Shown here: positions 1 through 64,000 of the stretch, one piece after another
How the letters are laid out: every line of letters begins with the position of its first letter
Position numbering within the stretch: position 1 is the first letter of the stretch
Origin: Akkermansia sp. RCC_12PD
GTDB taxonomy: Bacteria > Verrucomicrobiota > Verrucomicrobiia > Verrucomicrobiales > Akkermansiaceae
Assembly: GCF_036417355.1 (NCBI RefSeq)
Contig: NZ_CP143889.1
Coordinates: 620,001-684,000, forward strand
Direction: 5' to 3'
Length of the DNA: 64,000 nt
Position numbers and translations under genes: made by a program
Notes under the pieces: generated by a model
Database searches by the model: none
Seen by the model: only the letters and a program-made list of their open reading frames with translations
Told to the model about the DNA's origin: nothing

Positions 1-1
1 C

Positions 2-196
2 GGTCTGACGCCGCTGATGGCATGCAATTCCCCGGAAATAGCCGTCCGCCTCATGAACAACGGCGCCAATCCCTCTCTCCGCAACGAAGATGGCCAGACG
101 ACCTATGACTTCCACATGAAAAACGGGTATCGGGAAATTGCGGAAGCCATCAAGAAATGGCAGTCGGCACAGAAAAAAACTGCACAGGACCAGTAA
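2..196 (+). CDS. Ankyrin-repeat protein, C-terminal fragment
   Basis: This frame is open from the left edge and ends at the TAA at 194-196, so only the last 64 residues are visible. It begins GLTPLMACNSPEIAVRLMNN and continues with GANPSLRNEDGQT, which matches the ankyrin consensus (G-TPL-A, then GA-P---N--G-T). A charged, lysine-rich tail (AIKKWQSAQKKTAQDQ) closes the protein. Ankyrin repeats bind other proteins; nothing visible here indicates the partner or cell compartment. The N-terminal part lies outside the window. Confidence 0.75.
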   Translation, partial: GLTPLMACNSPEIAVRLMNNGANPSLRNEDGQTTYDFHMKNGYREIAEAIKKWQSAQKKTAQDQ

Positions 197-491
197 AACA
201 CGGCATTTCGCGCTCATTCGCTCATACCGCAGAAAATGAAGCCGTAATCTCCCAAACGGAAAAGCTCCCGCAGACAACATTCAAACCGCCTGTCCTTCTT
301 CCCTTCCGTTTACAGGGAAACATCCAAAAACAGGACAAATACCCATCCCCATGCGGACCTGGCTGTAAACAGGCAATCCTTGAAGCAACTTTCCGGAAAA
401 TTCAAATATTTCCAGAAAAATTTAAGAAAACATATAACGGCCCCATCCACAATGTCCATGATGCCCCGGCGGACGGCTGCTTGAACAGCCC
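197..491. other. Gene-free stretch between convergent genes
   Basis: This is the convergent gap between the ankyrin gene and the MFS transporter. It contains an open frame (157-528, 123 codons) that lacks family resemblance and overlaps the end of the ankyrin gene, so I do not call it. Apart from the terminator hairpin at its right edge I see no RNA gene, repeat or mobile-element remnant. Confidence 0.5.
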
Positions 492-525
492 AAAAAAAGC
501 CGCCTCCCCGGACGGGAGACGGCTT
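492..525 (-). terminator. Rho-independent terminator of the MFS transporter gene
   Basis: Read on the minus strand, the arms AAAGCCGTCTCCCG and CGGGGAGGCGGCTTT can pair, and a T-run (the A-run at 492-498 on the plus strand) follows directly. It lies 20 bases after the stop codon of the MFS gene, in the expected position and orientation. Confidence 0.8.
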
Positions 526-545
526 TGAAAAGGAAAAGCGGTTCT

Positions 546-2507
546 TTATTCTTCCGCTTCAATCCCTTCACCGATCATCTTGAGATCTTCCGGCATCTTG
601 CCTGTAGCAAAATAACCTTCAATTTCTTCAAGAGAACGGCCCTTGGTTTCAGGCAGGAAGAAAGCCACCGTGATGAAGTACAGCACCGTAATGCCGCCCA
701 GCGTAAAGAACACGCCGGAATAGCCGCAGCTTCCCACCCACGGGAGGAAGGAACCGGCAATCACCGTGGACACAAGCTGGTTGATCAGCAGAGCAATCGC
801 CATGCCGTTGGAACGGATGCGGGCAGGCATCAGCTCGGACAGGGCCAGCCAGACACAAACGCCCGGACCCGTCGCATAAAAGGCGATGAAGATGATGAAG
901 AAGGCAGTGACGCCCCAGCCCACCGAGGAATCCGGCTTTTCACCCAACTCCGCCTTCAGGATGGAAACGGGCTTCATGGCATAGCCGTCCTTGCCGGCTA
1001 CGACCATCTTGTTGGTGGAATCCGGCACCGCCTTGATGACGGCCAGGGAGGCTTTGTCCTCTTCCTTCTTGATATCCTTGGGATCCTTCGTCAATTCGGA
1101 AAACTCCACGACGGAAAGCTGCGTGGAAGAACCCATCAGGAACTGATACCATGCAGGATTGGCTTCCAGCTGGTCGTAAGTGATGATCAGCTGCATCCTG
1201 TTGATATCCTTGTCCGCCATGCCATTCTTGGAAAGCAGATCCTTGACGAATGTGGAATCGGGCGTACGTTCCAGCTGCAGCGTACGGATGCTGTCCACTT
1301 CCTTGCCTTCTTCAAACTGCTTCTGGACGGAGGGGCTCTGCTGCGCCAGCAGGGCAGCCACGTCGGAAGTCACGTCCTTGCGGGCCTCTTCCACATTATT
1401 GAACAGGAAACCGGTGCCAAGCAGGCCCACCACAATACCGGCCGTGCCGATCTTGAGCAGGAACTTGCGGCCCTTGCGGTCCACCAGCATCATGGCGACG
1501 ATGGTCATCAGGCAGTTCACCACCTTGATGGTGAAATCCGCCCAGTTGGCGGTCGTGCCTTCCAGGCCGGCCTGCTGGAATACCTTCACGGAATAGTTCA
1601 GCACGGAGTTGATACCCGTAGCCTGCGTGAATGCCAGAACAAGAACCGCCAGAATAAAGGGATATACATACTTGCGCTGAAGAAGGGACTCGCCGGAGGA
1701 ACTCTGCTTCTTCAGCTCTTCCGCCTTCAGCTTCTCTTCCTCTTCAATGTGAACCATTTCATCAAACACCTCCTGGGCGCGCACTTCCCCATAACTGCGG
1801 ACGAGTACGGCCATGGCCTTATCCTTGCGGCCACGTCGGAACAAATAACGGGGGGATTCGCTCAAACGGAAGGAGCCGAAAAACAGGAACAGGCCGGGAA
1901 TGGCGCACACCCAGAAAATGGCCTGCCAGGCAAACACCTTTGCGGAAGCCAGTTCTTCTTCGCTCACGCCGGAATCCTCCACGCCACCCACGTATTTGGC
2001 GGCAAACAGACCTATCACAGCGGCAAACACCAAGCCAACCGTCAGCAGGAACTGGAACATCCCCGTGCCCTTGCCCCGGGACTCCGCACTCAGACATTCC
2101 GCCAGATACAGCGGAACCACCACGCCGACGATACCGGCGCTGGCGCCCTGCAAAATGCGGCCCAGCAGCATGATGCCGAACACTTCCTGAGACAGGCAGA
2201 TCACGGGAATACTCAGCGTAAACAGGGCGGCAGCGATCGTAATCAAAGCTTTGCGTCCCATCTTGTCGGCCAGATAACCCGCAAACAGGGAGGAAAGCAC
2301 GCTGCCGAAAAGCACGGCGGCCACCACCTGGGAAAGCTGGGAGGGATTAAACCCGGCCGTCTGCTCAATGTAAGGGAGCGCAGCAGCAATGACGCCGACG
2401 TCCACACCGTAGAGAAGGCCGCCCAAACCGGCCATGATGAGGAGGTAGCGCATGTACCGCTTGGCCGCATCCGGGACGGCGGCCTTCATGTTTTCTTGGT
2501 CTGTCAT
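546..2507 (-). CDS. MFS sugar-porter-family transporter with a large extracytoplasmic insertion
   Basis: This 653-residue protein belongs to the sugar porter family of the major facilitator superfamily, which moves sugars across the inner membrane by proton symport or facilitated diffusion. Diagnostic motifs are DKMGRKALI after TM2, the GR-x3-G motif (GRILQGASAG), PLYLAE, ESPRYL, the TM7 motif QATGINSVLNYSV, DRKGRK, and the C-terminal PETKGRSLEEIE. Typical members have about 450-500 residues. The excess is a hydrophilic stretch at about residues 371-528 between TM9 and TM10, predicted to face the periplasm. The start ATG is followed by a short polar N-terminus and then TM1 (YLLIMAGLGGLLYGVD). 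The substrate cannot be read from the sequence. The gene is monocistronic, with its own terminator. Confidence 0.9.
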   Translation of the reverse strand: MTDQENMKAAVPDAAKRYMRYLLIMAGLGGLLYGVDVGVIAAALPYIEQTAGFNPSQLSQVVAAVLFGSVLSSLFAGYLADKMGRKALITIAAALFTLSIPVICLSQEVFGIMLLGRILQGASAGIVGVVVPLYLAECLSAESRGKGTGMFQFLLTVGLVFAAVIGLFAAKYVGGVEDSGVSEEELASAKVFAWQAIFWVCAIPGLFLFFGSFRLSESPRYLFRRGRKDKAMAVLVRSYGEVRAQEVFDEMVHIEEEEKLKAEELKKQSSSGESLLQRKYVYPFILAVLVLAFTQATGINSVLNYSVKVFQQAGLEGTTANWADFTIKVVNCLMTIVAMMLVDRKGRKFLLKIGTAGIVVGLLGTGFLFNNVEEARKDVTSDVAALLAQQSPSVQKQFEEGKEVDSIRTLQLERTPDSTFVKDLLSKNGMADKDINRMQLIITYDQLEANPAWYQFLMGSSTQLSVVEFSELTKDPKDIKKEEDKASLAVIKAVPDSTNKMVVAGKDGYAMKPVSILKAELGEKPDSSVGWGVTAFFIIFIAFYATGPGVCVWLALSELMPARIRSNGMAIALLINQLVSTVIAGSFLPWVGSCGYSGVFFTLGGITVLYFITVAFFLPETKGRSLEEIEGYFATGKMPEDLKMIGEGIEAEE

Positions 2508-2695
2508 GGTCGTTGCATTCTAGTAAAATGACTTTGCTCCGCAACCAAAAAGAGGCCATTTCCACAAAAAACTGGCTCCCGGCACTCTCCGTGTAATGGA
2601 CAGCCCGCTTTCTCCCCCCCCTGCCACAGGGCCATGGTTACGGAAAAACACGTTTTCTAAGGAGTGCCCCTCCCGGATGATCCACGGCCGCATGG

Positions 2696-4423
2696 TTACT
2701 GTATGGCGGGAGAAGCTCCCTTCCCCAGCCGTTTTTCAATCAGGCTCACGGACAGTTCTGCGCACAGCCGCAATTCATTGTCGGCATCATGAATGAGCTC
2801 CTTGAGCGCGGCGAGAGACGGTTCCGTCCCAATTTCCCCAAGAATGCGCGCGGCGGAACGTTTCAGCACGAAATCGTCCGCCTCATTCAGTACCTGGATG
2901 ACAGCGGTTTCCCCTGTGGGGCCGATGGACTTGCATTCATCCTCCCACCTCTGGGGGTCTTTCTTCCACTCACTCAAAAGCATCCCGAATGCGCTCTCCT
3001 TTTCCGGACCGCGCAGCAAAAATCTCAACAGGGAGGAAGGAACCTCGCAATCAGCCTTCTTCAACTCTTCCGTAACATAATACACCACGCGCTGGGCTTC
3101 CGCATCCTGTTCCTCCGCCCATACGACCAGGGCGGAAGCCAGGGCAGTCACATACTCGGCATCGCGCCCCCAAGGTTCCTTGAGCAATTCCACCAGCCTG
3201 GAGGAAACTTCATGGCGCAGCTTGTCGGGCTTCACGGCGGCAAGCCGCTTTGCCGCCGCAATAATGCGTCGGATATCCAGAGAGGACAGCTCCTTCAAAT
3301 TCGCCAGCACGAAATACTGGTGACGTTCATCCTGAAGGGCGGCGGAAGCCGGACGAGCCTCAAACTTGTCCCGGTTCAGGATCACTTCCACAAAAGAACG
3401 TTCCTTGTCCTCCAGCGTCACCTCTCCCAGCCTGGAGACGACATCTACAAACTCCTTGAACGTAATCGGCGTGGGCGTAATGACAAACAGACCGCCTCCT
3501 GTACCCTTCCGGTCGTAAAACATCGGCTCGTCTCCGGACTGCGTCATCCGTTTCAGATAACTTTTCACCATGTCCCGGTTGGCCGCATTAACACCCACTA
3601 CCCACAGACCCAGGACACCCTGGTCCTGTTTGCGGGCAATGGCGGCAAACAGGGGCCTCAGGTCCCCTTCCCCGTAATTCTGAACGGAGGCTTTCTGTAC
3701 GGCATCGGAAGGCAGGGCCATGCTGTCGGCATGGTCTTGAGAAACTTCACCCTTCTGGACTTGTCCGGAACCGCTCCCGCCAAGCAGGGAAGGATGCACC
3801 TTGACAGGATAAACATAAGGCAGCGAGGCGATGCCGCCGGCAAGTAAAAGCCCCAGTACAATGAACACCGCTTTGTGCCGACGGCCTGAAAAAGCCATCA
3901 GCGTTCCGGCCAGACAGGCGAAAAACAAAGCGAAAGCCTTCTGCTGCGGCTGAAGCAGCAGGGAAAGGAAGGACGTTCCGTCCATCTCCGTAGAAGCATT
4001 GTAAAAAATCCATACGCAACCGGCTCCTATAAGCAAGGAAACGCCAAGGCACACCAGTTGAATCAGCCCCGTTTCCATCACAGCGCTCTGAAAAACAGCC
4101 CCGCGGTTCTTCCCGAAATGATCATCGGTGATCCCCTTCGCCTTGGCAAAAGGCTTTTTGGACATCAGCTTTTCCCTGTCGCAAAGAAACTCATGCCCGC
4201 ACTTGCTGCAACTCACCATGGCCCCCTCCTCGGAAGATGGGACATTGATATGCTGTTTGCAATTGGGACAGTTCAGATTCACTCCCCTTTCAATATGATA
4301 TTTTTGATTCTTTTGCAATACCCGTGTCGCAATCTTTTCTTCATGGTTTTCCGTGCATGAATATGAAAAAAGTTCCTTGTTAATACCATCCGCCGGGAAA
4401 ACCTTGCTCCCGGACAAAAACAT
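2696..4423 (-). CDS. Zinc-ribbon / HEAT-repeat membrane protein of unknown function
   Basis: The 575-residue product has a CPNC-x17-CSKC zinc ribbon at about residues 52-74, three hydrophobic segments (starting LIQLVCLGVSLLIGAGCVWI, then FALFFACLAGTLMAF and AVFIVLGLLLAGGIASL), and a long soluble C-terminal region. The region ends in HEAT-like helices (SLAALKELIHDADNELRLCA). I chose the ATG at 4423 because AAGGAG lies 5 bases upstream. A GTG at 4282 would start just before the zinc ribbon, as in similar proteins, and has a purine-rich AAAGGGGA that is rather too close, so it remains possible. Zinc ribbon plus membrane plus HEAT suggests a membrane-tethered scaffold, but no function can be named. 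Confidence 0.75.
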   Translation of the reverse strand: MFLSGSKVFPADGINKELFSYSCTENHEEKIATRVLQKNQKYHIERGVNLNCPNCKQHINVPSSEEGAMVSCSKCGHEFLCDREKLMSKKPFAKAKGITDDHFGKNRGAVFQSAVMETGLIQLVCLGVSLLIGAGCVWIFYNASTEMDGTSFLSLLLQPQQKAFALFFACLAGTLMAFSGRRHKAVFIVLGLLLAGGIASLPYVYPVKVHPSLLGGSGSGQVQKGEVSQDHADSMALPSDAVQKASVQNYGEGDLRPLFAAIARKQDQGVLGLWVVGVNAANRDMVKSYLKRMTQSGDEPMFYDRKGTGGGLFVITPTPITFKEFVDVVSRLGEVTLEDKERSFVEVILNRDKFEARPASAALQDERHQYFVLANLKELSSLDIRRIIAAAKRLAAVKPDKLRHEVSSRLVELLKEPWGRDAEYVTALASALVVWAEEQDAEAQRVVYYVTEELKKADCEVPSSLLRFLLRGPEKESAFGMLLSEWKKDPQRWEDECKSIGPTGETAVIQVLNEADDFVLKRSAARILGEIGTEPSLAALKELIHDADNELRLCAELSVSLIEKRLGKGASPAIQ

Positions 4424-4512
4424 TGCATCTCCTTCTCAGGAAAACATAAATCATGTATTGATTTCCAACATATTATTAAAAAAATCAGAAAGACGTTACA
4501 GGCACGGATAAA

Positions 4513-4529
4513 CCCCTCCTTCGGAGGGG
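4513..4529. other. Small stable hairpin in the glnS upstream region
   Basis: CCCCTCC and GGAGGGG form a 7-bp GC stem with a 3-base loop. It lies between the divergent HEAT-protein gene and glnS. Only three T residues follow on the minus strand, so it is a weak terminator candidate; it could also be part of a leader. The rest of the 300-base gap (4424-4724) is AT-rich and shows no gene. Confidence 0.35.
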
Positions 4530-4724
4530 AAGATCTGCTGTGTTTCCGGTTTTAAAACATGAAAATACGCATTCCCAAAGAATCCTGTATAATAACTATT
4601 CAAATATTCATATCTGCAACATAAACAAAAGATAAAAAACGCCGTACCCCGCAAATGCCTCACCCCACGTCATTCCGAGTGAACACGCTTGCAGAACGGA
4701 AGGTTTGGTAGTAGAATTTTCGCC

Positions 4725-6404
4725 ATGTCATTGCAGTCTGCCGAACGCCGAGATTTCATCCGCGATATGATTTCTGATGACCTTGCCTCCGGCAAGCATC
4801 AGGCTCCGGTAACCCGCTTCCCTCCGGAACCCAACGGTTATCTCCATATCGGACACGCCAAATCCATTTGCCTCAACTTCGGTATAGCCCAGGAATTCCC
4901 CGGCGCGCGCTGCCACCTGCGCTTTGATGACACCAACCCCAGCAAGGAAGACCAGGAATACGTGGACAGCATCCAGGAGGATATCCACTGGCTGGGATTC
5001 GGCTGGGGGGACAACCTCTTCTTCGCCAGCGACATGTTCGACTTCTTCTACGAATGTGCCGTCTCCCTCATCAACCAGGGGCTGGCCTACGTGGACGAAC
5101 AAACCGTGGAAGAAATACGCGCCCAGCGCGGCAACGTAAACGTGCCCGGCCAGGAATCCCCCTACCGCAACCGCTCCGCGGAAGAAAACCTGAAGCGCTT
5201 CCAGGCCATGAAAAACGGGGAAATCCCGGAAGGAAAGGCCATTCTGCGCGCCAAAATAGATATGGCCTCCAGCAACATGAACATGCGTGACCCGGTGCTG
5301 TACCGCATCATGTTCGCGGAACACCACAACACGGGCAACAAATGGTGCATCTACCCCATGTACGACTTCGCCCATCCCCTGGAAGACGCCTACGAACACA
5401 TCACGCACTCCCTCTGCACGCTGGAATTTGAAAACCACCGCCCCCTGTACGACTGGGTCATTGAACACTGCCCCGTCCCGTCCCGTCCGCGGCAGACGGA
5501 ATTCGCCCGGCTCAACCTGACGTACACCGTCATGAGCAAGCGCAAGCTGCTCCAGCTTGTCCAGGAAGGGCACGTCACCGGCTGGGACGACCCCCGCATG
5601 CCCACGGTCTCCGGCATGCGCCGCCGCGGCTACACGCCGGCGGCCATCCGCAACTTCTGCCAGACCATCGGCATTACCAAATTCAACGGATTCACGGACG
5701 TGGCCCTGCTGGAATACAGCGTCAGGGAAGACCTCAACGCCAACGCCCCGCGCCGCATGGCCGTCCTCAATCCCCTCAAGCTCACCATCACTACCCTTCC
5801 GGAAGACGCGGAAGAAATGGTGGAAGTACAAAACAACCCGGAAAAACCGGAGGAAGGCTTCCGCCAGGTGCCGCTCACCAGGGAAATCTGGATTGAACGG
5901 GACGACTTCATGCTGGACCCTCCCAAAAAATACTTCCGCCTGGCCCCCGGCCGCACGGTGCGTCTGCGCGGCGGCTACTGCGTCACCTGCACCGACTACA
6001 GGCAGGACGCAGACGGCAACATCACGGAAATCTTCTGCGAGCACATTCCGGGCACTATCGGCTCCAACCCTCCGGAAGGCATCCAGTGCCGCGCCGCCAT
6101 CCACTGGGTCAGCACCCGCCACGCCATGGACGGGGAAATCCGCATCTACGACCGCCTGTTCACGGAGGAAAACCCGGACGCGGCGGAAAACGGATTCCTC
6201 TCCGTCATGAATCCCGGCTCTCTGACCGTCATCACCGGAGCCAAGCTGGAACCCGCCCTGGCCGGGGTGGAACCCGAATTCAACTGCCAGTTTGAGCGCC
6301 TGGGCTACTTTGTGGCGGACCGCAGGGACCATGTGCCCGGACAGCGCCCTGTCTTCAACCGCACGGTAGCCCTCAAGGACTCCTGGGCCAAAAAGCAAAA
6401 ATAA
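4725..6404 (+). CDS. glnS: Glutaminyl-tRNA synthetase
   Basis: GlnRS charges tRNA-Gln with glutamine using ATP in the cytoplasm. The class I signatures are clear: RFPPEPNGYLHIGHAKSICL with HIGH at residues 41-44, and VMSKRKLL, the KMSKS equivalent. The conserved stretch RFDDTNPSKE and the C-terminal beta-barrel region (VRLRGGYCVTCTDY) fit GlnRS rather than GluRS. With the start at ATG 4725 the protein has 559 residues, near the usual 550. The frame extends upstream to a TTG at 4689, but those 12 residues are not family-like. It heads a tight forward block, with ribBA 26 bases downstream. Confidence 0.97.
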   Translation: MSLQSAERRDFIRDMISDDLASGKHQAPVTRFPPEPNGYLHIGHAKSICLNFGIAQEFPGARCHLRFDDTNPSKEDQEYVDSIQEDIHWLGFGWGDNLFFASDMFDFFYECAVSLINQGLAYVDEQTVEEIRAQRGNVNVPGQESPYRNRSAEENLKRFQAMKNGEIPEGKAILRAKIDMASSNMNMRDPVLYRIMFAEHHNTGNKWCIYPMYDFAHPLEDAYEHITHSLCTLEFENHRPLYDWVIEHCPVPSRPRQTEFARLNLTYTVMSKRKLLQLVQEGHVTGWDDPRMPTVSGMRRRGYTPAAIRNFCQTIGITKFNGFTDVALLEYSVREDLNANAPRRMAVLNPLKLTITTLPEDAEEMVEVQNNPEKPEEGFRQVPLTREIWIERDDFMLDPPKKYFRLAPGRTVRLRGGYCVTCTDYRQDADGNITEIFCEHIPGTIGSNPPEGIQCRAAIHWVSTRHAMDGEIRIYDRLFTEENPDAAENGFLSVMNPGSLTVITGAKLEPALAGVEPEFNCQFERLGYFVADRRDHVPGQRPVFNRTVALKDSWAKKQK

Positions 6405-6430
6405 ATTCCTCTTTCATCAACCCCATACTT

Positions 6431-7633
6431 ATGGACGATCAACTCCAATTCTGCTCCGTCGAGGAAGCCGTGGAAGAAATACGGCAGGGACGGATGATCA
6501 TCGTTACGGACGATCCCGGCCGTGAAAATGAAGCGGACCTCATCATCGCCGCCGAATTCGCCACGCCGGAAGCCATCAACTTCATGGCCACCCACGCCAG
6601 GGGCCTCATCTGCGCCCCCCTTTCTCCGGAACGGGCGGACACTCTCCAGCTCCCGCTCATGACCTCCGTCAACCGGGAAAATATGTCCACCGCCTTCACC
6701 GTCTCCGTGGATGCGGCCCATGACATCACCACCGGCATCAGCGCCGGGGAACGCTCCCTGACCATACGCACCCTGGCGGACCCGAAGGCCACCGTCAACG
6801 ACTTCGTGCAGCCCGGCCACGTCTTCCCGCTCCGCGCCGTTCCCGGCGGGGTGCTCCGCCGCGCCGGCCATACGGAAGCCACCATCGACCTCGTGCGCAT
6901 GGCGGGGCTCCAGCCCGCCGGAGTCTGCTGTGAAATCATGAAGGACGACGGCACCATGGCCCGTATTGGCGATCTGGGGCCCTTTCAGAAAAAATACGGT
7001 CTGAAAGCCTGCACGGTGGCCCAGCTCATTGAACACCGCCGCGCCCAGGAAAAACAAATCCGCCTGGTGGAAACCGTCAAGATGCCGACCGACTATGGAG
7101 ACTTCACCTGCCACCTTTACGAATCCCATCTGGACGGAGCTCTGCATCTGGCGCTCGTCCACGGAGAAATCTCCGCGGACAAGCCCACTCTGGTCCGCGT
7201 ACACAGTGAATGCCTTACGGGAGACGTCTTCGGCTCCCGCCGCTGCGACTGCGGCAGCCAGCTCCACACTGCCATGCGCCGCATCGCGCAGGAAGGCGGC
7301 GTGCTCCTCTATCTGCGACAGGAAGGCCGCGGCATCGGCCTTGCGGCAAAGCTCCAAGCCTACAAGCTCCAGGAACAGGGGCTGGACACCGTGGAAGCCA
7401 ACCTCAAGCTGGGCTACCCGGACGACTTGCGGGACTACGGCATCGGCGCCCAAATCCTGCATGACCTGGGGGCGGACCAGCTCCGCCTGCTCACCAACAA
7501 CCCGCGCAAAATCGTGGGGCTGGAAGGCTTCGGCCTTAAAATCACGGAGCAGGTACCCATCGTCATCCCACCCAACGAACAAAACAGCAAATACCTGGCT
7601 ACCAAAAAATGCAAGCTGGGCCACACCCTGTAA
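6431..7633 (+). CDS. ribBA: Bifunctional 3,4-dihydroxy-2-butanone-4-phosphate synthase / GTP cyclohydrolase II
   Basis: The 400-residue protein fuses the two entry enzymes of riboflavin synthesis. The N-terminal half (about 1-205) is DHBP synthase, with the acidic motif DDPGRENEADLI and THARGLICAPL; it makes the four-carbon unit from ribulose 5-phosphate. The C-terminal half is GTP cyclohydrolase II, with the zinc-binding cysteines in SECLTGDVFGSRRCDCGS and the motif RQEGRGIGL; it opens GTP. ribH follows after 18 bases, so two successive pathway steps are probably cotranscribed. ribD and ribE are not in this window, and no FMN riboswitch is visible upstream. Confidence 0.96.
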   Translation: MDDQLQFCSVEEAVEEIRQGRMIIVTDDPGRENEADLIIAAEFATPEAINFMATHARGLICAPLSPERADTLQLPLMTSVNRENMSTAFTVSVDAAHDITTGISAGERSLTIRTLADPKATVNDFVQPGHVFPLRAVPGGVLRRAGHTEATIDLVRMAGLQPAGVCCEIMKDDGTMARIGDLGPFQKKYGLKACTVAQLIEHRRAQEKQIRLVETVKMPTDYGDFTCHLYESHLDGALHLALVHGEISADKPTLVRVHSECLTGDVFGSRRCDCGSQLHTAMRRIAQEGGVLLYLRQEGRGIGLAAKLQAYKLQEQGLDTVEANLKLGYPDDLRDYGIGAQILHDLGADQLRLLTNNPRKIVGLEGFGLKITEQVPIVIPPNEQNSKYLATKKCKLGHTL

Positions 7634-7651
7634 CCCGTCCCTCCATCATCC

Positions 7652-8140
7652 ATGTCCACGGAACTCCCCCGCCGCCAGCGCCCTACGGGAACGCGCGCCA
7701 AAATTTGCATCGTCGCTTCGGAATACAATGAGCAATACACCCAGGCCCTGGTGGACAACTGCTCGGAAGAACTGGCCGCCGTGCTCCCGTCCGTCCGGCT
7801 GGAAGTAATTCGCGTTCCGGGCGCCTTTGAAATCCCGGTCACCATCAAATCCATCCTGTCCCGCTCCCCGGAAAAACGGCCGGACGCCGTCGTGGCGCTG
7901 GGCGTCATCCTGCGCGGCAGCACGGACCACGCGGACCTCATCGGCTCCACCATCACGCAGGCCCTGATGCAATTGGCGCTGGAATTCACCACTCCCGTCA
8001 TCCATGAAGTACTGCTTCTGAATGATGAAAAACAGGCATTCGCCCGCTGCATCGCCTCCCAGCTCAACCGCGGCCGAGAAGCGGCGCGCACCGCCGCACG
8101 CATGGCGGAACTCTTCATCAACTCCCTCTCCCGGCAATAA
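7652..8140 (+). CDS. ribH: 6,7-dimethyl-8-ribityllumazine synthase
   Basis: Lumazine synthase condenses the RibBA products into 6,7-dimethyl-8-ribityllumazine, the penultimate riboflavin intermediate. The 162-residue length matches the family. Visible landmarks are the N-terminal strand ICIVASEYNEQYT, the substrate-binding VPGAFEIPV, and VALGVILRGSTDHADLI with the conserved histidine near the phosphate site. The family often assembles into pentamers or icosahedra. It is followed by nusB, a ribH-nusB pairing that is common in bacteria. Confidence 0.96.
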   Translation: MSTELPRRQRPTGTRAKICIVASEYNEQYTQALVDNCSEELAAVLPSVRLEVIRVPGAFEIPVTIKSILSRSPEKRPDAVVALGVILRGSTDHADLIGSTITQALMQLALEFTTPVIHEVLLLNDEKQAFARCIASQLNRGREAARTAARMAELFINSLSRQ

Positions 8141-8174
8141 GCCACACCTCCCGACCTATCTTCCTCCCACCGTC

Positions 8175-9068
8175 ATGCTCTCACGCAACCAAATCAGACA
8201 AACAGCCCTTCAATACCTTTACGGCGCCTCCCAATCCCCGGAAATCACCGAAGAACAGGAAGAAGGCATCTGGGACATCCTGATGGAACCCTTCCGGGCG
8301 GACTACTGCAAGCTCCGGGCGAAAGCCGTTTCCGGCCACCTTACGCGTGACTACCCGGACAAGCTGCGCCTCTTCGTCACCCGCGCCAGGGAAACGGCGG
8401 AAAAACTGCAGCATGACCCCCTCACGCTGCCCGTCCGCGACCAGCTCCACGACCTGCTGAACAAGGAAGGGGAATTCAACGCCGCCCTGCTTCAACTGAA
8501 AAAAGCCCTGCATGACGACCCCGCCAACGACAGGAAAACCCTCTCCGCCGCATGTGACACCGTGCAGGAACTCAACACGGCCCTCATGCAAATGCGCGGC
8601 CGCCTTCTGGACTCGCTCAGAGACTTCCCGGCCTACAACAGCATCTGGTCTCCCCTCATATCCTCCTGCGGCAAACTTCAGGAAATCAACGACCGTATCA
8701 ACTGCATCATCCATCAGGACGGCCGCCCCTCCCTGGCGGAAGTAAAAAAAGTGGTGGAAGCGGGCCAGGATGCGGAAGAACTCTACCGGGAAGCGAAAAC
8801 ACTGGGAGAAGAAACGCTGCGCCGCCGGGAAGAACTGGACTCCGTCATCAACGGCATCCTGGAAAACTACTCCCCGGAACGCGTCAGCGCCATGGATCGC
8901 GCCATCCTGCGCCTGGGTGCCTGCGAACTGCTCCATCGGAAAAACCTTCCCGCTCCCGTCGTCATTTCGGAAGCCATCCGGCTGGCGGAACGCTTCTCCT
9001 CCGCGGACTCCCCCCGGTTTGTCAACGGCGTGCTTGCCGGCATTGCCAAAACGGCGCGCCCCTCCTAA
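8175..9068 (+). CDS. nusB: Transcription antitermination factor NusB with a long internal insertion
   Basis: NusB works with NusE (S10) in antitermination of rRNA operons. The N-terminus (RNQIRQTALQYLYGA) and the C-terminal 80 residues are canonical: ENYSPERVSAMDRAILRLGA, PAPVVISEAIRLAERFSSAD and RFVNGVLAGIAK. Between them lie about 150 mostly helical, charged residues (for example ELYREAKTLGEETLRRREEL) not found in the usual 140-150-residue NusB. The protein is therefore 297 residues. I chose ATG 8175 because the family N-terminus begins there; the open frame extends upstream only by overlapping ribH. The insertion is in frame, with codon use like its neighbours. Confidence 0.88.
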   Translation: MLSRNQIRQTALQYLYGASQSPEITEEQEEGIWDILMEPFRADYCKLRAKAVSGHLTRDYPDKLRLFVTRARETAEKLQHDPLTLPVRDQLHDLLNKEGEFNAALLQLKKALHDDPANDRKTLSAACDTVQELNTALMQMRGRLLDSLRDFPAYNSIWSPLISSCGKLQEINDRINCIIHQDGRPSLAEVKKVVEAGQDAEELYREAKTLGEETLRRREELDSVINGILENYSPERVSAMDRAILRLGACELLHRKNLPAPVVISEAIRLAERFSSADSPRFVNGVLAGIAKTARPS

Positions 9069-9088
9069 CCCATATTCCCTCCAGACTC

Positions 9089-9937
9089 ATGGCCGGATTC
9101 TTCAAAAAGCTCCTAACCAAATTCTCCCGCGGCACCCGGATAGACTGGGATGAACTGGAAGCGGACCTGGTGACCGCGGACATTGGCATCAGGCGCGCCA
9201 TGAACATTGTTGACCAGCTCCGGGAAAGCAGGGGGCTGGATGCGGAAAACCTGGTGGAATCCACCCGTGAAGTCATCCGCCAGGCCTTCCCGGCCACTCC
9301 GCCCACCCTGCCGGCTCCTCCGGAGGGTTATCCTCTCGTCATCCTCGTGGTTGGCGTCAACGGCACAGGAAAAACCACCTCCGCCGCCAAACTGGGCCAT
9401 TTGCTGCAAAAACAGGGCGGCAAGGTGCTTCTGGCTGCCGCGGACACCTTCCGGGCCGCCGCCGTGGAACAGCTCCAAAGCTGGGCGGAAAAGCTGAACC
9501 TGCCCCTTTACAAGGGAGCGCCCGGCCAGGACCCCGCCTCCGTTTGCTATGAAGCCCATGCCCAGGCCATCCGGGAAGGCTGCCAATACCTCATCTGCGA
9601 CACCGCCGGACGGCTCCATACCCGCCACAACCTTATGGAGGAACTCTCCAAAATCCGCCGGACCCTCTCCAAGCAGGACGCCTCCGCCCCCCATTACACC
9701 ATGCTGGTGGTGGACGCCACCACCGGAGCGAACGCCTTGGCACAGGCCAGGGAATTCCACAAGGCCACCCCTCTGGACGCCGTCATCATCACTAAAATGG
9801 ACGGCTCCGGCAAAGGCGGCGTAGCCGTAGCCATCATGGATGAAATGCAAATCTCCCCCGCCTTCCTGGGAACAGGGGAACAGGCGGACGACTTTGAAAC
9901 CTTCAACCGGGACCGCTACGTGGACTCCCTTCTCTAA
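9089..9937 (+). CDS. ftsY: Signal recognition particle receptor FtsY
   Basis: FtsY is the SRP-family GTPase that docks ribosome-nascent-chain-SRP complexes at the membrane. Its 282 residues contain an N domain (about 1-75) and a G domain with GVNGTGKTTSAAKLGH (P-loop), DTFRAAAVEQL, DTAGRLHTRHNLMEEL and TKMDGSGKGGVAV. The acidic A domain seen in enterobacterial FtsY is absent; instead the protein starts with the short amphipathic MAGFFKKLLTKFSRG, which may bind the membrane. It sits 20 bases after nusB and 16 bases before rlmN. Confidence 0.95.
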   Translation: MAGFFKKLLTKFSRGTRIDWDELEADLVTADIGIRRAMNIVDQLRESRGLDAENLVESTREVIRQAFPATPPTLPAPPEGYPLVILVVGVNGTGKTTSAAKLGHLLQKQGGKVLLAAADTFRAAAVEQLQSWAEKLNLPLYKGAPGQDPASVCYEAHAQAIREGCQYLICDTAGRLHTRHNLMEELSKIRRTLSKQDASAPHYTMLVVDATTGANALAQAREFHKATPLDAVIITKMDGSGKGGVAVAIMDEMQISPAFLGTGEQADDFETFNRDRYVDSLL

Positions 9938-9953
9938 CGGGAACTCCCCTGCC

Positions 9954-11033
9954 ATGAACCCGCCCCCCCTGATCACCGCGCAAACGGAGGAAAAGCTGCT
10001 GGCCTTCCTCACGGAGCGCGGCCACACCAAATTCCGCGTCCAGCAAATCATGGACTGGGTCTGGCGCAAGCGCGTCGCCTCCTTTGACGCCATGACCAAC
10101 CTCTCCCCGGCGCTCAGAAGCCTGCTGGCGGAAAACTTCCGCTTCCACACGCCGGAAATTGTGGAAATCAGTGGAACCCCGGGTTCCACGCGCAAATTCC
10201 TTACCCGGATGGAAGACGGCAGTTTGGTGGAATCCGTCATCATCCCCGCCGCCGTTGCGGAGGACGGAGAAAAGGCGGACCGGACCACCCTCTGCGTCTC
10301 CTCCCAGGTGGGCTGCGCCTTCGGCTGCAAATTCTGCGCTTCCGGCCTGCTGGGGCTCAGGCGCAACCTCTCCGCGGGAGAAATCACCGGACAGATACTC
10401 TCCGCGGAATCCATTGCCGGAAAAAGGATCAACAACCTCGTCTTCATGGGAATGGGAGAACCCCTCGCTAACTTTGACAACCTGCATGACGCTCTGGAAA
10501 TCATCACCTCCCACCGCGGGCTGGAAATAGGCGCGCGCCATATCACCATCTCCACCTCCGGATTCGTGCCGGGTCTGAAAAAACTGGCCGCCTACCCCAG
10601 GCAGATACGGTTGGCCGTCTCCCTGCACGGAGCCACGGACGAGGTACGCAGCCAAATCATGCCGGTCAACAAAAAATGGCCTCTTTCCCAGCTCATCCCC
10701 GCTCTGGAGGAATGGGGAAGGGACCGGAACCAGATGCCCACGCTGGAATACATCCTCATCCGGGACGTGAACGACTCCTTGAAAGACGCGTCCCATCTCA
10801 TGCAAATCGCCAAGCGCCTGCACGCCAAGGTCAACCTCATCCCGTACAACACCGTGGAAGGGCTTCCCTGGGAACGCCCCTCGGAAGAACGCTGCTGCAC
10901 CTTCCGCGACGCCGTCCGCAAGGCCCGCATCCCCGTCACCATGCGGTATGAAAAGGGCCATGACATCAATGCCGCCTGCGGCCAGTTGAGGCTCAGGAAG
11001 CAACGGGAAGACAACGGCGGAACCTTCCTCTGA
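9954..11033 (+). CDS. rlmN: Dual-specificity 23S rRNA / tRNA adenine C2-methyltransferase RlmN
   Basis: RlmN is a radical SAM enzyme that methylates A2503 of 23S rRNA and A37 of some tRNAs. The CAFGCKFC cluster motif (C-x3-C-x2-C, residues 121, 125, 128) binds the 4Fe-4S cluster, and FMGMGEPLANFDN is the SAM-binding GEP region. A conserved C-terminal cysteine (AACGQL, about residue 342) would be the methyl-accepting residue. The start at ATG 9954 gives 359 residues, normal for the family; the frame upstream overlaps ftsY and is not family-like. Confidence 0.95.
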   Translation: MNPPPLITAQTEEKLLAFLTERGHTKFRVQQIMDWVWRKRVASFDAMTNLSPALRSLLAENFRFHTPEIVEISGTPGSTRKFLTRMEDGSLVESVIIPAAVAEDGEKADRTTLCVSSQVGCAFGCKFCASGLLGLRRNLSAGEITGQILSAESIAGKRINNLVFMGMGEPLANFDNLHDALEIITSHRGLEIGARHITISTSGFVPGLKKLAAYPRQIRLAVSLHGATDEVRSQIMPVNKKWPLSQLIPALEEWGRDRNQMPTLEYILIRDVNDSLKDASHLMQIAKRLHAKVNLIPYNTVEGLPWERPSEERCCTFRDAVRKARIPVTMRYEKGHDINAACGQLRLRKQREDNGGTFL

Positions 11034-11052
11034 CGAACTGAATCGTTACTAA

Positions 11053-11076
11053 AATTACTGCAAAATTGCAGTAATT
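11053..11076. promoter_or_regulatory. Perfect 24-base palindrome between rlmN and dnaB
   Basis: AATTACTGCAA and TTGCAGTAATT are exact inverted repeats separated by two A residues. The site lies 20 bases after rlmN and 68 bases before the dnaB start. It could be a dimeric repressor operator or, since TATTTT follows, an AT-rich terminator. The very short centre favours a protein-binding site, but the sequence alone cannot decide. Confidence 0.5.
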
Positions 11077-11079
11077 ATT

Positions 11080-11108
11080 TTGCCCGAAAGCCCTCGTTGT
11101 GCTATTCT
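11080..11108 (+). promoter_or_regulatory. dnaB: Possible dnaB promoter
   Basis: TTGCCC and TATTCT are spaced by 17 bases, a plausible sigma-70-type pair. They lie just downstream of the perfect palindrome and about 35 bases before the dnaB start. The match is modest and rests on spacing and position alone. Confidence 0.3.
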
Positions 11109-11143
11109 TTTCCAGCCGGATGACGCCATCCGCCAGTATCATC

Positions 11144-12598
11144 ATGGACACTACGGATACCAACAACGCCGCTGCCACTCTGGAACTTACCAAGGCTCCC
11201 CGGAAAGCTCCGGTTCTGGATGTCCGGGACATTCCCCAAGCTCCGGGCCCGGAAAAAGGCGTACTGGCCCTCATGGCCATGGACCCCGCCACCTATGTGG
11301 GCCAATGCGTTACCCTGGGCATGACGGAAGACTACTTCTATCTTCCGGCCCACAAGCTGCTCTGGCGTCTCTTCCAGGCCCGCTACAACAAAAACGAACC
11401 CATCGACATCGTCTCCATCACCCAGGCGCTGGAAGACATGCACCAGCTGGAAGCGGTAGGCGGGAGCGCCGGGCTGGCGGAAATCTACACCTTCACCACC
11501 ACGGGAGCCTACTTTGAGCACTACCTCAACATCCTGAAGGACAAATTCATCCTGCGCTCCATCATTGACATTGCCAACCAATCCACCACGCAGGCCTTCG
11601 ACAATCCCGACGATGTCGCGGAGCTTCTGGACTCCGTGGAAACACACATCTTCCAGATACGGGAACGCTACAACAGCGCCAAGGACGAACAAAGCCTGGC
11701 AAGCATCCTCAAGCAGGCCGTCACCAACTTTGAAAAATTCATCGCCAGCAAGGGTCAAATCCAGGGCTTGACCACCGGATTCGAGGAGCTGGACAAAAAA
11801 AGCAACGGCCTCAAGCCCGGGGACATGTTCATCATTGCGGCGCGTCCCTCCATGGGGAAAACCTCCTTCCTGCTCAACATCATCGAACACATCTCCCTCA
11901 ACGAAAAAAAGCCCACCCTGCTCTTCTCCTGTGAAATGCCTGCCGTCCAGATCGCGGAACGCCTCCTCTTTGCCCGTTCCGGCGTGCGCCGTGCGGAAAT
12001 CATCAAGCGCGGCAATCTCACCCAATTGGAAATGAAGCACTTCAAACAGGCCGTAAAAGAAGTGGGGGAATCCCAGCTCGTCATTGATGACACGGCGGCC
12101 ATCTCCATCAACGAGCTCCGGGCCAAGGCTCGCCGCGTCATGCGGGACCTGGGCGCCCTGGCCGCCATCGGCGTGGACTACCTCCAGCTGATGCGCTCCC
12201 ACTCCAAGCAGGCGGCCAACAGCCGCGAACGAGAAGTAGCGGAAATCTCCGCCGGCCTCAAAGCGCTTGCCAAGGAACTCAAGGTGCCTGTCATCGTTCT
12301 CGCCCAGCTCAACCGCGGCCCGGAAAGCCGCACGGGGGCCAGCCTGGGCGTTCCCCGCATCTCCGATTTGCGCGAATCCGGTTCCATTGAACAGGATGCG
12401 GACATGATCGGCCTGCTCTACCGCTCTGCCTACTATGCGGAAGACGAGGAAAAACGGCAACAGATGGCTGGCAGGGCCAACCTCCATCTGGCAAAAAACC
12501 GCAACGGCCCCACAGGCGACGTCCCGCTCCACTTTGAAGCGGAGCTCATGCGCTTCTCCACGCGGGAAGCCGACGAACACGACCAGGAAAACGAATAG
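11144..12598 (+). CDS. dnaB: Replicative DNA helicase DnaB
   Basis: DnaB is the hexameric helicase that unwinds DNA ahead of the replisome. The N-terminal domain (LAEIYTFTTTGAYFEHYLNI) is followed by the RecA-like domain, with Walker A ARPSMGKTSF at about residues 233-242, the Walker B region GVDYLQLMRS, and the C-terminal RESGSIEQDADMIGLLYR and HLAKNRNGPTG. The start ATG 11144 gives 484 residues, close to the family norm of 450-490. A roughly 40-residue Ala/Pro-rich extension precedes the N domain. No intein is visible. The gene is probably separately transcribed from rlmN. Confidence 0.96.
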   Translation: MDTTDTNNAAATLELTKAPRKAPVLDVRDIPQAPGPEKGVLALMAMDPATYVGQCVTLGMTEDYFYLPAHKLLWRLFQARYNKNEPIDIVSITQALEDMHQLEAVGGSAGLAEIYTFTTTGAYFEHYLNILKDKFILRSIIDIANQSTTQAFDNPDDVAELLDSVETHIFQIRERYNSAKDEQSLASILKQAVTNFEKFIASKGQIQGLTTGFEELDKKSNGLKPGDMFIIAARPSMGKTSFLLNIIEHISLNEKKPTLLFSCEMPAVQIAERLLFARSGVRRAEIIKRGNLTQLEMKHFKQAVKEVGESQLVIDDTAAISINELRAKARRVMRDLGALAAIGVDYLQLMRSHSKQAANSREREVAEISAGLKALAKELKVPVIVLAQLNRGPESRTGASLGVPRISDLRESGSIEQDADMIGLLYRSAYYAEDEEKRQQMAGRANLHLAKNRNGPTGDVPLHFEAELMRFSTREADEHDQENE

Positions 12599-12709
12599 AG
12601 GCCCTGCCGCCGCCCTCTCCCCGGACCATGCCACAGGCCGGAATTGCCAGCCTGCGCCTCTCCACCTCTGGCGGTGTACGTGAAATCAAAGAAAAACAGC
12701 AAATCTCAC

Positions 12710-12739
12710 GGGCTGCGCGCACATGCGTGCAGCCCTTTT
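12710..12739 (+). terminator. Candidate terminator downstream of dnaB
   Basis: GGGCTGC and GCAGCCC pair around a 12-base loop that can itself pair partly, and TTTT follows. It lies 112 bases past the dnaB stop, so some 3' untranslated sequence would be included. Confidence 0.6.
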
Positions 12740-12757
12740 CAATATCCGCGATATTTC

Positions 12758-12774
12758 TTTGTGACGAAAACGTT
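12758..12774 (+). promoter_or_regulatory. Shared motif TTTGTGACGAAAACGTT (copy 1)
   Basis: This 17-mer agrees in 16 positions with one upstream of the outer-membrane-protein gene at 17642-18565. It begins about 83 bases before the start of the broken methyltransferase gene. The core GT-ACG-AAAA-CGT-AC is an imperfect palindrome. It may be a common promoter or regulator site; two copies are too few to be sure. Confidence 0.35.
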
Positions 12775-12840
12775 ACAGAAAAGGCTTTTCCACATTTCCA
12801 TGCAAATATAGCATCTTCCCTATCTCCATTCATCCAGCTT

Positions 12841-13450
12841 ATGAATCCCCATGCCAAATCACTCAATGAACGTCTGCGCACGCTCATCTCCCTTATCTTT
12901 GGACTGGTTATCGGTTGTGCCCTACTCTTCGGGGAAACGCGCTGGGAACATACCCCGTCGTTGAGGAAAGCCTCATGCTTATTGCCTGCTTTATGGCCGG
13001 CATCGGCGCCTTCGGACGCATCTGGTGTTCCCTCTACATCGCAGGCTATAAAAACAATGCCCTGGTGATAGAAGGGCGTACTCCATGTTCCGCAACCCGC
13101 TTTACTTCTTCAGCTTCATCGGGGGCATGGGGTGGCGTGCGCTACGGAAACCTTCCCTATCCCCCTCCTTACGGCACTGGCATTCGGTATTTTACTATCC
13201 TGCCATCATCAGAAGGGAGCAGGAACGTCTCATCTCCCTATTCGGAAACGCCTACCGAGACTACTGCCGGACGGGACCTTCCTTCATCCCCTCCCTTTCC
13301 CTGCTGAAACCGGCGCCCGCCACCTACTCAGTCAATCCGGCCACATTCACGCACAACATCTTTGATGCCCTGTGGTTCATCGGTATCTTTGAATTCATCA
13401 GCGGGCTGCATGATGCGGGAATCCTCCCCGTATGGTTCTTCATTCCGTGA
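12841..13450 (+). pseudogene. Isoprenylcysteine-methyltransferase-like membrane protein, broken by frameshifts
   Basis: One membrane-protein reading can be pieced together across three frames. Frame one gives a start at ATG 12841 and a membrane segment (LISLIFGLVIGCALLFG). A shift near 12953-12956 (CCCC) leads to LMLIACFMAGIGAFGRIWCS and IAGYKNNALVIEG. A shift near 13074-13078 leads to MFRNPLYFFSFIGGMG. Shifts near 13129-13132 and 13189-13194 enclose ATETFPIPLLTALAFGIL before YYPAIIRREQERLISLFG resumes. The RNPLY motif and the late RREQ-E---FG-AY-DYC region fit the isoprenylcysteine methyltransferase-like (ICMT/PEMT) family. The last frame stops at 13448-13450, overlapping the cinA stop. The gene is probably dead, unless these are sequencing errors. 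Confidence 0.75.
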
Positions 13451-14684
13451 CCGCCTGCGGCTTCCTGGCAGCCAGCATCCCGATCAGGGCTTTCTGGGAA
13501 ACCATCTGCCGGAAAGACTCCCGGTCCCTGGGATAAAACATCATCTCCGTAACCGTTCCTCCGTTCCTGAACGCCCAGGCAAACCACACGGTGCCCACGG
13601 GCTTCTCCGGCGTACCGCCGTCCGGTCCGGCAAATCCGCTGACGGCGACAGCGACATCCGCGCCGGAACGTTCCAACGCACCTTCCGCCATGGCCTTCAC
13701 CACGGGTTCGCTCACCGCTCCGTGCTCTTCCAGCACCTCTGCCGGAACACCCAGCATCTCCGTCTTCGCCCAGTCCGCATAAGTCACCCAGCCAAACTCA
13801 AACACTCCTGAAGCACCGGGAACATCCGTAATCCTCTTGGCAATCAGGCCACCCGTGCAGCTCTCCGCCGTAGCCGCTTTCAATCCGAGCCCTGCCAGAT
13901 GAAGCACTACGGCCTGCTCCAGAGTAGCTCCCAGGGGCCTCAGCACATACGCTCCGGCCAGGGTCAGCAGACGCGCCTCTCCCTGCTTCAGCGCCACTTC
14001 ATTGCCAACCAGCCTTACATCCACCTCTCCGATGCGGGCGCAATAAGCCATTTCCAATCCCTGCACCTGGTGCAGGGAATCGTCCACCAGATCCTGAAGA
14101 TCGCTCTCTCCAATCCCCACCAGGCGGAACACGCGCAAACGGGGAATATCGCAGTCCACCATGGACTCCAGCAAGGGCATTACGGACCTCTCCACCATCG
14201 GCTTTAGCTCCGGGGGCGGTCCGGGCAGCAAAATAAACATGGGCAGGCGGTCGGTAGCGGGCATCACCAGCCCCGGAGCCGTGCCGTTGGGATTCTCCAG
14301 CACGGCGGCGCCGTCAGGCACCATGGCCTGTCTGAAATTGCACTCCGCAATGGAAATGCCCCTCCGCTTGAAATAATCCCTCAATCCCTCCGCTACATGC
14401 TCGTCACGGTGCATGTCCACGCCGCAGACATCGCATAGGGCCTCCCTGGTCACATCGTCGCTCGTCGGTCCCAAGCCCCCGCTCACAATCACGATATCCG
14501 CCCTGCGGGCACTCTCCCTCATCGCCTCGCTAATGGCATAGCCGTCGGGAACCACAGTCTCCCTCTCCACGCGGAAGCCCGCTTCAAACAGCCTGTTCCC
14601 CAGCCATGCCGCATTGGTATTCACAATGCTTCCCAGCAAAATTTCCGTACCGGTATTAATCAGCTCAACCCTCACACTCTTCAT
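13440..14684 (-). CDS. cinA: CinA family nicotinamide-nucleotide amidohydrolase
   Basis: The 414-residue product has the two-domain CinA layout. The N-terminal MoaB/MogA-like domain (ELINTGTEILLGSIVNTN, VSGGLGPTSDD) carries a putative ADP-ribose pyrophosphatase activity in some members. The C-terminal CinA domain (ATAESCTGGLIAKRITDVPG, AVSGFAGPDGG) deamidates nicotinamide mononucleotide in pyridine nucleotide recycling. I chose ATG 14684 (MKSVRVELINTG), where family similarity begins; the longer frame would run into the divergent pyk promoter region. The gene converges on the broken methyltransferase and overlaps its stop by 11 bases. Confidence 0.93.
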   Translation of the reverse strand: MKSVRVELINTGTEILLGSIVNTNAAWLGNRLFEAGFRVERETVVPDGYAISEAMRESARRADIVIVSGGLGPTSDDVTREALCDVCGVDMHRDEHVAEGLRDYFKRRGISIAECNFRQAMVPDGAAVLENPNGTAPGLVMPATDRLPMFILLPGPPPELKPMVERSVMPLLESMVDCDIPRLRVFRLVGIGESDLQDLVDDSLHQVQGLEMAYCARIGEVDVRLVGNEVALKQGEARLLTLAGAYVLRPLGATLEQAVVLHLAGLGLKAATAESCTGGLIAKRITDVPGASGVFEFGWVTYADWAKTEMLGVPAEVLEEHGAVSEPVVKAMAEGALERSGADVAVAVSGFAGPDGGTPEKPVGTVWFAWAFRNGGTVTEMMFYPRDRESFRQMVSQKALIGMLAARKPQAVTE

Positions 14685-14797
14685 GTCTCCATTATGCGCC
14701 CGTCCCCCCCACTCTGGCATGCAACAATCCTGCCATGTACTACAAAAAACTTCATTTGAACGCTCCGTAGGATAAAGTAGGGGCACTGACATAGACC

Positions 14798-16219
14798 ATG
14801 AGTACGCCTCCCAGGCTTCGCGCCACAAAAATCATCTGCACCATTGGACCGGCAACGGATACCTCCGACATGCTGGGCAGCCTTATCCAGGCCGGAGCCA
14901 ACGTCTTCCGGCTCAACATGAGCCATTCCAAGCACGACTGGGTCCGGGAAGTCGTCTTCCGCATCCGCCGGAAGGCCGCGGAACTCCAGGCAAACGTAGC
15001 CATTCTCTTCGACCTCCAGGGACCGTCCATCCGCACTGGTGATCTTTCTGAGCCCTATAACCTGAAAGCCGGAGACATCATGGAAATCCGCCTCAGCACA
15101 GCGGAACCGGAACTGCCCTTCTCCACCACGGTCAACTATGACGGCCTTCTTCAGGACGTCCAGGCAGGCCATACCATGGTCGTGGACAATGGCGGCATTC
15201 TGATGCGCATTGAAGAAGTACGCCCGGACCGGCTCATCTGCAAGGTGCTTACGGAAGGCGTATTCGGCTCCCGCCGCCACATCAACCTGCCGGGCGTGGC
15301 CCTGCGGCTCCCGGCCCTGACGGAAAAAGACCTGAAGGACCTGAAAGTAGCCGTGGAATGTGAAACGGACTACGTCGCCATGTCCTTCGTTCGTGACGCC
15401 GCCCATATCGCGGAACTCCGGGAACATATAGACAACCTGGGAGGGCGCGCCCAGATCATCGCTAAAATTGAAGACCAGCAGGCCATCCGCCATATCGATG
15501 ATATCATTCTGGCGGCGGACGTCATTATGGTGGCCCGCGGCGACCTGGGCATTGAAGTCAGCATTGAGGAACTGCCCATCATCCAGCGCCGCATCATCCG
15601 TCACTGCCACAGGCTGGGCCGCCGCTGCATCGTCGCCACGCACATGCTGGAATCCATGATCACCCAACCTACCCCCACCCGTGCGGAAGTAACGGATGTA
15701 TCCAACGCCATCTTTGAACAGGCGGACGCCGTCATGCTCTCCGGAGAAACCTCCGTAGGCCACTACCCCGTACGCTGCGTGGAAGTCCTAGACTCCATCG
15801 CCCAGCGCATGGAACGCTCCGGAAACCTCAACTTTGCGGCGGCGGCTATCCTGAACGGTGACCGGCAAAAAGCCACGAAAGCGGCCATCTCCCTGGCGGA
15901 CTCCGTGGAAAACGCCTGCCTCATCGTCTTCACCCGCCGCGGGCTGGCGGCCACACAGGCGGCCGTGCTCCGTCCGGAGCGGGCCCCCATCTACGCTTTC
16001 AGCAATGATCCCGTCGTCGTCCGCCAATTGGCCCTGGCCCGCGATGTCACCGCCTTTGAATCCCCCTTCCTCAAGGACCCGTCACGCATGATATCCACGG
16101 CTCTGGATCTGTTGAAGGAAAAGGGGCTGGTCGCTTCCGGGCAGCCTGTCGTCATCCAGGGGGACAGCCTTCAGGGAGAACTCCTGGCGGACTCCATCAT
16201 CTTCATGCGTACCGAATGA
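14798..16219 (+). CDS. pyk: Pyruvate kinase
   Basis: Pyruvate kinase converts phosphoenolpyruvate and ADP to pyruvate and ATP in the last step of glycolysis. The 473-residue length is typical. Visible motifs are KIICTIGPATD, the active-site region NVFRLNMSHSKHD, the catalytic-lysine region IIAKIEDQQAI, MVARGDLGIEV and TRAEVTDVSNAIFEQADAVM. The C-terminal allosteric domain (NACLIVFTRRGLAATQAAVL) is complete. It is divergent from cinA with a 113-base intergenic region, and its stop overlaps the next gene by 4 bases (ATGA), so the two are translationally coupled. Confidence 0.96.
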   Translation: MSTPPRLRATKIICTIGPATDTSDMLGSLIQAGANVFRLNMSHSKHDWVREVVFRIRRKAAELQANVAILFDLQGPSIRTGDLSEPYNLKAGDIMEIRLSTAEPELPFSTTVNYDGLLQDVQAGHTMVVDNGGILMRIEEVRPDRLICKVLTEGVFGSRRHINLPGVALRLPALTEKDLKDLKVAVECETDYVAMSFVRDAAHIAELREHIDNLGGRAQIIAKIEDQQAIRHIDDIILAADVIMVARGDLGIEVSIEELPIIQRRIIRHCHRLGRRCIVATHMLESMITQPTPTRAEVTDVSNAIFEQADAVMLSGETSVGHYPVRCVEVLDSIAQRMERSGNLNFAAAAILNGDRQKATKAAISLADSVENACLIVFTRRGLAATQAAVLRPERAPIYAFSNDPVVVRQLALARDVTAFESPFLKDPSRMISTALDLLKEKGLVASGQPVVIQGDSLQGELLADSIIFMRTE

Positions 16220-16713
16220 GCCCCGAGCAGATTCAGATATCACGAGAGGCGGGGGACTATCCTCCGTCCCCATCCATTCTCGCCCTGCTGCTGGACGCTG
16301 ACCCGGACGAACGCCAGGTGGCCGCCCACCTGGCGCATGGAGAACTCCATGTAGCCCGCAAAAATGGAATCCCCGTAGGGGTTGCCGTCATCTGCCAGAC
16401 GGCGGCGGACACCTGGGAAATCATGAACTGCTCCGTCTCTCCGGACTGCAGGCGCCAGGGATATGGAATGGCCCTGGTCCGCCACGTTCTGGACGTGATC
16501 GGCAGCAAGGGGGCGCGGTATGCGGAACTGGGAACGTCGGATACTTCTCCCGGCCCGATGGCATTGTACCGCAGCTGCGGGTTTTACGTTACGGGCACCA
16601 TTAAAAACCACTTCACGGACAACTATCCGGAACCGGTTTGGGATAACGGAGTCCAGTGCATTGACATGATCCGCATGCGGGCGGATACTCCCCATAGGGA
16701 TCAGAAAGAATAA
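16216..16713 (+). CDS. GNAT-family N-acetyltransferase
   Basis: The 165-residue protein carries the GNAT acetyl-CoA-binding signature: VSPDCRRQGYGMALVRHVLD (the Q/RxxGxG/A loop) and the later MALYRSCGFYVTGTIKNHF. GNAT enzymes transfer acetyl groups to amines. The LYRSCGF element is common in RimI-like enzymes, but substrate and partner cannot be told. It starts on the ATGA overlap with pyk. Its 3' end overlaps the stop region of the convergent outer-membrane-protein gene by 13 bases. Confidence 0.85.
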   Translation: MSPEQIQISREAGDYPPSPSILALLLDADPDERQVAAHLAHGELHVARKNGIPVGVAVICQTAADTWEIMNCSVSPDCRRQGYGMALVRHVLDVIGSKGARYAELGTSDTSPGPMALYRSCGFYVTGTIKNHFTDNYPEPVWDNGVQCIDMIRMRADTPHRDQKE

Positions 16714-17522
16714 ACCAGGCTGACTCCGGTCACCCAGCGGTTGCCTTTCACCAAAATTTTTCCATACGCACGGTTCACTCCATGCGCCCCTCTCCCCAGC
16801 CAGTGCAATCCCACAAAGGGCTCCACAAACACGTCCCCGAAAAGGCGGTAACTGGCCGTTACCCTGAAATATAGAGACTGCCAGCCATTGCTGCCGGACG
16901 GCCAGTAGGAGGAACTCAGCACGGCTCCGAACTTGAACCCCATGTACAAATTCTCCGTCAGCCGGGAATCGGAGCCCGTGCACATGTCAAACCACCATCC
17001 GGTAATGCCGTAAAAGGAATAGGCGGAGCTGCCCTGCACATAAAAGCCGGGAAGGATGTCCAGATCCCGGCGCAGAACAAGCGCGGCCTCGTAAGTCGTG
17101 CCGCTGTTGCCAAAGAGGCGTTCCGCAGCAAAGCCGGCAAGGCCTCCGTCATTGGCCCGTAGGGAAAACGCAGCGTACGCAGCCTTCCCCAGCTTGCGCT
17201 GAAAGCCCATATCCACCACCGTTTCATCATCAAAATCAATGGCCGGCCTCCCCAGAAACAACTCCTCCTTCAATGCAAGAATGAAGGAATAATGCTCATT
17301 CACATCACTTCGCCAATCCAGACGAAGAGGAGCCGTCTGGTTGCAGCCGGCGGGAATCAGGCCGCGGAACTCATAATTGGTGGAATACCCCGCTTTCAGT
17401 CTGCCGCTTGCCGGCCTGAGGGAAGTATCGGAAGGATGGTTCGGAATGCGGGACTCAGCCAGTGAAACGGAAAAGGAAACAGCCAGAGCCGCCACGGGGG
17501 CAAAAAGAAAGGAATAATTCAT
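16701..17522 (-). CDS. Outer-membrane beta-barrel protein, paralog of the next gene
   Basis: With the start at ATG 17522 (MNYSFLFAPVAALAVSFSVS) this is a 273-residue secreted protein with a signal peptide. It ends in an aromatic residue within a last strand (GVSLVYSF), as outer-membrane barrels do. Alternating hydrophobic strands fill the body. It shares landmarks with the gene upstream: AGYSTNYEFRG versus AGYASNYTSRG, YGITGWWF versus QGMTGWWF, and the same final LVYSF. An extended start at 17582 would add 20 residues before the signal peptide and is unlikely. It may be a small porin or structural barrel; the ligand is unknown. Confidence 0.75.
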   Translation of the reverse strand: MNYSFLFAPVAALAVSFSVSLAESRIPNHPSDTSLRPASGRLKAGYSTNYEFRGLIPAGCNQTAPLRLDWRSDVNEHYSFILALKEELFLGRPAIDFDDETVVDMGFQRKLGKAAYAAFSLRANDGGLAGFAAERLFGNSGTTYEAALVLRRDLDILPGFYVQGSSAYSFYGITGWWFDMCTGSDSRLTENLYMGFKFGAVLSSSYWPSGSNGWQSLYFRVTASYRLFGDVFVEPFVGLHWLGRGAHGVNRAYGKILVKGNRWVTGVSLVYSF

Positions 17523-17579
17523 GGACAGGGAATTTCTGTGCGGTTCATTCTGAATCAAAACATCCACACTGGCAACAAA

Positions 17580-17610
17580 CAAAAAAGTGCGGCGGATTCC
17601 TCCGCCGCAC
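17580..17610 (-). terminator. Rho-independent terminator between the two barrel genes
   Basis: GTGCGGCGGA and TCCGCCGCAC form a perfect 10-bp stem with a TTCC loop. On the minus strand it is followed by TTTTTT. It lies 32 bases after the stop of the upstream gene (17642-18565), which would separate that gene from the paralog downstream. Confidence 0.9.
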
Positions 17611-17641
17611 TGAAAACATGATTCAATCTCAAGCCGTCAGC

Positions 17642-18565
17642 TTAGAAGGAATAAACAAGGTTGGCCCCGGCTACCACGCCGAAGTTCTTGTAGGGCTTCC
17701 AGCCTTCCACGAACTGCTTGTTGGCCTTCAGAGCGCCATTGCCAGCCCAGTTGAAGCTGACAAAAGGCACCACGGTGAGGTTTTCCACGCCCACCTTGAT
17801 CGGCAATTCGGCCTTCACCCACCAGGCTTGGGAGCCGTTGGCCATGAAAGCGGACTTGCTGTCAAAGTACCCTGCAGTGGCGGACATCCCGGCAGTAAGC
17901 ACAATGTCCGTAGCGGGGCAGATGGTGGCCTTGTAGCCGACATACGGCTGGAACCACCATCCGGTCATTCCCTGAAAGCCGTAGCTTGTGGTAACGCCTG
18001 CGAACCAATTCTTGCACACGTCGTAGTTCAGGTTCACATAGAATTCCTGGGCTACGGAATGAGCATGACGCTTCCCGACGAAATCATTAGTGAAAACACC
18101 GCTGTAATCATACTTGGCAAAGTTGCCGAGCAGGCCGCCGTGAATCAGATTCCAACCGACGGTGGTGGACAGATTCTTCAGAAGGCCGTCCTGGTTTTTC
18201 CAGCCGAGGTTGAAATTGGTTTCATTATGGAATGCGATATCCTTTTCACCAAGCAATTCATGGCCGGAAGTCAGGGAGGTGTAGGAAGCGGCTCCGACGA
18301 TGGAATTGGCGTCGTTCAGCTTGTAATTCAAATTAACACCGGCAGGGATAACGCTATCCCCTCCCACCAAGGCGTGGGATGCCACGATGCCGCGGCTGGT
18401 GTAATTGGAGGCGTAGCCGGCATAAAGATCGCCGGACCATGGGCTGACAGTCGGCACGGGCGGTACCGGTGTCGGAGCAACAACCTTGACGGGAGTTCCC
18501 GCAAAAGCGGCGCCGGCAAAGGATGCCACAACCGCCGCAACACTGATGATGTTCTTGGTTTGCAT
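17642..18565 (-). CDS. Outer-membrane beta-barrel protein with signal peptide
   Basis: The 307-residue product begins MQTKNIISVAAVVASFAGAA, a clear signal peptide ending AFA. A Pro/Val-rich linker (KVVAPTPVPPVPTVSP) follows, then barrel-like strands (DLYAGYASNYTSRG, NLNYKLNDANSIVGAASYTS), and the chain ends ANLVYSF. The C-terminal aromatic residue is the usual signature for barrel insertion. It is the longer member of a tandem duplicated pair. Its upstream region is AT-rich and contains a motif shared with the region before the broken methyltransferase. A strong terminator follows, so it is likely a highly expressed single-gene transcript. Confidence 0.8.
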   Translation of the reverse strand: MQTKNIISVAAVVASFAGAAFAGTPVKVVAPTPVPPVPTVSPWSGDLYAGYASNYTSRGIVASHALVGGDSVIPAGVNLNYKLNDANSIVGAASYTSLTSGHELLGEKDIAFHNETNFNLGWKNQDGLLKNLSTTVGWNLIHGGLLGNFAKYDYSGVFTNDFVGKRHAHSVAQEFYVNLNYDVCKNWFAGVTTSYGFQGMTGWWFQPYVGYKATICPATDIVLTAGMSATAGYFDSKSAFMANGSQAWWVKAELPIKVGVENLTVVPFVSFNWAGNGALKANKQFVEGWKPYKNFGVVAGANLVYSF

Positions 18566-18648
18566 GACTATTATTTGGTTAGGGTATTAATTGTTGATTT
18601 GCTAACAAAGGTTTAAAGTATTCTTTTCCCCCTTGTTAGGTTTAGTGA

Positions 18649-18665
18649 AACATTTTCGTCACAAA
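18649..18665 (-). promoter_or_regulatory. Shared motif TTTGTGACGAAAATGTT (copy 2)
   Basis: Read on the minus strand, this 17-mer matches the copy at 12758-12774 in 16 positions and lies 84 bases upstream of the barrel-protein start. The flanks extend a second symmetry, GTGA-N10-TCAC, in this copy only. It could be part of a promoter or an operator. Confidence 0.35.
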
Positions 18666-18704
18666 AGTAAAGACTTTTCTCCTAAAATCACCATTACATG
18701 CTGA

Positions 18705-19457
18705 TTATTCATCACTTAACCTAATCATCCCCATGACAAATAAAGCAATTTCCCATTTTTTCTCCAGCGAGTTTCTCCAGGGCGTGGAGGGATACAGGCA
18801 TTCAGCTCCGTCCAATCTGGGATTCGTCTTCAATTTCCGGGATGGATTTACCAATACCTGGCGTCGGCAGGCAAGCAGCATGGGAATATCCGCGGTGCTG
18901 TCGCTGTAGGCAATGGAATCTTCCGGGATGCCATTCTCCGGCAGAATGCCCATGTTCCGCAAACGCTCCACCTTGACCTTCCCCTTGTTGTTTCCCAATG
19001 GAAGTTCTGGCATCAAGGGCATGCGGTCATCGAGCACCACGTCCGTTCCCAGAACGGCATCAAAACCCAGAAACCTCCCCAGGGGCTCCGCATAAAAGGA
19101 TGGAGACGCGGATACCATAATGCATGCATCTCCCCTGTCCCGGTGCCTCTGGAGCCGTTCACGCAATTCGGGATAAACCCATGCATCCGCCAGCTCCGCG
19201 AATTCCCGTCCGTATTGGAGAACCGTTTCCGGGGGCAGCCTCCACAAATAACAAAGGAAGGCCCTCTTCATCCGGGTTTCATCCCATATCCCCAGAAAAA
19301 ACAGCGGAAGACAGGCCAGATAAAACAGCAGCAGAAGCCGCCTCCAGGGATGCCGCTGAACCACAAAGCAGGAAAACACATACTGCGTATCCCACGGCAG
19401 GAGTGTGCCGTCCATGTCAAACAGGGCAAGCCCTCCTTTCTTCCTTCCATCCGTCAT
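18705..19457 (-). CDS. HAD-IB family phosphatase
   Basis: The 250-residue protein has all HAD motifs: FDMDGTLLP (nucleophile Asp and acid Asp), MVSASPSFYAEPLGRFLG (motif II serine), a basic residue in NKGKVKVERL (motif III), and YSDSTADIPML (metal-binding aspartates). The spacing matches subfamily IB, which includes SerB-like phosphoserine phosphatases. A hydrophobic stretch (RLLLLFYLACLPLFFLGI) sits in the cap region and could touch the membrane. Six copies of a 7-base repeat lie directly upstream of the start. The substrate cannot be assigned. Confidence 0.85.
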   Translation of the reverse strand: MTDGRKKGGLALFDMDGTLLPWDTQYVFSCFVVQRHPWRRLLLLFYLACLPLFFLGIWDETRMKRAFLCYLWRLPPETVLQYGREFAELADAWVYPELRERLQRHRDRGDACIMVSASPSFYAEPLGRFLGFDAVLGTDVVLDDRMPLMPELPLGNNKGKVKVERLRNMGILPENGIPEDSIAYSDSTADIPMLLACRRQVLVNPSRKLKTNPRLDGAECLYPSTPWRNSLEKKWEIALFVMGMIRLSDE

Positions 19458-19470
19458 GCCACCATCCTAT

Positions 19471-19516
<46 letters not shown>

Positions 19517-19531
19517 CCCTGAACGCCTAAA

Positions 19532-19562
19532 ACCCCGGCCGCCTTTCGGCACCCGGGGTTTT
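19532..19562 (-). terminator. Terminator of the S13-S11-S4 operon
   Basis: The arms AAAACCCCGG and CCGGGGTTTT, with an inner GCC/GGC pairing, form a strong hairpin. On the minus strand it ends in TTTT. It lies about 25 bases after the rpsD stop and before the HAD gene, so the ribosomal protein transcript ends here. Confidence 0.85.
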
Positions 19563-19586
19563 AAAGCAAATCCAGAAGAGACGGGA

Positions 19587-20198
19587 TTAACGGGAATAGA
19601 ATTCCACGATAAGCTGCTCGTTGACGATGGGAGCGATCTCTTCCTTGGAAGGCACGCGGGCAATTTTGCCCGTGAGCTTGTCGCGGTCGCATTCGAGCCA
19701 GTCCGGCACCACCGTGGCCTGGGTCAGGTCAAGGGAGCGGGTAACAAGCTGCTGGGAGGAGGGCTTGCCTCCTACAGCAACCACGTCTCCGGGGCGGCAG
19801 GAGAAGGAAGCAACGTTAGTTTTCTTGCCGTTCACGGTAATATGACCGTGGGAAACGAGCTGGCGGGCGCCGGCGCGGGTATTGCTGAACCCGAGACGGT
19901 ACACGACGTTATCCAAACGGAGTTCAAGGAGCTGAAGCAGGATGTCGCCGGTAATGCCGCGGCGGCGGGCGGCTTCTGCATAATACTTGCGGAACTGGCC
20001 TTCAAGCACGCCGTACTGGAAGCGCAGCTTCTGCTTTTCAGCAAGCATCACGCCATAGTCGGACTTCTTTTTGCGGCCTGCACGCATCCCGTGCTGGCCG
20101 GGAGGGAAGGGGCGCTTTTCAAGAGCCTTGGTGGAACCGAAAAGGGCAACGCCGAAACGGCGGGACACTTTATCGCGGGGACCGGTATAACGAGCCAT
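19587..20198 (-). CDS. rpsD: 30S ribosomal protein S4
   Basis: S4 is a primary 16S rRNA binder that nucleates small-subunit assembly. The 203-residue sequence starts MARYTGPRDKVSRRFGVALF and has the usual KSDYGVMLAEKQKLRFQYGV and the S4 RNA-binding domain (RLDNVVYRLGFSNTRAGARQ, VSHGHITVNGKKTNVASF). No zinc-binding cysteines are visible near the N-terminus, so this is a C-minus form. It is the last gene of a three-gene ribosomal operon, 32 bases after rpsK, and is followed by a terminator instead of rpoA. Confidence 0.97.
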   Translation of the reverse strand: MARYTGPRDKVSRRFGVALFGSTKALEKRPFPPGQHGMRAGRKKKSDYGVMLAEKQKLRFQYGVLEGQFRKYYAEAARRRGITGDILLQLLELRLDNVVYRLGFSNTRAGARQLVSHGHITVNGKKTNVASFSCRPGDVVAVGGKPSSQQLVTRSLDLTQATVVPDWLECDRDKLTGKIARVPSKEEIAPIVNEQLIVEFYSR

Positions 20199-20230
20199 GA
20201 TATATTAGATCTATAGGTAAAAAAGTTCAA

Positions 20231-20788
20231 TTAGACGCGGCGGGCCTTCGGAGGACGGCAACCGTTGTGGGGGATGGGGGTCACATCCTTGATGGAGGTG
20301 ATTTCAATACCGATCGACTGCACGGCACGTACCGCGGATTCACGACCGGAACCCGGACCTTTCACGCGCACTTCCACTTCACGCAGACCGTGGCCCATGG
20401 CCTGGCGGCAGGCGTCCTGGCATACCACCTGGCCGGCGTATGCAGTGCTCTTGCGGGACCCCTTGAAGCCCATCTTGCCGGCGGAAGACCAGCCGATCAC
20501 GTTGCCGCGCTGATCCGTCACAGTCACAACGGTGTTGTTGAACGTGGAGGAAACATGAACCACGCCAGAGGAAACGTTCTTGCTGCCCTTGGCCTTCAGG
20601 ATTTTGGGCTTGTCGTCATCACCGCCCAAGCCGAGTTCCGCGAAGATATCCTTGCGGGGTTCGTGCTTCTTGGTTTCTTCAGGAGCAGGTGCAGCGGCGA
20701 CCGGAGCTTCAGCGGCGGGAGCGGGAGCAGGAGCGACGGCTTCCACGGGCTGTTCAGCGGTTTCGTTGGTAATTTCTTCGCTAGCCAT
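20231..20788 (-). CDS. rpsK: 30S ribosomal protein S11 with an N-terminal extension
   Basis: The C-terminal 125 residues are standard S11 ([55 protein letters not shown]), a platform protein near the 30S E site. Before them lie about 56 extra residues rich in Ala, Pro and Glu ([20 protein letters not shown]), then a charged linker with [17 protein letters not shown]. Typical S11 has about 130 residues; this has 185. There is no internal ATG near the canonical N-terminus, so the extension is probably translated. It is flanked closely by rpsM and rpsD. Confidence 0.95.
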
Positions 20789-20821
20789 AATAAAGCTATA
20801 TAATAAGTTCAGGTTGGCGGA

Positions 20822-21199
20822 TTACTTCTTCTTGGCCTGTGCGCCAACAGTCTTCTTCTTGCCTTTACGGGTGCGGGCATTCGTGCGGGTACGCTGACCG
20901 CGAACGGGAAGGCCGCGGCGGTGGCGCTGACCACGATAGCAGTTGATGGAGGTCAGACGCTTGAGAATGGATTGCTTTTCACGACGAAGGTCACCTTCAA
21001 TCAAAATGCCGTCGGTGGTGATTACTTGAACAATCTTCGTCAGTTGTTCGTCGGTAAGCTGTCCCGTACGGATGTCGGGATTGATGCCTGCTTGTTCCAG
21101 GATTCTCTTAGAAGTCGAGTGGCCGATTCCGTAAATATACGGAAGGGAAGCCTCGATGCGCTTCTCGTTGGGTATTTCTGTACCGAAAAGGCGTGCCAT
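20822..21199 (-). CDS. rpsM: 30S ribosomal protein S13
   Basis: S13 sits in the head of the small subunit and contacts the P-site tRNA and the 50S subunit. The 125-residue product starts [20 protein letters not shown], has the helix-two-turn-helix region ([20 protein letters not shown]), and ends with the conserved [19 protein letters not shown] and a lysine-rich tail. Length is normal. It is the first gene of the S13-S11-S4 transcript. Upstream on the minus strand, TTGTCA and TATCCA spaced by 16 bases form a weak promoter candidate. Confidence 0.97.
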
Positions 21200-21311
21200 A
21201 ATGGATTGGATTTGCTAGCTGTTATTTTTCTCTGCCTCGCGCAGAGCTATTGCTTGGGGCAAGATGGATACCATAAATTGAGGTTTTGACAAGACCAAAA
21301 CTTCATTTTTT

Positions 21312-22379
21312 CTATTTTTCATCTTCCGCGCCGTCGGGGCATCCCCCTGCCGCGTGCCTGTGCAGAATGCGCTCCATGGCCCATTCCGCATGCTCCGCTA
21401 CCAGCGAGGACTCCCTGCAAAGTCTCTTCAGCAAACCAAAATCATCCGGTGTTCCGGCATTCCCCAGCACAATGCATCCGTTGCGTAAAAGGCCCTCCCT
21501 CCTGATTCTTTTCAACGGGGAATTCCGGAACATGGCGGTAAAACCGGCATCATCCAGGGAAAGAAGGTCCCGCAAGGAAATAGAGGCAAGCCGGAGAGGC
21601 ATGCGGAAGCGTTCGTCCGCGTCCGGCAGAGGCTTTTTATTCCAGGGGCATGCGGTCACGCAGGTGTCGCACCCGTACAGGCGCGTGCCGATCAGGGGGC
21701 GGATATCCTCCGGAATGGCGCCCCGGTGTTCAATCGTCCAATAGGAAAGGCACCGGTTGGCATCCACCAGGCCATTCTCCATAATGGCCCCTGCCGGGCA
21801 TGCCTCCACGCAGCGGCGGCAGCTTCCGCACGTACCGGAAGCCGGGGCGTCCGGTTCCAGCTCCAGCGTCGTCAGCAGCGTGGCAATAAAAAAACGGGAA
21901 CCTCCCCTGCGGCGTACGATCAGGCCGCTGCGGCCGCGCCATCCCAGGCCGCACGCCTCCGCGTGATCCCTCTCCATGACCGGACCGGCGTCTACATACC
22001 CCTTCTGCTCCCCTCCGTAGATGGAAAGCAATTCTGAAAGATCGGCCAGCTTCTCTTCCAAAATGCCGTGATAATCCCTGCCGTGGGCGTACAGGCAGAT
22101 GGAACCGCTCCCGGAAGGACGGCTCACGGAACTGTCATAATCATAGGACAGGCAGATCACGGAACGGCATCCGGGGAGTACCTCGACCGGATTCACCCGG
22201 CGTTCCGGAGAACGGGCCATCCATTCCATGCCTGCATGCCAGCCTCTCTCCAGCCAAAGAAACAACTCCTCCGCATAAAGGGCCCTCCCGGCACGGGCCA
22301 CCCTGCAATCGGAAAAGCCCAAACTCCGTGAAACGGAGGACAGAGAATCTTTAATAAGTGAGGAATCCGGATTCGGCAC
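21312..22379 (-). CDS. queG: Epoxyqueuosine reductase QueG
   Basis: QueG is the cobalamin- and Fe-S-dependent enzyme that performs the last step of queuosine synthesis on tRNA. Two ferredoxin-like clusters are visible (CGSCRRCVEACPAGAI and CDTCVTACPWNKKP), and the conserved DAGPVMERDHAEACGLGW and GKSGL-like WRGRSGL region is present. The start is uncertain. ATG 22469 leaves only 11 bases to the divergent ELM1 gene and adds 30 non-family residues, so I prefer the GTG at 22379, which gives 355 residues. A C-terminal HEAT-like stretch (ALKRIRREGLLRNG-type, here SPLKRIRREGLLRNG) is typical. Confidence 0.92.
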   Translation of the reverse strand: MPNPDSSLIKDSLSSVSRSLGFSDCRVARAGRALYAEELFLWLERGWHAGMEWMARSPERRVNPVEVLPGCRSVICLSYDYDSSVSRPSGSGSICLYAHGRDYHGILEEKLADLSELLSIYGGEQKGYVDAGPVMERDHAEACGLGWRGRSGLIVRRRGGSRFFIATLLTTLELEPDAPASGTCGSCRRCVEACPAGAIMENGLVDANRCLSYWTIEHRGAIPEDIRPLIGTRLYGCDTCVTACPWNKKPLPDADERFRMPLRLASISLRDLLSLDDAGFTAMFRNSPLKRIRREGLLRNGCIVLGNAGTPDDFGLLKRLCRESSLVAEHAEWAMERILHRHAAGGCPDGAEDEK

Positions 22380-22480
22380 GCCGCCATCATGGCGAAGAGC
22401 GCTCCTGGCACCAAGAATTTTCTTCGCTCCCGCGGAAATTGGATTGCCTGAACATCCTTGCCGTCCCATAATAGACACAT

Positions 22481-23404
22481 ATGAACATCCGGATTCTGAG
22501 CGACGGCAAACAGGGCCACCTCAACCAGTCTTTGGGGCTGGCTCAGGCCCTTGTCGCCAAAGCGGGAGGCGCTGTGGAAATTGTGGAGCTGCAGGGGCTC
22601 TCCACCCTCGGCAAAATCCGCAAGGTCGTCTCCGGGAACGACAAGCCGCGGCCCGATCTGTTCATTGCCGCCGGGCACGCCACGCATCTTCCGCTCATCT
22701 GCGCACGCCAGCACTTCAAAACAAAAACCGTGCTGTGCATGAAACCCACCCTCCCCTGCTCCTTCTTCGACCTCTGCCTCATTCCGCGCCACGATCTCCG
22801 CGCGGACCGCGACTATGCGGACACCAACATCTTCCCGACCTGGGGGGCTCTTCATCCCATGAGGCCGGACTTCTCCATACCCAAGAACATCACCCTCATC
22901 CTCCTCGGCGGCCCCAGCAAGGACTTTGACTGGGATGACGAATCCCTGCTCAACCAGCTCTCGGACATCAGCATCCATACGCCCGGCGACGTCGTCCTGA
23001 CCACGTCGCGCCGTACGCCGCAGGGCTTTGCGGAAAAAATCAGAAAAGCCGTGCCGGAAATCATCGTCGTTCCCGTGGAGGAAACGGGCCCCGGCTGGGT
23101 AGCCAGACATCTGGCGCACGCCTCCGGCGCATGGGTGAGCCAGGACAGCGTCTCCATGGTATATGAAGCGCTGGGCTCAGGCGCTCCCGTAGGCATCATC
23201 ACCGTCCCCCGCCGCCGCAACGGCGGGAAATCCCGCATCCTGGCCGGCCTGGAAATGCTGGAACGGGACGGACTCGTCACCAGCTACCGGGAATGGAAAA
23301 AACAGGGCTTCCGCCTCACCGCCCCCGGTACTCCTCTCCTTGAGGCGGACCGCGCCGCGGACCACATCCTTTCAAGACTCTTCCCCCAGCTCACAACCTT
23401 ATGA
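22481..23404 (+). CDS. ELM1-like (mitochondrial fission ELM1 family) protein
   Basis: The 307-residue protein starts MNIRILSDGKQGHLNQSLGL, the hallmark of the bacterial ELM1-like family, whose bacterial members resemble GT-B glycosyltransferases. Further matches are NDKPRPDLFIAAGHATHLPL, LLGGPSKDF, VLTTSRRTP, and VSQDSVSMVYEALGSGAPVG, which resembles a sugar-nucleotide-binding site. Its role in bacteria is not established. It overlaps the following glycosyltransferase by 4 bases (ATGA), which suggests joint work on a cell-envelope polysaccharide. Confidence 0.8.
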   Translation: MNIRILSDGKQGHLNQSLGLAQALVAKAGGAVEIVELQGLSTLGKIRKVVSGNDKPRPDLFIAAGHATHLPLICARQHFKTKTVLCMKPTLPCSFFDLCLIPRHDLRADRDYADTNIFPTWGALHPMRPDFSIPKNITLILLGGPSKDFDWDDESLLNQLSDISIHTPGDVVLTTSRRTPQGFAEKIRKAVPEIIVVPVEETGPGWVARHLAHASGAWVSQDSVSMVYEALGSGAPVGIITVPRRRNGGKSRILAGLEMLERDGLVTSYREWKKQGFRLTAPGTPLLEADRAADHILSRLFPQLTTL

Positions 23405-24513
23405 AAGTAGTGCATCTCGTCCCCTCCATGGAATCCGGAGGCGTGGAACAAGTCGTTCTGGAGCTCGGCAGGGGATTCTCCGCCCAGGGTGTGGAAAACA
23501 TTGTCATTTCCGGCGGAGGACGCATGGTAGAACAGCTGGAAAAGGAAGGTTCCCGCCATATCCTGATGCCAATCGGCAAAAAAAGCCTCTCCACCTTCTT
23601 CCGCATAGGGGCGCTCCGCGCTCTTCTGCAAGCCATCAGGCCGGACATCCTCCACCTCCATTCCCGCGTGCCCGCGTGGGCCGGCTACCTGGCCTGGAAA
23701 AAACTGCCGCCGGAAGACAGGCCCGGCCTGGTCACCAGCGTGCACGGCTTTTACTCCGTCAACTGGTACTCCGCCATCATGTGCAGGGGTGAGCGGATCA
23801 TCGCCGTCTCCAACTGCATCCGGGACTACATCCTCAGGCATTATCCCTCCACGCCGGAGGAACATATCAGGATCATCCCCAACGCCATTTCCCCGGAACT
23901 GCACCATTCCGGATACTCCCCGGCCCGCGAATGGCTCACGGGCTGGTACATGGCCTATCCGGAACTCAGAAACAAATTCACCCTCTGCCTGCCGGGCCGC
24001 ATCACGCGCCTGAAAGGCCAGCTGGACATGATACCTATTATCCGTGACCTTCTGGCCCAGGGAATCCCGGCCCACGCCGTCATTGTAGGAGAAGTAAAAA
24101 AGGGCAAGGACGAATATAAAAATGAAATTCTCCAAGAAATTGAACAGGCCGGCCTTGCCCATGCCTTCACGTGGACTGGCCACCGCAAGGACCTCCGGGA
24201 AATCCTCTCCGCCTGTTCCGTCACGCTCTCCCTGACTCAAAGCCCGGAAGCCTTCGGAAAATCCACGCTGGAAGCCCTGGCCCTGGGAAAACCCGTAGCC
24301 GGATACGCCCATGGCGGGGTCAAGGAACAGCTGGACATCTTCCTGCCGGAGGGAAACATCCCCGTTGGAGACACCGCCGCCATGACCGCCCTGCTCGCCC
24401 GCTGGCATGCCCAGCCTCCCCCCATTCCCCGGCAAATCCCCTCCCCTTATAAAATGAGCGACATGATCCAGGCCCACCTGGACGTATACCGGGAAATCAG
24501 TCCTTCGCCATGA
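23401..24513 (+). CDS. Glycosyltransferase family 4 protein
   Basis: The 370-residue protein has a GT-B fold. The N-terminal acceptor domain begins MKVVHLVPSMESGGVEQVVL; the C-terminal donor domain has LPGRITRLKGQLDMIPIIRD, FTWTGHRKDLREILSACSV, and the E-x7-E motif in SPEAFGKSTLEALALGKPVA. This is a retaining GT4-type enzyme that would transfer a sugar from a nucleotide donor, probably to a lipid- or polysaccharide-linked acceptor. It is translationally coupled on both sides, with ATGA overlaps to the ELM1-like gene and to dprA. Confidence 0.9.
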   Translation: MKVVHLVPSMESGGVEQVVLELGRGFSAQGVENIVISGGGRMVEQLEKEGSRHILMPIGKKSLSTFFRIGALRALLQAIRPDILHLHSRVPAWAGYLAWKKLPPEDRPGLVTSVHGFYSVNWYSAIMCRGERIIAVSNCIRDYILRHYPSTPEEHIRIIPNAISPELHHSGYSPAREWLTGWYMAYPELRNKFTLCLPGRITRLKGQLDMIPIIRDLLAQGIPAHAVIVGEVKKGKDEYKNEILQEIEQAGLAHAFTWTGHRKDLREILSACSVTLSLTQSPEAFGKSTLEALALGKPVAGYAHGGVKEQLDIFLPEGNIPVGDTAAMTALLARWHAQPPPIPRQIPSPYKMSDMIQAHLDVYREISPSP

Positions 24514-25625
24514 CACCGCAGGAAACCGCCGTCACCCTGAACCTGATACCGGGACTTGGCCCTGTCAGGATCATGCGCCTGATGCGCACCTTCGCCTCTC
24601 CGGAACTTGTTCTGGAAGCCCCCGCCGCCATGCTGGCGGCCGTGCCGGGCATCGGGCCGGAACTGGCCCGGTGCATCTCCTCATGGAAAAGCATCGTCAA
24701 CCCGCACCGGGAACTGGAACTGGCGGCCAGGGCGGGCGTTTCCGTAACCACTCTGTTTGACGGGAATTACCCGGAATCCCTGCGGGAACTGCCGGACGCG
24801 CCGGTGGTTCTTTATTCCCGAGGAAGCTGGACCCCAGCGGACTCGGAACGTTCCATCGCCGTGGTGGGTTCGCGCATGGCCACCCATTACGGCAGGCTCT
24901 GCGCAAAAACCATATCCCATGACCTGGCGGAAGCGGGCGTCACCGTCATCTCCGGCCTGGCGCGCGGCGTGGACACGGAAGCCCATGCAGGCGCGCTGGA
25001 TGCGGGCGGGCGCACCATTGCGGTCATCGGAGCCGGCCTCAACAAACTCTACCCCCGGGAAAACAGCGGACTTGCCCGCCGCATTGCAGACGGACACGGC
25101 GCCGTGGTTTCAGAACTTCCGATGGATATGCCCCCGTCCCGCACCACCTTTCCCATGCGCAACCGCATTGTCAGCGGCTGGAGCCGCGCCACGCTCGTCG
25201 TGGAAGCCCCCGCGCATAGCGGCGCCCTCATCACGGCCCGCATGGCGGGAGAACAGGGACGGGACGTTTTTTGCGTGCCGGGACCGGTCAACAGGCATTC
25301 TTCCGACGGCTGCCATGCCCTCATCCGGGACGGAGCCATACTTGCCACCAGTGCCGCAGACATCCTGCAGGACATGAAATGGCAAGCGCCGGAAGCGGGT
25401 CTTCCCCTCTTCTCGCCGTCCCCCAGCCCCGTTCCTGCGGACACCTTCCCCATCACCCGGGAAGAAGAAGACGTCCTGTACGCCATCAGGCAGGGATTCA
25501 ACACCATTGACTCCCTATGTTCCTCTCTCGGGCTGCCGGCCCACGCCGTTACGGTCCACCTGGCCAGGCTCCAAATCGCCGGCAGGGTAACCCCGGACTC
25601 CGGAGGCTATTTCTCCATCAGCTGA
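24510..25625 (+). CDS. dprA: DNA-processing protein DprA
   Basis: DprA loads RecA on incoming single-stranded DNA in natural transformation. The Rossmann-like core is clear: IAVVGSRMATHYG, GLARGVDTEAHAGALDAGG, YPRENSGLARRI, PMRNRIVSGWSRATLVVEAP and SGALITARMAGEQGRDVFCV. An N-terminal SAM/helix-hairpin-helix region (LIPGLGPVRIMRLM, VPGIGPELARCI) and a C-terminal winged helix (EEEDVLYAIRQGFNTIDSLC) complete the 371 residues. It starts on an ATGA overlap with the glycosyltransferase. With cinA elsewhere in the window, it hints at competence ability, though no uptake genes are seen here. Confidence 0.95.
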   Translation: MTPQETAVTLNLIPGLGPVRIMRLMRTFASPELVLEAPAAMLAAVPGIGPELARCISSWKSIVNPHRELELAARAGVSVTTLFDGNYPESLRELPDAPVVLYSRGSWTPADSERSIAVVGSRMATHYGRLCAKTISHDLAEAGVTVISGLARGVDTEAHAGALDAGGRTIAVIGAGLNKLYPRENSGLARRIADGHGAVVSELPMDMPPSRTTFPMRNRIVSGWSRATLVVEAPAHSGALITARMAGEQGRDVFCVPGPVNRHSSDGCHALIRDGAILATSAADILQDMKWQAPEAGLPLFSPSPSPVPADTFPITREEEDVLYAIRQGFNTIDSLCSSLGLPAHAVTVHLARLQIAGRVTPDSGGYFSIS

Positions 25626-25719
25626 ACCATGAAAAACCGCCCCCGATAATGGGAACCGGCCGCAGTCTCCCCCCAGCAGCACACATTTCCCGGCCGCCCG
25701 AAAAACCAATGGTGCGGAC

Positions 25720-26331
25720 CTATTGCTTAACTTCCTTCCGCAAGGAATCAATCCAGGCGGAGATGGTTTCCGCCTGCTCCCACTTGACTGGAGAAGCAAG
25801 TTTTTTCTTGGACACAGGATCGGAAATCTCGAAAATCACTCCATACACAAACTTGATGTCGCCCGGATTCCTCTTTTTTTGAAAGCGGCCTTCCTCTTGT
25901 GCCTTGAAATCAATTTTCTCATAAGACCCCAGACACAAATTAAGAACCATCCCGTCTTCCCCCTTCAGCACACCAAGCGGTACTACTGGACAAACCGCTT
26001 CCTTACCGCGGATGATGCTCTTCACAAGCCTGGGTTCCACTTTTTTCAGAACCTCCATTTTCTTGGAAATATTATCTCTGGCAAACGCCTTTTCAAAAAC
26101 GGCAAGATTGCTGTAATGGTTCTTGTCGCGGAAAGGAATACTTATCTCCATCTTTTCCTCGCCGTCCTCCAGCGTCACATCCACGCTCGCCTCCTTCTGC
26201 TCCATGGAAAGGGAAGACTTCGCCTTGTCCGTACATCTCTTGGTATCGAAACACGGTGTTTTGAGCGGAAGAACTTCGGCACACGCCATGCAGGCAGCCG
26301 CGAGAGACAGAAATAAAACAGGTACCTTCAT
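25720..26331 (-). CDS. Secreted hypothetical protein
   Basis: I do not recognise this 203-residue protein. It starts with a signal peptide (MKVPVLFLSLAAACMACA, cleavage likely after ACA) and contains several cysteines (CFDTKRC, VCPVV, NLCLG) that could form disulfides in the periplasm. The body is charged and alternates beta-like strands (ASVDVTLEDGEEKMEISIPF). It converges with dprA and has a long AT-rich upstream region. No domain or partner can be proposed. Confidence 0.7.
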   Translation of the reverse strand: MKVPVLFLSLAAACMACAEVLPLKTPCFDTKRCTDKAKSSLSMEQKEASVDVTLEDGEEKMEISIPFRDKNHYSNLAVFEKAFARDNISKKMEVLKKVEPRLVKSIIRGKEAVCPVVPLGVLKGEDGMVLNLCLGSYEKIDFKAQEEGRFQKKRNPGDIKFVYGVIFEISDPVSKKKLASPVKWEQAETISAWIDSLRKEVKQ

Positions 26332-26783
26332 GATGTGTAAAATTTATAATAAAAAATCACAATAACCTATCCACTGCAATGACTATTTTCTTCCCTTTCA
26401 TCTTCTCTTCCCCTTGAAAACCCTTTATCCACGACGCAAAAGAAACACTATCAACCACTTCAACCACCCCAAAGAGTCCATCTAACAAATTTCCGCATAT
26501 CAGGATGCCCGAGCCAGTAAACCGGAATACGTTCATTCCACCCTCATGGCAGCATTTTCCGGGCCTGTCGGAATAAGAAGCGTGAAGGAAAATACATTCT
26601 TTCCTAATCAGTTAAAATAAATGAAACCATTTAAAAAATCATTAAAAAAAGTTTATTCTTGGACATACTTTGAACGATTTTTTCCGGGTCAAAGTCACAC
26701 CTGCACGAGATCTATCCGGCGCATGAAGAAAATACCTTCAATACCGTCGAGGGTGGTTCTGGTTCCATAGGTAGTTAATAGAG
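26332..26783. other. AT-rich gene-free stretch
   Basis: No convincing coding frame is seen between the secreted protein and the carboxypeptidase gene. The stretch is AT-rich up to about 26690, then GC content rises just before a strong bidirectional terminator hairpin. A 15-codon frame begins at ATG 26723 without a Shine-Dalgarno sequence. A small RNA ending at that hairpin is possible. Confidence 0.4.
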
Positions 26784-26821
26784 AAAAAAGGCCGCGGACA
26801 GCCATCCCGCGGCCTTTTTTT
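26784..26821. terminator. Strong bidirectional terminator hairpin
   Basis: GGCCGCGG and CCGCGGCC form a perfect 8-bp stem around a 9-base loop, flanked by six A residues on the left and seven T residues on the right. It can end transcripts in both directions. No recognised plus-strand gene lies within 1 kb upstream, so it either ends an unannotated RNA or insulates the carboxypeptidase gene. Confidence 0.85.
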
Positions 26822-26887
26822 ATCCAACTCCCTGCCCAATACTGAGTTTGGGCTTGATGAAATAAACAACTTACTGTAGCAAAAGAC

Positions 26888-27811
26888 ATGCGTTTGTTCG
26901 CCATTCTCGCAGGAATTGCCCTTTGCCTGAGCTCCACGAGCTGCCAGTCATACGGAGACTCGAACGATTACATCCCCCTGGCGACGCCTGTCCCCCCCCA
27001 GCTCTCCCAGTCCGTATCCAACGCCCTCCCGCGCCCGGCCAACTTTCCCACCCGCCCCCTTGCCATCCCGCCCAGTGCTCCGCGTACCCCGCGCTGCGCG
27101 AGTGCCTGCGTCATGGACGCTCTTACGGGAAAAGTTCTCTTCTCGCACAACGGCATGCAGCGCCGCCAGGTGGCCAGCACCCAGAAACTTGTCACGGCCA
27201 TGGTCGTGCTTGACCACGGCAACCTGGACAGGAAGGTAGTCATCCAGCCGTCCGATACCAAGGCGGATCCCACCAAGCTGGGCTTCCGTTCCGGGGAAGT
27301 CTACTCCCGCCGTGAACTGCTGAATGCCCTGATGATACGCAGTTTCAATGACGTGGCCCTCGCCCTGGCACGGGACACGGCGGGGTCCGTGCCCAGATTC
27401 GCCCAGATGATGAATGCCAAGGCCCGCCAAATGGGCATGTACAACTCCCGTTTCGTCAATCCCAACGGACTGCCTGCGGACCAGTACTCCACGGCCATTG
27501 ACATGGCGCGCTGCGCCTATTACGTTTACCGGAACCCGGAACTGCGCAACATTATCTGCAAACGCCAATACGCCTTCACCCGCGCCAACGGCAAGACGCT
27601 TCTCCTGCGGAACACGAACAAACTGCTGGAACAGCACTCCTGGGTCACCGGCATGAAAACCGGCTATACGAATGCCGCCGGGCGCTGCCTGGTCTCTTCC
27701 GCCGGATTTAATGGACGCCACGTCATCGTGGTCGTGCTCGGCTGCCATCCATCCCGCATCTGGACAGAATCGGAAAATCTGCTCAAATGGGCTCTGAGCG
27801 GTGCGGCCTGA
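26888..27811 (+). CDS. D-alanyl-D-alanine carboxypeptidase, penicillin-binding lipoprotein
   Basis: The 307-residue protein is a serine D,D-peptidase of the S11 family that trims peptidoglycan side chains. The three active-site motifs are present: S-T-Q-K (ASTQKLVTAMVV), S-F-N (RSFNDVALALARD) and K-T-G (GMKTGYTNAAGRC). The N-terminus MRLFAILAGIALCLSSTSCQ is a lipoprotein-type signal with the cysteine at residue 19, so it is probably membrane-anchored. A proline-rich linker follows. It lacks the extra C-terminal domain of PBP5. It stands alone between a terminator and ychF. Confidence 0.92.
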   Translation: MRLFAILAGIALCLSSTSCQSYGDSNDYIPLATPVPPQLSQSVSNALPRPANFPTRPLAIPPSAPRTPRCASACVMDALTGKVLFSHNGMQRRQVASTQKLVTAMVVLDHGNLDRKVVIQPSDTKADPTKLGFRSGEVYSRRELLNALMIRSFNDVALALARDTAGSVPRFAQMMNAKARQMGMYNSRFVNPNGLPADQYSTAIDMARCAYYVYRNPELRNIICKRQYAFTRANGKTLLLRNTNKLLEQHSWVTGMKTGYTNAAGRCLVSSAGFNGRHVIVVVLGCHPSRIWTESENLLKWALSGAA

Positions 27812-27831
27812 AGCTTCCCCGGAATTGGGGT

Positions 27832-27860
27832 TTGACTTTCACGGCCTGACCCGCTATCAG
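27832..27860 (+). promoter_or_regulatory. ychF: Probable ychF promoter
   Basis: TTGACT and TATCAG are separated by exactly 17 bases, a good sigma-70-type match. Transcription would begin about 7 bases past the -10, almost at the ATG at 27869, so the message would be leaderless or nearly so. No Shine-Dalgarno sequence is seen before the start, consistent with this. Confidence 0.55.
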
Positions 27861-27868
27861 TCCTGCCT

Positions 27869-28990
27869 ATGTTACAGGCAGGTATTGTAGGTCTCCCCAA
27901 CGTGGGCAAATCCACCCTCTTCAACGCGGTCACCAGGACCCGCAAGGCCCAGGCGGCCAACTACCCCTTCTGCACCATTGACCCCAACGTGGGTATGGTC
28001 ACCGTGCCGGACCCGCGCCTGCAGGTACTCTCCAACATCTCCGGCTCTGAAAAAATCATCCCTACGCTCATTGAATTCGTGGACATCGCCGGACTGGTCA
28101 AGGGAGCCTCGGAAGGAGCCGGACTGGGCAACCAATTCCTGGCGAACATTCGTGAAGTGGATGCCATCGTTCAAGTGGTGCGCTGCTTTGACAATGACGA
28201 CATCATCCATGAACTGGGTTCCGTGGATCCTCTGCGCGACATTGAAATCATCAACTCGGAACTCATCCTGGCGGACATAGCCACCATGGACAAGCGGCTT
28301 TCCTCCCGGGAGCGCAAGGCCCGTAGCGGAGACAAGGAAGCCAAGGCGGAAGTAGCCCTCATCACCAAACTCCTTCCCCACTTGAACGAGGGACTCCCCG
28401 CCATCACCTTTGAAGAAAAGCTGGATGACGACGAACGCAAACTGCTCCGTTCCTTCCAGCTCCTTTCAGACAAAAAAAGCATCTTCGCCTGCAACGTCAA
28501 TGAAGACGAACTGGCGGCCGCCATCAATGACCCGGATTCCCATCCTTACGTCTCCCAGGTAAGAAAATACGTGGCGGAACACCACAATGCGGAAGCCATC
28601 GTCATCTCCGCCAGAATTGAGGAGGAACTTATCGACGTATCGGAAGAAGAAGCCGCCGAATTCCTGGAATCCCTCGGCGTGCAGGACTCCGGCGTCTCCG
28701 ACCTCATCCGCGCCGTGTACCATCTGCTGGGCCTGCGCACCTACCTGACCACCGGCGTCAAGGAAACACGCGCCTGGACCATCCCGGACGGAGCCAAGGC
28801 CCCCCAGGCGGCGGGCGTCATCCATACGGACTTTGAGCGCGGATTCATTGCCGCGGAAGTCGTCCATTATGACGATCTCGTTACGTGCGGCAGCAAGGCC
28901 GGAGCGCGCGAACACGGAAAGCTGCGCATTGAAGGCAAGGAATACATCGTGAAGGATGGGGACGTCATCGAATTCCGCTTTAACGTCTAG
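27869..28990 (+). CDS. ychF: Redox-regulated ATPase/GTPase YchF
   Basis: YchF is a universally conserved Obg-family P-loop NTPase that prefers ATP and binds ribosomes. The 373-residue length is standard. Landmarks are [19 protein letters not shown] (P-loop), [44 protein letters not shown] (the altered G4 motif NxxE in place of NKxD), and the C-terminal TGS-type domain ([31 protein letters not shown]). Confidence 0.97.
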
Positions 28991-29012
28991 CCCTGAAGTC
29001 CCCGGAATTCCA

Positions 29013-29018
29013 TTGACT
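29013..29018 (+). promoter_or_regulatory. gcvT: Possible -35 element for gcvT
   Basis: TTGACT lies 46 bases before the gcvT start in the 73-base gap after ychF. The matching -10 about 17 bases later (CAGATT) is weak. No glycine riboswitch fits into this short gap. Confidence 0.3.
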
Positions 29019-29063
29019 TTTCAGAACGCAAAGAGCAGATTGCTCATAACTTCACATCACCTT

Positions 29064-30149
29064 ATGCCTGATTCCGACGTCAAATCCACACCCCTGGCAA
29101 CCAAACACATTGAACTTGGAGCTAAAATGGTTCCCTTCGCCGGCTGGAACATGCCCGTGCAGTACACCGGCATTCTGGACGAACACAAAGCGGTGCGCGA
29201 GACCTGCGGCATCTTTGACATCTCCCATATGGGCCAGTTCACGGTATCCGGCCCGAACGCGGCGGCATGGCTGAACTCCATGCTCACCAACGACATCAAC
29301 AAGCTGGACATCGGCCAGGGCCAATACTCCATCATGCTTAACGAACAGGCTGGAGTCATCGACGATCTGATCCTGTACCGCATGGAACCGGAAACCTTCT
29401 TCGTGGTGGTGAACGCCTCCAAGATTGGTGAAGACTTCGCCTGGCTCTCCGCGCACAAACCCGCAGACGTAACGTTGGAAAACCATTCCGACGAATACGT
29501 GGGCCTGGCCGTTCAGGGACCTCTTTGCGGGGCAATCTTCGCCAAAGTCATTCCCGGAGTGGAACTCCCGCCCCGCAACGGCATCGCCCGCATCACGGTG
29601 GACGGCGCGGACCTCATCGTCTGCCGTACCGGCTACACCGGGGAAGACGGCTTCGAATTCTTCTGCCCTGCTACGGAAGGCGTCAAATGGTTTGAAGCCT
29701 TTCTGTCCGCCGGAGCCAAACCCTGCGGACTCGGCGCCCGCGACAGCCTGCGCCTGGAAATGTGTTATCCGCTGAACGGCTCCGACCTGGCGCCGGACAA
29801 AACTCCGCTGGAAGCCGGACTGGGCTTCTTCTGCGCGCTGGACACGGAATTCATCGGCTCCGGCATTCTCCGCGAACAAAAGGCCAATGGCCTCGCCCAG
29901 CGTCTGGCAGCCATTGAATACACGGGCAAGGGAGCGCCGCCCCGCGCCCATTACAAAGTTCATCTCCCCGGCGGCGAAGCCATTGGAGAACTCACCAGCG
30001 GCGTACTCTCACCCTCCCTGATGACAGGCATCGCTCTGGCGTACCTTCCTGCCGCCCATGCCAAGGTCGGCACAGAGCTGGAAATAGATGTCAGGGGGAA
30101 AAAATTCCCCGCCCTTGTGGTCAAAAAACCCTTTTATAAAAAAGGCTGA
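29064..30149 (+). CDS. gcvT: Glycine cleavage system T protein (aminomethyltransferase)
   Basis: The T protein takes the aminomethyl group from lipoyl H protein, releases ammonia and forms 5,10-methylene-tetrahydrofolate. The 361-residue product has the folate-binding signatures VPFAGWNMPVQYTGILDEHK, GIFDISHMGQF, VNASKIGEDF, TGYTGEDGFEFFCP and RDSLRLEMCYPLNGSDL. The start ATG 29064 (MPDSDVKSTPLATKHIELGA) follows family lengths; the frame extends upstream to 28956, overlapping ychF, without similarity. gcvH and gcvP follow on the same strand. Confidence 0.97.
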   Translation: MPDSDVKSTPLATKHIELGAKMVPFAGWNMPVQYTGILDEHKAVRETCGIFDISHMGQFTVSGPNAAAWLNSMLTNDINKLDIGQGQYSIMLNEQAGVIDDLILYRMEPETFFVVVNASKIGEDFAWLSAHKPADVTLENHSDEYVGLAVQGPLCGAIFAKVIPGVELPPRNGIARITVDGADLIVCRTGYTGEDGFEFFCPATEGVKWFEAFLSAGAKPCGLGARDSLRLEMCYPLNGSDLAPDKTPLEAGLGFFCALDTEFIGSGILREQKANGLAQRLAAIEYTGKGAPPRAHYKVHLPGGEAIGELTSGVLSPSLMTGIALAYLPAAHAKVGTELEIDVRGKKFPALVVKKPFYKKG

Positions 30150-30219
30150 CACTACAACGCAAAAATAAACTGACAAATCCTGTAAATTACTACACTCTTA
30201 CCTCATACAACCAAATCTT

Positions 30220-30600
30220 ATGCACGACGTACCAGAAAACCTGCTGTATTCCAAAGATCATGAATGGATCGAAATTGACGGAGACATCGGCACCATCGGT
30301 ATTTCCGACCATGCCCAGGCGGAGCTCTCCGATGTAGTCTTTGTAGACCTCCCCGAAGTAGGAGCCACGGTCGCCGCCGGGGACCCCGTGGCCGTCGTTG
30401 AATCCGTCAAGGCCGCCAGCGACGTGTACACTCCCGTCTCCGGTGAAATCCTGGAAATCAATGAGGAACTTTCCAATGATCCCTCCCTCATCAACTCCGA
30501 TCCCTACGGCGCGGGCTGGCTCTACAAGATCCGCCTGGACGTTCCTACGGAAACGGAAGACATGATGAACGCAACCGACTACGAGGAATACTGCTCCTGA
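30220..30600 (+). CDS. gcvH: Glycine cleavage system H protein
   Basis: The H protein is the lipoylated carrier that shuttles the aminomethyl group between P, T and L proteins. The 126-residue sequence contains the lipoyl-lysine motif AVVESVKAASDVYTP and the typical YSKDHEWIEIDGDIGTIGIS near the N-terminus. The lipoylation enzymes and the L protein are not in this window. It lies 70 bases after gcvT. A terminator-like hairpin follows it, before gcvP. Confidence 0.97.
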   Translation: MHDVPENLLYSKDHEWIEIDGDIGTIGISDHAQAELSDVVFVDLPEVGATVAAGDPVAVVESVKAASDVYTPVSGEILEINEELSNDPSLINSDPYGAGWLYKIRLDVPTETEDMMNATDYEEYCS

Positions 30601-30617
30601 ACAGTTCCTCCTCTTCC

Positions 30618-30646
30618 GCCCCGGTGATTCCGTCCCGGGGCTTTTT
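30618..30646 (+). terminator. Terminator-like hairpin between gcvH and gcvP
   Basis: GCCCCGG and CCGGGGC form a 7-bp stem with a 10-base loop, followed by TTTTT. It lies 17 bases after gcvH and about 50 bases before gcvP. It could end a gcvT-gcvH transcript or lower gcvP expression by partial readthrough. Confidence 0.75.
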
Positions 30647-30694
30647 GCTTTAGCCCGGCCCCTTCGGACCGGACGCCACACTGCCAAACACCAC

Positions 30695-33541
30695 ATGAAC
30701 ACCCACACAGACTTTGCCAGCCGGCACATTGGCCCCCAGGGGGAAAAACGCCGGGAAATGCTTGGAAGCCTCGGCTATGAAACGCTTGAAGAACTCATTG
30801 CGGACATCGTCCCTGCAGACATCCGCATGAAAGCCCCTCTGGACCTTCCTGCCGCCAAATCGGAAACGGAAGCATTGGAGGAACTCCGTTCCATCCTTGG
30901 AAAAAACAAGATCCTAAAATCCTTCATTGGCCAGGGATATTACGGCACCATTACTCCGTCCGTCATCCTGCGCAACGTTCTGGAAAACCCAGGCTGGTAC
31001 ACGGCCTATACGCCCTATCAGCCGGAAATCGCCCAGGGACGGCTGGAAATGCTTATGAACTTCCAGACTATGGTAGCCTCCCTGACGGGGTTGCCGGTCG
31101 CCAATGCCTCCCTGCTGGATGAAGGAACGGCTGCGGCAGAAGCCGTCTCCATGTGCCGGAACACCCGCCCCAAGGCCAACACCTTCTTTGTGGCGGACAC
31201 CTGCCATCCCCAAACCATCAGTGTCATCCGTACCCGTGCCGCATGGCAGGGCGTCAACATCGTAGTAGGGGACTGGACCTCTTTTGATCCTGCTTCCGTC
31301 GGAGCAGACCTTGCCGGCGTCCTGGTCCAGTATCCGGACACCTTGGGCCGCATCAATGACTACACGGACTTCTTCTCCCGCGTACATGCTGCCGGAGCCC
31401 TCTGCGTCGTGGCTGCCGACCTGATGGCGCTCACTGTCATCAGGGAACCCGGCTCCTTCGGAGCGGACATCTGCGTGGGCAACACGCAGCGCTTCGGCGT
31501 CCCGATGGGCTTCGGGGGGCCGCACGCAGCCTACATGTCCTGCACGGACACCCTGAAGCGCCGCATGCCCGGCCGTCTCATCGGCATGTCCATAGACTCC
31601 CAGGGACGGCCGGCCTACCGCCTGGCACTCCAGACGCGGGAACAGCACATTCGCCGGGACAAGGCCACTTCCAACATCTGCACCGCCCAGGTCCTTCTGG
31701 CCGTCATGGCCGCCTTCTACGCCGTGTACCACGGACAGGAAGGCCTCAAGTGCATCGGCACGGAAATCCACCGGAAAACGAAAAGCCTGTACAAAGCTCT
31801 CACGGAAGCCGGCATCTCCATAGAAAACAAAAACTTCTTCGACACCCTGCTCCTGACGGTGCCGGGCCGGGCGGACGCACTCGTCAAACAGGCTTTGGAT
31901 GCGGGATACAACATCCGCAAGGTGGATGCCGACCATGTCGCCATCTCACTGGATGAAACGGCTTCCTGCACGGACGTGGCCTCCGTGGCCTCCGCCCTCA
32001 CAGGTACGGAGACTTCCGCCCCGTGCTGCTGTGAATCTCCGGCATGGACGCCCATCCATACGCGCAGGACCCCTTTCTGCACGGAAACGGCCTTCAACTC
32101 CTACCACTCGGAAACGGAAATGATGCGCTACATCCGCCGCCTGGAATCCCGCGACCTGGCTCTCAACGAAGCCATGATCCCGCTGGGTTCCTGCACGATG
32201 AAGCTCAATGCCGCCTCCGAAATGATCCCCATCACCTGGCCGGAAACCTGCTCCCTGCATCCCTTCGTCCCTGCAGAGCAGTCTGAAGGCATCCGGGAAA
32301 TGCTCTCCATTCTGGCGAACCGTCTGGCTAAAATCACGGGTTTTGCCGCCGTCTCCCTCCAGCCCAACGCGGGCGCGGCAGGAGAATACGCAGGGCTTCT
32401 GGCCATCCGCCGCTACCAGCAGCATGCGGGAGAAGGCCACCGGAACGTCTGTCTCATCCCCACCTCCGCCCACGGCACGAACCCCGCCTCCTCCGCAATG
32501 GCCGGTCTCAAGGTAGTCCCCGTCAAATGTGACGAAGCGGGCAACATCGACATGGACGACCTGAAAACCCAGGCAGAAACCCACCGGGACAACCTCTCCT
32601 GCATCATGGTCACCTACCCCTCCACACACGGCGTCTATGAGCAAACCATCAAGGAACTCTGCGACATCGTGCACGCCAACGGCGGCCAGGTGTACATGGA
32701 CGGTGCCAACATGAATGCCCAGGTGGGCCTCACCTGCCCCGGCTGCATCGGCGCGGACGTCTGCCACCTGAACCTTCATAAAACCTTTGCCATGCCCCAT
32801 GGCGGAGGCGGACCCGGCATCGGCCCCATTGGCGTGGCGGAACATCTCGTGCCCTTCCTGCCCGGCCATCTCAGCCTGGACAGTGAAGAAGGAGCCGTAG
32901 CCTCCGCAGCATGGGGAAGCGCCTCCATCGCCGCCATCTGCTGGATGTACCTCTCCATGATGGGGCCGGACGGCCTCAAGGAAGCAACGGAAGTAGCCAT
33001 CCTGAGCGCCAACTACATTGCCAAAAAACTTGACGGCCTCTTCCCGGTTCTCTACTCCGGCAACAAGGGTCTGGTGGCCCATGAATGCATCCTGGACCCG
33101 CGCCAGCTCACCCATGACGCCGGCCTCACCGTGGACGATATCGCCAAGCGGCTCATGGACTACGGATTCCACGGCCCCACCATGTCCTTCCCCGTACCCG
33201 GCACCCTGATGGTGGAGCCCACCGAATCGGAACCCAAGGAGGAACTGGACCGTTTCATTGAAGCCATGGAACACATTCATGCGGAAATCACGGCCATTAT
33301 CAACGGAACAGCGGACAAGGAAGACAACATCCTTAAAAATGCCCCGCACACGGCGGAAATGGTCTCTGCCGACGAATGGAAGCATCCCTATTCCCGCAGC
33401 CAGGCGGCCTATCCGGTATCCGGACTGCGCGTCCACAAATTCTGGCCGTACATTGGCCGCGTGGACAACGTGTATGGAGACCGCAACCTGATCTGCACCT
33501 GTGACACGGTGGAGGAATTCTCCAAGGCTGTGGAAGCATAA
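30695..33541 (+). CDS. gcvP: Glycine dehydrogenase (decarboxylating), single-chain P protein
   Basis: The P protein decarboxylates glycine with pyridoxal phosphate and loads the methylamine on the H protein. At 948 residues it is the fused form, carrying both halves that are separate (GcvPA/GcvPB) in many bacteria. The N-terminal half starts DFASRHIGPQGEKRREMLGS and has TPYQPEIAQGRLEMLMNFQT; the C-terminal half has the PLP-lysine motif LHKTFAMPHGGGGPG, MKLNAASEM and NTSAHGTNPASS-like PTSAHGTNPASSAM. A strong terminator follows the stop. Confidence 0.97.
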   Translation: MNTHTDFASRHIGPQGEKRREMLGSLGYETLEELIADIVPADIRMKAPLDLPAAKSETEALEELRSILGKNKILKSFIGQGYYGTITPSVILRNVLENPGWYTAYTPYQPEIAQGRLEMLMNFQTMVASLTGLPVANASLLDEGTAAAEAVSMCRNTRPKANTFFVADTCHPQTISVIRTRAAWQGVNIVVGDWTSFDPASVGADLAGVLVQYPDTLGRINDYTDFFSRVHAAGALCVVAADLMALTVIREPGSFGADICVGNTQRFGVPMGFGGPHAAYMSCTDTLKRRMPGRLIGMSIDSQGRPAYRLALQTREQHIRRDKATSNICTAQVLLAVMAAFYAVYHGQEGLKCIGTEIHRKTKSLYKALTEAGISIENKNFFDTLLLTVPGRADALVKQALDAGYNIRKVDADHVAISLDETASCTDVASVASALTGTETSAPCCCESPAWTPIHTRRTPFCTETAFNSYHSETEMMRYIRRLESRDLALNEAMIPLGSCTMKLNAASEMIPITWPETCSLHPFVPAEQSEGIREMLSILANRLAKITGFAAVSLQPNAGAAGEYAGLLAIRRYQQHAGEGHRNVCLIPTSAHGTNPASSAMAGLKVVPVKCDEAGNIDMDDLKTQAETHRDNLSCIMVTYPSTHGVYEQTIKELCDIVHANGGQVYMDGANMNAQVGLTCPGCIGADVCHLNLHKTFAMPHGGGGPGIGPIGVAEHLVPFLPGHLSLDSEEGAVASAAWGSASIAAICWMYLSMMGPDGLKEATEVAILSANYIAKKLDGLFPVLYSGNKGLVAHECILDPRQLTHDAGLTVDDIAKRLMDYGFHGPTMSFPVPGTLMVEPTESEPKEELDRFIEAMEHIHAEITAIINGTADKEDNILKNAPHTAEMVSADEWKHPYSRSQAAYPVSGLRVHKFWPYIGRVDNVYGDRNLICTCDTVEEFSKAVEA

Positions 33542-33563
33542 AGTAAATACACCCTTAACCGCG

Positions 33564-33596
33564 AAAAGCCGTCCCCTGATCCGGGACGGCTTTTTT
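33564..33596 (+). terminator. Rho-independent terminator of gcvP
   Basis: AAAAGCCGTCCC and GGGACGGCTTTT form a perfect 12-base arm pair around a 7-base loop, followed by more T. It begins 23 bases after the gcvP stop. Confidence 0.92.
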
Positions 33597-34090
33597 ATTC
33601 TTCTCCGGCAGAATGAATTCGATCAGGCTGCATCTCCCTTCATGGGATATCAGCCCACAAAGGAACCATCCGGGGTTCCTTCAAATTGCTCCCACGGCAG
33701 GAATAATCACTTTTTCCAACTCATGCTGTTATTGATCGCATGAAACCTGCTTTCTACAAAAAACGATTAATCTAATGAATATATTACTTCTTCCCTGTGA
33801 ATCGGATTATAAATTCGAAGTCAATATAAAAAGCCAGAATTTTCTTTTTCTCATGTTCATTTCCAAGGCATTATTTATAGCCTGCCTAGAAAGGAGGACC
33901 AGTCTATTACTGCTGCTTCTCAAGTTGCTGCAGATGTTATATAAAAAATGAAATGATTGATTATAAAAGATATATGATTTTTTTACATTAAAATGGATTT
34001 ATCGAATTTTCAGCGAATTTATAATCCGCTATTGGCAAATGGAGTGGCGGCTAACTCGCGCCACCATTAACCCCATATTTTAGTCTGTCT
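33597..34090. other. AT-rich gene-free stretch before a PEP-CTERM gene
   Basis: The stretch becomes very AT-rich after 33750. It contains one perfect hairpin (AGGAACC/GGTTCCT, 33661-33680) and a strong Shine-Dalgarno-like AAAGGAGG near 33890 that is not followed by a usable start codon. No gene or tRNA is recognised. It probably contains the promoter of the PEP-CTERM gene at 34091. Confidence 0.45.
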
Positions 34091-34873
34091 ATGAAGAAAA
34101 CCTTATTCCTGGCGGCCCTCATCACACTCTCCTCCATCGCGGTTCAAGCGGCCACGGTGGTGATAACATTCGGCGTAAATTCCCTGGCTCAAGGTACATC
34201 CTCCATGGATGGCACCTATCTTGGGGAACAGGGCAAAGTAAATCTGATCAAAACCGGAAGTTCAGGGGGCAATTATACAAGCGGCGCCCTCAAAAACTTC
34301 GATGGTTCATCTACGGGTATCACTCTGGTAACAGGAGCAGGGGCCTGCGGTGCCCAAGGCGTCCTGACAGCGGACAACATCCAAAATTCCTACAATCCCG
34401 ACAACTCCAACAAATTTTTTGACGTATTCGGTTCCGACATCACAACGGGCAACAATGGAGGAGGATGCATCAATAAAAATCCCGGCCCGTACACCATGCA
34501 AATGCGGGGGCTCTCCGCCGGAAGCTATACGCTGACCATGCTTGTAGGGCGCGGCAACTCTTTTGGAACCGCCTCTTCAACCTATGATTTGACCGGGAAT
34601 ATAGAAGGTCTCTCCGCCACCCTGCTTGACTACTCGGCCGGTTCCAATGCCTCACTTTCCAGCACGACGTTATTCTCGGAATCTGGAGCAGGAGAATGGG
34701 CTCTGGTGGAATACACCTTTACGGTCACGGAGGACAACACCACGCTGAGTCTGACCTCAAACGGTACCGGCAACATCAACGCTCTTGCATTATCCAGCAT
34801 CCCGGAACCCGCCACGGCCTCTCTCGGCTTGCTGGGTCTCGCAGTCCTGGCGATGCGCCGCCGCCGGGCTTAA
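34091..34873 (+). CDS. PEP-CTERM sorting-signal protein of unknown function
   Basis: The 260-residue product starts with a signal peptide (MKKTLFLAALITLSSIAVQA) and ends SIPEPATASLGLLGLAVLAM followed by RRRRA: the PEP motif, a membrane segment and an arginine cluster. Such tails are processed by exosortase and target proteins to the surface or extracellular matrix. The middle is rich in Ser, Thr, Gly and Asn (LTMLVGRGNSFGTASSTYDL, beta-sandwich-like) with no recognised catalytic motif. The exosortase is not in this window. A strong terminator follows. Confidence 0.85.
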   Translation: MKKTLFLAALITLSSIAVQAATVVITFGVNSLAQGTSSMDGTYLGEQGKVNLIKTGSSGGNYTSGALKNFDGSSTGITLVTGAGACGAQGVLTADNIQNSYNPDNSNKFFDVFGSDITTGNNGGGCINKNPGPYTMQMRGLSAGSYTLTMLVGRGNSFGTASSTYDLTGNIEGLSATLLDYSAGSNASLSSTTLFSESGAGEWALVEYTFTVTEDNTTLSLTSNGTGNINALALSSIPEPATASLGLLGLAVLAMRRRRA

Positions 34874-34891
34874 TGCGACTCAAGCTCTCTC

Positions 34892-34936
34892 ATCAATGGA
34901 GGCCGCAACAATGACGGTCTCCATTGATTTCTTTTT
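34892..34936 (+). terminator. Terminator after the first PEP-CTERM gene
   Basis: ATCAATGGAG and CTCCATTGAT, extended by GCC/GGT pairing, form a stem of about 13 bp, followed by TTTCTTTTT. It separates the PEP-CTERM gene from the sulfatase downstream. Confidence 0.9.
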
Positions 34937-35001
34937 ACGGAATCATCCGGTCGGAGGGATTCCCCATTGAGAATATACATTTTTTTGTTAGAATAAGGAA
35001 T

Positions 35002-37911
35002 ATGGAACGCAGGCGCTCCTTGAATCTCATGAAATTCCTCCGCGGCATATCGGCAACTCTCCTTCTATTCCTGGCCGGTACGGGCTCCCTGAATGCGGAA
35101 GAAATAGGTATCGGCGTCCTGAACGGAACCGTGGCTACGGAAGCGGCGTTTCTGAATGCCCAGCCCGGAACACTGGCGCAGGAAGGGGAAACATGGAACT
35201 TCATCACTCCGACGACGGCGGCCAAAACCTCGGCAACAGGCCTGAAAACTGTTCGTGGAACAGCCACACAGGCCTCCATATCCTTCAACAATCCCGGCTA
35301 CTGCTTCAGCAACGGCACGTTTGCCGCCGACAAAAACCGTGACTACCTGCTCATGGACTCCTGGGCCGGAATCCGGGGCATGGAAAATGTAGTCATCTCC
35401 CAGCTCCCCGACTCCATGGCGGAATACTGCCATGTGGAAATCTACGGGGATTGCAACACCACAGACCGCGACATGCTCTATACGGTCAACGGCATGGTGA
35501 AAACCATCCAGGACAGGGAAAACTTCTCCGGCACATTTAACGAAGGAGCCAACAAGGTCACCCTGCGGTATGTTCCGGTCGTGAACGGCGTCATCACCAT
35601 CACGGGCAACGGAGCGGACTCCACCCGCTCCGCCATCAACGCCGTGCGCCTGATCTCCCCTGCTCCCGGCATCATCTCCTTCACCGCTACACCGCCTGAA
35701 ATCATGGAAGGAAGCGCCGCGGGCGCGGAACTAAGCTGGAAAACCTGGAAATGCGGAGAAGTCACCTTAAGCACAAAAGACGGTGAAAACATTCCCGTCA
35801 CCACGGAAAACGGCACGGGAGCGATTACGGTCAATCCTGAACAAACAACTACCTATGTACTGAACGCTCGGGGAGAGGACGGAACGGAATCTGCGGCGGA
35901 AGTAATGGTAACCATCAAGAAGCAAGAACCGGAAATCCTTATATTTGAATCGGATAAAAAGAGGATTGTCCCCGGAGCGGATGAAGAAGCCACCTTGACC
36001 TGGAGCACCGTCAAGGCACAAAATCTGGAACTGACGGCCAACGGAAAAAACATCGCCATCACCAGTGAAAACGGAGCCGGCACTCTCCGGGTCAAACCGA
36101 CGGAGACGACTCTCTACACATTGACGTTGACCGCTGCCGATGGAACACAGAAAAGCAAATCACTCATCATCTCCGTTCTGTCGGAAAATACGCCCAATGT
36201 CCTTCTATTTCTGGTAGACGACATGGGCTGGCAGGATACCTCCGTTCCTTTCTATTATCAAAACGGCCAGCCCGTTAAAACGGCCCTGAACAACTTCTAC
36301 AAAACCCCATCTATGGAAAGGCTGGCGGCACAGGGCCTGAAATTCACGAACGCCTATTCATGCCCCGTATGTTCCCCGGGCCGTACGTCCCTGATGACGG
36401 GAAAAAATGCCGCCCGTCACCGGGTTACCAACTGGACATCTCCGAACAGCCCTGTGCTCAATGATTCCAACCCGCATGTGCTCATGCAGGCTCCGCAATG
36501 GAACATGGGCGGGATGAGCCAGCAGGAAATTCCGTTGCCACGCGTGCTACAGGAAGCCGGCTACCGGACTATCATGGTAGGGAAAGCCCACTTCGCCCCG
36601 GCCACAGAGCGTTATGCCAACCCCATCAACCTCGGGTTTGACGTCAATATCGGCGGGAGCTCCGCCGGACAGCCCGGTTCTTACACTCCCCAGTTCGGGT
36701 CCGGCGTCTACCACGTTGCCGGTCTGGAGGAATATTACAAATATACCACGACGGAAGAGAGGAAGAGGAACTTCCTGACCAATGCCCTGACTCAGGAAAT
36801 GAAGAAACAGATCAAGGCGGCCGTGGATGAACAGAAGCCCTTCTTTGCGTACATGGCCCATTATGCCGTTCACCAGCGGCACGACCAGCCGGACCCCAAT
36901 GGGGACACAGAATACTACCAGGCCCTCCAGCCCGGGCGTACCGATTTTGAAGGCAATGTAAACATCAATCAGAACATAGGCAACTTCGCCACCTTGATCC
37001 AAGGCATGGACAAATCCCTGGGCGATCTTATGGATTACCTCCAGGAACTGGGCGTTGCTGACAAAACGCTGGTCATCTTTATGTCCGACAACGGCGGGGA
37101 CTCTCCCATCCAGCAAGGATCCAGCCGCAATATGCCCATGGTGGAGAAGGTCAGCGCTATCGCGCCGCTCAGGGGCCGCAAAGGCAACCGCTATGAAGGG
37201 GGCACCCGGATACCGATGATCGTGGGCTGGGCGAAGGTGAACGCCTCCGCCCCCATCCAACAGGAATACCCCATTCCGCAAAATGTCGCCAATCATGACA
37301 TCGTAGCCATCTGGGACATCTATCCCACCCTTTTGAGCATGCTGAAGCTTCAGGTTCCGGTGGACCAGCAGGTGGACGGGGAGGACATCAGTCCCTACTT
37401 CAAGGGGGAAGCTTCCTTCCACCGCACTCAGAAGATCTACCACCATTACCCCCACTACCATGGCTACGGCCACTTCTATTCCACCTACCGGGAGGGAGAC
37501 TGGAAAGTCATTTACGACTATCTGGACCAGTACCCTAATACGGATCTCTGGACCACCTATAACGAAGGGTATAAAACGGCGGGCCGCTTTCCATGGAAAC
37601 TTTTCAACTTGAAGGACGATATCAGCGAAAGCAAGGACCAGGCCCGGGATCCGGCGCAGCAAGAACGCCTGATGCGCATGGCGCGCGCCCTGATGAGGGA
37701 ACTCCACGGAGCCGACGCCCAATATCCCCTCCTTAAAAGAAACGGAAAAATCATCGGTACGGCCTATATCCGCATGCCGGACCTCCCGGATGTGGATTCT
37801 GACGGGGACGGCGTACCGGATCTAATTGAAGACGCCAATGGAAACGGGCTCATCGACCCCGGGGAAACGGACCCGGACGATCCTTCGTCCGTCGTGCCCA
37901 TTCAGGAATAA
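35002..37911 (+). CDS. Secreted arylsulfatase with N-terminal Ig-like domains and calcium-type tail
   Basis: The 969-residue protein has a signal peptide (MKFLRGISATLLLFLAGTGS after a short basic N-terminus) and a cadherin/Ig-like region at about 220-390 with two repeats of similar pattern (TTENGTGAITVNPEQTTTYV and TSENGAGTLRVKPTETTLYT). The sulfatase core follows: VLLFLVDDMGWQDTS binds calcium, CSPGRTSLMTG carries the cysteine (residue 457) converted to formylglycine, and MSDNGGDSP completes the site. The tail DVDSDGDGVPDLIEDANGNG is a calcium-binding repeat. I chose ATG 35002 (AAGGA just upstream). It probably desulfates host glycans outside the cell. A beta-helix gene follows after 26 bases. 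Confidence 0.9.
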   Translation: MERRRSLNLMKFLRGISATLLLFLAGTGSLNAEEIGIGVLNGTVATEAAFLNAQPGTLAQEGETWNFITPTTAAKTSATGLKTVRGTATQASISFNNPGYCFSNGTFAADKNRDYLLMDSWAGIRGMENVVISQLPDSMAEYCHVEIYGDCNTTDRDMLYTVNGMVKTIQDRENFSGTFNEGANKVTLRYVPVVNGVITITGNGADSTRSAINAVRLISPAPGIISFTATPPEIMEGSAAGAELSWKTWKCGEVTLSTKDGENIPVTTENGTGAITVNPEQTTTYVLNARGEDGTESAAEVMVTIKKQEPEILIFESDKKRIVPGADEEATLTWSTVKAQNLELTANGKNIAITSENGAGTLRVKPTETTLYTLTLTAADGTQKSKSLIISVLSENTPNVLLFLVDDMGWQDTSVPFYYQNGQPVKTALNNFYKTPSMERLAAQGLKFTNAYSCPVCSPGRTSLMTGKNAARHRVTNWTSPNSPVLNDSNPHVLMQAPQWNMGGMSQQEIPLPRVLQEAGYRTIMVGKAHFAPATERYANPINLGFDVNIGGSSAGQPGSYTPQFGSGVYHVAGLEEYYKYTTTEERKRNFLTNALTQEMKKQIKAAVDEQKPFFAYMAHYAVHQRHDQPDPNGDTEYYQALQPGRTDFEGNVNINQNIGNFATLIQGMDKSLGDLMDYLQELGVADKTLVIFMSDNGGDSPIQQGSSRNMPMVEKVSAIAPLRGRKGNRYEGGTRIPMIVGWAKVNASAPIQQEYPIPQNVANHDIVAIWDIYPTLLSMLKLQVPVDQQVDGEDISPYFKGEASFHRTQKIYHHYPHYHGYGHFYSTYREGDWKVIYDYLDQYPNTDLWTTYNEGYKTAGRFPWKLFNLKDDISESKDQARDPAQQERLMRMARALMRELHGADAQYPLLKRNGKIIGTAYIRMPDLPDVDSDGDGVPDLIEDANGNGLIDPGETDPDDPSSVVPIQE

Positions 37912-37937
37912 ACACTCCGACCAACAGGACAAGAATC

Positions 37938-39518
37938 ATGAAGCAACCACGCCATTATTCCGCCGTTCCTGCCCGCATGCGGCTTGGCAGGCTGGTCATC
38001 TGCACTGGAATGTTCCTTTCAGGGGCTCTCCTCATGGGCGACACCGTCATCAATGCCGGAGGAGGCGTCAGTAATGTAAAAAAAACGGGCAATGGAGGAG
38101 GCACGCTGGACTACGGCCAAGTCACCATTTCCGGAACGGCCGTCTATGAAAACAACACGGTCAGCGGATTTTCCCAGGGCGGTGCGGTTTACGCCGGCTC
38201 CGTCATCCAGAATGAGGCCGTTTCCTTCTCCGGCAACCGGGCGGAATCCGGCAGCGGCGGCGCGCTCTACTGCCGCGGAAACGTAAAAATTGCGGCTGGC
38301 TCCTCTTTTTCCGGCAACATGGCATCCCACAACGGAGGAGCCCTGTGCCTGGATGCCAATGACGGAGAAGTTCTCCGCACCGCAAACATTGAAAGCGGCA
38401 GTACCTTCGCGAACAACAGTGCGGGCAAACTGGGGGGAGCCATCTACGCAGCCGGTAAAGGCGCCGCCTGCCAAACGGAACTGACGCTTCACTCCGCAGA
38501 CTCCTCCCGCCCCATCTCCTTCAGCGGCAACTACCGTGGAAGGGCCGTCGGAACCTCTGCGGGCGGAAGCGCCAACTCCATTACGGTCATGGGCAACGTC
38601 AGCATGGTCATGCAGGCGGAGCAGGACTGCCTGATCAGCATGGAGGACCCCATCCACTCCTTTGAGGGATACTCCTCCACCTCAAGCCTGCGGAAAACGG
38701 GGCCCGGTACCCTCGGATTCGGTGGAGGCATTTCCCGGTGCCATTTTCCGGTAAGCGTGGAAGCCGGCACGGTGAAGCTGGGCGCGACAGCCTCCCTGCA
38801 GGGGATGACGGAACTGAGCATAGCCGGAGGAACACGGCTGGGCTTCACGCTGCCCGCAGAACCGGCGGCGGATGCCAAATGGAGCGCTCAAGGGCCTGTT
38901 GCCCTGAACGGAGCGGCGGAACTCCACGTGACCCTGCCGGAAATAACGGACACAAAACAAGGCAAAACATGGAAACTCGTGGAAGGCAGTGCCCTGTCCA
39001 TGACGAGCCAGCCCTCCGTCTCCTATGACCCGGCAACAGCCGCTCCGTGGCAGCAGGCGGGCAGCTTCTCCCTGCACCGGGAGGAAACAATAGGAAAAAG
39101 CGCGCTGGTCTTAAGCTGGACTCCCACTCCTTCTCCCTATGAAAAATGGAAGAATGACCATTTTACAGACGACACTCCGGAAGACCAAACCGCTCCGGAA
39201 GCCGCCCCCGCCGGGGACGGCATCACCAACCTGATGAAATACGCCACGGGGCTGCCGCCCCTTCAACCCTGCGGCACCGTCACTACGCTGACGGTCAGGA
39301 ATGTGGATGGCATGCCGCACCTGGTGCTGGAATGGCCGGTGAATCCGGATGCCACAGACGTCGTCTTCAATGTGGAAAGCTCAACAGACCTGAAAAAATG
39401 GAATGATGAAGGCGTGGTAACTCCGACGGGTTCACGGGGAGAGTATCAAGACCCGGCGGCGATTGACAGCAATGCGCCGGAACGCCGCTTTCTGCGTCTG
39501 AAAGTGACGCGGGAATAA
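37938..39518 (+). CDS. Secreted beta-helix protein, downstream partner of the sulfatase
   Basis: The 526-residue product starts with a signal-like segment (LGRLVICTGMFLSGALLMGD) and then repeats resembling the chlamydial polymorphic membrane protein passengers (GGAVYAG, FSGNRAESGSGGALY, GGAIYAAG), which predict a right-handed beta-helix. The C-terminal part (YEKWKNDHFTDDTPE, GDGITNLMKYATGLPP, FNVESSTDLKKWNDEGVVTP) is a module seen in other verrucomicrobial secreted proteins. No autotransporter barrel and no PEP-CTERM tail are visible. It lies 26 bases after the sulfatase, so it is probably cotranscribed. Function unknown. Confidence 0.75.
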   Translation: MKQPRHYSAVPARMRLGRLVICTGMFLSGALLMGDTVINAGGGVSNVKKTGNGGGTLDYGQVTISGTAVYENNTVSGFSQGGAVYAGSVIQNEAVSFSGNRAESGSGGALYCRGNVKIAAGSSFSGNMASHNGGALCLDANDGEVLRTANIESGSTFANNSAGKLGGAIYAAGKGAACQTELTLHSADSSRPISFSGNYRGRAVGTSAGGSANSITVMGNVSMVMQAEQDCLISMEDPIHSFEGYSSTSSLRKTGPGTLGFGGGISRCHFPVSVEAGTVKLGATASLQGMTELSIAGGTRLGFTLPAEPAADAKWSAQGPVALNGAAELHVTLPEITDTKQGKTWKLVEGSALSMTSQPSVSYDPATAAPWQQAGSFSLHREETIGKSALVLSWTPTPSPYEKWKNDHFTDDTPEDQTAPEAAPAGDGITNLMKYATGLPPLQPCGTVTTLTVRNVDGMPHLVLEWPVNPDATDVVFNVESSTDLKKWNDEGVVTPTGSRGEYQDPAAIDSNAPERRFLRLKVTRE

Positions 39519-39727
39519 AAGGAAAAGGCAGGAAAAACTCTCTCCCCGGTCTTAAAAATCCTCTTCTCTGCGTTTTGTGAAAGCAAGCCGACCCCGAAAG
39601 GAAGTAGCTCTCCATATTCCGGCTTTTCATGGATAAACCTTATCTGGAACAAATCGAAAACATTCCCGCCTGCACCTTATATCTTCCTCTCCGGAGAAAC
39701 CCTTTCCTGACCCTAAGACGCCTCTCC

Positions 39728-39752
39728 CCATGAATAGACGTCTTAAACATGG
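39728..39752 (-). terminator. Possible terminator of the DUF805 gene
   Basis: CCCATG and CATGGG form a short inverted repeat a few bases after the DUF805 stop, and AAGACG/CGTCTT arms overlap it. No clear T-run follows on the minus strand, so support is weak. The rest of 39519-39759 shows nothing. Confidence 0.3.
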
Positions 39753-39759
39753 GAACACA

Positions 39760-40398
39760 TCAATTCCACGGAGGATCTCCGTACTTATTCTCACCCAGCT
39801 GGCTCTCCCCATAGGACAAATACCACAGCAGCAGCCATCCCAGCGCGGGCAGCCCCAGGCACACCAGCCAAATACCGCTTCTCCCCACATCATGCAGACG
39901 GCGTACCATGGTAGCCGCCAGCGGAATGGCCAGGAGGGACAAAACCAGATAAAACAGCCCCAAAAAGACGCTTTCCATCCACGGTGCCGGATAGGAGAAA
40001 AAACCGTACTTTTCCAGGGCCGGAAGACAGGCCGCAGCCAACCACACCGACCCCAGAGTGGCATATACCTCCCGCATCTCACCCTTGCCTGCACGCCCCC
40101 GGAAACTGCACCATTCCCTGGCCACCCTGCGCCAATACTTCTGCCGTGACCAGTCGGGAGCAAGAGACCTTTCGCAGGTATCTGCCTCTCCTTCCGCCAC
40201 CTCCATGTCCCCATCCTCGTCCAAGACAGTCATGGGCGGAATATAGGAAGACAAAGGCCTCCAAGCCCCGTCGGGCAACTTTCTCACCAGAGCCTGGTTG
40301 GACAACCGCCCCTGGTTCCTGGCCTGCAACAGAAGCACCAGGGCAACTGGTCCTTTGGAAGAACCGTCAATTGCCTGGTACTCGTAAAGATCGCTCAT
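39760..40398 (-). CDS. DUF805 membrane protein with an N-terminal GYF_2-like domain
   Basis: The 212-residue protein begins with a soluble region (YEYQAIDGSSKGPVALVLLL, LVRKLPDGAWRPLSSYIPP) that resembles the GYF_2-type domain (question, then a W-x-P ligand-binding pattern). It ends with four hydrophobic segments that carry the DUF805 hallmark RRLHDVGRSG. DUF805 proteins are small inner-membrane proteins of unknown function. The start lies 9 bases after the stop of the sulfatase gene, so the two are one transcript. Whether it acts with the sulfatase is not shown. Confidence 0.85.
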   Translation of the reverse strand: MSDLYEYQAIDGSSKGPVALVLLLQARNQGRLSNQALVRKLPDGAWRPLSSYIPPMTVLDEDGDMEVAEGEADTCERSLAPDWSRQKYWRRVAREWCSFRGRAGKGEMREVYATLGSVWLAAACLPALEKYGFFSYPAPWMESVFLGLFYLVLSLLAIPLAATMVRRLHDVGRSGIWLVCLGLPALGWLLLWYLSYGESQLGENKYGDPPWN

Positions 40399-40407
40399 GG
40401 ATTGGCT

Positions 40408-42561
40408 TTACTTGCCATCCGGGGAATGGCTGAATGCGGAAACGGGAATCTCCTGCTTGGGCAGATTGGGCCCTTTCCACTTCAGAGTCACTGCGGAACC
40501 GGAACCGGCCGTCCCCACATAGCCGATGCGGATGGGATGCTGGCCCGCCTTCAAATACACGGGATTGTTTTCTTCCCCCAGGTCGGAGGATACTTCCGTT
40601 CCGGGATGATACACCTTGTCCGCATCAATCAGCTCCATCCCGTGCAGGCGCACAAAAGCCTTGCTCCCCTTGTTGGCGTCCGTAGTCAGATAAAAGGTAT
40701 AGGCGCCGTCTGCGGGAACATTCACGTAACCCGTCAGTTCCACGCCCCGCTTCCTGGGACCGTTCATCTTGACGGACGGGGCTTGCGTCACGCCGTGGGA
40801 GACAGCCGGAGCCTTCATCTGGCGGAAATCGGGCACCCAGGGGAATTCCCCTTCATACAGGGACCACTTCAGGCCGGGAACTCCCTTGGCTTCCACGGCA
40901 GGCACCAGAGCCGTATCAAACACCGTCTTGGAAGGATGGGATGCCCGGCGATTGGACAATGCGGCAGCCTTCATGCGAGCCTGCAGTTCCGGTTTGGACG
41001 CGGCCAGATCCTTGCTTTCCTGCGGGTCCTTCAAGGTATCGAAAATCATGAAATCCTTGTCCGCATCCTTCACCCCCATGCGCAGCCCCTTCAAACCGTC
41101 CACAAAGACGATCTGCTGCTGGCCGCGCTGGGCACCCTTGTGCTCACCCAGGAAATCCTTGTAACCGGGGGTTTTGCTTCCGTGGTTGTACTCGGTGTAA
41201 ACAATGCCCGGCTTCTGCTTGTCCGCGTGCCCTGTCAGCGTCGGCATCAGGGAAACACCGTCGCTGCGGGCCGGAACAGGCACGCCGGCGGCATCCGCCA
41301 GGGTAGCCAGCCAGTCATGGAATTGACCGGGCTGAAGACTGACCTGACCCTTGGGAATGCGGGCAGGCCAGCGTACCAGCGTGGGAACACGCATGCCGCC
41401 TTCCCAGCAATCCCGCTTGATCCCGTCCATCATCCCGTAACTCTTGAAAAACTGCGGATTCTGCGCTCCGTGCTGATGCTTCATATCGGCGCCGCCTTCA
41501 TTGTGGGGGCCATTGTCGGACGTGAAAACAATCATCGTATTGTTGTCTATCTTCAAATCCTTCAGCAAATGAATCAAATCCGCCACTACATCATCCACTC
41601 GGCGGATCATGGTGGAATGACGCTTGGCCACCTCATTCGGAAAACGGGAATTGTCCGGATAAATATAAGTATCCTTGTCCTTCTCCGCCTTGGGGCCAAA
41701 AGCCGTATTGGCGGATTCCGTGCCGTTCTTCTTTACCCATTGCAGGCCGCCTTTCACACCGCCGCCGGAAGGATAGGGCGTACCGGGAACCGTCAGGCTC
41801 CCGTGGGGAGCCGGAAAAGCCAGATACAGGAAAAACGGCTTGCCGGTCTTGCGGGCGGACTTGCGCTGGTCCATGATCCACTGCTTGGCACGGGCGCCAA
41901 ACAAATCCGTGGAATAGGCGGTCAGGGGAACCTGCTCCTTGATATTCTTCCATTCCGGATTCGGGGCGTAACCGTTGTATTCAAAAAGATCGCGGGATTC
42001 GGAAGGATAGTGGAAATGTCCGGCCAAATGGTCCAGAATGCCGTAAAAATAATTGAATCCGCGCTGGTGGGGGCCGCCCGTCACCGGGCCATGGCTCTGC
42101 CCGCCCCCGCCTACGCCCCATTTGCCGATGGCGGCGGTATCATATCCGGCTTCCTTCAAGACGGAACCCAGCGTATGGGAATCTTCAATGGGATGGTCAA
42201 ACCGGTTGTTCCTCACCACACGGGAAGTTCCCTGGTGCACGCCCAGCAGCAGGGAGGCGCGTGCCGGAGCACACACGGGCGCGGCGGAATAATGGCGGCG
42301 CAGCTGAATCCCTTCACGGGCCATGGCTGACAAGGCCGGAGTTTTAAACTCGTTCTTCCTGCCCACCGTGCGTCCATTCAAATTCTCCTGGCTCCAGTTG
42401 GAATCCAGATCGCCCCACCCCATGTCATCCACCAGAATGAAAATGATATTGGGCCGCGCAGTTTTTCCCGGTTTGGCGGAAGGGTTCACGGCGTTTCCAG
42501 GAACGGCCATGCAGGGAATGGCGGCAGTTAGCAAAACGGTCAGGAAAGGCAGCAATTTCAT
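40408..42561 (-). CDS. Secreted arylsulfatase with a C-terminal PA14-like domain
   Basis: The 717-residue protein has a signal peptide (MKLLPFLTVLLTAAIPCMA), an S1-type sulfatase domain, and a C-terminal sugar-binding-like domain. Catalytic features are IFILVDDMGWGDLDS (metal-binding Asp pair), C97-A-P-A-R (the formylglycine motif), and FTSDNGPHNEG. The C-terminal region (ELTGYVNVPADGAYTFYLTT, HPIRIGYVGTAGSGSA) fits PA14, which may bind glycans. The maturation enzyme is not in this window. It differs from the first sulfatase in architecture and so in likely substrate. Confidence 0.93.
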   Translation of the reverse strand: MKLLPFLTVLLTAAIPCMAVPGNAVNPSAKPGKTARPNIIFILVDDMGWGDLDSNWSQENLNGRTVGRKNEFKTPALSAMAREGIQLRRHYSAAPVCAPARASLLLGVHQGTSRVVRNNRFDHPIEDSHTLGSVLKEAGYDTAAIGKWGVGGGGQSHGPVTGGPHQRGFNYFYGILDHLAGHFHYPSESRDLFEYNGYAPNPEWKNIKEQVPLTAYSTDLFGARAKQWIMDQRKSARKTGKPFFLYLAFPAPHGSLTVPGTPYPSGGGVKGGLQWVKKNGTESANTAFGPKAEKDKDTYIYPDNSRFPNEVAKRHSTMIRRVDDVVADLIHLLKDLKIDNNTMIVFTSDNGPHNEGGADMKHQHGAQNPQFFKSYGMMDGIKRDCWEGGMRVPTLVRWPARIPKGQVSLQPGQFHDWLATLADAAGVPVPARSDGVSLMPTLTGHADKQKPGIVYTEYNHGSKTPGYKDFLGEHKGAQRGQQQIVFVDGLKGLRMGVKDADKDFMIFDTLKDPQESKDLAASKPELQARMKAAALSNRRASHPSKTVFDTALVPAVEAKGVPGLKWSLYEGEFPWVPDFRQMKAPAVSHGVTQAPSVKMNGPRKRGVELTGYVNVPADGAYTFYLTTDANKGSKAFVRLHGMELIDADKVYHPGTEVSSDLGEENNPVYLKAGQHPIRIGYVGTAGSGSAVTLKWKGPNLPKQEIPVSAFSHSPDGK

Positions 42562-43152
42562 CTTGAAAATGGAAATGTGATTAACATGTAAACGTTGCAG
42601 GGACGATCAATCTTACAGAAAACCTGACTCCCCTCAAGCAAATTAAACAGCGCCGCCGAATTGACCATGGAGCCACACGAATTATTGTGGAGAGTGTCAT
42701 GAAACCTCCTCCCTGTTCTCATTGGCATTCTCCTCCTCCGTTCAGCCCTTCTTTATCACATACAAGAGGAATCCCTGAAATCCTGGACAATACGGTACTC
42801 CGAAAGCATGTTTGCATGTGAAAGCGTCAAAGAATACTTGAAGAACCATTTTATCCTGCTGATTCAGGACAGCCCCCGATATATTCGGAAAAACAATTGT
42901 TTTCTTTCACCCCCTTGAGGAAGAGGAGAACCGGCGGACGGAAAGACCAGTACCGGCTGCGGTACCGCAAAAGATCACCCCGTACCGATCGTTCCGGTGC
43001 GCCGCAGCCCACCCTCCGCCCCGTCAGGGCTTCTCTTCCGGTCCATCGGAAAGAAATTGGCGGGCAGAAGGAATAAATGGATATTTTCTTCATTTGGAGA
43101 ACATTGCGTAGAAAAAAAAGAAGAAAAAATCATGTTTGTGCACGGCCCAGCG
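42562..43152. other. Long gene-free stretch
   Basis: No open frame here resembles a protein family. The left part should contain the sulfatase promoter on the minus strand. The short frames at 42851-43203 are poor: the plus frame ending 43203 (ADCKSALTLLF) merely translates a REP-like palindrome. The stretch may be degenerate sequence. Confidence 0.45.
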
Positions 43153-43169
43153 GCGGATTGCAAATCCGC
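43153..43169 (+). repeat. REP-like palindrome (copy A)
   Basis: GCGGATT and AATCCGC form a 7-bp stem with the 3-base loop GCA. It lies in the 830-base gap between a sulfatase and a PEP-CTERM gene. The reverse-oriented partner is at 43322-43336. Confidence 0.7.
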
Positions 43170-43321
43170 GCTTACTCTCCTCTTTTTTTATATGACCGGA
43201 TAACTGATTCATAGTCAGCAGGAAACACATTTCAGCGAAAGACCAGAGCAAACGTAGTTTTCTAAAAAAGAATAACTTGAGGTCAATTAAGGATTTGTTC
43301 TCCAATATTCGGCATTGTTTG

Positions 43322-43336
43322 CGGATTTGCAATCCG
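43322..43336 (-). repeat. REP-like palindrome (copy B)
   Basis: CGGATT and AATCCG pair around the loop TGC. Read on the minus strand it shares 15 bases (GGATTGCAAATCCGC) with copy A, so the two form an inverted pair about 150 bases apart, as in bacterial interspersed mosaic elements. Confidence 0.7.
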
Positions 43337-43393
43337 GTAAAGAACCCATATCGCTGTCCGTACAGCCTTTCCAACCCTCACATATTATACTGC

Positions 43394-44203
43394 ATGAAGA
43401 TTAAATCTATATCCGCCCTGCTTGCCGTCCTGGGATGTTCCGTCTCCCTGGGGGCAACCACCACCATTACGGATTTCTCCGGCCTTCTCGGCGGAACCCG
43501 CCAGGACGGTATTTCCCTGAGCGGAACAAATGCCACCGCAACAGGTACCGGAGGCCTTTCCCTGAACAACGGTTCCCTGGACTTTACCATGACCGGAGCA
43601 ACGAATCGCCCGAATGTTAATGCAGGCCAGTCTTTCAGCGTAGCCCTGACCTTCGATCTCTCCACTCTTGATTCTGCAACAGGCTCCACGCTGTTTTCCG
43701 CCCAATTTGGAACTGGCGCTGACGCCTTCGCCGGCCTTTTCGGAGCCCAGTACAAGGACGGGGGAGTTCATTTCGGCTATTGGGGTACCAGCCAAACCAA
43801 CGGGAAATACGGGACAACAGATCCCACCATCTCCGTAACGGGAAATACGGGCAATCTGTCTGTTGTATGGACAAAAACCTCTGATAACAATGTCAATCTG
43901 GATGTCTACCTGGACAGTGGTAAAATTGGAAGCATCACATCCAATGGCGGAGGAATCAACTTCAGCAGACAATTGGAACATCTTTTCGTAGGAGGCAAAG
44001 GAACAACCAACAGCGGAAGCATCACCAACAGCTTCACTACCTCCAGCGACCTGACCCTCGAAGGCATGCAAATCGTGACGGGCGGAGTCATGGATGAAGA
44101 AGCCTTCAAGAATTACTATAACCAGCTGGTCCCTGAACCGGCCACGGCATCCCTTAGCCTGCTGGGCTTGAGCGTGCTGATGCTGCGCCGCCGCAGATCC
44201 TGA
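43394..44203 (+). CDS. PEP-CTERM protein with a LamG/concanavalin-like domain
   Basis: The 269-residue protein starts MKIKSISALLAVLGCSVSLG (signal peptide) and ends VPEPATASLSLLGLSVLMLR followed by RRRS, a PEP-CTERM tail. The body has beta-sandwich features of the concanavalin-like fold (NAGQSFSVALTFDLSTLDSA, VHFGYWGTSQTNG, VNLDVYLDSGKIGSI), a fold used for carbohydrate binding, but no catalytic residue is seen. The start ATG 43394 is preferred over the longer frame, which passes through a REP-like repeat. A terminator follows at 44230. Confidence 0.82.
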   Translation: MKIKSISALLAVLGCSVSLGATTTITDFSGLLGGTRQDGISLSGTNATATGTGGLSLNNGSLDFTMTGATNRPNVNAGQSFSVALTFDLSTLDSATGSTLFSAQFGTGADAFAGLFGAQYKDGGVHFGYWGTSQTNGKYGTTDPTISVTGNTGNLSVVWTKTSDNNVNLDVYLDSGKIGSITSNGGGINFSRQLEHLFVGGKGTTNSGSITNSFTTSSDLTLEGMQIVTGGVMDEEAFKNYYNQLVPEPATASLSLLGLSVLMLRRRRS

Positions 44204-44229
44204 CCGGAATTCATCCCTGACAACCTTTC

Positions 44230-44264
44230 ACGGCCATCCGGCCCGACCCGGATGGCCGTTCTTT
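44230..44264 (+). terminator. Terminator after the second PEP-CTERM gene
   Basis: ACGGCCATCCG and CGGATGGCCGT form an 11-bp stem with an 8-base loop, followed by TCTTT. The tail is short, but the stem is strong and sits 27 bases after the stop. Confidence 0.75.
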
Positions 44265-44306
44265 ACCTGAAATTCAAATACCCGTTTCATTCTCTTCTCC
44301 ATTTCC

Positions 44307-47300
44307 ATGAAAACCAGGCTTCCCCTTTCCCTGCTCGCCGCGCTGCTGGCGGTCGCCGCCCCCTCAACCACCATCGCCTCGGGAACGGATTTGGGCAATG
44401 TCATGTTCGTGGGGGATTCCATCACCCACGGCGTCAATAGCGGGTCCTACCGCTGGGCCTTGCACAAGATCTTTGCGGACAATGGCATTTCCTGCAACGC
44501 GGAAGGCGTGAACACCGGCAACAACTCCGGCGGCGTCACGGCTGGAACTTCCTATGGGGGTCAGGTTTTCAACAACAAGCACTCCTCCCAGTCCAGCGCC
44601 AGGGCATGGGAAATTTCAGGACAAAGATACGGAGGCCGCTTTAACGGCTCCAACATCGACAACTGGCTGGGCCATTCCGGCACCAAGACAAACGGAGCCG
44701 CCTATACGGGGCCGACTTTTACCGGAGCCGACACGCCGGACACTTTTTTCCTGATGATCGGCACCAATGACCTTTTGTCCGACGGGAACAACGCAACCCT
44801 GGGCGACCGCATCGAGAACGCCACGAACGCATTGCTGGGCAACATGGATTCCATCGTGAACAGCATGCTCACTGCCAACAGAAGTGCGAACGTCATCGTG
44901 ATGACTCTTCCCTGCTGGACGACACACGGCAATGCCAACTCCGACGCCACCCACGCGGCCGTGAACACCTATAATGATTCCCTGAAATCCTGGGGACAGA
45001 ACAAGCAGGGAGTCTCCGTCATCGACGTCAACAAGGGGATGATCGACGTGGCTTCCAAAACCCCGTTCTACGGCGTCGGCTCCATGTTCAACGCCCCCGG
45101 AAAAGACGGCCTGCACCCCAACGCGCAGGGAGACCTCATCATGGCGGGCAACATCGCCAAGGCCATGGGCTACGCAGGGCGTTCCGCGGGACAACAGAGA
45201 AAAGCCGTCTCCGATCTGGCCGTCAATTTCCACCAGGGAGGCCAGGCCCCCGCATGGACCGGGGTGCAGGATCTGACGGATGTCGGCTTTGCCGTGTCCA
45301 ACGTCACGGTGTCTTCCGCCGGCATCAGCCTGGGACAGCCCGGTAGCAGCATGATCAGCCATACATGGACGGAAGGGACCGACCTGTCCGGCGGATTCAC
45401 CTTTGACTTCACGCTGAGCCTGGGAGACGGAGCGGCCAGCGGCTGGAACGTCTCCGACCAGTTCAGCGTCAGCCTGGGCAACGGCTCCTTTTACGGAACG
45501 CTCAATATTTGCGAGGCCTACATCAAATGGGGGGACACCATCCTGTATTCCATGGACATGTCCGCCAACACGGACAGCCTGCGCATGGCCTATGTGAACG
45601 GCAATGAACAGGAAGGCCTGAAGGGAGGCTATTACATCTGGCTTGGGGACATGCTGATCGGGGAGGCCCTTTCCGTCACCTCCGGTTCCGGCCTCAACGG
45701 CGTCATCATTCAGTATGACGGCAGCGGAAACGCCATTCTGAAAGATATGGCCCTGGACGGGACCGGCTCCTACGCCCCCACCACCTCCGGTCTGGTCAAC
45801 AAGGACAACGCGTTCATCTCCTCCGGTTCCGGCAACGCGGCCAGCCCGCCTCAAGGAAACATCGTCTGGCCGGAAAAAGGCTTCACCCACGTCAAGGACG
45901 GCCTGGCCTGCTCCGGGGGCTTCAACGCGCGCTCCATGGCGGATTCTTCCACCGGGAAGGCGGGAAACTCCGTCTCCGCAACCATCACTTCCGGCAGCGC
46001 CTCCTATATTTTCGCGAATAAAGGCAATTACACGGGCGACGTCTGGCTAACCATCTCCGGAGAAGGGGAGGCCTCATCCTGGTACGGAGCCCACGGCGCC
46101 GAATACGGGCAGAACGGAGGCACGCTCGACGGCAGCGCCTATCTGCGCTTCACGGGTTCAGCCAAGGGAGGAAGCACCGTCTTCGGCGCCGTGAATTCCA
46201 CCCGGGTGGCCGGAAACGTTTATCTGGAATTCTCCGCGGAAAAGGCATTCTTCGGCACCTTCACAACCACCAACGCTTCTTCCGTGGCAGGTTCCTACGG
46301 CTCCGACATTGGGGGAAATGTGGACATCGTGATCAATTCAGGCACGTTTTCCAGCCAGGTCATGGGCGGCATTTTCTCCGGAAACGATAAAACCATCGGC
46401 GGGGGCGTGCACGTCTACGTCAACGGCGGCAGCGTGAACGGGGACGTAATGGGCGGCGGCCTGACCGGAACCATTGACGGCGGCACGAACGCCACGGTTA
46501 CGGGCGGCGACATCTCCGGCTCCGTGTACGGGGCGGGTAAAGGGGGCAGCATCATGCAGGGAAGTTCCGTGAACGTGACGGGCGGCCTCATCAGGGGGAA
46601 CGTTTACGCGGGAGGGACCAGCGGCGCCGTACGGGGCAATACGTCCGTCACCGTGACGGGCAACTCCGCCGTGCTTCACAACGGTTCTTCCTGGGGCTCC
46701 ATCTCCGGGGGAGGCTCCGGAGGCACCGTCGGCGGGAATTCCGAGGTCCGCATCAAAGACCTCGCTTCCGGCACGGCGGCCTACGGCTTTGACAAATACG
46801 CGGGAGCCATCAGCGGCGGCACGAACGTCAGCGGCAACCGGACCCTGGTTCTGGACCACGTAACCGTGAACAGCTTCCAGGCCTCCCTGAGTGATTTTAC
46901 CCACGTCTCCGTGGTCAACCGCACCAATACCGCGCTGGATTCCCTGGGCGGTGCCCTCACCCTGACCATTGAATCCGGAAGCGCCCTGACGCTGGCCGGA
47001 GCTTCGGACCTGACATCCCTGGTGCTGGGGGAAAACGCGGCCTTGACGCTTCAGGCGCTTACTGCGGGCTCCGTCATCGTGGACATCACCGGAACAAGCA
47101 GCTACACGCTTTCCCTGACGGAAATTCCCGCCAACCTGGCCAATATCAAATTCCTGAGCAACGGCGTCCTCTATGACGCGCAGATGACGACGGACCCCCA
47201 GGCCAACACCGCCATGATCTTCGCCCAGGTTCCGGAACCGGGAACCGCAACCCTCAGCCTGCTGGGACTGGCTGCCCTGCTGTGGAGAAGGAGCAGAACA

Positions 47301-47312
47301 ATTCCCCATTGA
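44307..47312 (+). CDS. SGNH esterase fused to a beta-helix with a PEP-CTERM tail
   Basis: The 1001-residue protein has a signal peptide (LPLSLLAALLAVAAPSTTIA), then an SGNH hydrolase domain (about 30-300) with block I FVGDSITHGVNS, block III MIGTNDLLSDG and block V GLHPNAQGD. A second beta-rich domain (about 300-500) and a long glycine-rich beta-helix region follow (VNGGSVNGDVMGGGLTG, GDISGSVYGAGKGGSIMQG). It ends VPEPGTATLSLLGLAALLWR followed by RSR. SGNH enzymes remove acetyl or acyl groups, for example from glycans. This would be surface-anchored. A single protein with these three parts is unusual. Confidence 0.88.
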   Translation: MKTRLPLSLLAALLAVAAPSTTIASGTDLGNVMFVGDSITHGVNSGSYRWALHKIFADNGISCNAEGVNTGNNSGGVTAGTSYGGQVFNNKHSSQSSARAWEISGQRYGGRFNGSNIDNWLGHSGTKTNGAAYTGPTFTGADTPDTFFLMIGTNDLLSDGNNATLGDRIENATNALLGNMDSIVNSMLTANRSANVIVMTLPCWTTHGNANSDATHAAVNTYNDSLKSWGQNKQGVSVIDVNKGMIDVASKTPFYGVGSMFNAPGKDGLHPNAQGDLIMAGNIAKAMGYAGRSAGQQRKAVSDLAVNFHQGGQAPAWTGVQDLTDVGFAVSNVTVSSAGISLGQPGSSMISHTWTEGTDLSGGFTFDFTLSLGDGAASGWNVSDQFSVSLGNGSFYGTLNICEAYIKWGDTILYSMDMSANTDSLRMAYVNGNEQEGLKGGYYIWLGDMLIGEALSVTSGSGLNGVIIQYDGSGNAILKDMALDGTGSYAPTTSGLVNKDNAFISSGSGNAASPPQGNIVWPEKGFTHVKDGLACSGGFNARSMADSSTGKAGNSVSATITSGSASYIFANKGNYTGDVWLTISGEGEASSWYGAHGAEYGQNGGTLDGSAYLRFTGSAKGGSTVFGAVNSTRVAGNVYLEFSAEKAFFGTFTTTNASSVAGSYGSDIGGNVDIVINSGTFSSQVMGGIFSGNDKTIGGGVHVYVNGGSVNGDVMGGGLTGTIDGGTNATVTGGDISGSVYGAGKGGSIMQGSSVNVTGGLIRGNVYAGGTSGAVRGNTSVTVTGNSAVLHNGSSWGSISGGGSGGTVGGNSEVRIKDLASGTAAYGFDKYAGAISGGTNVSGNRTLVLDHVTVNSFQASLSDFTHVSVVNRTNTALDSLGGALTLTIESGSALTLAGASDLTSLVLGENAALTLQALTAGSVIVDITGTSSYTLSLTEIPANLANIKFLSNGVLYDAQMTTDPQANTAMIFAQVPEPGTATLSLLGLAALLWRRSRTIPH

Positions 47313-47350
47313 CGGCCCTTTGTTTTCTTCAGGCTTCAATGGGAACTGAA

Positions 47351-47390
47351 GGGGCTGTCCCGCCAGACGCGGAACAGCCCCGATTTTTTT
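47351..47390 (+). terminator. Terminator of the SGNH/PEP-CTERM gene
   Basis: GGGGCTGT and ACAGCCCC form the stem, and GATTTTTTT follows. It starts 38 bases after the stop. The DEAD-box helicase gene is convergent downstream. Confidence 0.9.
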
Positions 47391-47551
47391 CAGATACGGC
47401 GTCAGGCAACAAGACAGCCGGGCTTCATGACCATGCGATTCAAACGGCAGCATTCCGTGCCGGAAAAACGGATGATTTAACCGCCACGAAGGCGGCCCAT
47501 GGCGATCGTGAAGGGGGGAAAACACTCTTCCTTGCAGAAAGGGAACAGGCG

Positions 47552-49366
47552 TCAGAACCTCTTCTTCCTGTCATCCCTGCGGGGCCGGTCGCCCCAGCGC
47601 TCTCCCCGGTCACTGCGGAACCCGCCGCGGGGTCCTCTGAAGCCCCCGCGGTCATTGCGGTCCCGGTCACCACGGTAGCCACCGCGGAACCCGCCGTTTC
47701 TGCGCGGGGGACGCGGACCATCGGAATATTCCGGCGTGCCCTTGTCCTCGCGAACATTGACCTCATAGCCGCAAATCGTAGCGTTCGCCAGAGCGTTCAG
47801 AAGCTGGGGAGCCACGGAGGCGTCCACTTCAATCAGGGAATGCTTGGCAAAAATTCGTATATCGCCCACGGCGCCTTTCTCCATCTCCACCGTATTGTAA
47901 AACAGCCCGGCAATATCCTTGGGCCGCAGGCCAATCATACGGCCGCCATTCATGAACAGCGTAACCGTATCATCCTTGTTCATCCAGGAATCCCCTTTCT
48001 GTGGGCTTTCCCCATCCTCTCCGGACTGCTGCGTATGGCGCGGCCGGCGAGCGGGCTTATCTTCCGGAATAGGCTGCACTTCCCGGTGGGTACGCTCCCT
48101 GAGCAAATCAAACAAGGCCGCCGCCAGGGATTCCGGGGCCGCTTCCACATCCTTCAATTCTTCCGGGAGAATAGCATCCGGTTTCAGGCGTTCCAGAATA
48201 TCATCCACCAGGGATTCCGTCCGCAGCTGGTCCACCTGGACGGCGGTCATCACCGGTTCTGGAGTCAGCTTGACGCCTATGAACCGTTCAATCCGGCTCA
48301 TCAGCGAAAAATCGCGGCGCCCTACAAACGTAATGGCTTTTCCCTTGCGCCCGGCGCGCGCAGTGCGGCCGATGCGGTGCACGTAATCCTCAGGATCGCG
48401 CGGCAATTCAAAATTCACCACGGCATCCACATCGTCCACGTCCAGGCCCCGGGCGGCAATATCCGTAGCCACCAGCAGGCGGAGGCTCCCCTTGCGGAAA
48501 GAGTCCATCACACGCTCCCGCATGATCTGGGGCATGTCACCGTGAAGACGGTCAACGGCATACCCCCGGGCCGTCAGGCCGTCCACGATGTCATCCACCA
48601 CTTTCTTGGTATTGGCGAACACCAGCCCCATCTTGATCTTTCCCGTATCCAGCAGGCGGCTGAGCACCTCAATCCTGGAAGAAAACACCACCTCGTAATA
48701 AAGCTGCTCGATCGTGGGTACCGTCAGCGTAGGCCGTTCAATCGTAATCTGAACGGGATCCTTCATAAAACGGCTCACCAGCCGGTTGATCTCCGGAGAC
48801 ATGGTGGCGGAGAAAAACAGGGTCTGCTTCGTTTCCGGCATGGCCTCCGCAATGCGCTCAATATCCTCCAGGAATCCCATGTCCAGCATCTCGTCCGCTT
48901 CATCCAGGATCAGCATGCGGAGATGGTCCAGACGCAGGGCGCCGGACTCCATCAGGTCCATCACGCGGCCCGGGGTGCCTACCACGAACTGCACGCCGCG
49001 GCGCAGGGCGTCCAACTGGGGGCGGAAGGAAGAGCCGCCGTAAATGGGTACCGCGGAAACGCCGTCCATGAACAGGGCCAGCTTGTCCACCTCCCGGCAA
49101 ATCTGCACGGCCAGTTCCCGCGTGGGGCACAGGGCCAGCACCTGGACGGCGCGTTCATCCGGATCAATGCATTCCAACGCCGGAATGGCAAACGCAAGCG
49201 TCTTGCCGGAACCCGTATGGGAAAGTCCCACGATATCAGACCCTCCTATGGCTGCGGGAATGGCTTGCTCCTGAATGGCGGACGGCGTGTCGAAGCCGAG
49301 AACCTCGATGGCCTCCAGAACTTCCGGTGAAATACCAAGCGTCGAAAATGAAGATGTCTGAGTCAT
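47552..49366 (-). CDS. DEAD-box ATP-dependent RNA helicase (DeaD/CsdA-like)
   Basis: The 604-residue protein contains the full helicase core: the Q motif, SHTGSGKTLAFAIP (motif I), PTRELAVQI, LDEADEMLDMGF (DEAD), FFSATMSPEI (SAT), VATDIAARGLDVDDVDAVVN and HRIGRTARAGRKG. After the core comes a DbpA-type RNA-binding domain (VTLFMNGGRMIGLRPKDIAG) and an RGG-rich tail (RGGYRGDRDRNDRGGFRGPR), which binds RNA. DeaD-like proteins help ribosome assembly and mRNA turnover in the cold. The start ATG 49366 (MTQTSSFSTLG) gives a family-like N-terminus; upstream codons are not conserved-looking. Confidence 0.94.
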   Translation of the reverse strand: MTQTSSFSTLGISPEVLEAIEVLGFDTPSAIQEQAIPAAIGGSDIVGLSHTGSGKTLAFAIPALECIDPDERAVQVLALCPTRELAVQICREVDKLALFMDGVSAVPIYGGSSFRPQLDALRRGVQFVVGTPGRVMDLMESGALRLDHLRMLILDEADEMLDMGFLEDIERIAEAMPETKQTLFFSATMSPEINRLVSRFMKDPVQITIERPTLTVPTIEQLYYEVVFSSRIEVLSRLLDTGKIKMGLVFANTKKVVDDIVDGLTARGYAVDRLHGDMPQIMRERVMDSFRKGSLRLLVATDIAARGLDVDDVDAVVNFELPRDPEDYVHRIGRTARAGRKGKAITFVGRRDFSLMSRIERFIGVKLTPEPVMTAVQVDQLRTESLVDDILERLKPDAILPEELKDVEAAPESLAAALFDLLRERTHREVQPIPEDKPARRPRHTQQSGEDGESPQKGDSWMNKDDTVTLFMNGGRMIGLRPKDIAGLFYNTVEMEKGAVGDIRIFAKHSLIEVDASVAPQLLNALANATICGYEVNVREDKGTPEYSDGPRPPRRNGGFRGGYRGDRDRNDRGGFRGPRGGFRSDRGERWGDRPRRDDRKKRF

Positions 49367-49587
49367 GGGGAAAAAGGCTCTTTCAGGGCCACGGGAGAAG
49401 CTGAACGTTATTACCCGCCGTGTCCAGACAAAAGAACGAAACATACAGCCACATGCCACGATTTCCGCAGAGCGCCATTCTCCCGGAAAAAGGCCGCTTC
49501 TGCCTCTTCTGGTCTTTACGTTCGCACACGGGCTTGCAACTTGCGGGGAAACCTGTACGTATGTTACGAACTTATATCGCTCAATTC

Positions 49588-50364
49588 ATGGATAAAACGC
49601 AATCCGGCTCCCGTTCCTCCCTTCTCGGCATCTTCATCAATATCCTTCTTCCGGTGTTGATCCTGGACTACTGCAGCGCAGGCCCCGCCAACCCCCTCGA
49701 ACGGGCCGCCGGAGAAAGCTTCTGGCATATCGGCCCGGTCTGGGCTCTCGTAATTGCTCTGTCTCTTCCGTTAGTGTACGGAATCCGTTCCCTGGTCGTC
49801 ACCAAAAAATTCGACCTCATGTCCGGCGTGGGCATGGCCGGCGTGCTTCTCACCGGCATCATCAGCATCTTCGTCATCGGGCCGGGAGGCCGCATCCACG
49901 GCGCCACTCCCTGGCTCTTTGCCGGCAAGGAAGCGCTGATCCCCCTCATTTTGGCGGCGGCCGTCATCGTCTCCCGCTCCACAAGCGTCCCCCTGCTCAA
50001 CATGTTCATTTACACACCGGAGCTGTTCGACGTCCCCAGAATAGAACAGGCAGTGGCGTCCAGCGGCAGGGAACGGGACTATCAGCGCCTGCTGGCCGGC
50101 TCCTCCTGGATTCTGGCGGGAACGCTCGTGGCGTCCTCCATAGGCAATTTCTTCCTGAGTCTCTCCTTCATGTCCTCCGTCATGCGCCTGCCCGCAGAAG
50201 AACAGCAGGTGGCCTACAACGTAGCCATCGGCAGCATTACCTGGTGGGGTTTCCTGATCATCGGGGTGCCCATCCTGGTCGCCCTCGTCTTGATCATGAT
50301 ACGCCTCATCAAACGGCTCGGACAGTTGACCGGTCTCACACGGGACGAACTTCTTCTTAAATAA
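49588..50364 (+). CDS. Polytopic inner-membrane protein
   Basis: From ATG 49588 the product has 258 residues and six or seven hydrophobic segments (for example LLGIFINILLPVLILDYCSA, GVGMAGVLLTGIISIFVIGP, ITWWGFLIIGVPILVALVLI). The N-terminal LPVLILDY motif and the layout resemble the VC0807/DUF3159-type membrane proteins, but I am not sure of the family. ATG 49561 is an alternative start, and neither start has a clear Shine-Dalgarno sequence. The next gene (sialate O-acetylesterase) begins 9 bases after the stop, so the two are probably cotranscribed. Confidence 0.72.
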   Translation: MDKTQSGSRSSLLGIFINILLPVLILDYCSAGPANPLERAAGESFWHIGPVWALVIALSLPLVYGIRSLVVTKKFDLMSGVGMAGVLLTGIISIFVIGPGGRIHGATPWLFAGKEALIPLILAAAVIVSRSTSVPLLNMFIYTPELFDVPRIEQAVASSGRERDYQRLLAGSSWILAGTLVASSIGNFFLSLSFMSSVMRLPAEEQQVAYNVAIGSITWWGFLIIGVPILVALVLIMIRLIKRLGQLTGLTRDELLLK

Positions 50365-50373
50365 CTCCAAACC

Positions 50374-51912
50374 ATGCACATCCATACTCCATGCATCCTG
50401 GCTGCCGTCATTGCTCTGAATGCGGCGTGGGCAGCCGCTCCGCAATTCGACCGCATCTACGGTTCCCACATGGTTATTCCCCATGGAAAAAACGTGCCCG
50501 TCTCCGGCACGGCTGATCCCAACAAGGAAGTAACCGTCACCTTCGGCAGCGTCACCCTGAAAACAAAAGCTGATCCCCAGGGAAAATGGAGCGTCACACT
50601 GCCTCCCATGCAGCCTAATGCCACGGGCCGGACCCTGACAGCCTCCCAAAACGGAGACTCCTCTCAACTGGACGACCTGCTAGTGGGCGAAGTGTGGCTG
50701 GCTTCCGGGCAATCCAACATGCTGTTTCGCCTGAACCAGACCTCCACGGCCAAAGAAGACATAGCCGCCTCCGGCGACGAACAGCTCCGGCTGCTCAACA
50801 ACGTTCCCCAGGCCCATACGAATAACGCCCCCTATTCCGACAAAGACTTTAATGCCGTCACCACGGACAAGTTCTACCAAGGAAAATGGGTCGTCAGCTC
50901 GCCCTCCACCTCCGGTCCGATGGCGGCCGTCGGCTACTACTTCGGCAAAAAACTCCGCGAGGGCCTGAGCATCCCGGTAGGCATCATCCACTCATCCCTG
51001 GGCGGCTCGGAAATAGCGGCGTGGATTCCCCAGCAGGTTATCAACACCAACAGCAGCTTCCGCACCCTGCGCGGCAACAACTGGCTGGATTCCCCTCTCA
51101 TCTCCGGCTGGGTGAAGGGACGCGCCAGAAAGAACATCTCCCCGCGGCTCAACCAGGGTTCCCCGAACCACCCCTACAAGCCAGCGTTCCTGTATGAATC
51201 CGGCATCGCGTGGACAACGGCCCTCCCCATCACGGGTGTCCTCTGGTATCAGGGGGAATCCGATGCGGAGATCATTGACAACGAACAAAACGGCAAGCTG
51301 CTGAAAACCATGATCTCTTCCTGGAGAAAGGCCTTCCGGAATCCGGACATGCCGTTTGTGATGATTCAGCTCCCCCGCATCAACGATCCGTCAAAAACCC
51401 GGGCCGGATGGCCCGAATTCCGTGAAATGCAGGATGCGGTAGCCAAAACCGTCCCGCACGTCTATAGCGTCAATACCATTGACCTGGGATCCACCAACGC
51501 AGACGTGCATCCCCCGTTCAAGCGTCCCGTAGGGGAACGCGCGGGCAACACGGCTCTGAACAAGATCTACGGCAAAAAGGTTCCCTGTGAAGGCCCCGCC
51601 CTCAGGACCTTCAAGCCCTCTGGCTCCAGCATCCTGATCCAAATGGAACATGCCGCCGGACTGACCACGACGGACGGCAGGGAACCGGCCCAGTTTGAAA
51701 TTGCCGGAGCGGACGGCGTCTACCATCCCGCCTCGGCGGAAATCACGAACAGGAAAGGCCATACCGCCGTCATCCGCCTCACCTCCCCGGAAGTCAAATC
51801 CCCAAAGCATGCCCGGTACTGCTGGAATCGTTTTGTAACGCCCAACCTGGTCAACGGCGACCAGCTCCCCGCCCGCCCTTTCCGGACGGATACACCTTCC
51901 TCTAAAAAATAA
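50374..51912 (+). CDS. Sialate O-acetylesterase
   Basis: The 512-residue secreted enzyme starts with a signal peptide (LAAVIALNAAWAA) and has the family signature GEVWLASGQSNMLFRL, with the nucleophile serine in SGQSNM, and VLWYQGESDAEI. A late D-x-H element (NADVHPPFKRPVGERAGN) completes the triad. Sialate O-acetylesterases remove 9-O-acetyl groups from sialic acids, which otherwise block sialidases; mucin is rich in them. A short N-terminal beta-sandwich (IPHGKNVPVSGTADPNKEV) precedes the core. It shares an operon with the membrane protein upstream and an SGNH hydrolase downstream. Confidence 0.92.
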   Translation: MHIHTPCILAAVIALNAAWAAAPQFDRIYGSHMVIPHGKNVPVSGTADPNKEVTVTFGSVTLKTKADPQGKWSVTLPPMQPNATGRTLTASQNGDSSQLDDLLVGEVWLASGQSNMLFRLNQTSTAKEDIAASGDEQLRLLNNVPQAHTNNAPYSDKDFNAVTTDKFYQGKWVVSSPSTSGPMAAVGYYFGKKLREGLSIPVGIIHSSLGGSEIAAWIPQQVINTNSSFRTLRGNNWLDSPLISGWVKGRARKNISPRLNQGSPNHPYKPAFLYESGIAWTTALPITGVLWYQGESDAEIIDNEQNGKLLKTMISSWRKAFRNPDMPFVMIQLPRINDPSKTRAGWPEFREMQDAVAKTVPHVYSVNTIDLGSTNADVHPPFKRPVGERAGNTALNKIYGKKVPCEGPALRTFKPSGSSILIQMEHAAGLTTTDGREPAQFEIAGADGVYHPASAEITNRKGHTAVIRLTSPEVKSPKHARYCWNRFVTPNLVNGDQLPARPFRTDTPSSKK

Positions 51913-51933
51913 CCCGCCTTACTCCTTCACACC

Positions 51934-52908
51934 ATGAACCTTCATCTTCTCTTCGCCTCCCTCGCAGCAACCCTTTCCCTGGGATTCGCGGTGCAGGCCG
52001 CCCCCACCAAAATAGCCTGTGTAGGGGACAGCATCACCTTCGGTTCCGGCCTCAAGCCGGGAGATGCCCGCTATCCCGAGGTGCTCGCCACCCTGATGGG
52101 GCCGGGCTATGACGTCAAAGGATTCGGCAATCCGGGAAAAACGGCGGGAGACTACCCGGGGCAGGCAGGCCGCTGGTTCGGAAGCACCCCCCAGCACAAG
52201 CAGGCCCTGGACTTCAAGGCTGACATTTATATCAGCAACCTGGGCATCAACGATACGGGCCGCTGGTGGAACTCCGGCCTGTTCGTCAAGGGCTATGAGG
52301 ACCTGTTCAAAGCTTGGAAATCCGCCAGCCCGAAAGCTAAATTCTTTGCCTGGGGCATGCTGGGACCTGACTACCGCGGACCTCTCGGCAAAAAAGCCTT
52401 TCCCGGCAACTGCTATCCGGACGTACGCAAATACGCATTATCGGACAACGGTTCCGCCGCCAACCGGCCGGAAGCGGAAAAACTGATCGCCTCCGTGGCA
52501 CGCAAACACAAAATCGCCCTCTTTGATGCCCTCACTCCCCTTTCCGGCCATCCGGAATGGTATGTGGACGGTCTGCACCCCACGGCGGAAGGCGCCAGGC
52601 GCATTGCGGAAATCACCTTCGCCAAGCTAATGAAAAGCATGAAAATCAAACAGCCGGTTCCCCAGTTGGAAGAAGGTGCGGACAGTCTCATCATCAACAA
52701 CAAGGGAGACTCCGGCATCCTGCTGGACGGATGGAGGCTCACGGATGGAGCCGGCACGCTTGTCTTTGAAAACGCCACGGTCGTTCATCCCGGAGACAGG
52801 ATCATCATCAGCATTGGAACGGAAACGCAGACGGACCCGACCAAGCCCCTGACAATCAAATCCTCCAAATCCCCTTCCGTATTTAGATTGCTGCCGCCAA
52901 AAAAATAA
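51934..52908 (+). CDS. SGNH/GDSL-type esterase with a C-terminal extension
   Basis: The 324-residue protein has a signal peptide (FASLAATLSLGFAVQA) and SGNH blocks VGDSITFGSGL, LGINDTGRWW and DGLHPTAEGA. This is a GDSL hydrolase like those next to sialate O-acetylesterases, and probably deacylates glycans. After residue 230 comes a small beta-rich extension (SLIINNKGDSGILLDGWRLT, VVHPGDRIIISIGTET), likely a lamin-tail-like or other ligand-binding fold; I do not know its role. It lies 21 bases after the esterase gene and shares its transcript. Confidence 0.88.
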   Translation: MNLHLLFASLAATLSLGFAVQAAPTKIACVGDSITFGSGLKPGDARYPEVLATLMGPGYDVKGFGNPGKTAGDYPGQAGRWFGSTPQHKQALDFKADIYISNLGINDTGRWWNSGLFVKGYEDLFKAWKSASPKAKFFAWGMLGPDYRGPLGKKAFPGNCYPDVRKYALSDNGSAANRPEAEKLIASVARKHKIALFDALTPLSGHPEWYVDGLHPTAEGARRIAEITFAKLMKSMKIKQPVPQLEEGADSLIINNKGDSGILLDGWRLTDGAGTLVFENATVVHPGDRIIISIGTETQTDPTKPLTIKSSKSPSVFRLLPPKK

Positions 52909-52931
52909 CGTCTTTCATCCTCTTTTTCCAA

Positions 52932-52960
52932 GGCCATTCCCAAGGGGAACGGTCTTTTTC
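52932..52960 (+). terminator. Probable terminator of the esterase operon
   Basis: CCATTCCC and GGGGAACGG pair with one mismatch around a short loop, followed by TCTTTTTCTTT. It starts 24 bases after the SGNH hydrolase stop. Confidence 0.55.
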
Positions 52961-53057
52961 TTTGCCAGACGGCACTGGCCGTCAAAGGAAATGGAGGAGT
53001 GGAAATTATATTGCGTTTTATTTGAGCATTTTTGCTTCCGGCAAGGTCATATAGTGC

Positions 53058-53519
53058 ATGGAACAGAATCAATGCAAATCTTCCGCATGCTGCCTGCTGG
53101 GATCTCTTGCCACAAACACCAGCATGGACTTCGGCATTCTGCTGTTGCGTCTGGGCGTGGGCGCGATGATGCTGGTGCACGGCATCCCGAAGCTGAACAT
53201 GCTCCTCAGCGGAAACTGGGCCATGTTTGAAGATCCGCTGGGCATCGGCTCCTTTCTTTCTCTGCTGCTCTGCGTAAGCGCGGAAGTAGGGTGCTCCGTC
53301 CTCCTGTTCTTCGGCTTCCTGACGCGCCTGTCTTCCCTCATCCTCATCATCAACATGTGCGTGGCGCTATTCCTTTACCTTGGCCTGTCCGGATGGGGCG
53401 CCCAGGAACTGGCGGCCATCTACCTCCTGATTTACCTGACCCTCTTTTATACGGGACCCGGCAAATTCTCCTTGGATGCATGGTGGCTCCGGAAGGACTG
53501 CAAAATAGAGGTGGAATAA
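53058..53519 (+). CDS. DoxX-family membrane protein
   Basis: The 153-residue protein has four hydrophobic segments and DoxX landmarks: ILLLRLGVGAMMLVHGIPKL near the N-terminus, LSLLLCVSAEVGCSVLLFFG, and FYTGPGKFSLDAWW near the end. DoxX proteins are small inner-membrane proteins, linked in some bacteria to redox stress or thiosulfate metabolism. ATG 53058 is the first start; ATG 53124 (MDFGILLL) would remove a cysteine-containing leader and is a credible alternative. It stands alone between the esterase operon and purM. Confidence 0.85.
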   Translation: MEQNQCKSSACCLLGSLATNTSMDFGILLLRLGVGAMMLVHGIPKLNMLLSGNWAMFEDPLGIGSFLSLLLCVSAEVGCSVLLFFGFLTRLSSLILIINMCVALFLYLGLSGWGAQELAAIYLLIYLTLFYTGPGKFSLDAWWLRKDCKIEVE

Positions 53520-53632
53520 ACGCCCCTTAAAAGCCTCCGGCCCGCGCGGCCTCATGGCAAAAATACTTCTTTTTTCACTCGCCGCGGCAGGAGCCTTCCT
53601 TTAGGATGTGGCCACACCCAGTCCATCCGTTC

Positions 53633-54634
53633 ATGTCCGGCAAATTAACCTATAAGCAATCGGGGGTCGATACCAAGGAAGCGGCAGCTTTTGTATCCGA
53701 CATTAGTTCTCACGTTAAAAGAACACAGAAAAAACGCTCTCTGCATCAAGCTTTCGGTCTCTTTGCCGCCGCTTATGACCTGAGTTCCTATCAAGAACCC
53801 GTCATCGTCACCGGATGCGACGGCGTTGGCACCAAGACGGAAATCCTTTTTGAACTGGACATGGTGGAAACCGCCGGCAAGGACCTCGTGGCCATGAACG
53901 TCAACGACATCCTTACTACCGGAGGCGATCCCCTTCTCTTCCTGGACTATCTGGGCATCTCCAATCTGGAAGCGGAACGCACGCGCATCACGCGCCTGGT
54001 CGCCGGCATGTGCGACTATCTGGAATCCTGCAACTGCATCCTGGCCGGCGGAGAAACGGCTGAAATGCCCGGAGTCGTTCCGGAATCCATCGTGGAGCTT
54101 TCCGGCTTCTGCATCGGGTGTTGTGAAAAAAGCAAGATGATCGATCCCACGACCGTGTGCTCCGGAGATATCTTCATCGGCTACAAATCCGACAGTTTCC
54201 ACGCCAACGGCTGGAGCCTCATCCGCCGCGTTCTGGAAGAAAACCCGGATGTCGTCAACGAAGAGGAACTCCGCTCCCTGCTGCTACCCACCCGCCTGTA
54301 CCACGACGTGGTGGAAGACATGCGGCGTTCCAACGTCATACCCAAGGCATACGCCCACATCACCGGAGGCGGCCTTCCGGAAAACCTGGAACGCTTCCTG
54401 GGAGACTATGGCGCGGACCTGTCCATTCCGTACTGGGACAATGAGGCGGCCCAGAAAATACTGAAGCACGTGGACGCAGCAGACCGCTTCAACACGTTCA
54501 ACATGGGCATCGGCTGGGTAGCTATCGTAAAACCGGAAGACGTGGAGGCCGCACTCAAGGCAGGCCCGGGCGGCGTAGTGATCGGCACATTGAGAGAAGG
54601 CCGCGGGATCCATGTAAAAGTAGAGGGCGAATAG
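53633..54634 (+). CDS. purM: Phosphoribosylformylglycinamidine cyclo-ligase
   Basis: PurM (AIR synthetase) closes the imidazole ring in purine synthesis with ATP. The 333-residue product has the family features KLTYKQSGVDTKEAAAFVSD, VTGCDGVGTKTEILF, DLVAMNVNDILTTGGDPLLF, CILAGGETAEMPGVV and ITGGGLPENLERFL. The start ATG 53633 gives the canonical N-terminus (MSGKLTYKQSG); a longer in-frame start at 53606 adds nine residues. purF lies 63 bases downstream on the same strand, so both purine genes may be cotranscribed. Confidence 0.95.
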   Translation: MSGKLTYKQSGVDTKEAAAFVSDISSHVKRTQKKRSLHQAFGLFAAAYDLSSYQEPVIVTGCDGVGTKTEILFELDMVETAGKDLVAMNVNDILTTGGDPLLFLDYLGISNLEAERTRITRLVAGMCDYLESCNCILAGGETAEMPGVVPESIVELSGFCIGCCEKSKMIDPTTVCSGDIFIGYKSDSFHANGWSLIRRVLEENPDVVNEEELRSLLLPTRLYHDVVEDMRRSNVIPKAYAHITGGGLPENLERFLGDYGADLSIPYWDNEAAQKILKHVDAADRFNTFNMGIGWVAIVKPEDVEAALKAGPGGVVIGTLREGRGIHVKVEGE

Positions 54635-54697
54635 AGAACATCATTTTTCCGCGTCGGTTACGCCACACTTGCAGGACAATCCTTTCATATCAATCCC

Positions 54698-56617
54698 ATG
54701 AGCGATTTTCTTAAACACGAGTGCGGCGTAGCCGCCATTCGCCTGCTTAAGCCTCTCTCTTATTTTCAGGACAAATACGGCAGCACCCTCTGGGCGTTCA
54801 ACAAACTGCTCATCCTGATGGAAAAGCAGCACAACCGCGGCCAGGACGGCGCGGGCATCGGCTGCGTAAAGCTCAACATGCCCCTGGGCCAGCCCTACCT
54901 GTTCCGTACCCGGGACGCCAGCAAGGACGCCCTTACTACCATCTTCAACGGCCAGATCAAGAAGCTCAACAAGAAAATCCGCCGCGGCCAGGTCAACCTG
55001 AAAGATGCGGAAGACATCAAAAACAACTTTGACTACGGCGGAGAAATCCTGATGGGGCATCTGCGCTACGGCACCTCCGGCCTCTTTGACGAAGGCTCCT
55101 GCCATCCCTACCTGCGCCGCACCAACTGGCCCACGCGCACGCTGATGGTGCTGGGCAACTTCAACATGACCAATACGCCGGAACTCAACCAGCGCATGAT
55201 TGAACGCGGCCAGCATCCCGTCTTCGGCACGGACACGCAAACCGTTCTGGAAGAAATCGGCTACCATCTGGATGAAGCCCACACGGACCTTTACCGCGCT
55301 TTGCGTGACAGCGGCATGCCTGGCCCGGAAATTCCCCACGCCATCTCCTCCCGTCTCAACATTCAGGAAATCATCCATAACTCCGCCCAGCGCTGGGACG
55401 GCGGCTATGCCATCATGGGAGCCATTGGCAACGGAGACTACTTCTGCCTGCGCGACCCCCACGGTATCCGTCCCTGCCACTACCTGATTACGGACGAATT
55501 CATCGCCGTGGCCTCCGAACGCGTCCCCCTGATGACCGTATTTGAAGTGGAAAGCGAACAAGTGCATGAGCTTCCTCCCGCCAACATGCTTTCCATCAAG
55601 GCGGACGGCACGCACGCCATCACGGAATTCACCACGCCGCTGGCCCCCACTCCCTGCTCCTTTGAAAAAATCTACTTCTCCCGCGGCAACGACCCCATCG
55701 TTTACCGGGAACGCAAGGCTCTTGGCGCAGCCCTGACACCGCAAATTGTGGACTCCCTGGAAGACCGTTTTGACAAATCCGCCATCACCTACATCCCCAA
55801 CACGGCGGAAACCGCCTACTACGGACTGCTGGAAGGATTGCGGGTGTACCGCCGCAAGCGCGTTCACGCCCAGCTACTGGAAGCCCTCCGGAACGGGACG
55901 CTGGATGAAAAAATGCTGGACAGCGCCATCCTGAAACGCTGGCCGCGCGGTGAAAAAATCGCGCACAAGGACATCAAGATGCGTACCTTTATCACGCAGG
56001 AAAAAAGCCGCGCCCAGCTCGTCTCCCACGTATACGACCTTACGTACGGAGCCGTAGGGCCGGAAGACGTCCTCGTCGCCATTGACGACTCCATCGTCCG
56101 CGGTACCACGCTGAAAAGGTCCATCCTGCGCATCCTGGGACGCACCAATCCCCGGAAAATCGTCGTCGCTTCCACTGCTCCGCAAATCCGGTATCCGGAC
56201 TGCTATGGAATCGACATGTCTGAACTGGGCAACTTCATCGCCTTCCAGGCCGCAGTCTCCCTGATCAAGCAGCACGGAAAAGCCCGCCTGCTGGAAGAAG
56301 TGTTCCAGGCATGCAAGGCGGAACTGGCCAAACCCAGGGAAGAACGCCGCAACTGCGTCAAAGCCATTTACGACGGCCTGACGGATGCGGAAATCTCACG
56401 GGAAATCACCCGCCTGGTTACGCCGCACGACGCACCGTGCCCGGTGGAAGTCATCTTCCAGACCATCGAAAACCTCCATGCCTCCATTGAAGGCCCTTGC
56501 GGAGACTGGTATTTCACGGGCGACTATCCCACGCCGGGCGGCTACACCACAGTTAATGTGGCATACATGCGCTGGTTTGAGGGTAAAGGGGGCCGTGCAT
56601 ACGATTTGCCCTTGTAG
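54698..56617 (+). CDS. purF: Amidophosphoribosyltransferase, long form
   Basis: PurF catalyses the committed step of purine synthesis, making phosphoribosylamine from PRPP and glutamine. The glutaminase domain has the N-terminal cysteine (ECGVAAIRLL, C9), QHNRGQDGAGIG, GHLRYGTSGLFD and FGTDTQTVLEEIG. The phosphoribosyltransferase domain has VLVAIDDSIVRGTTLKRSI, the PRPP-binding loop. The protein has 639 residues versus about 470-510 in E. coli and Bacillus. The excess lies in added segments and a C-terminal region (WYFTGDYPTPGGYTTVNVAY). It follows purM. Confidence 0.92.
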   Translation: MSDFLKHECGVAAIRLLKPLSYFQDKYGSTLWAFNKLLILMEKQHNRGQDGAGIGCVKLNMPLGQPYLFRTRDASKDALTTIFNGQIKKLNKKIRRGQVNLKDAEDIKNNFDYGGEILMGHLRYGTSGLFDEGSCHPYLRRTNWPTRTLMVLGNFNMTNTPELNQRMIERGQHPVFGTDTQTVLEEIGYHLDEAHTDLYRALRDSGMPGPEIPHAISSRLNIQEIIHNSAQRWDGGYAIMGAIGNGDYFCLRDPHGIRPCHYLITDEFIAVASERVPLMTVFEVESEQVHELPPANMLSIKADGTHAITEFTTPLAPTPCSFEKIYFSRGNDPIVYRERKALGAALTPQIVDSLEDRFDKSAITYIPNTAETAYYGLLEGLRVYRRKRVHAQLLEALRNGTLDEKMLDSAILKRWPRGEKIAHKDIKMRTFITQEKSRAQLVSHVYDLTYGAVGPEDVLVAIDDSIVRGTTLKRSILRILGRTNPRKIVVASTAPQIRYPDCYGIDMSELGNFIAFQAAVSLIKQHGKARLLEEVFQACKAELAKPREERRNCVKAIYDGLTDAEISREITRLVTPHDAPCPVEVIFQTIENLHASIEGPCGDWYFTGDYPTPGGYTTVNVAYMRWFEGKGGRAYDLPL

Positions 56618-56630
56618 GCCCCCCCGATTT

Positions 56631-56649
56631 TTAGGTAATCTACGCCTAA
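56631..56649 (+). promoter_or_regulatory. Inverted repeat before the ECF sigma gene
   Basis: TTAGG and CCTAA are separated by 9 bases and end one base before the sigma-factor ATG. This may be an operator or a translational hairpin at the start site. No Shine-Dalgarno sequence is visible there. Confidence 0.3.
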
Positions 56650-56650
56650 T

Positions 56651-57250
56651 ATGTCGGGCCCCATTGATTATACGACCCTGGAAGACACTGAACTGGTCGC
56701 CAGAGCTCGGGAAGGAGATTCTCGTGCTTTTGACGAGCTTGTGATCCGCCACAGCCGTAAGCTTCATGCCACGCTGTACCAAATGACGGATAACTACGAC
56801 GATGCCTATGACATCGCGCAAGAAGCGTTTTCCAAAGCCTACAGGGCCTTGCGCTACTTCAACGGTCAAAGCGCGTTTTACACATGGCTTCATTCCATTG
56901 CCGTCAACCACGCCAGGAACTTCCTGAAAAAGCGCAACCGCAGAATGACCTACAGTCTGGACGACGACGAATACGGCGACCATACGGAAAAGGATATGAA
57001 CATGGCGGATGAAACGGACGGGGCGGACCCCGAACGCCGCACTCATTTAAACGAACTTCAGCTCAAGATCAATGAAGCACTCAAAAAGCTCTCCACGAAA
57101 CACCGTGAAGTTGTGGTTCTGCACGATGTCAAAGGCCTTAATCATACGGAGATTTCCGCCCTTCTCGGCATCTCGGAAGGAACACTCAGATCCCGATTGC
57201 ATTACGCCCACAAGGAACTCCAGGGATTGCTGGCGGAATATCTGAGCTAA
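56651..57250 (+). CDS. ECF-type RNA polymerase sigma factor
   Basis: The 199-residue protein has region 2 (AFDELVIRHSRKLHATLYQM, DIAQEAFSKAYRALRYFNGQ, FYTWLHSIAVNHARNFLKKR) and region 4 (HREVVVLHDVKGLNHTEISA, GISEGTLRSRLHYAHKEL), and lacks region 3, as ECF sigma factors do. It directs RNA polymerase to a small regulon. The linker between the regions is long and acidic. The next two genes on the strand are a single-span membrane protein and a degenerate HtrA-like protein, a layout like sigma/anti-sigma/protease stress modules. Confidence 0.93.
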   Translation: MSGPIDYTTLEDTELVARAREGDSRAFDELVIRHSRKLHATLYQMTDNYDDAYDIAQEAFSKAYRALRYFNGQSAFYTWLHSIAVNHARNFLKKRNRRMTYSLDDDEYGDHTEKDMNMADETDGADPERRTHLNELQLKINEALKKLSTKHREVVVLHDVKGLNHTEISALLGISEGTLRSRLHYAHKELQGLLAEYLS

Positions 57251-57300
57251 TGCGTTAAAAAATATTGAACACTGCATCCTGCTGGCCTGTCAAACGCTTA

Positions 57301-57316
57301 GTCCTAGAATCAGGAC
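57301..57316 (+). repeat. Short inverted repeat downstream of the ECF sigma gene
   Basis: GTCCT and AGGAC are spaced by 6 bases in the 105-base gap between the sigma gene and the membrane-protein gene. It may be an operator or weak terminator. Confidence 0.3.
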
Positions 57317-57355
57317 CAAACACCCTAACCCATATCATACACAAAATCAACGACG

Positions 57356-57859
57356 ATGGATAAACAATCCACAGAACAAAAAGAGGAAACTCTGGTTGCC
57401 ATGCTGGCGTCCTTCCGTAAGGAAGCTTGTTATCATGACAATTTTGAAGAAGATTTCCTCCGCAATTTTCATCTGAGAAAGGAAACCGATCAGGCTACTC
57501 AATCTACTTGGAAATTGTTGCTCGAACGCCTGGACAACTATCTGCAAAACTTTAGAGGTTGGCAGTGGATATACGCGTCCATGTCCATCGTGACATTGGC
57601 GGCCGTAGGCGTTATCATAGCGTCTGGGGACATGGAACCGGCGGACGCTTACGTATCTGCCCCCCGTATCCCCGACGGGAAACTTCAACCCGTTAGCGAG
57701 GAAGAAGTAGAAACAACCTCAACTGACGGAGCGGCCGGAGCGACAACAACGCTCACCACGGAGGTCCCGTCTAACGAAACATCGATCAAAGAAAATCAGC
57801 TACAGACTGATTCCAATACCGATGACAAACCGGTATCCCGAGTTCTCATTGAGATGTAA
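57356..57859 (+). CDS. Single-span membrane protein, possible anti-sigma partner
   Basis: I do not recognise the family of this 167-residue protein. Residues 1-67 are charged (FRKEACYHDNFEEDFLRNFH, then a helix). One membrane helix follows at about 69-90 (IYASMSIVTLAAVGVIIASG), then a Ser/Thr/Glu-rich outer tail. This N-in, one-span layout and position after an ECF sigma gene fit an anti-sigma factor, but there is no HxxxCxxC zinc motif. The stop overlaps the start of the next gene (TAATG), so translation is coupled. Confidence 0.7.
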   Translation: MDKQSTEQKEETLVAMLASFRKEACYHDNFEEDFLRNFHLRKETDQATQSTWKLLLERLDNYLQNFRGWQWIYASMSIVTLAAVGVIIASGDMEPADAYVSAPRIPDGKLQPVSEEEVETTSTDGAAGATTTLTTEVPSNETSIKENQLQTDSNTDDKPVSRVLIEM

Positions 57860-58743
57860 TGCTCATTATGAACTTGGTGGTTCCCATATTAGCAGGCATA
57901 GCCGTCGCAGGCATTATTCAGCAAGCGGCGGCCGTGCCTGCTCCTTTTAAAGTAACGGCTGTTCCGCAGCAGGCAAACGGGGAATCATACACGACCCTGG
58001 CCGCACAGACAAGCAACGGCTTTATTGCCGCCCTGATCCCTTACAGGGTTTTTAAAAACGGAGCTGTAACCTATCACCTGGACGGCAAGGAGACACCGCC
58101 CCTCCAAGTATGGGCGCAGGAAAAGCTTACGGGATTGACGCTGTTCAAGGTAAATCCCTCCCTTCTCTCCGGCACATCCCCTTCCATCGCCGCAAACGCC
58201 ACCCTCAGACGGGGAGCCAGGCTTGCCTTCACCAACAGCGAGAATGAACCCACGCTAGGTATTTATGTGGGCATGGAGCACTCCATAGGGGACATCAGCT
58301 TTCCCTTGCGCCTTATCCGCGCTCAATTCCCCAAACTGGCAGCACCGCCGATCGGCCAGCCGTGCTATGATGCAGACAACCGTCTTGTCGGCATCGTCCT
58401 GGGCGTCTCCCGCAAAGGCACCTGCCATCTTCTGCCGGCCCAGGCCATCTCTTTCCTGGCAGAAAATCCCAAAGCCAAACGGGTGCGGCTGGGCTGCCTG
58501 CTGGACATCAACTCATCCACCCCCGTCATTGAAGGAATTATCAATGGTGGCCCACTGGCACGCGGCGGCATCCAGACCGGAGACATTCTCATGAGCATCA
58601 ACAACGTTCCCATCCGCAACTATGGAGACATGCTGGACGCCACCTACTACCTGACAGGGGAAAAAACCCTGACCATCCAGGTCATCCGCGGAACCCAGAT
58701 TGTGGAAAGCAAAGGCATCATCCCCACGCAGGATCCCCGCTGA
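57859..58743 (+). CDS. PDZ-domain protein with a degenerate HtrA-like protease domain
   Basis: The 294-residue protein starts with a hydrophobic signal or anchor (LVVPILAGIAVAGIIQQAAA). The region at about 35-200 resembles a trypsin-like fold, but where HtrA/DegP has GNSGGP it has PPIGQPCYDADNRLVGIVLG, with no serine at that position, and I see no clear His-Asp pair. A PDZ domain follows (LGCLLDINSSTPVIEGIING, GDILMSINNVPI, about 205-290). It is translationally coupled to the membrane protein upstream. It may be a non-catalytic sensor that binds unfolded outer-membrane proteins. Confidence 0.8.
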   Translation: MLIMNLVVPILAGIAVAGIIQQAAAVPAPFKVTAVPQQANGESYTTLAAQTSNGFIAALIPYRVFKNGAVTYHLDGKETPPLQVWAQEKLTGLTLFKVNPSLLSGTSPSIAANATLRRGARLAFTNSENEPTLGIYVGMEHSIGDISFPLRLIRAQFPKLAAPPIGQPCYDADNRLVGIVLGVSRKGTCHLLPAQAISFLAENPKAKRVRLGCLLDINSSTPVIEGIINGGPLARGGIQTGDILMSINNVPIRNYGDMLDATYYLTGEKTLTIQVIRGTQIVESKGIIPTQDPR

Positions 58744-58852
58744 TACGGACCCGGCATCCCGGAGGAATGAAAGGAGCGCCTTTCCCTCCCAAAATCGGCT
58801 TCTTGCCTTGTTTCAGGCTTGAACTTGACTGCCGTCCCACTTAAAAAGGGGC

Positions 58853-59221
58853 GTGCTTCAAATCGTCTTCAATAAAATCAGTGCCGCGGAAATATCCCGT
58901 ATTCCCACGCTGGAACAACTGGACCTGCTGGGAGAATTCCAGGTTTCCGAATCCATGCTTCAAACGCTGGATGACACCCGTTTCGGCAAAATGGAAAAAG
59001 ACGGCAAAACGCTTTACCGTTACGTGGCCAAGGACTACCGAATCTATTTTGAAGTCATTGACGGAAAAGTGGTCGTTCACCGCGTACTGCATGCCAACAG
59101 CCTGAACGACTTTTTATTCCGCACGAACATCTCTCCTACGGCGGGAGAAGATGAAATCCTCAGCCAGTCCAAGCATTTCTGGAAGCTGATCGACGAAGGC
59201 AAAAACTCCTCCAAAGCCTGA
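58853..59221 (+). CDS. RelE/ParE-fold-like small protein
   Basis: The 122-residue product starts at a GTG (58853) just after AAAAAGGGG. Its centre, YRYVAKDYRIYFEVIDGKVV, follows the RelE/ParE toxin pattern (YR--V--YRI-YE--DG-VVV), then VHRVLHANSLNDFLF. The N-terminal 55 residues (PTLEQLDLLGEFQVSESMLQ) are not toxin-like. No antitoxin gene is adjacent, so it could be a domesticated relative or a regulatory protein. It is 12 bases upstream of coaC and probably cotranscribed with it. The family call is an inference from one motif. Confidence 0.55.
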   Translation: MLQIVFNKISAAEISRIPTLEQLDLLGEFQVSESMLQTLDDTRFGKMEKDGKTLYRYVAKDYRIYFEVIDGKVVVHRVLHANSLNDFLFRTNISPTAGEDEILSQSKHFWKLIDEGKNSSKA

Positions 59222-59233
59222 ACTCCCCTTTCC

Positions 59234-59773
59234 ATGGCCTGCATCATCCTAGGCGTCACCGGCTCCATTGCCGCGTACAAGGCGGCGGACATCGCTTCCG
59301 CCCTCGTCAAGCACGGACATGACGTGCATTGCGTCTGCACGGCCAAGGCCTTGGAATTCGTCACGCCCCTCACTCTCCACACCATCTCCCGCAACCCCGT
59401 TTTCTCCTCCTTTGACGATGAAAAAGGGGAATGGATTCCCCCCCATATCCAGCTGGCTCAAAACGCCGACCTCCTGGTTGTGGCGCCCGCCACGGCAAAC
59501 ACCATGGCAAACTTTGCCCACGGCATGGCGCCGGACATGCTCAGCTCCCTCTACCTGGCCTGCAAGGCCCCCGTGTTAATTTGCCCCGCCATGAACGTCC
59601 ACATGTGGGAGCATCCCGCCACCCGGAAAAACGCGGAAATCCTGAAACAGCGGGAACGTCACCACATCTTCGGCCCTGCCGAGGCCGGCATCCTTGCGTG
59701 CGGAGCGGCCGGGACGGGCAAGCTGATGCCCGTGGAATTGATTGTGAAAAAAACTCTTTCCCTGCTGCCATAA
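59234..59773 (+). CDS. coaC: Phosphopantothenoylcysteine decarboxylase, CoaC domain only
   Basis: This flavoprotein decarboxylates phosphopantothenoylcysteine to phosphopantetheine in coenzyme A synthesis. The 179 residues carry GVTGSIAAYKAADIASALVK (FMN binding), PPHIQLAQNADLLVVAPATA with the active-site His, the CPAMNVHMW motif and the clamp ACGAAGTGKL. Most bacteria have a fused CoaBC of about 400 residues; here the CoaB (ligase) part is absent, and the next frame is an unrelated lipoprotein. CoaB must be encoded elsewhere. It is in a forward cluster with the RelE-like gene and a lipoprotein. Confidence 0.92.
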   Translation: MACIILGVTGSIAAYKAADIASALVKHGHDVHCVCTAKALEFVTPLTLHTISRNPVFSSFDDEKGEWIPPHIQLAQNADLLVVAPATANTMANFAHGMAPDMLSSLYLACKAPVLICPAMNVHMWEHPATRKNAEILKQRERHHIFGPAEAGILACGAAGTGKLMPVELIVKKTLSLLP

Positions 59774-59847
59774 AGGCTGTGGAAAAATCGCCTCATGCCT
59801 TTTTATTGGTTTGCCCCCGGAGGGATAAATCTTTTATCATTCCGGGC

Positions 59848-60429
59848 ATGAAGCTGCTCACTCTTTTCCTTGGAACCCTGTTGCTTTGTTCCTGCGGGTC
59901 TGACAAATATCCCGTCAGCTTCCATATGCAGACAGGCGCCTCCGACAGTCAGAAATTCTCCTTCCGGAATGAAGATGACGGTTACTACTACTCCAAAGTA
60001 CCCTTCATCTCCCAGAATGACATTGACTCCTACTACTCCTTCCGGGCGGCGGACAATACTTACGGAGCCGTATTCAACATTAAAAAAGGCCTGCACAGCA
60101 GGGTGGAAGGGGTAACCGCATTAAATCTCGGCAAACAGATACTGCCCATCGTCAACGGCCACCGCATGCAGCCCATGCGTCTCTACAACAACCCCATCAA
60201 GGGAGGCAAACTGGCCGTTCTGGGGGGCTTCTCCCCAGCGGACCTTGCCGCCATGGCGGAATTCATCCCTCCGGCGGACCCTAAAAGGGAAGAAGCCATC
60301 AACAAGCTCGCTCCCGTCACCAAGCCTCTGCTTCCTGCAATAGACCCCACCAAGGAAAAGAAAGAAGCCAAGGACCCTGAAGACCACAAAGACCGCACCG
60401 TGATCAGCACCCGCCGCGGACGGCTCTGA
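59848..60429 (+). CDS. Lipoprotein of unknown function
   Basis: The 193-residue protein begins MKLLTLFLGTLLLCSCGSDK, a lipoprotein signal with lipobox LCSC. The body (FRNEDDGYYYSKVPFISQND, VFNIKKGLHSRVEGVTALNL) is beta-rich and has no recognised domain. It ends in a charged tail (KEKKEAKDPEDHKD). The start ATG 59848 is chosen because the lipobox directly follows; the longer frame starting in coaC is not plausible. An M23 peptidase gene follows after 13 bases, so it may have an envelope role, but none is shown. Confidence 0.75.
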   Translation: MKLLTLFLGTLLLCSCGSDKYPVSFHMQTGASDSQKFSFRNEDDGYYYSKVPFISQNDIDSYYSFRAADNTYGAVFNIKKGLHSRVEGVTALNLGKQILPIVNGHRMQPMRLYNNPIKGGKLAVLGGFSPADLAAMAEFIPPADPKREEAINKLAPVTKPLLPAIDPTKEKKEAKDPEDHKDRTVISTRRGRL

Positions 60430-60442
60430 TCCCGCACGTTTT

Positions 60443-61492
60443 ATGAACATGCACAGCAAGTTCCTCCTGTTCCTGTCCGGATGCTTCCTGTTCCTGTGGA
60501 GCGCCTCTTATCTGGCGGCGGACATTGCCGTGCGCTTCCCCACCTCAAACACGGCCCTTCTGAACGACCGTCCGCAGGACTTTTACATGTACGTGGACCG
60601 GAACTTCGAGGGGCAGAAATCCCAGCCCTGGCAGGCCGGTGCCTACGGCTTTACCCGCACCCTAGTCAGAACCCAGGCAGGCCCGGTAGCCACCAAATTT
60701 CATGAAGGCATTGACATCAAGCCCCTCAAAAGGGATGCCGCAGGCGTCCCTCTGGACGATGTCCACCCGGTGGCTGGCGGCATCGTGGTCCATGCTTCCG
60801 CAAACCCTGCGCACAGCAACTACGGCCGCTACGTCGTCATTGAACACCGGCTGAAAGACGGACCGCTCTATAGCCTTTACGCCCACCTCGCCTCCGTCAA
60901 CTGCCGGGAGGGGGACCAGGTAGGCACCGGAAACGTCATCGGACGCCTGGGCTATTCCGGCGCAGGGCTGAATAAAACACGGGCCCACCTGCATCTGGAG
61001 CTCTGTCTCAAGCTCCAGGACAACTTTCAACCCTGGTATGACAGCCTGAAAATGGGCACGCCCAACCGCCACGGCAATTACAACGGCCTGAACCTGGCGG
61101 GCTTTGATGCGGCGCCTGTCCTCATCCACTGCAAGGACGGGGAGGAATTCTCCCTGTCCCGCCATATCTCTTCCCTCCCGGTGCAATACGTAGTGCGCGT
61201 TCCCTCCACCGGAAAAATACCCAGCCTGGTCAAAAACTATCCCTTCCTGCTGAAACCGGGTCCGTCACAGCCCAAATCCTGGGAAATCAGTTTCACCGGA
61301 CCCGGAGTTCCCACCTCCGTCACTCCTTCTGCGGAACCCTGCAGTGAACCTGCCGTCATCCGGGCTGTTCCCCATCCCTTCTCCCAACTGTACAGAACCT
61401 GCAACCGCGTTTCCGGTTCCAGCAAGGAACCCAGGCTGACGGCTTCCGGAAAACGCTACATCCGGCTCATTTTCATGGGAACGGAACCATAA
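60443..61492 (+). CDS. M23-family peptidase (LytM-like)
   Basis: M23 peptidases cut peptidoglycan cross-links with one zinc ion. The zinc and catalytic residues are visible: KFHEGIDIKPL (HxxxD), HYSNYG-like AHSNYGRYVVIEHRL, and RAHLHLELCL (HxH). The 349-residue product has a signal peptide (FLLFLSGCFLFLWSASYLAA). After the catalytic domain is a 130-residue beta-rich C-terminal region. LytM-like proteins may be active lytic enzymes or cell-division activators; all zinc ligands seem present, so activity is plausible. It sits between a lipoprotein gene and a TPR gene. Confidence 0.9.
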   Translation: MNMHSKFLLFLSGCFLFLWSASYLAADIAVRFPTSNTALLNDRPQDFYMYVDRNFEGQKSQPWQAGAYGFTRTLVRTQAGPVATKFHEGIDIKPLKRDAAGVPLDDVHPVAGGIVVHASANPAHSNYGRYVVIEHRLKDGPLYSLYAHLASVNCREGDQVGTGNVIGRLGYSGAGLNKTRAHLHLELCLKLQDNFQPWYDSLKMGTPNRHGNYNGLNLAGFDAAPVLIHCKDGEEFSLSRHISSLPVQYVVRVPSTGKIPSLVKNYPFLLKPGPSQPKSWEISFTGPGVPTSVTPSAEPCSEPAVIRAVPHPFSQLYRTCNRVSGSSKEPRLTASGKRYIRLIFMGTEP

Positions 61493-61506
61493 GCCCCTTA
61501 TTGATC

Positions 61507-64000
61507 ATGCAAATACCCTCCACCAGGCACCACACCATCCCCGCCGCCATGGCGGCATGCGCCGCGTTCCTGCTGTCCCTGGGGGGCCTCTCCTCTGCGG
61601 CGTCAGGCAACACTCCTCCCCCCGCTTCCGCCCTGTCGCAGGACGAACAGGCGCTATTGAAAAACAAAAAATACCAGCAGGGCCTGAAGGACCTGGCTGC
61701 ACACCTCCCGCTGGAAGCCAGCAAAAACTTTCAGGAAAGCCTGAAAACGAAAAACCTCCCGGAATCTCAAAAGGCCATCATCAGGCCGTTCCTTGCGGAA
61801 GCCCTGATCCGCGCCCACAAGACGGATGAAGGCCTCGCCCTGTGGGAACAACTGCCGGACTCCGTTCTGAAATCCTATTGGACGGCCATGGGCCTGTTCA
61901 ACAAGGGATACTTCACCAGGGCTCTGGAAAAACTCTCCTCCATCCCGGACTCCGATCCCCTCTCCGTTTACGCCTTCCAGTTGAAAGCCCAGCTGGCCCG
62001 GCAGCTCGGAGACCAGCAGCTTCTCGTGGAATCCTTGACCAGGCTGGGCCGCTCGGACTCTCCCTCCGTTTCACACACCGCCAACATCCTGCTGGCGGAC
62101 ACCCTAGCCGGCATGCAGAACTATACGGAGGCGCAATCCATCCTCGAACAGGTAAAAAACAGTCTGTCCGGCACGGAAAAGCCGCCCATCCTGCTTCCCT
62201 ATGCAGAACTGGTGGACGGAAAAATATCGGTCATCCAGGGCAATGTAGATCAGGCCATTAAAACATTTGCTTCCATTGCGGACAACACCTCCTACCCTGC
62301 AAAAATCCGTGATCTGGCACGGGTGGCACTGGCGGAAGGGGAAATTCTCCGGGAAAAACGCAATCCGGGGCAGGCGGAGGAAGAAGCGCGCGCGCAGCAG
62401 CCGGAAGAGGAAAACATCCACACCGCCGGAACGGGAGAAGACCGGCTCATCACCTTCATCGGCGGAAAGGCGGACTCCCCCCTGCTGATGGACGCCTTCA
62501 ACATCCTTCTGAGAGAAAACACCTTCCGTACCGACCCTCAGGCACTGGAAAAACTCACAGGCTGGGTGAACTCCAAAGACGCCACACGGCAGCCTGCGGC
62601 CATGTACGCCATGGGCAGCCTTCTTCTGGAAAAGGGAGACCTGGCGGGAGCCATCAAGCTTGCCGGAGACAGCCTTGCCAAATATCCGCAGAACGTTCCT
62701 GTCCAGACTCTCTGTCTGAACGTCATCACGGCCCTCCTTGACAAAGGACGCACGGAAGATGCGGAACGTCTCATCTCCAAATATCCGGGCACATCTGCCG
62801 GCATCGTCTTCCAGCAAGGCGCCCTGGCCTTCCAGAAAGGGGATTACTCCCTGGCTCAAAAACTCTTCCGTGAAGCCTCCCGGCGCGGTACGGAAAAAAC
62901 GGCGGAAGCCGCGCTCTTCAATGAAAACCTCTCCGCCCTGCATGCCAACGATGCGAAAGGCGCGGCCGCGCTGGTCCGGGAAGCCGCAGGCTCTGCAAGG
63001 CTGCGGGAACATATCCTCTTTGAACAGGCCCATTATGCGGCTAAAAGGATGAACCCGGAGGCCACGGAACTCCTGGCTGCCTTCGTAGCCCTGGCGGAAG
63101 ACCCGGCTCTGAAAACCCAGGCGCGGCTGGACCAGGCGGAAGTGGCTCTGAACCTCAATCCGCCGGACATCCAGACCGTGCAATCCATCCTCCCTCTGCT
63201 GGAAAAGGAACAGCTCACCCCGGACCAGTCCATGCAGCTCGGCCGCTTGAAAATCCTGCTGGCGGAAAACCTCCAGGAATGGACGGAGGCCATCCAGGCA
63301 TGCCGGCAAACCATTGCCCTGAACAAGGACGGGAAGCAGGCCGACGCCCTGTACCTCAAACTTGGGGAACTCTTGTACAAAAACGGCGACTTCCACGAAG
63401 CCCAGCTCGTACTCCAGCCCTTCCCCTCCAAATATCCGGACAGCCCCCTGAAAGCGGCGGCTCTCTTCCTGGCAGGAAAGGCGGCGCAGCAAAGCAACAC
63501 TGTCAACACGCTGGAAGCGGCCCTTAACATCTTCCAGACTCTGGGGGCGGGAACAACGCAATTTGCCCAGGCCGCCAAAATAGAAGAAGCCTCCGTCCTG
63601 CTGCGCATGGGAAAAGCGGACCAGTGCATCGCCGTGCTTGACGAACTGCTTTCCAAGCCGCTGCCGCGCTACATGCGGCTGCTGGCCCTCTCCATCCAGG
63701 CGGATGCGTGGGTAACCAAGGAAGACACCCACTCAGACACCCTCCGCAAGGCCATCAACCTGTGCACGGAAATCCTGAATACTCCCAATCTGGGACTGGC
63801 ATGGAAATTCAAAACCCTTACCCAGCGGGCCCAATTTTACGAACGGCTGAACGACCAGGAAAAAGCTCTGGATGACTATGCCTCCATCCTAGTCCATACG
63901 CCCAGCGGCAGTTCCGCCAACAAGCGCCGGGACTGGCACTGGTTCTATAATGCAGGATTTGCGTCCATACGCCTCATGGGGCAGGCACAGAACTGGGACG
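61507..64000 (+). CDS. Secreted TPR protein, 3' end outside the window
   Basis: The frame is open from ATG 61507 to the right edge (831 complete codons) with no stop. A signal peptide (AAMAACAAFLLSLGGLSSAA) precedes repeated helical pairs of the tetratricopeptide type (LYLKLGELLYKNGDFHEAQL, AAKIEEASVLLRMGKADQCI, AQFYERLNDQEKALDDYASI). TPR proteins are scaffolds; a periplasmic one could assemble envelope or surface complexes. It follows the M23 peptidase by 14 bases. Length and C-terminus are unknown. Confidence 0.8.
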   Translation, partial: MQIPSTRHHTIPAAMAACAAFLLSLGGLSSAASGNTPPPASALSQDEQALLKNKKYQQGLKDLAAHLPLEASKNFQESLKTKNLPESQKAIIRPFLAEALIRAHKTDEGLALWEQLPDSVLKSYWTAMGLFNKGYFTRALEKLSSIPDSDPLSVYAFQLKAQLARQLGDQQLLVESLTRLGRSDSPSVSHTANILLADTLAGMQNYTEAQSILEQVKNSLSGTEKPPILLPYAELVDGKISVIQGNVDQAIKTFASIADNTSYPAKIRDLARVALAEGEILREKRNPGQAEEEARAQQPEEENIHTAGTGEDRLITFIGGKADSPLLMDAFNILLRENTFRTDPQALEKLTGWVNSKDATRQPAAMYAMGSLLLEKGDLAGAIKLAGDSLAKYPQNVPVQTLCLNVITALLDKGRTEDAERLISKYPGTSAGIVFQQGALAFQKGDYSLAQKLFREASRRGTEKTAEAALFNENLSALHANDAKGAAALVREAAGSARLREHILFEQAHYAAKRMNPEATELLAAFVALAEDPALKTQARLDQAEVALNLNPPDIQTVQSILPLLEKEQLTPDQSMQLGRLKILLAENLQEWTEAIQACRQTIALNKDGKQADALYLKLGELLYKNGDFHEAQLVLQPFPSKYPDSPLKAAALFLAGKAAQQSNTVNTLEAALNIFQTLGAGTTQFAQAAKIEEASVLLRMGKADQCIAVLDELLSKPLPRYMRLLALSIQADAWVTKEDTHSDTLRKAINLCTEILNTPNLGLAWKFKTLTQRAQFYERLNDQEKALDDYASILVHTPSGSSANKRRDWHWFYNAGFASIRLMGQAQNWD

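Follow-up and report, generated by a model that had tools for sequence, protein, structure and literature searches.

A three-gene cassette of Akkermansia encoding an ECF sigma factor, a candidate anti-sigma factor and an HtrA-fold pseudoprotease with a PDZ domain

The genome of Akkermansia sp. RCC_12PD consists of a single 3.17-Mb contig, of which a 64,000-nucleotide stretch (NZ_CP143889.1, positions 620,001 to 684,000), referred to here as the window, was analysed. Nucleotides 56651-58743 of the window include three genes on the + strand, named g1, g2 and g3, which code for an ECF sigma factor, a protein with one membrane span and a protein with an HtrA fold and a PDZ domain, respectively. 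The initial annotation of this DNA had placed the cassette at the correct coordinates. The gene upstream of g1 is, as we read its frame, presumably purF. Just downstream of the cassette there is a ParE-like ORF (58853-59221, + strand) that scored 22.4 bits against a cut-off of 23, and similar frames are found beside the cassette in loci L010 and L011. The named near relatives in the genome collection are four Akkermansia records and one Akkermansiaceae MAG.

The first gene, g1 (56651..57250, + strand), codes for a 199-amino acids protein that matches TIGR02937 with 104.2 bits (cut-off 42.9) as well as the Pfam families Sigma70_r2 (55.4 bits) and Sigma70_r4_2 (48.2 bits), both over their cut-offs, in agreement with its earlier assignment as an ECF sigma factor. 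Its score against TIGR02939, the model for RpoE/sigmaE equivalogs, is 132.7 bits, below the curated cut-off of 236.15. The protein was matched in 92 of the 97 genomes searched, its own included (E <= 1e-30).

The product of g2 (57356..57859, + strand) is a 167-amino acids protein for which no Pfam or NCBIfam family, and thus no curated anti-sigma family among them, was found above cut-off. The AlphaFold2 model (m9d316d91a648) has a mean pLDDT of 72.7 and a pTM of 0.31, and therefore only its local structure was used. DSSP analysis of this model gave helices at residues 4-20, 30-64 and 68-89, the last of which is the predicted membrane helix (57557..57622), with disorder from residue 90 onward. 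None of the 66 members of the g2 profile family (A2) has a second strong membrane segment, and in 56 of them the net charge is higher before the span than after it, with 8 ties (Wilcoxon 5e-11). This bias across the span indicates that the N-terminus lies inside and the C-terminus outside. The family has a conserved N-terminal block and the zinc motif HxxxCxxC is found in 0/66 members, so that the description of g2 as a one-span protein that lacks the zinc motif, has an anti-sigma-like layout and is encoded beside g1 holds. Absence of the motif leaves class I membership possible, because about 44% of class I anti-sigma domains lack Hx3Cx2C according to PMC7406223; RseA and RskA are zinc-free members of the class. 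The relation of g2 to this class, to which it shows no profile match above cut-off, rests on a homologue from another class of bacteria (L442:2211-2864, − strand). This homologue lies beside an ECF gene and has an HxxxCxxC motif just before the LKRYEQPP block common to the g2 family. A Pfam scan named no zinc-finger in it, and it appears to stand midway between anti-sigma factors with zinc and those without. Taken from sequence comparison, g2 is likely the anti-sigma factor of g1, to which it would bind.

The third gene, g3 (57859..58743, + strand), codes for a 294-amino acids protein with a hydrophobic N-terminus, either a signal peptide or an anchor, where the AlphaFold2 model has a pLDDT below 50 (residues 1-22). 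Only PDZ models of Pfam and NCBIfam scored above cut-off; the core of this domain encompasses residues 223-273 (58525..58677; PDZ_6, 33.5 bits, cut-off 27). The HtrA-like part is visible only by profile and fold. An 18-row g3 profile, A1, matched a DegP-like chain over almost its full length (E 6.6e-38), and the AlphaFold2 model (pLDDT 84.2, pTM 0.80) superimposed on DegP (VIA Z 23.0, rmsd 3.3, 264 residues aligned) and on DegS with a YQF peptide (Z 20.0, rmsd 4.9, 268 residues). The profile and fold matches comprise DegP, DegQ, DegS and AlgW, including peptide-bound structures of DegS and AlgW, which confirms that g3 combines a PDZ domain with an HtrA-like domain. Its score against the DegS model TIGR02038 was 18.6 bits, with a cut-off of 422.95.

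An intact Ser-His-Asp triad in g3, which the initial annotation had named in advance as evidence against its reading, was sought by alignment and is absent. In the window protein the places of the catalytic serine, histidine and aspartate are taken by I165 (codon 58351..58353), P61 and G92. The loss extends over the family: a serine is found at the serine place in 2 of 109 distinct g3 proteins, all of which (109/109) keep the glycine that follows it; an aspartate at its place in 1 of 107 aligned proteins; and a histidine in 0 of the 39 that align at that place, 70 being gapped there. The active site has therefore been lost in the g3 family as a whole, rather than in a single decayed gene. The GxSGG string occurs in 0 of 12 class-level g3 proteins, and the one present in the g3 of L269 is located away from the serine place. 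The Trypsin_2 cut-off (27.6 bits) was reached by all three of these 12 class-level g3 proteins that were scanned (64.5-66.4 bits) and by neither the window protein nor five order-level ones. A search for g3-like frames elsewhere in 21 genomes, most of them without an adjacent g3, gave matches in 16 (E <= 1e-12); the best reached 86.9 bits and the frames span 202-814 amino acids, and on score and length we take them to be other HtrA/PDZ proteins.

The stop codon of g2 (TAA, 57857-57859) and the ATG of g3 (57859) share one base, which makes the translational coupling that had been proposed plausible in this strain; a second in-frame ATG is located 9 nt beyond the first. In other genomes, the first possible g3 start ranges from overlap to 162 nt past the g2 stop.

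Within the genus, g2 was matched as a single protein in 36 of 59 genomes. Twenty of these g2 loci were examined; ten have the order g1-g2-g3, two have g1-g2 without g3, and in the remaining eight (L013-L020) g2 has no sigma gene nearby and lies beside a gene that we take, by reading of the frames, to be hemA. Another 22 genus loci, retrieved by way of their sigma gene (L119-L140), all lack a g2 beside that gene. At the order level, 35 loci around the best g1 match were taken from 35 of 38 genomes (G059, G074 and G079, in which the sigma match is absent or weaker, were left out); a g2-family frame adjoins g1 on the same strand in 35/35 and g3 is third in 8/35. With profile A1, matches at E <= 1e-15 were obtained in 183 of the 386 genomes of the order; those at the weak end are longer frames that resemble ordinary DegP-type proteins. 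Around the stronger g3 matches the three genes are on one strand in 102 of 106 loci, a set that excludes about 17 unfetched matches of more than 97 bits, weaker or partial. Three of the exceptions (L211, L217 and L266) have g3 with neither g1 nor g2 in the stretch examined; in the other (L228:229-1903, − strand) g1 is followed directly by g3 and no g2 was found between them. The 66-row g2 profile matched 298 of the 386 order genomes (E <= 1e-4) and, in a sample of 288 genomes from across the phylum, 65 (E <= 1e-6). In L429-L443, which come from further families within the class or the phylum, g1 is beside g2 in 15/15 loci and g3 follows g2 in 12/15. The expectation that the three-gene order recurs in relatives was thus borne out, and since the order is conserved across genera in which the sequences have diverged, the cassette is more than a chance arrangement. 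Its persistence in class- and phylum-level loci indicates that the module is old.

The C-terminal tail of g2 in the window, VLIEM-COOH (57842..57856, + strand), belongs to a conserved type of end. The last residue is F, L, M or Y in 114 of 115 g2 proteins followed by g3, compared to 17 of the 54 ECF-linked ones that have no g3 (Fisher 5.7e-23, a value that ignores kinship). After identical ends were merged (120 to 103), 102 of 103 distinct g2 proteins with g3 showed such an end (F 65, L 26, M 9, Y 2; the exception is L271), as did 12/12 class-level ones; L341, where the contig ends beside g2, was left out of the counts. The entropy falls from about 3.1-3.5 bits at positions -5 to -12 to 2.5-2.8 at the third- and fourth-last residues and to 1.4 and 1.6 at the final two, so that conservation is confined to the end. 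The residue before the hydrophobic one is mostly acidic, a preference that the class-level ends do not fit. The 17 proteins without g3, which comprise 13 of 50 plus L433, L438, L442 and L444, end in F, L or Y; eight of them come from two genera of the same family (ends KF, KL, RF, AF, TF) and others are, for example, L339 with REL. The hydrophobic end is therefore not tied to g3 alone. Relocated g2 proteins, unlinked to g1, were kept out of this group; their ends are hydrophobic in 5/8 of L013-L020 and 1/4 of L445-L448. To take kinship into account, independent contrasts were drawn on the sigma-gene tree, which has seven supported pairs that differ in g3. The motif [EDV][FLMY], defined after the data had been seen, is associated with g3 in a mean of 5.0 of 7 pairs, with 0.0 opposing (median p 0.0625); for the plain hydrophobic end the mean is 3.3 of 7, again with 0.0 opposing (median p 0.25). 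An earlier run with fewer rows gave four pairs, 2.8 with g3 and 0.0 against. The contrasts are few; none oppose the association and none are significant at the median. In L433, L438, L353-L355 and L336, which lack g3 and belong to different families, g2 (ends KF, KL, RF) is followed by the same short gene, by our reading presumably YjbQ-like.

The gap between g1 and g2 includes a promoter-like element, TTGAAC-N18-GTCAA (57265..57293, + strand). It is present before g2 in 12/12 genus loci with g1-g2, with constant N18 spacing and a spacer that varies in sequence (on average 6.3 of 18 positions are identical among seven divergent loci), and it arose in 5 of 240,000 mononucleotide shuffles. The related pattern TTGAAC-N17/18-GTC precedes 11 of 12 g2 genes located away from the sigma gene: 7/8 in a first set and 4/4 in a later one, which was held out as a check and had no part in defining the pattern. 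As a control, the 12 relocated loci were searched on both strands (80,858 bases); the pattern occurred 12 times, 11 of them before g2, and the remaining occurrences predict 0.004 per stretch searched. Even where it no longer lies by the sigma gene, g2 has thus retained an element of the sigma type. In the relocated loci (L013-L020, L445-L448), which belong to genus members with small genomes, the pattern follows a T-run. Outside the genus many g1-g2 gaps are shorter than the element would need, and occurrences in L431-L433, L438, L442 and L444 were left uncounted because they overlie the sigma gene and, as we read them, resemble its coding sequence. We infer that g1 reads the element before g2.

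The exact TTGAAC-N18-GTCAA is found at a rhomboid gene (G000:C1:1180831-1180859, L154) in 12 of 14 genomes checked, that is in 12/12 close and 0/2 distant ones, which makes this gene a candidate target and perhaps the source of a protease that cuts g2. A site at an HtrA gene (G000:2139782) was dropped as a target because no more than 3 of 12 close genomes retain it. A whole-genome regulon was also considered and rejected: in five genomes TTGAAC-N17/18-GTCWA gave 47 matches versus 22 for the reversed pattern, a mild excess (6 versus 6 in G053), 21 of the 30 matches examined out of the 47 lie inside a frame of at least 80 amino acids on either strand, and, of the sites followed across genomes, those at g2 and the rhomboid gene proved to be conserved. 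Further intergenic matches are located in L143, L148, L158 and L168 (G045) and in L146 (G017).

The gene order, the loss of the triad, the topology bias, the promoter-like element and the conserved tail, all seen in the sequences, lead us to consider it reasonably probable that the cassette is a module for envelope-stress signalling: g2 would act as the anti-sigma factor, and g3, itself unable to cut, would attach to the C-terminus of g2 through its PDZ domain. PDZ domains bind the C-terminal residues of their targets, as described in PMC8103513; the sequence recognised by DegS is YxF, and AlgW recognises SVRDELRWVF, the end of MucE (PMC8545111). Because such domains read C-termini and the g2 end is conserved together with g3, the sequences point to the g2 C-terminus as the first ligand of the g3 PDZ domain. 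In this module g1 would be held by the membrane protein g2, whose N-terminal helices would lie in the cytoplasm and whose single span would lead to a disordered tail on the outside with a short hydrophobic carboxy terminus; g3, a secreted HtrA relative unable to cut, would bind this terminus and cap or hold g2. Stress would remove the cap, the preferred trigger being competition for the PDZ domain by YxF ends of unassembled outer-membrane proteins, and uncapped g2 would become accessible to cleavage by site-1 and site-2 proteases, with the consequent release of g1. The genome encodes an M50 site-2 protease homologue (152.2 bits). In Akkermansia, g1 may also drive g2-g3 from the element at 57265-57293, a negative feedback. 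Competition, uncapping and proteolysis are the weakest steps of the proposal. The gene order, the lost triad, the zinc-free one-span partner and the non-cutting HtrA-like protein of the earlier interpretation are retained, while the first ligand proposed for the PDZ domain is the g2 C-terminus instead of misfolded porins.

The partnership of g3 and g2 could also work in the opposite sense. As a positive adaptor, g3 would shield nothing and its PDZ domain would carry g2 to a true protease of the cell, HtrA or the rhomboid. The exact element at the rhomboid gene in all close genomes agrees with such a role, as does an HtrA of the genome whose Trypsin_2 domain scores 90.6 bits, but the HtrA element is poorly kept and g3 sits with the anti-sigma gene, which we regard as the usual spot for negative regulators; we consider an adaptor somewhat unlikely. 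The g2 end could instead be bound by another PDZ protease, DegP-like or a site-2 protease, g3 being a general periplasmic chaperone that is in the operon by happenstance. That 17 of 54 g2 proteins keep the hydrophobic end without g3, with long HtrA-like frames in those of their genomes that were checked, would be explained in this way. However, the other 37 lack the end, although long HtrA-like frames are found in three of their genomes that were checked (G101, G190 and G229) and an HtrA in G045, so this explanation appears unlikely.

Two further alternatives concern g2 itself. Its end might be conserved only as codons that hold the g3 ribosome site: with g3 starts assigned mechanically, 56 of 100 distinct junctions have their first ATG or GTG at most 15 nt past the g2 stop, and the codons for REF or REL can encode GGGAG. 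Yet in the 24 junctions where the start is more than 25 nt away, 24/24 still end in F, L or Y, synonymous codons of the end vary, and GGAG-like sites are found in 18/56 near, 0/20 middle and 6/24 far junctions. The distant junctions and the varying codons largely refute this cause, which we regard as very improbable. It is also improbable, if less so, that g2 is a separate membrane protein of the operon and not the anti-sigma factor of g1. Such a role would suit a protein that no curated anti-sigma family matches and that lies away from g1 in part of the genus, but it leaves unexplained the pairing with g1 in all order-level loci, the sigma-type element kept after relocation and the homologue with HxxxCxxC.

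The sigmaE-RseA-RseB-DegS system of E. coli and AlgU-MucA-MucB-AlgW of P. aeruginosa likewise include an ECF sigma factor, a one-span anti-sigma factor and a periplasmic HtrA protein with a PDZ domain, as described in PMC8103513 and PMC8545111. In both, a catalytically active HtrA member makes the site-1 cut and its PDZ domain binds porin or MucE ends, whereas here this member lies in the operon without a triad, and it is the anti-sigma candidate that bears the PDZ-type end. DegS and AlgW are encoded outside the sigma operon. The gene order rpoE-rseA-rseB-rseC is given in PMC4336711. RseB and MucB, like the proposed g3, are non-catalytic periplasmic partners encoded after the anti-sigma gene, but they have lipid-binding domains according to PMC8545111, and g3 combines an HtrA fold with a PDZ domain. 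While they cap RseA and MucA, the cap proposed for g3 would differ from them in fold and would dock at a C-terminus. CnrH-CnrY-CnrX is a three-gene system with a periplasmic sensor, CnrX, which senses metal and has a fold other than that of g3. Its ECF factor is paired with CnrY, a class II anti-sigma factor (PMC8103513). Among the PMC papers searched, no title or opening of an abstract described an HtrA pseudoprotease paired with an anti-sigma factor, although the main ECF reclassification may list such a context, and none joined 'Akkermansia' with 'ECF sigma factor'. If correct, the module would be an envelope-stress pathway of a large part of the phylum, including the gut commensal Akkermansia, and would show how a protease sensor can be retained for binding alone. 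Whether an HtrA PDZ domain is able to regulate a sigma pathway in the absence of catalysis becomes a directly testable question. The cassette also marks two protein families of the window beyond curated models: g2 and, within g3, the degenerate HtrA domain.

Ends of outer-membrane proteins are a possible signal here, as in the sigmaE and AlgU systems (PMC8103513, PMC8545111). Among 16 autotransporter matches in the genome, 15 end in F and 13 in YxF, and unassembled outer-membrane proteins could for this reason offer a competing ligand. A broader view is possible, if doubtful, and we put it forward tentatively: an ancient switch across the Verrucomicrobiota in which the pseudoprotease reads an anti-sigma carboxy terminus that mimics an outer-membrane-protein end. 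Unassembled outer-membrane proteins would then vie with this terminus for one PDZ groove, and the switch would sense them through displacement instead of cleavage. Three of the autotransporter genes (L391, L392 and L393) code for the same 30 C-terminal residues, which points to recent copying.
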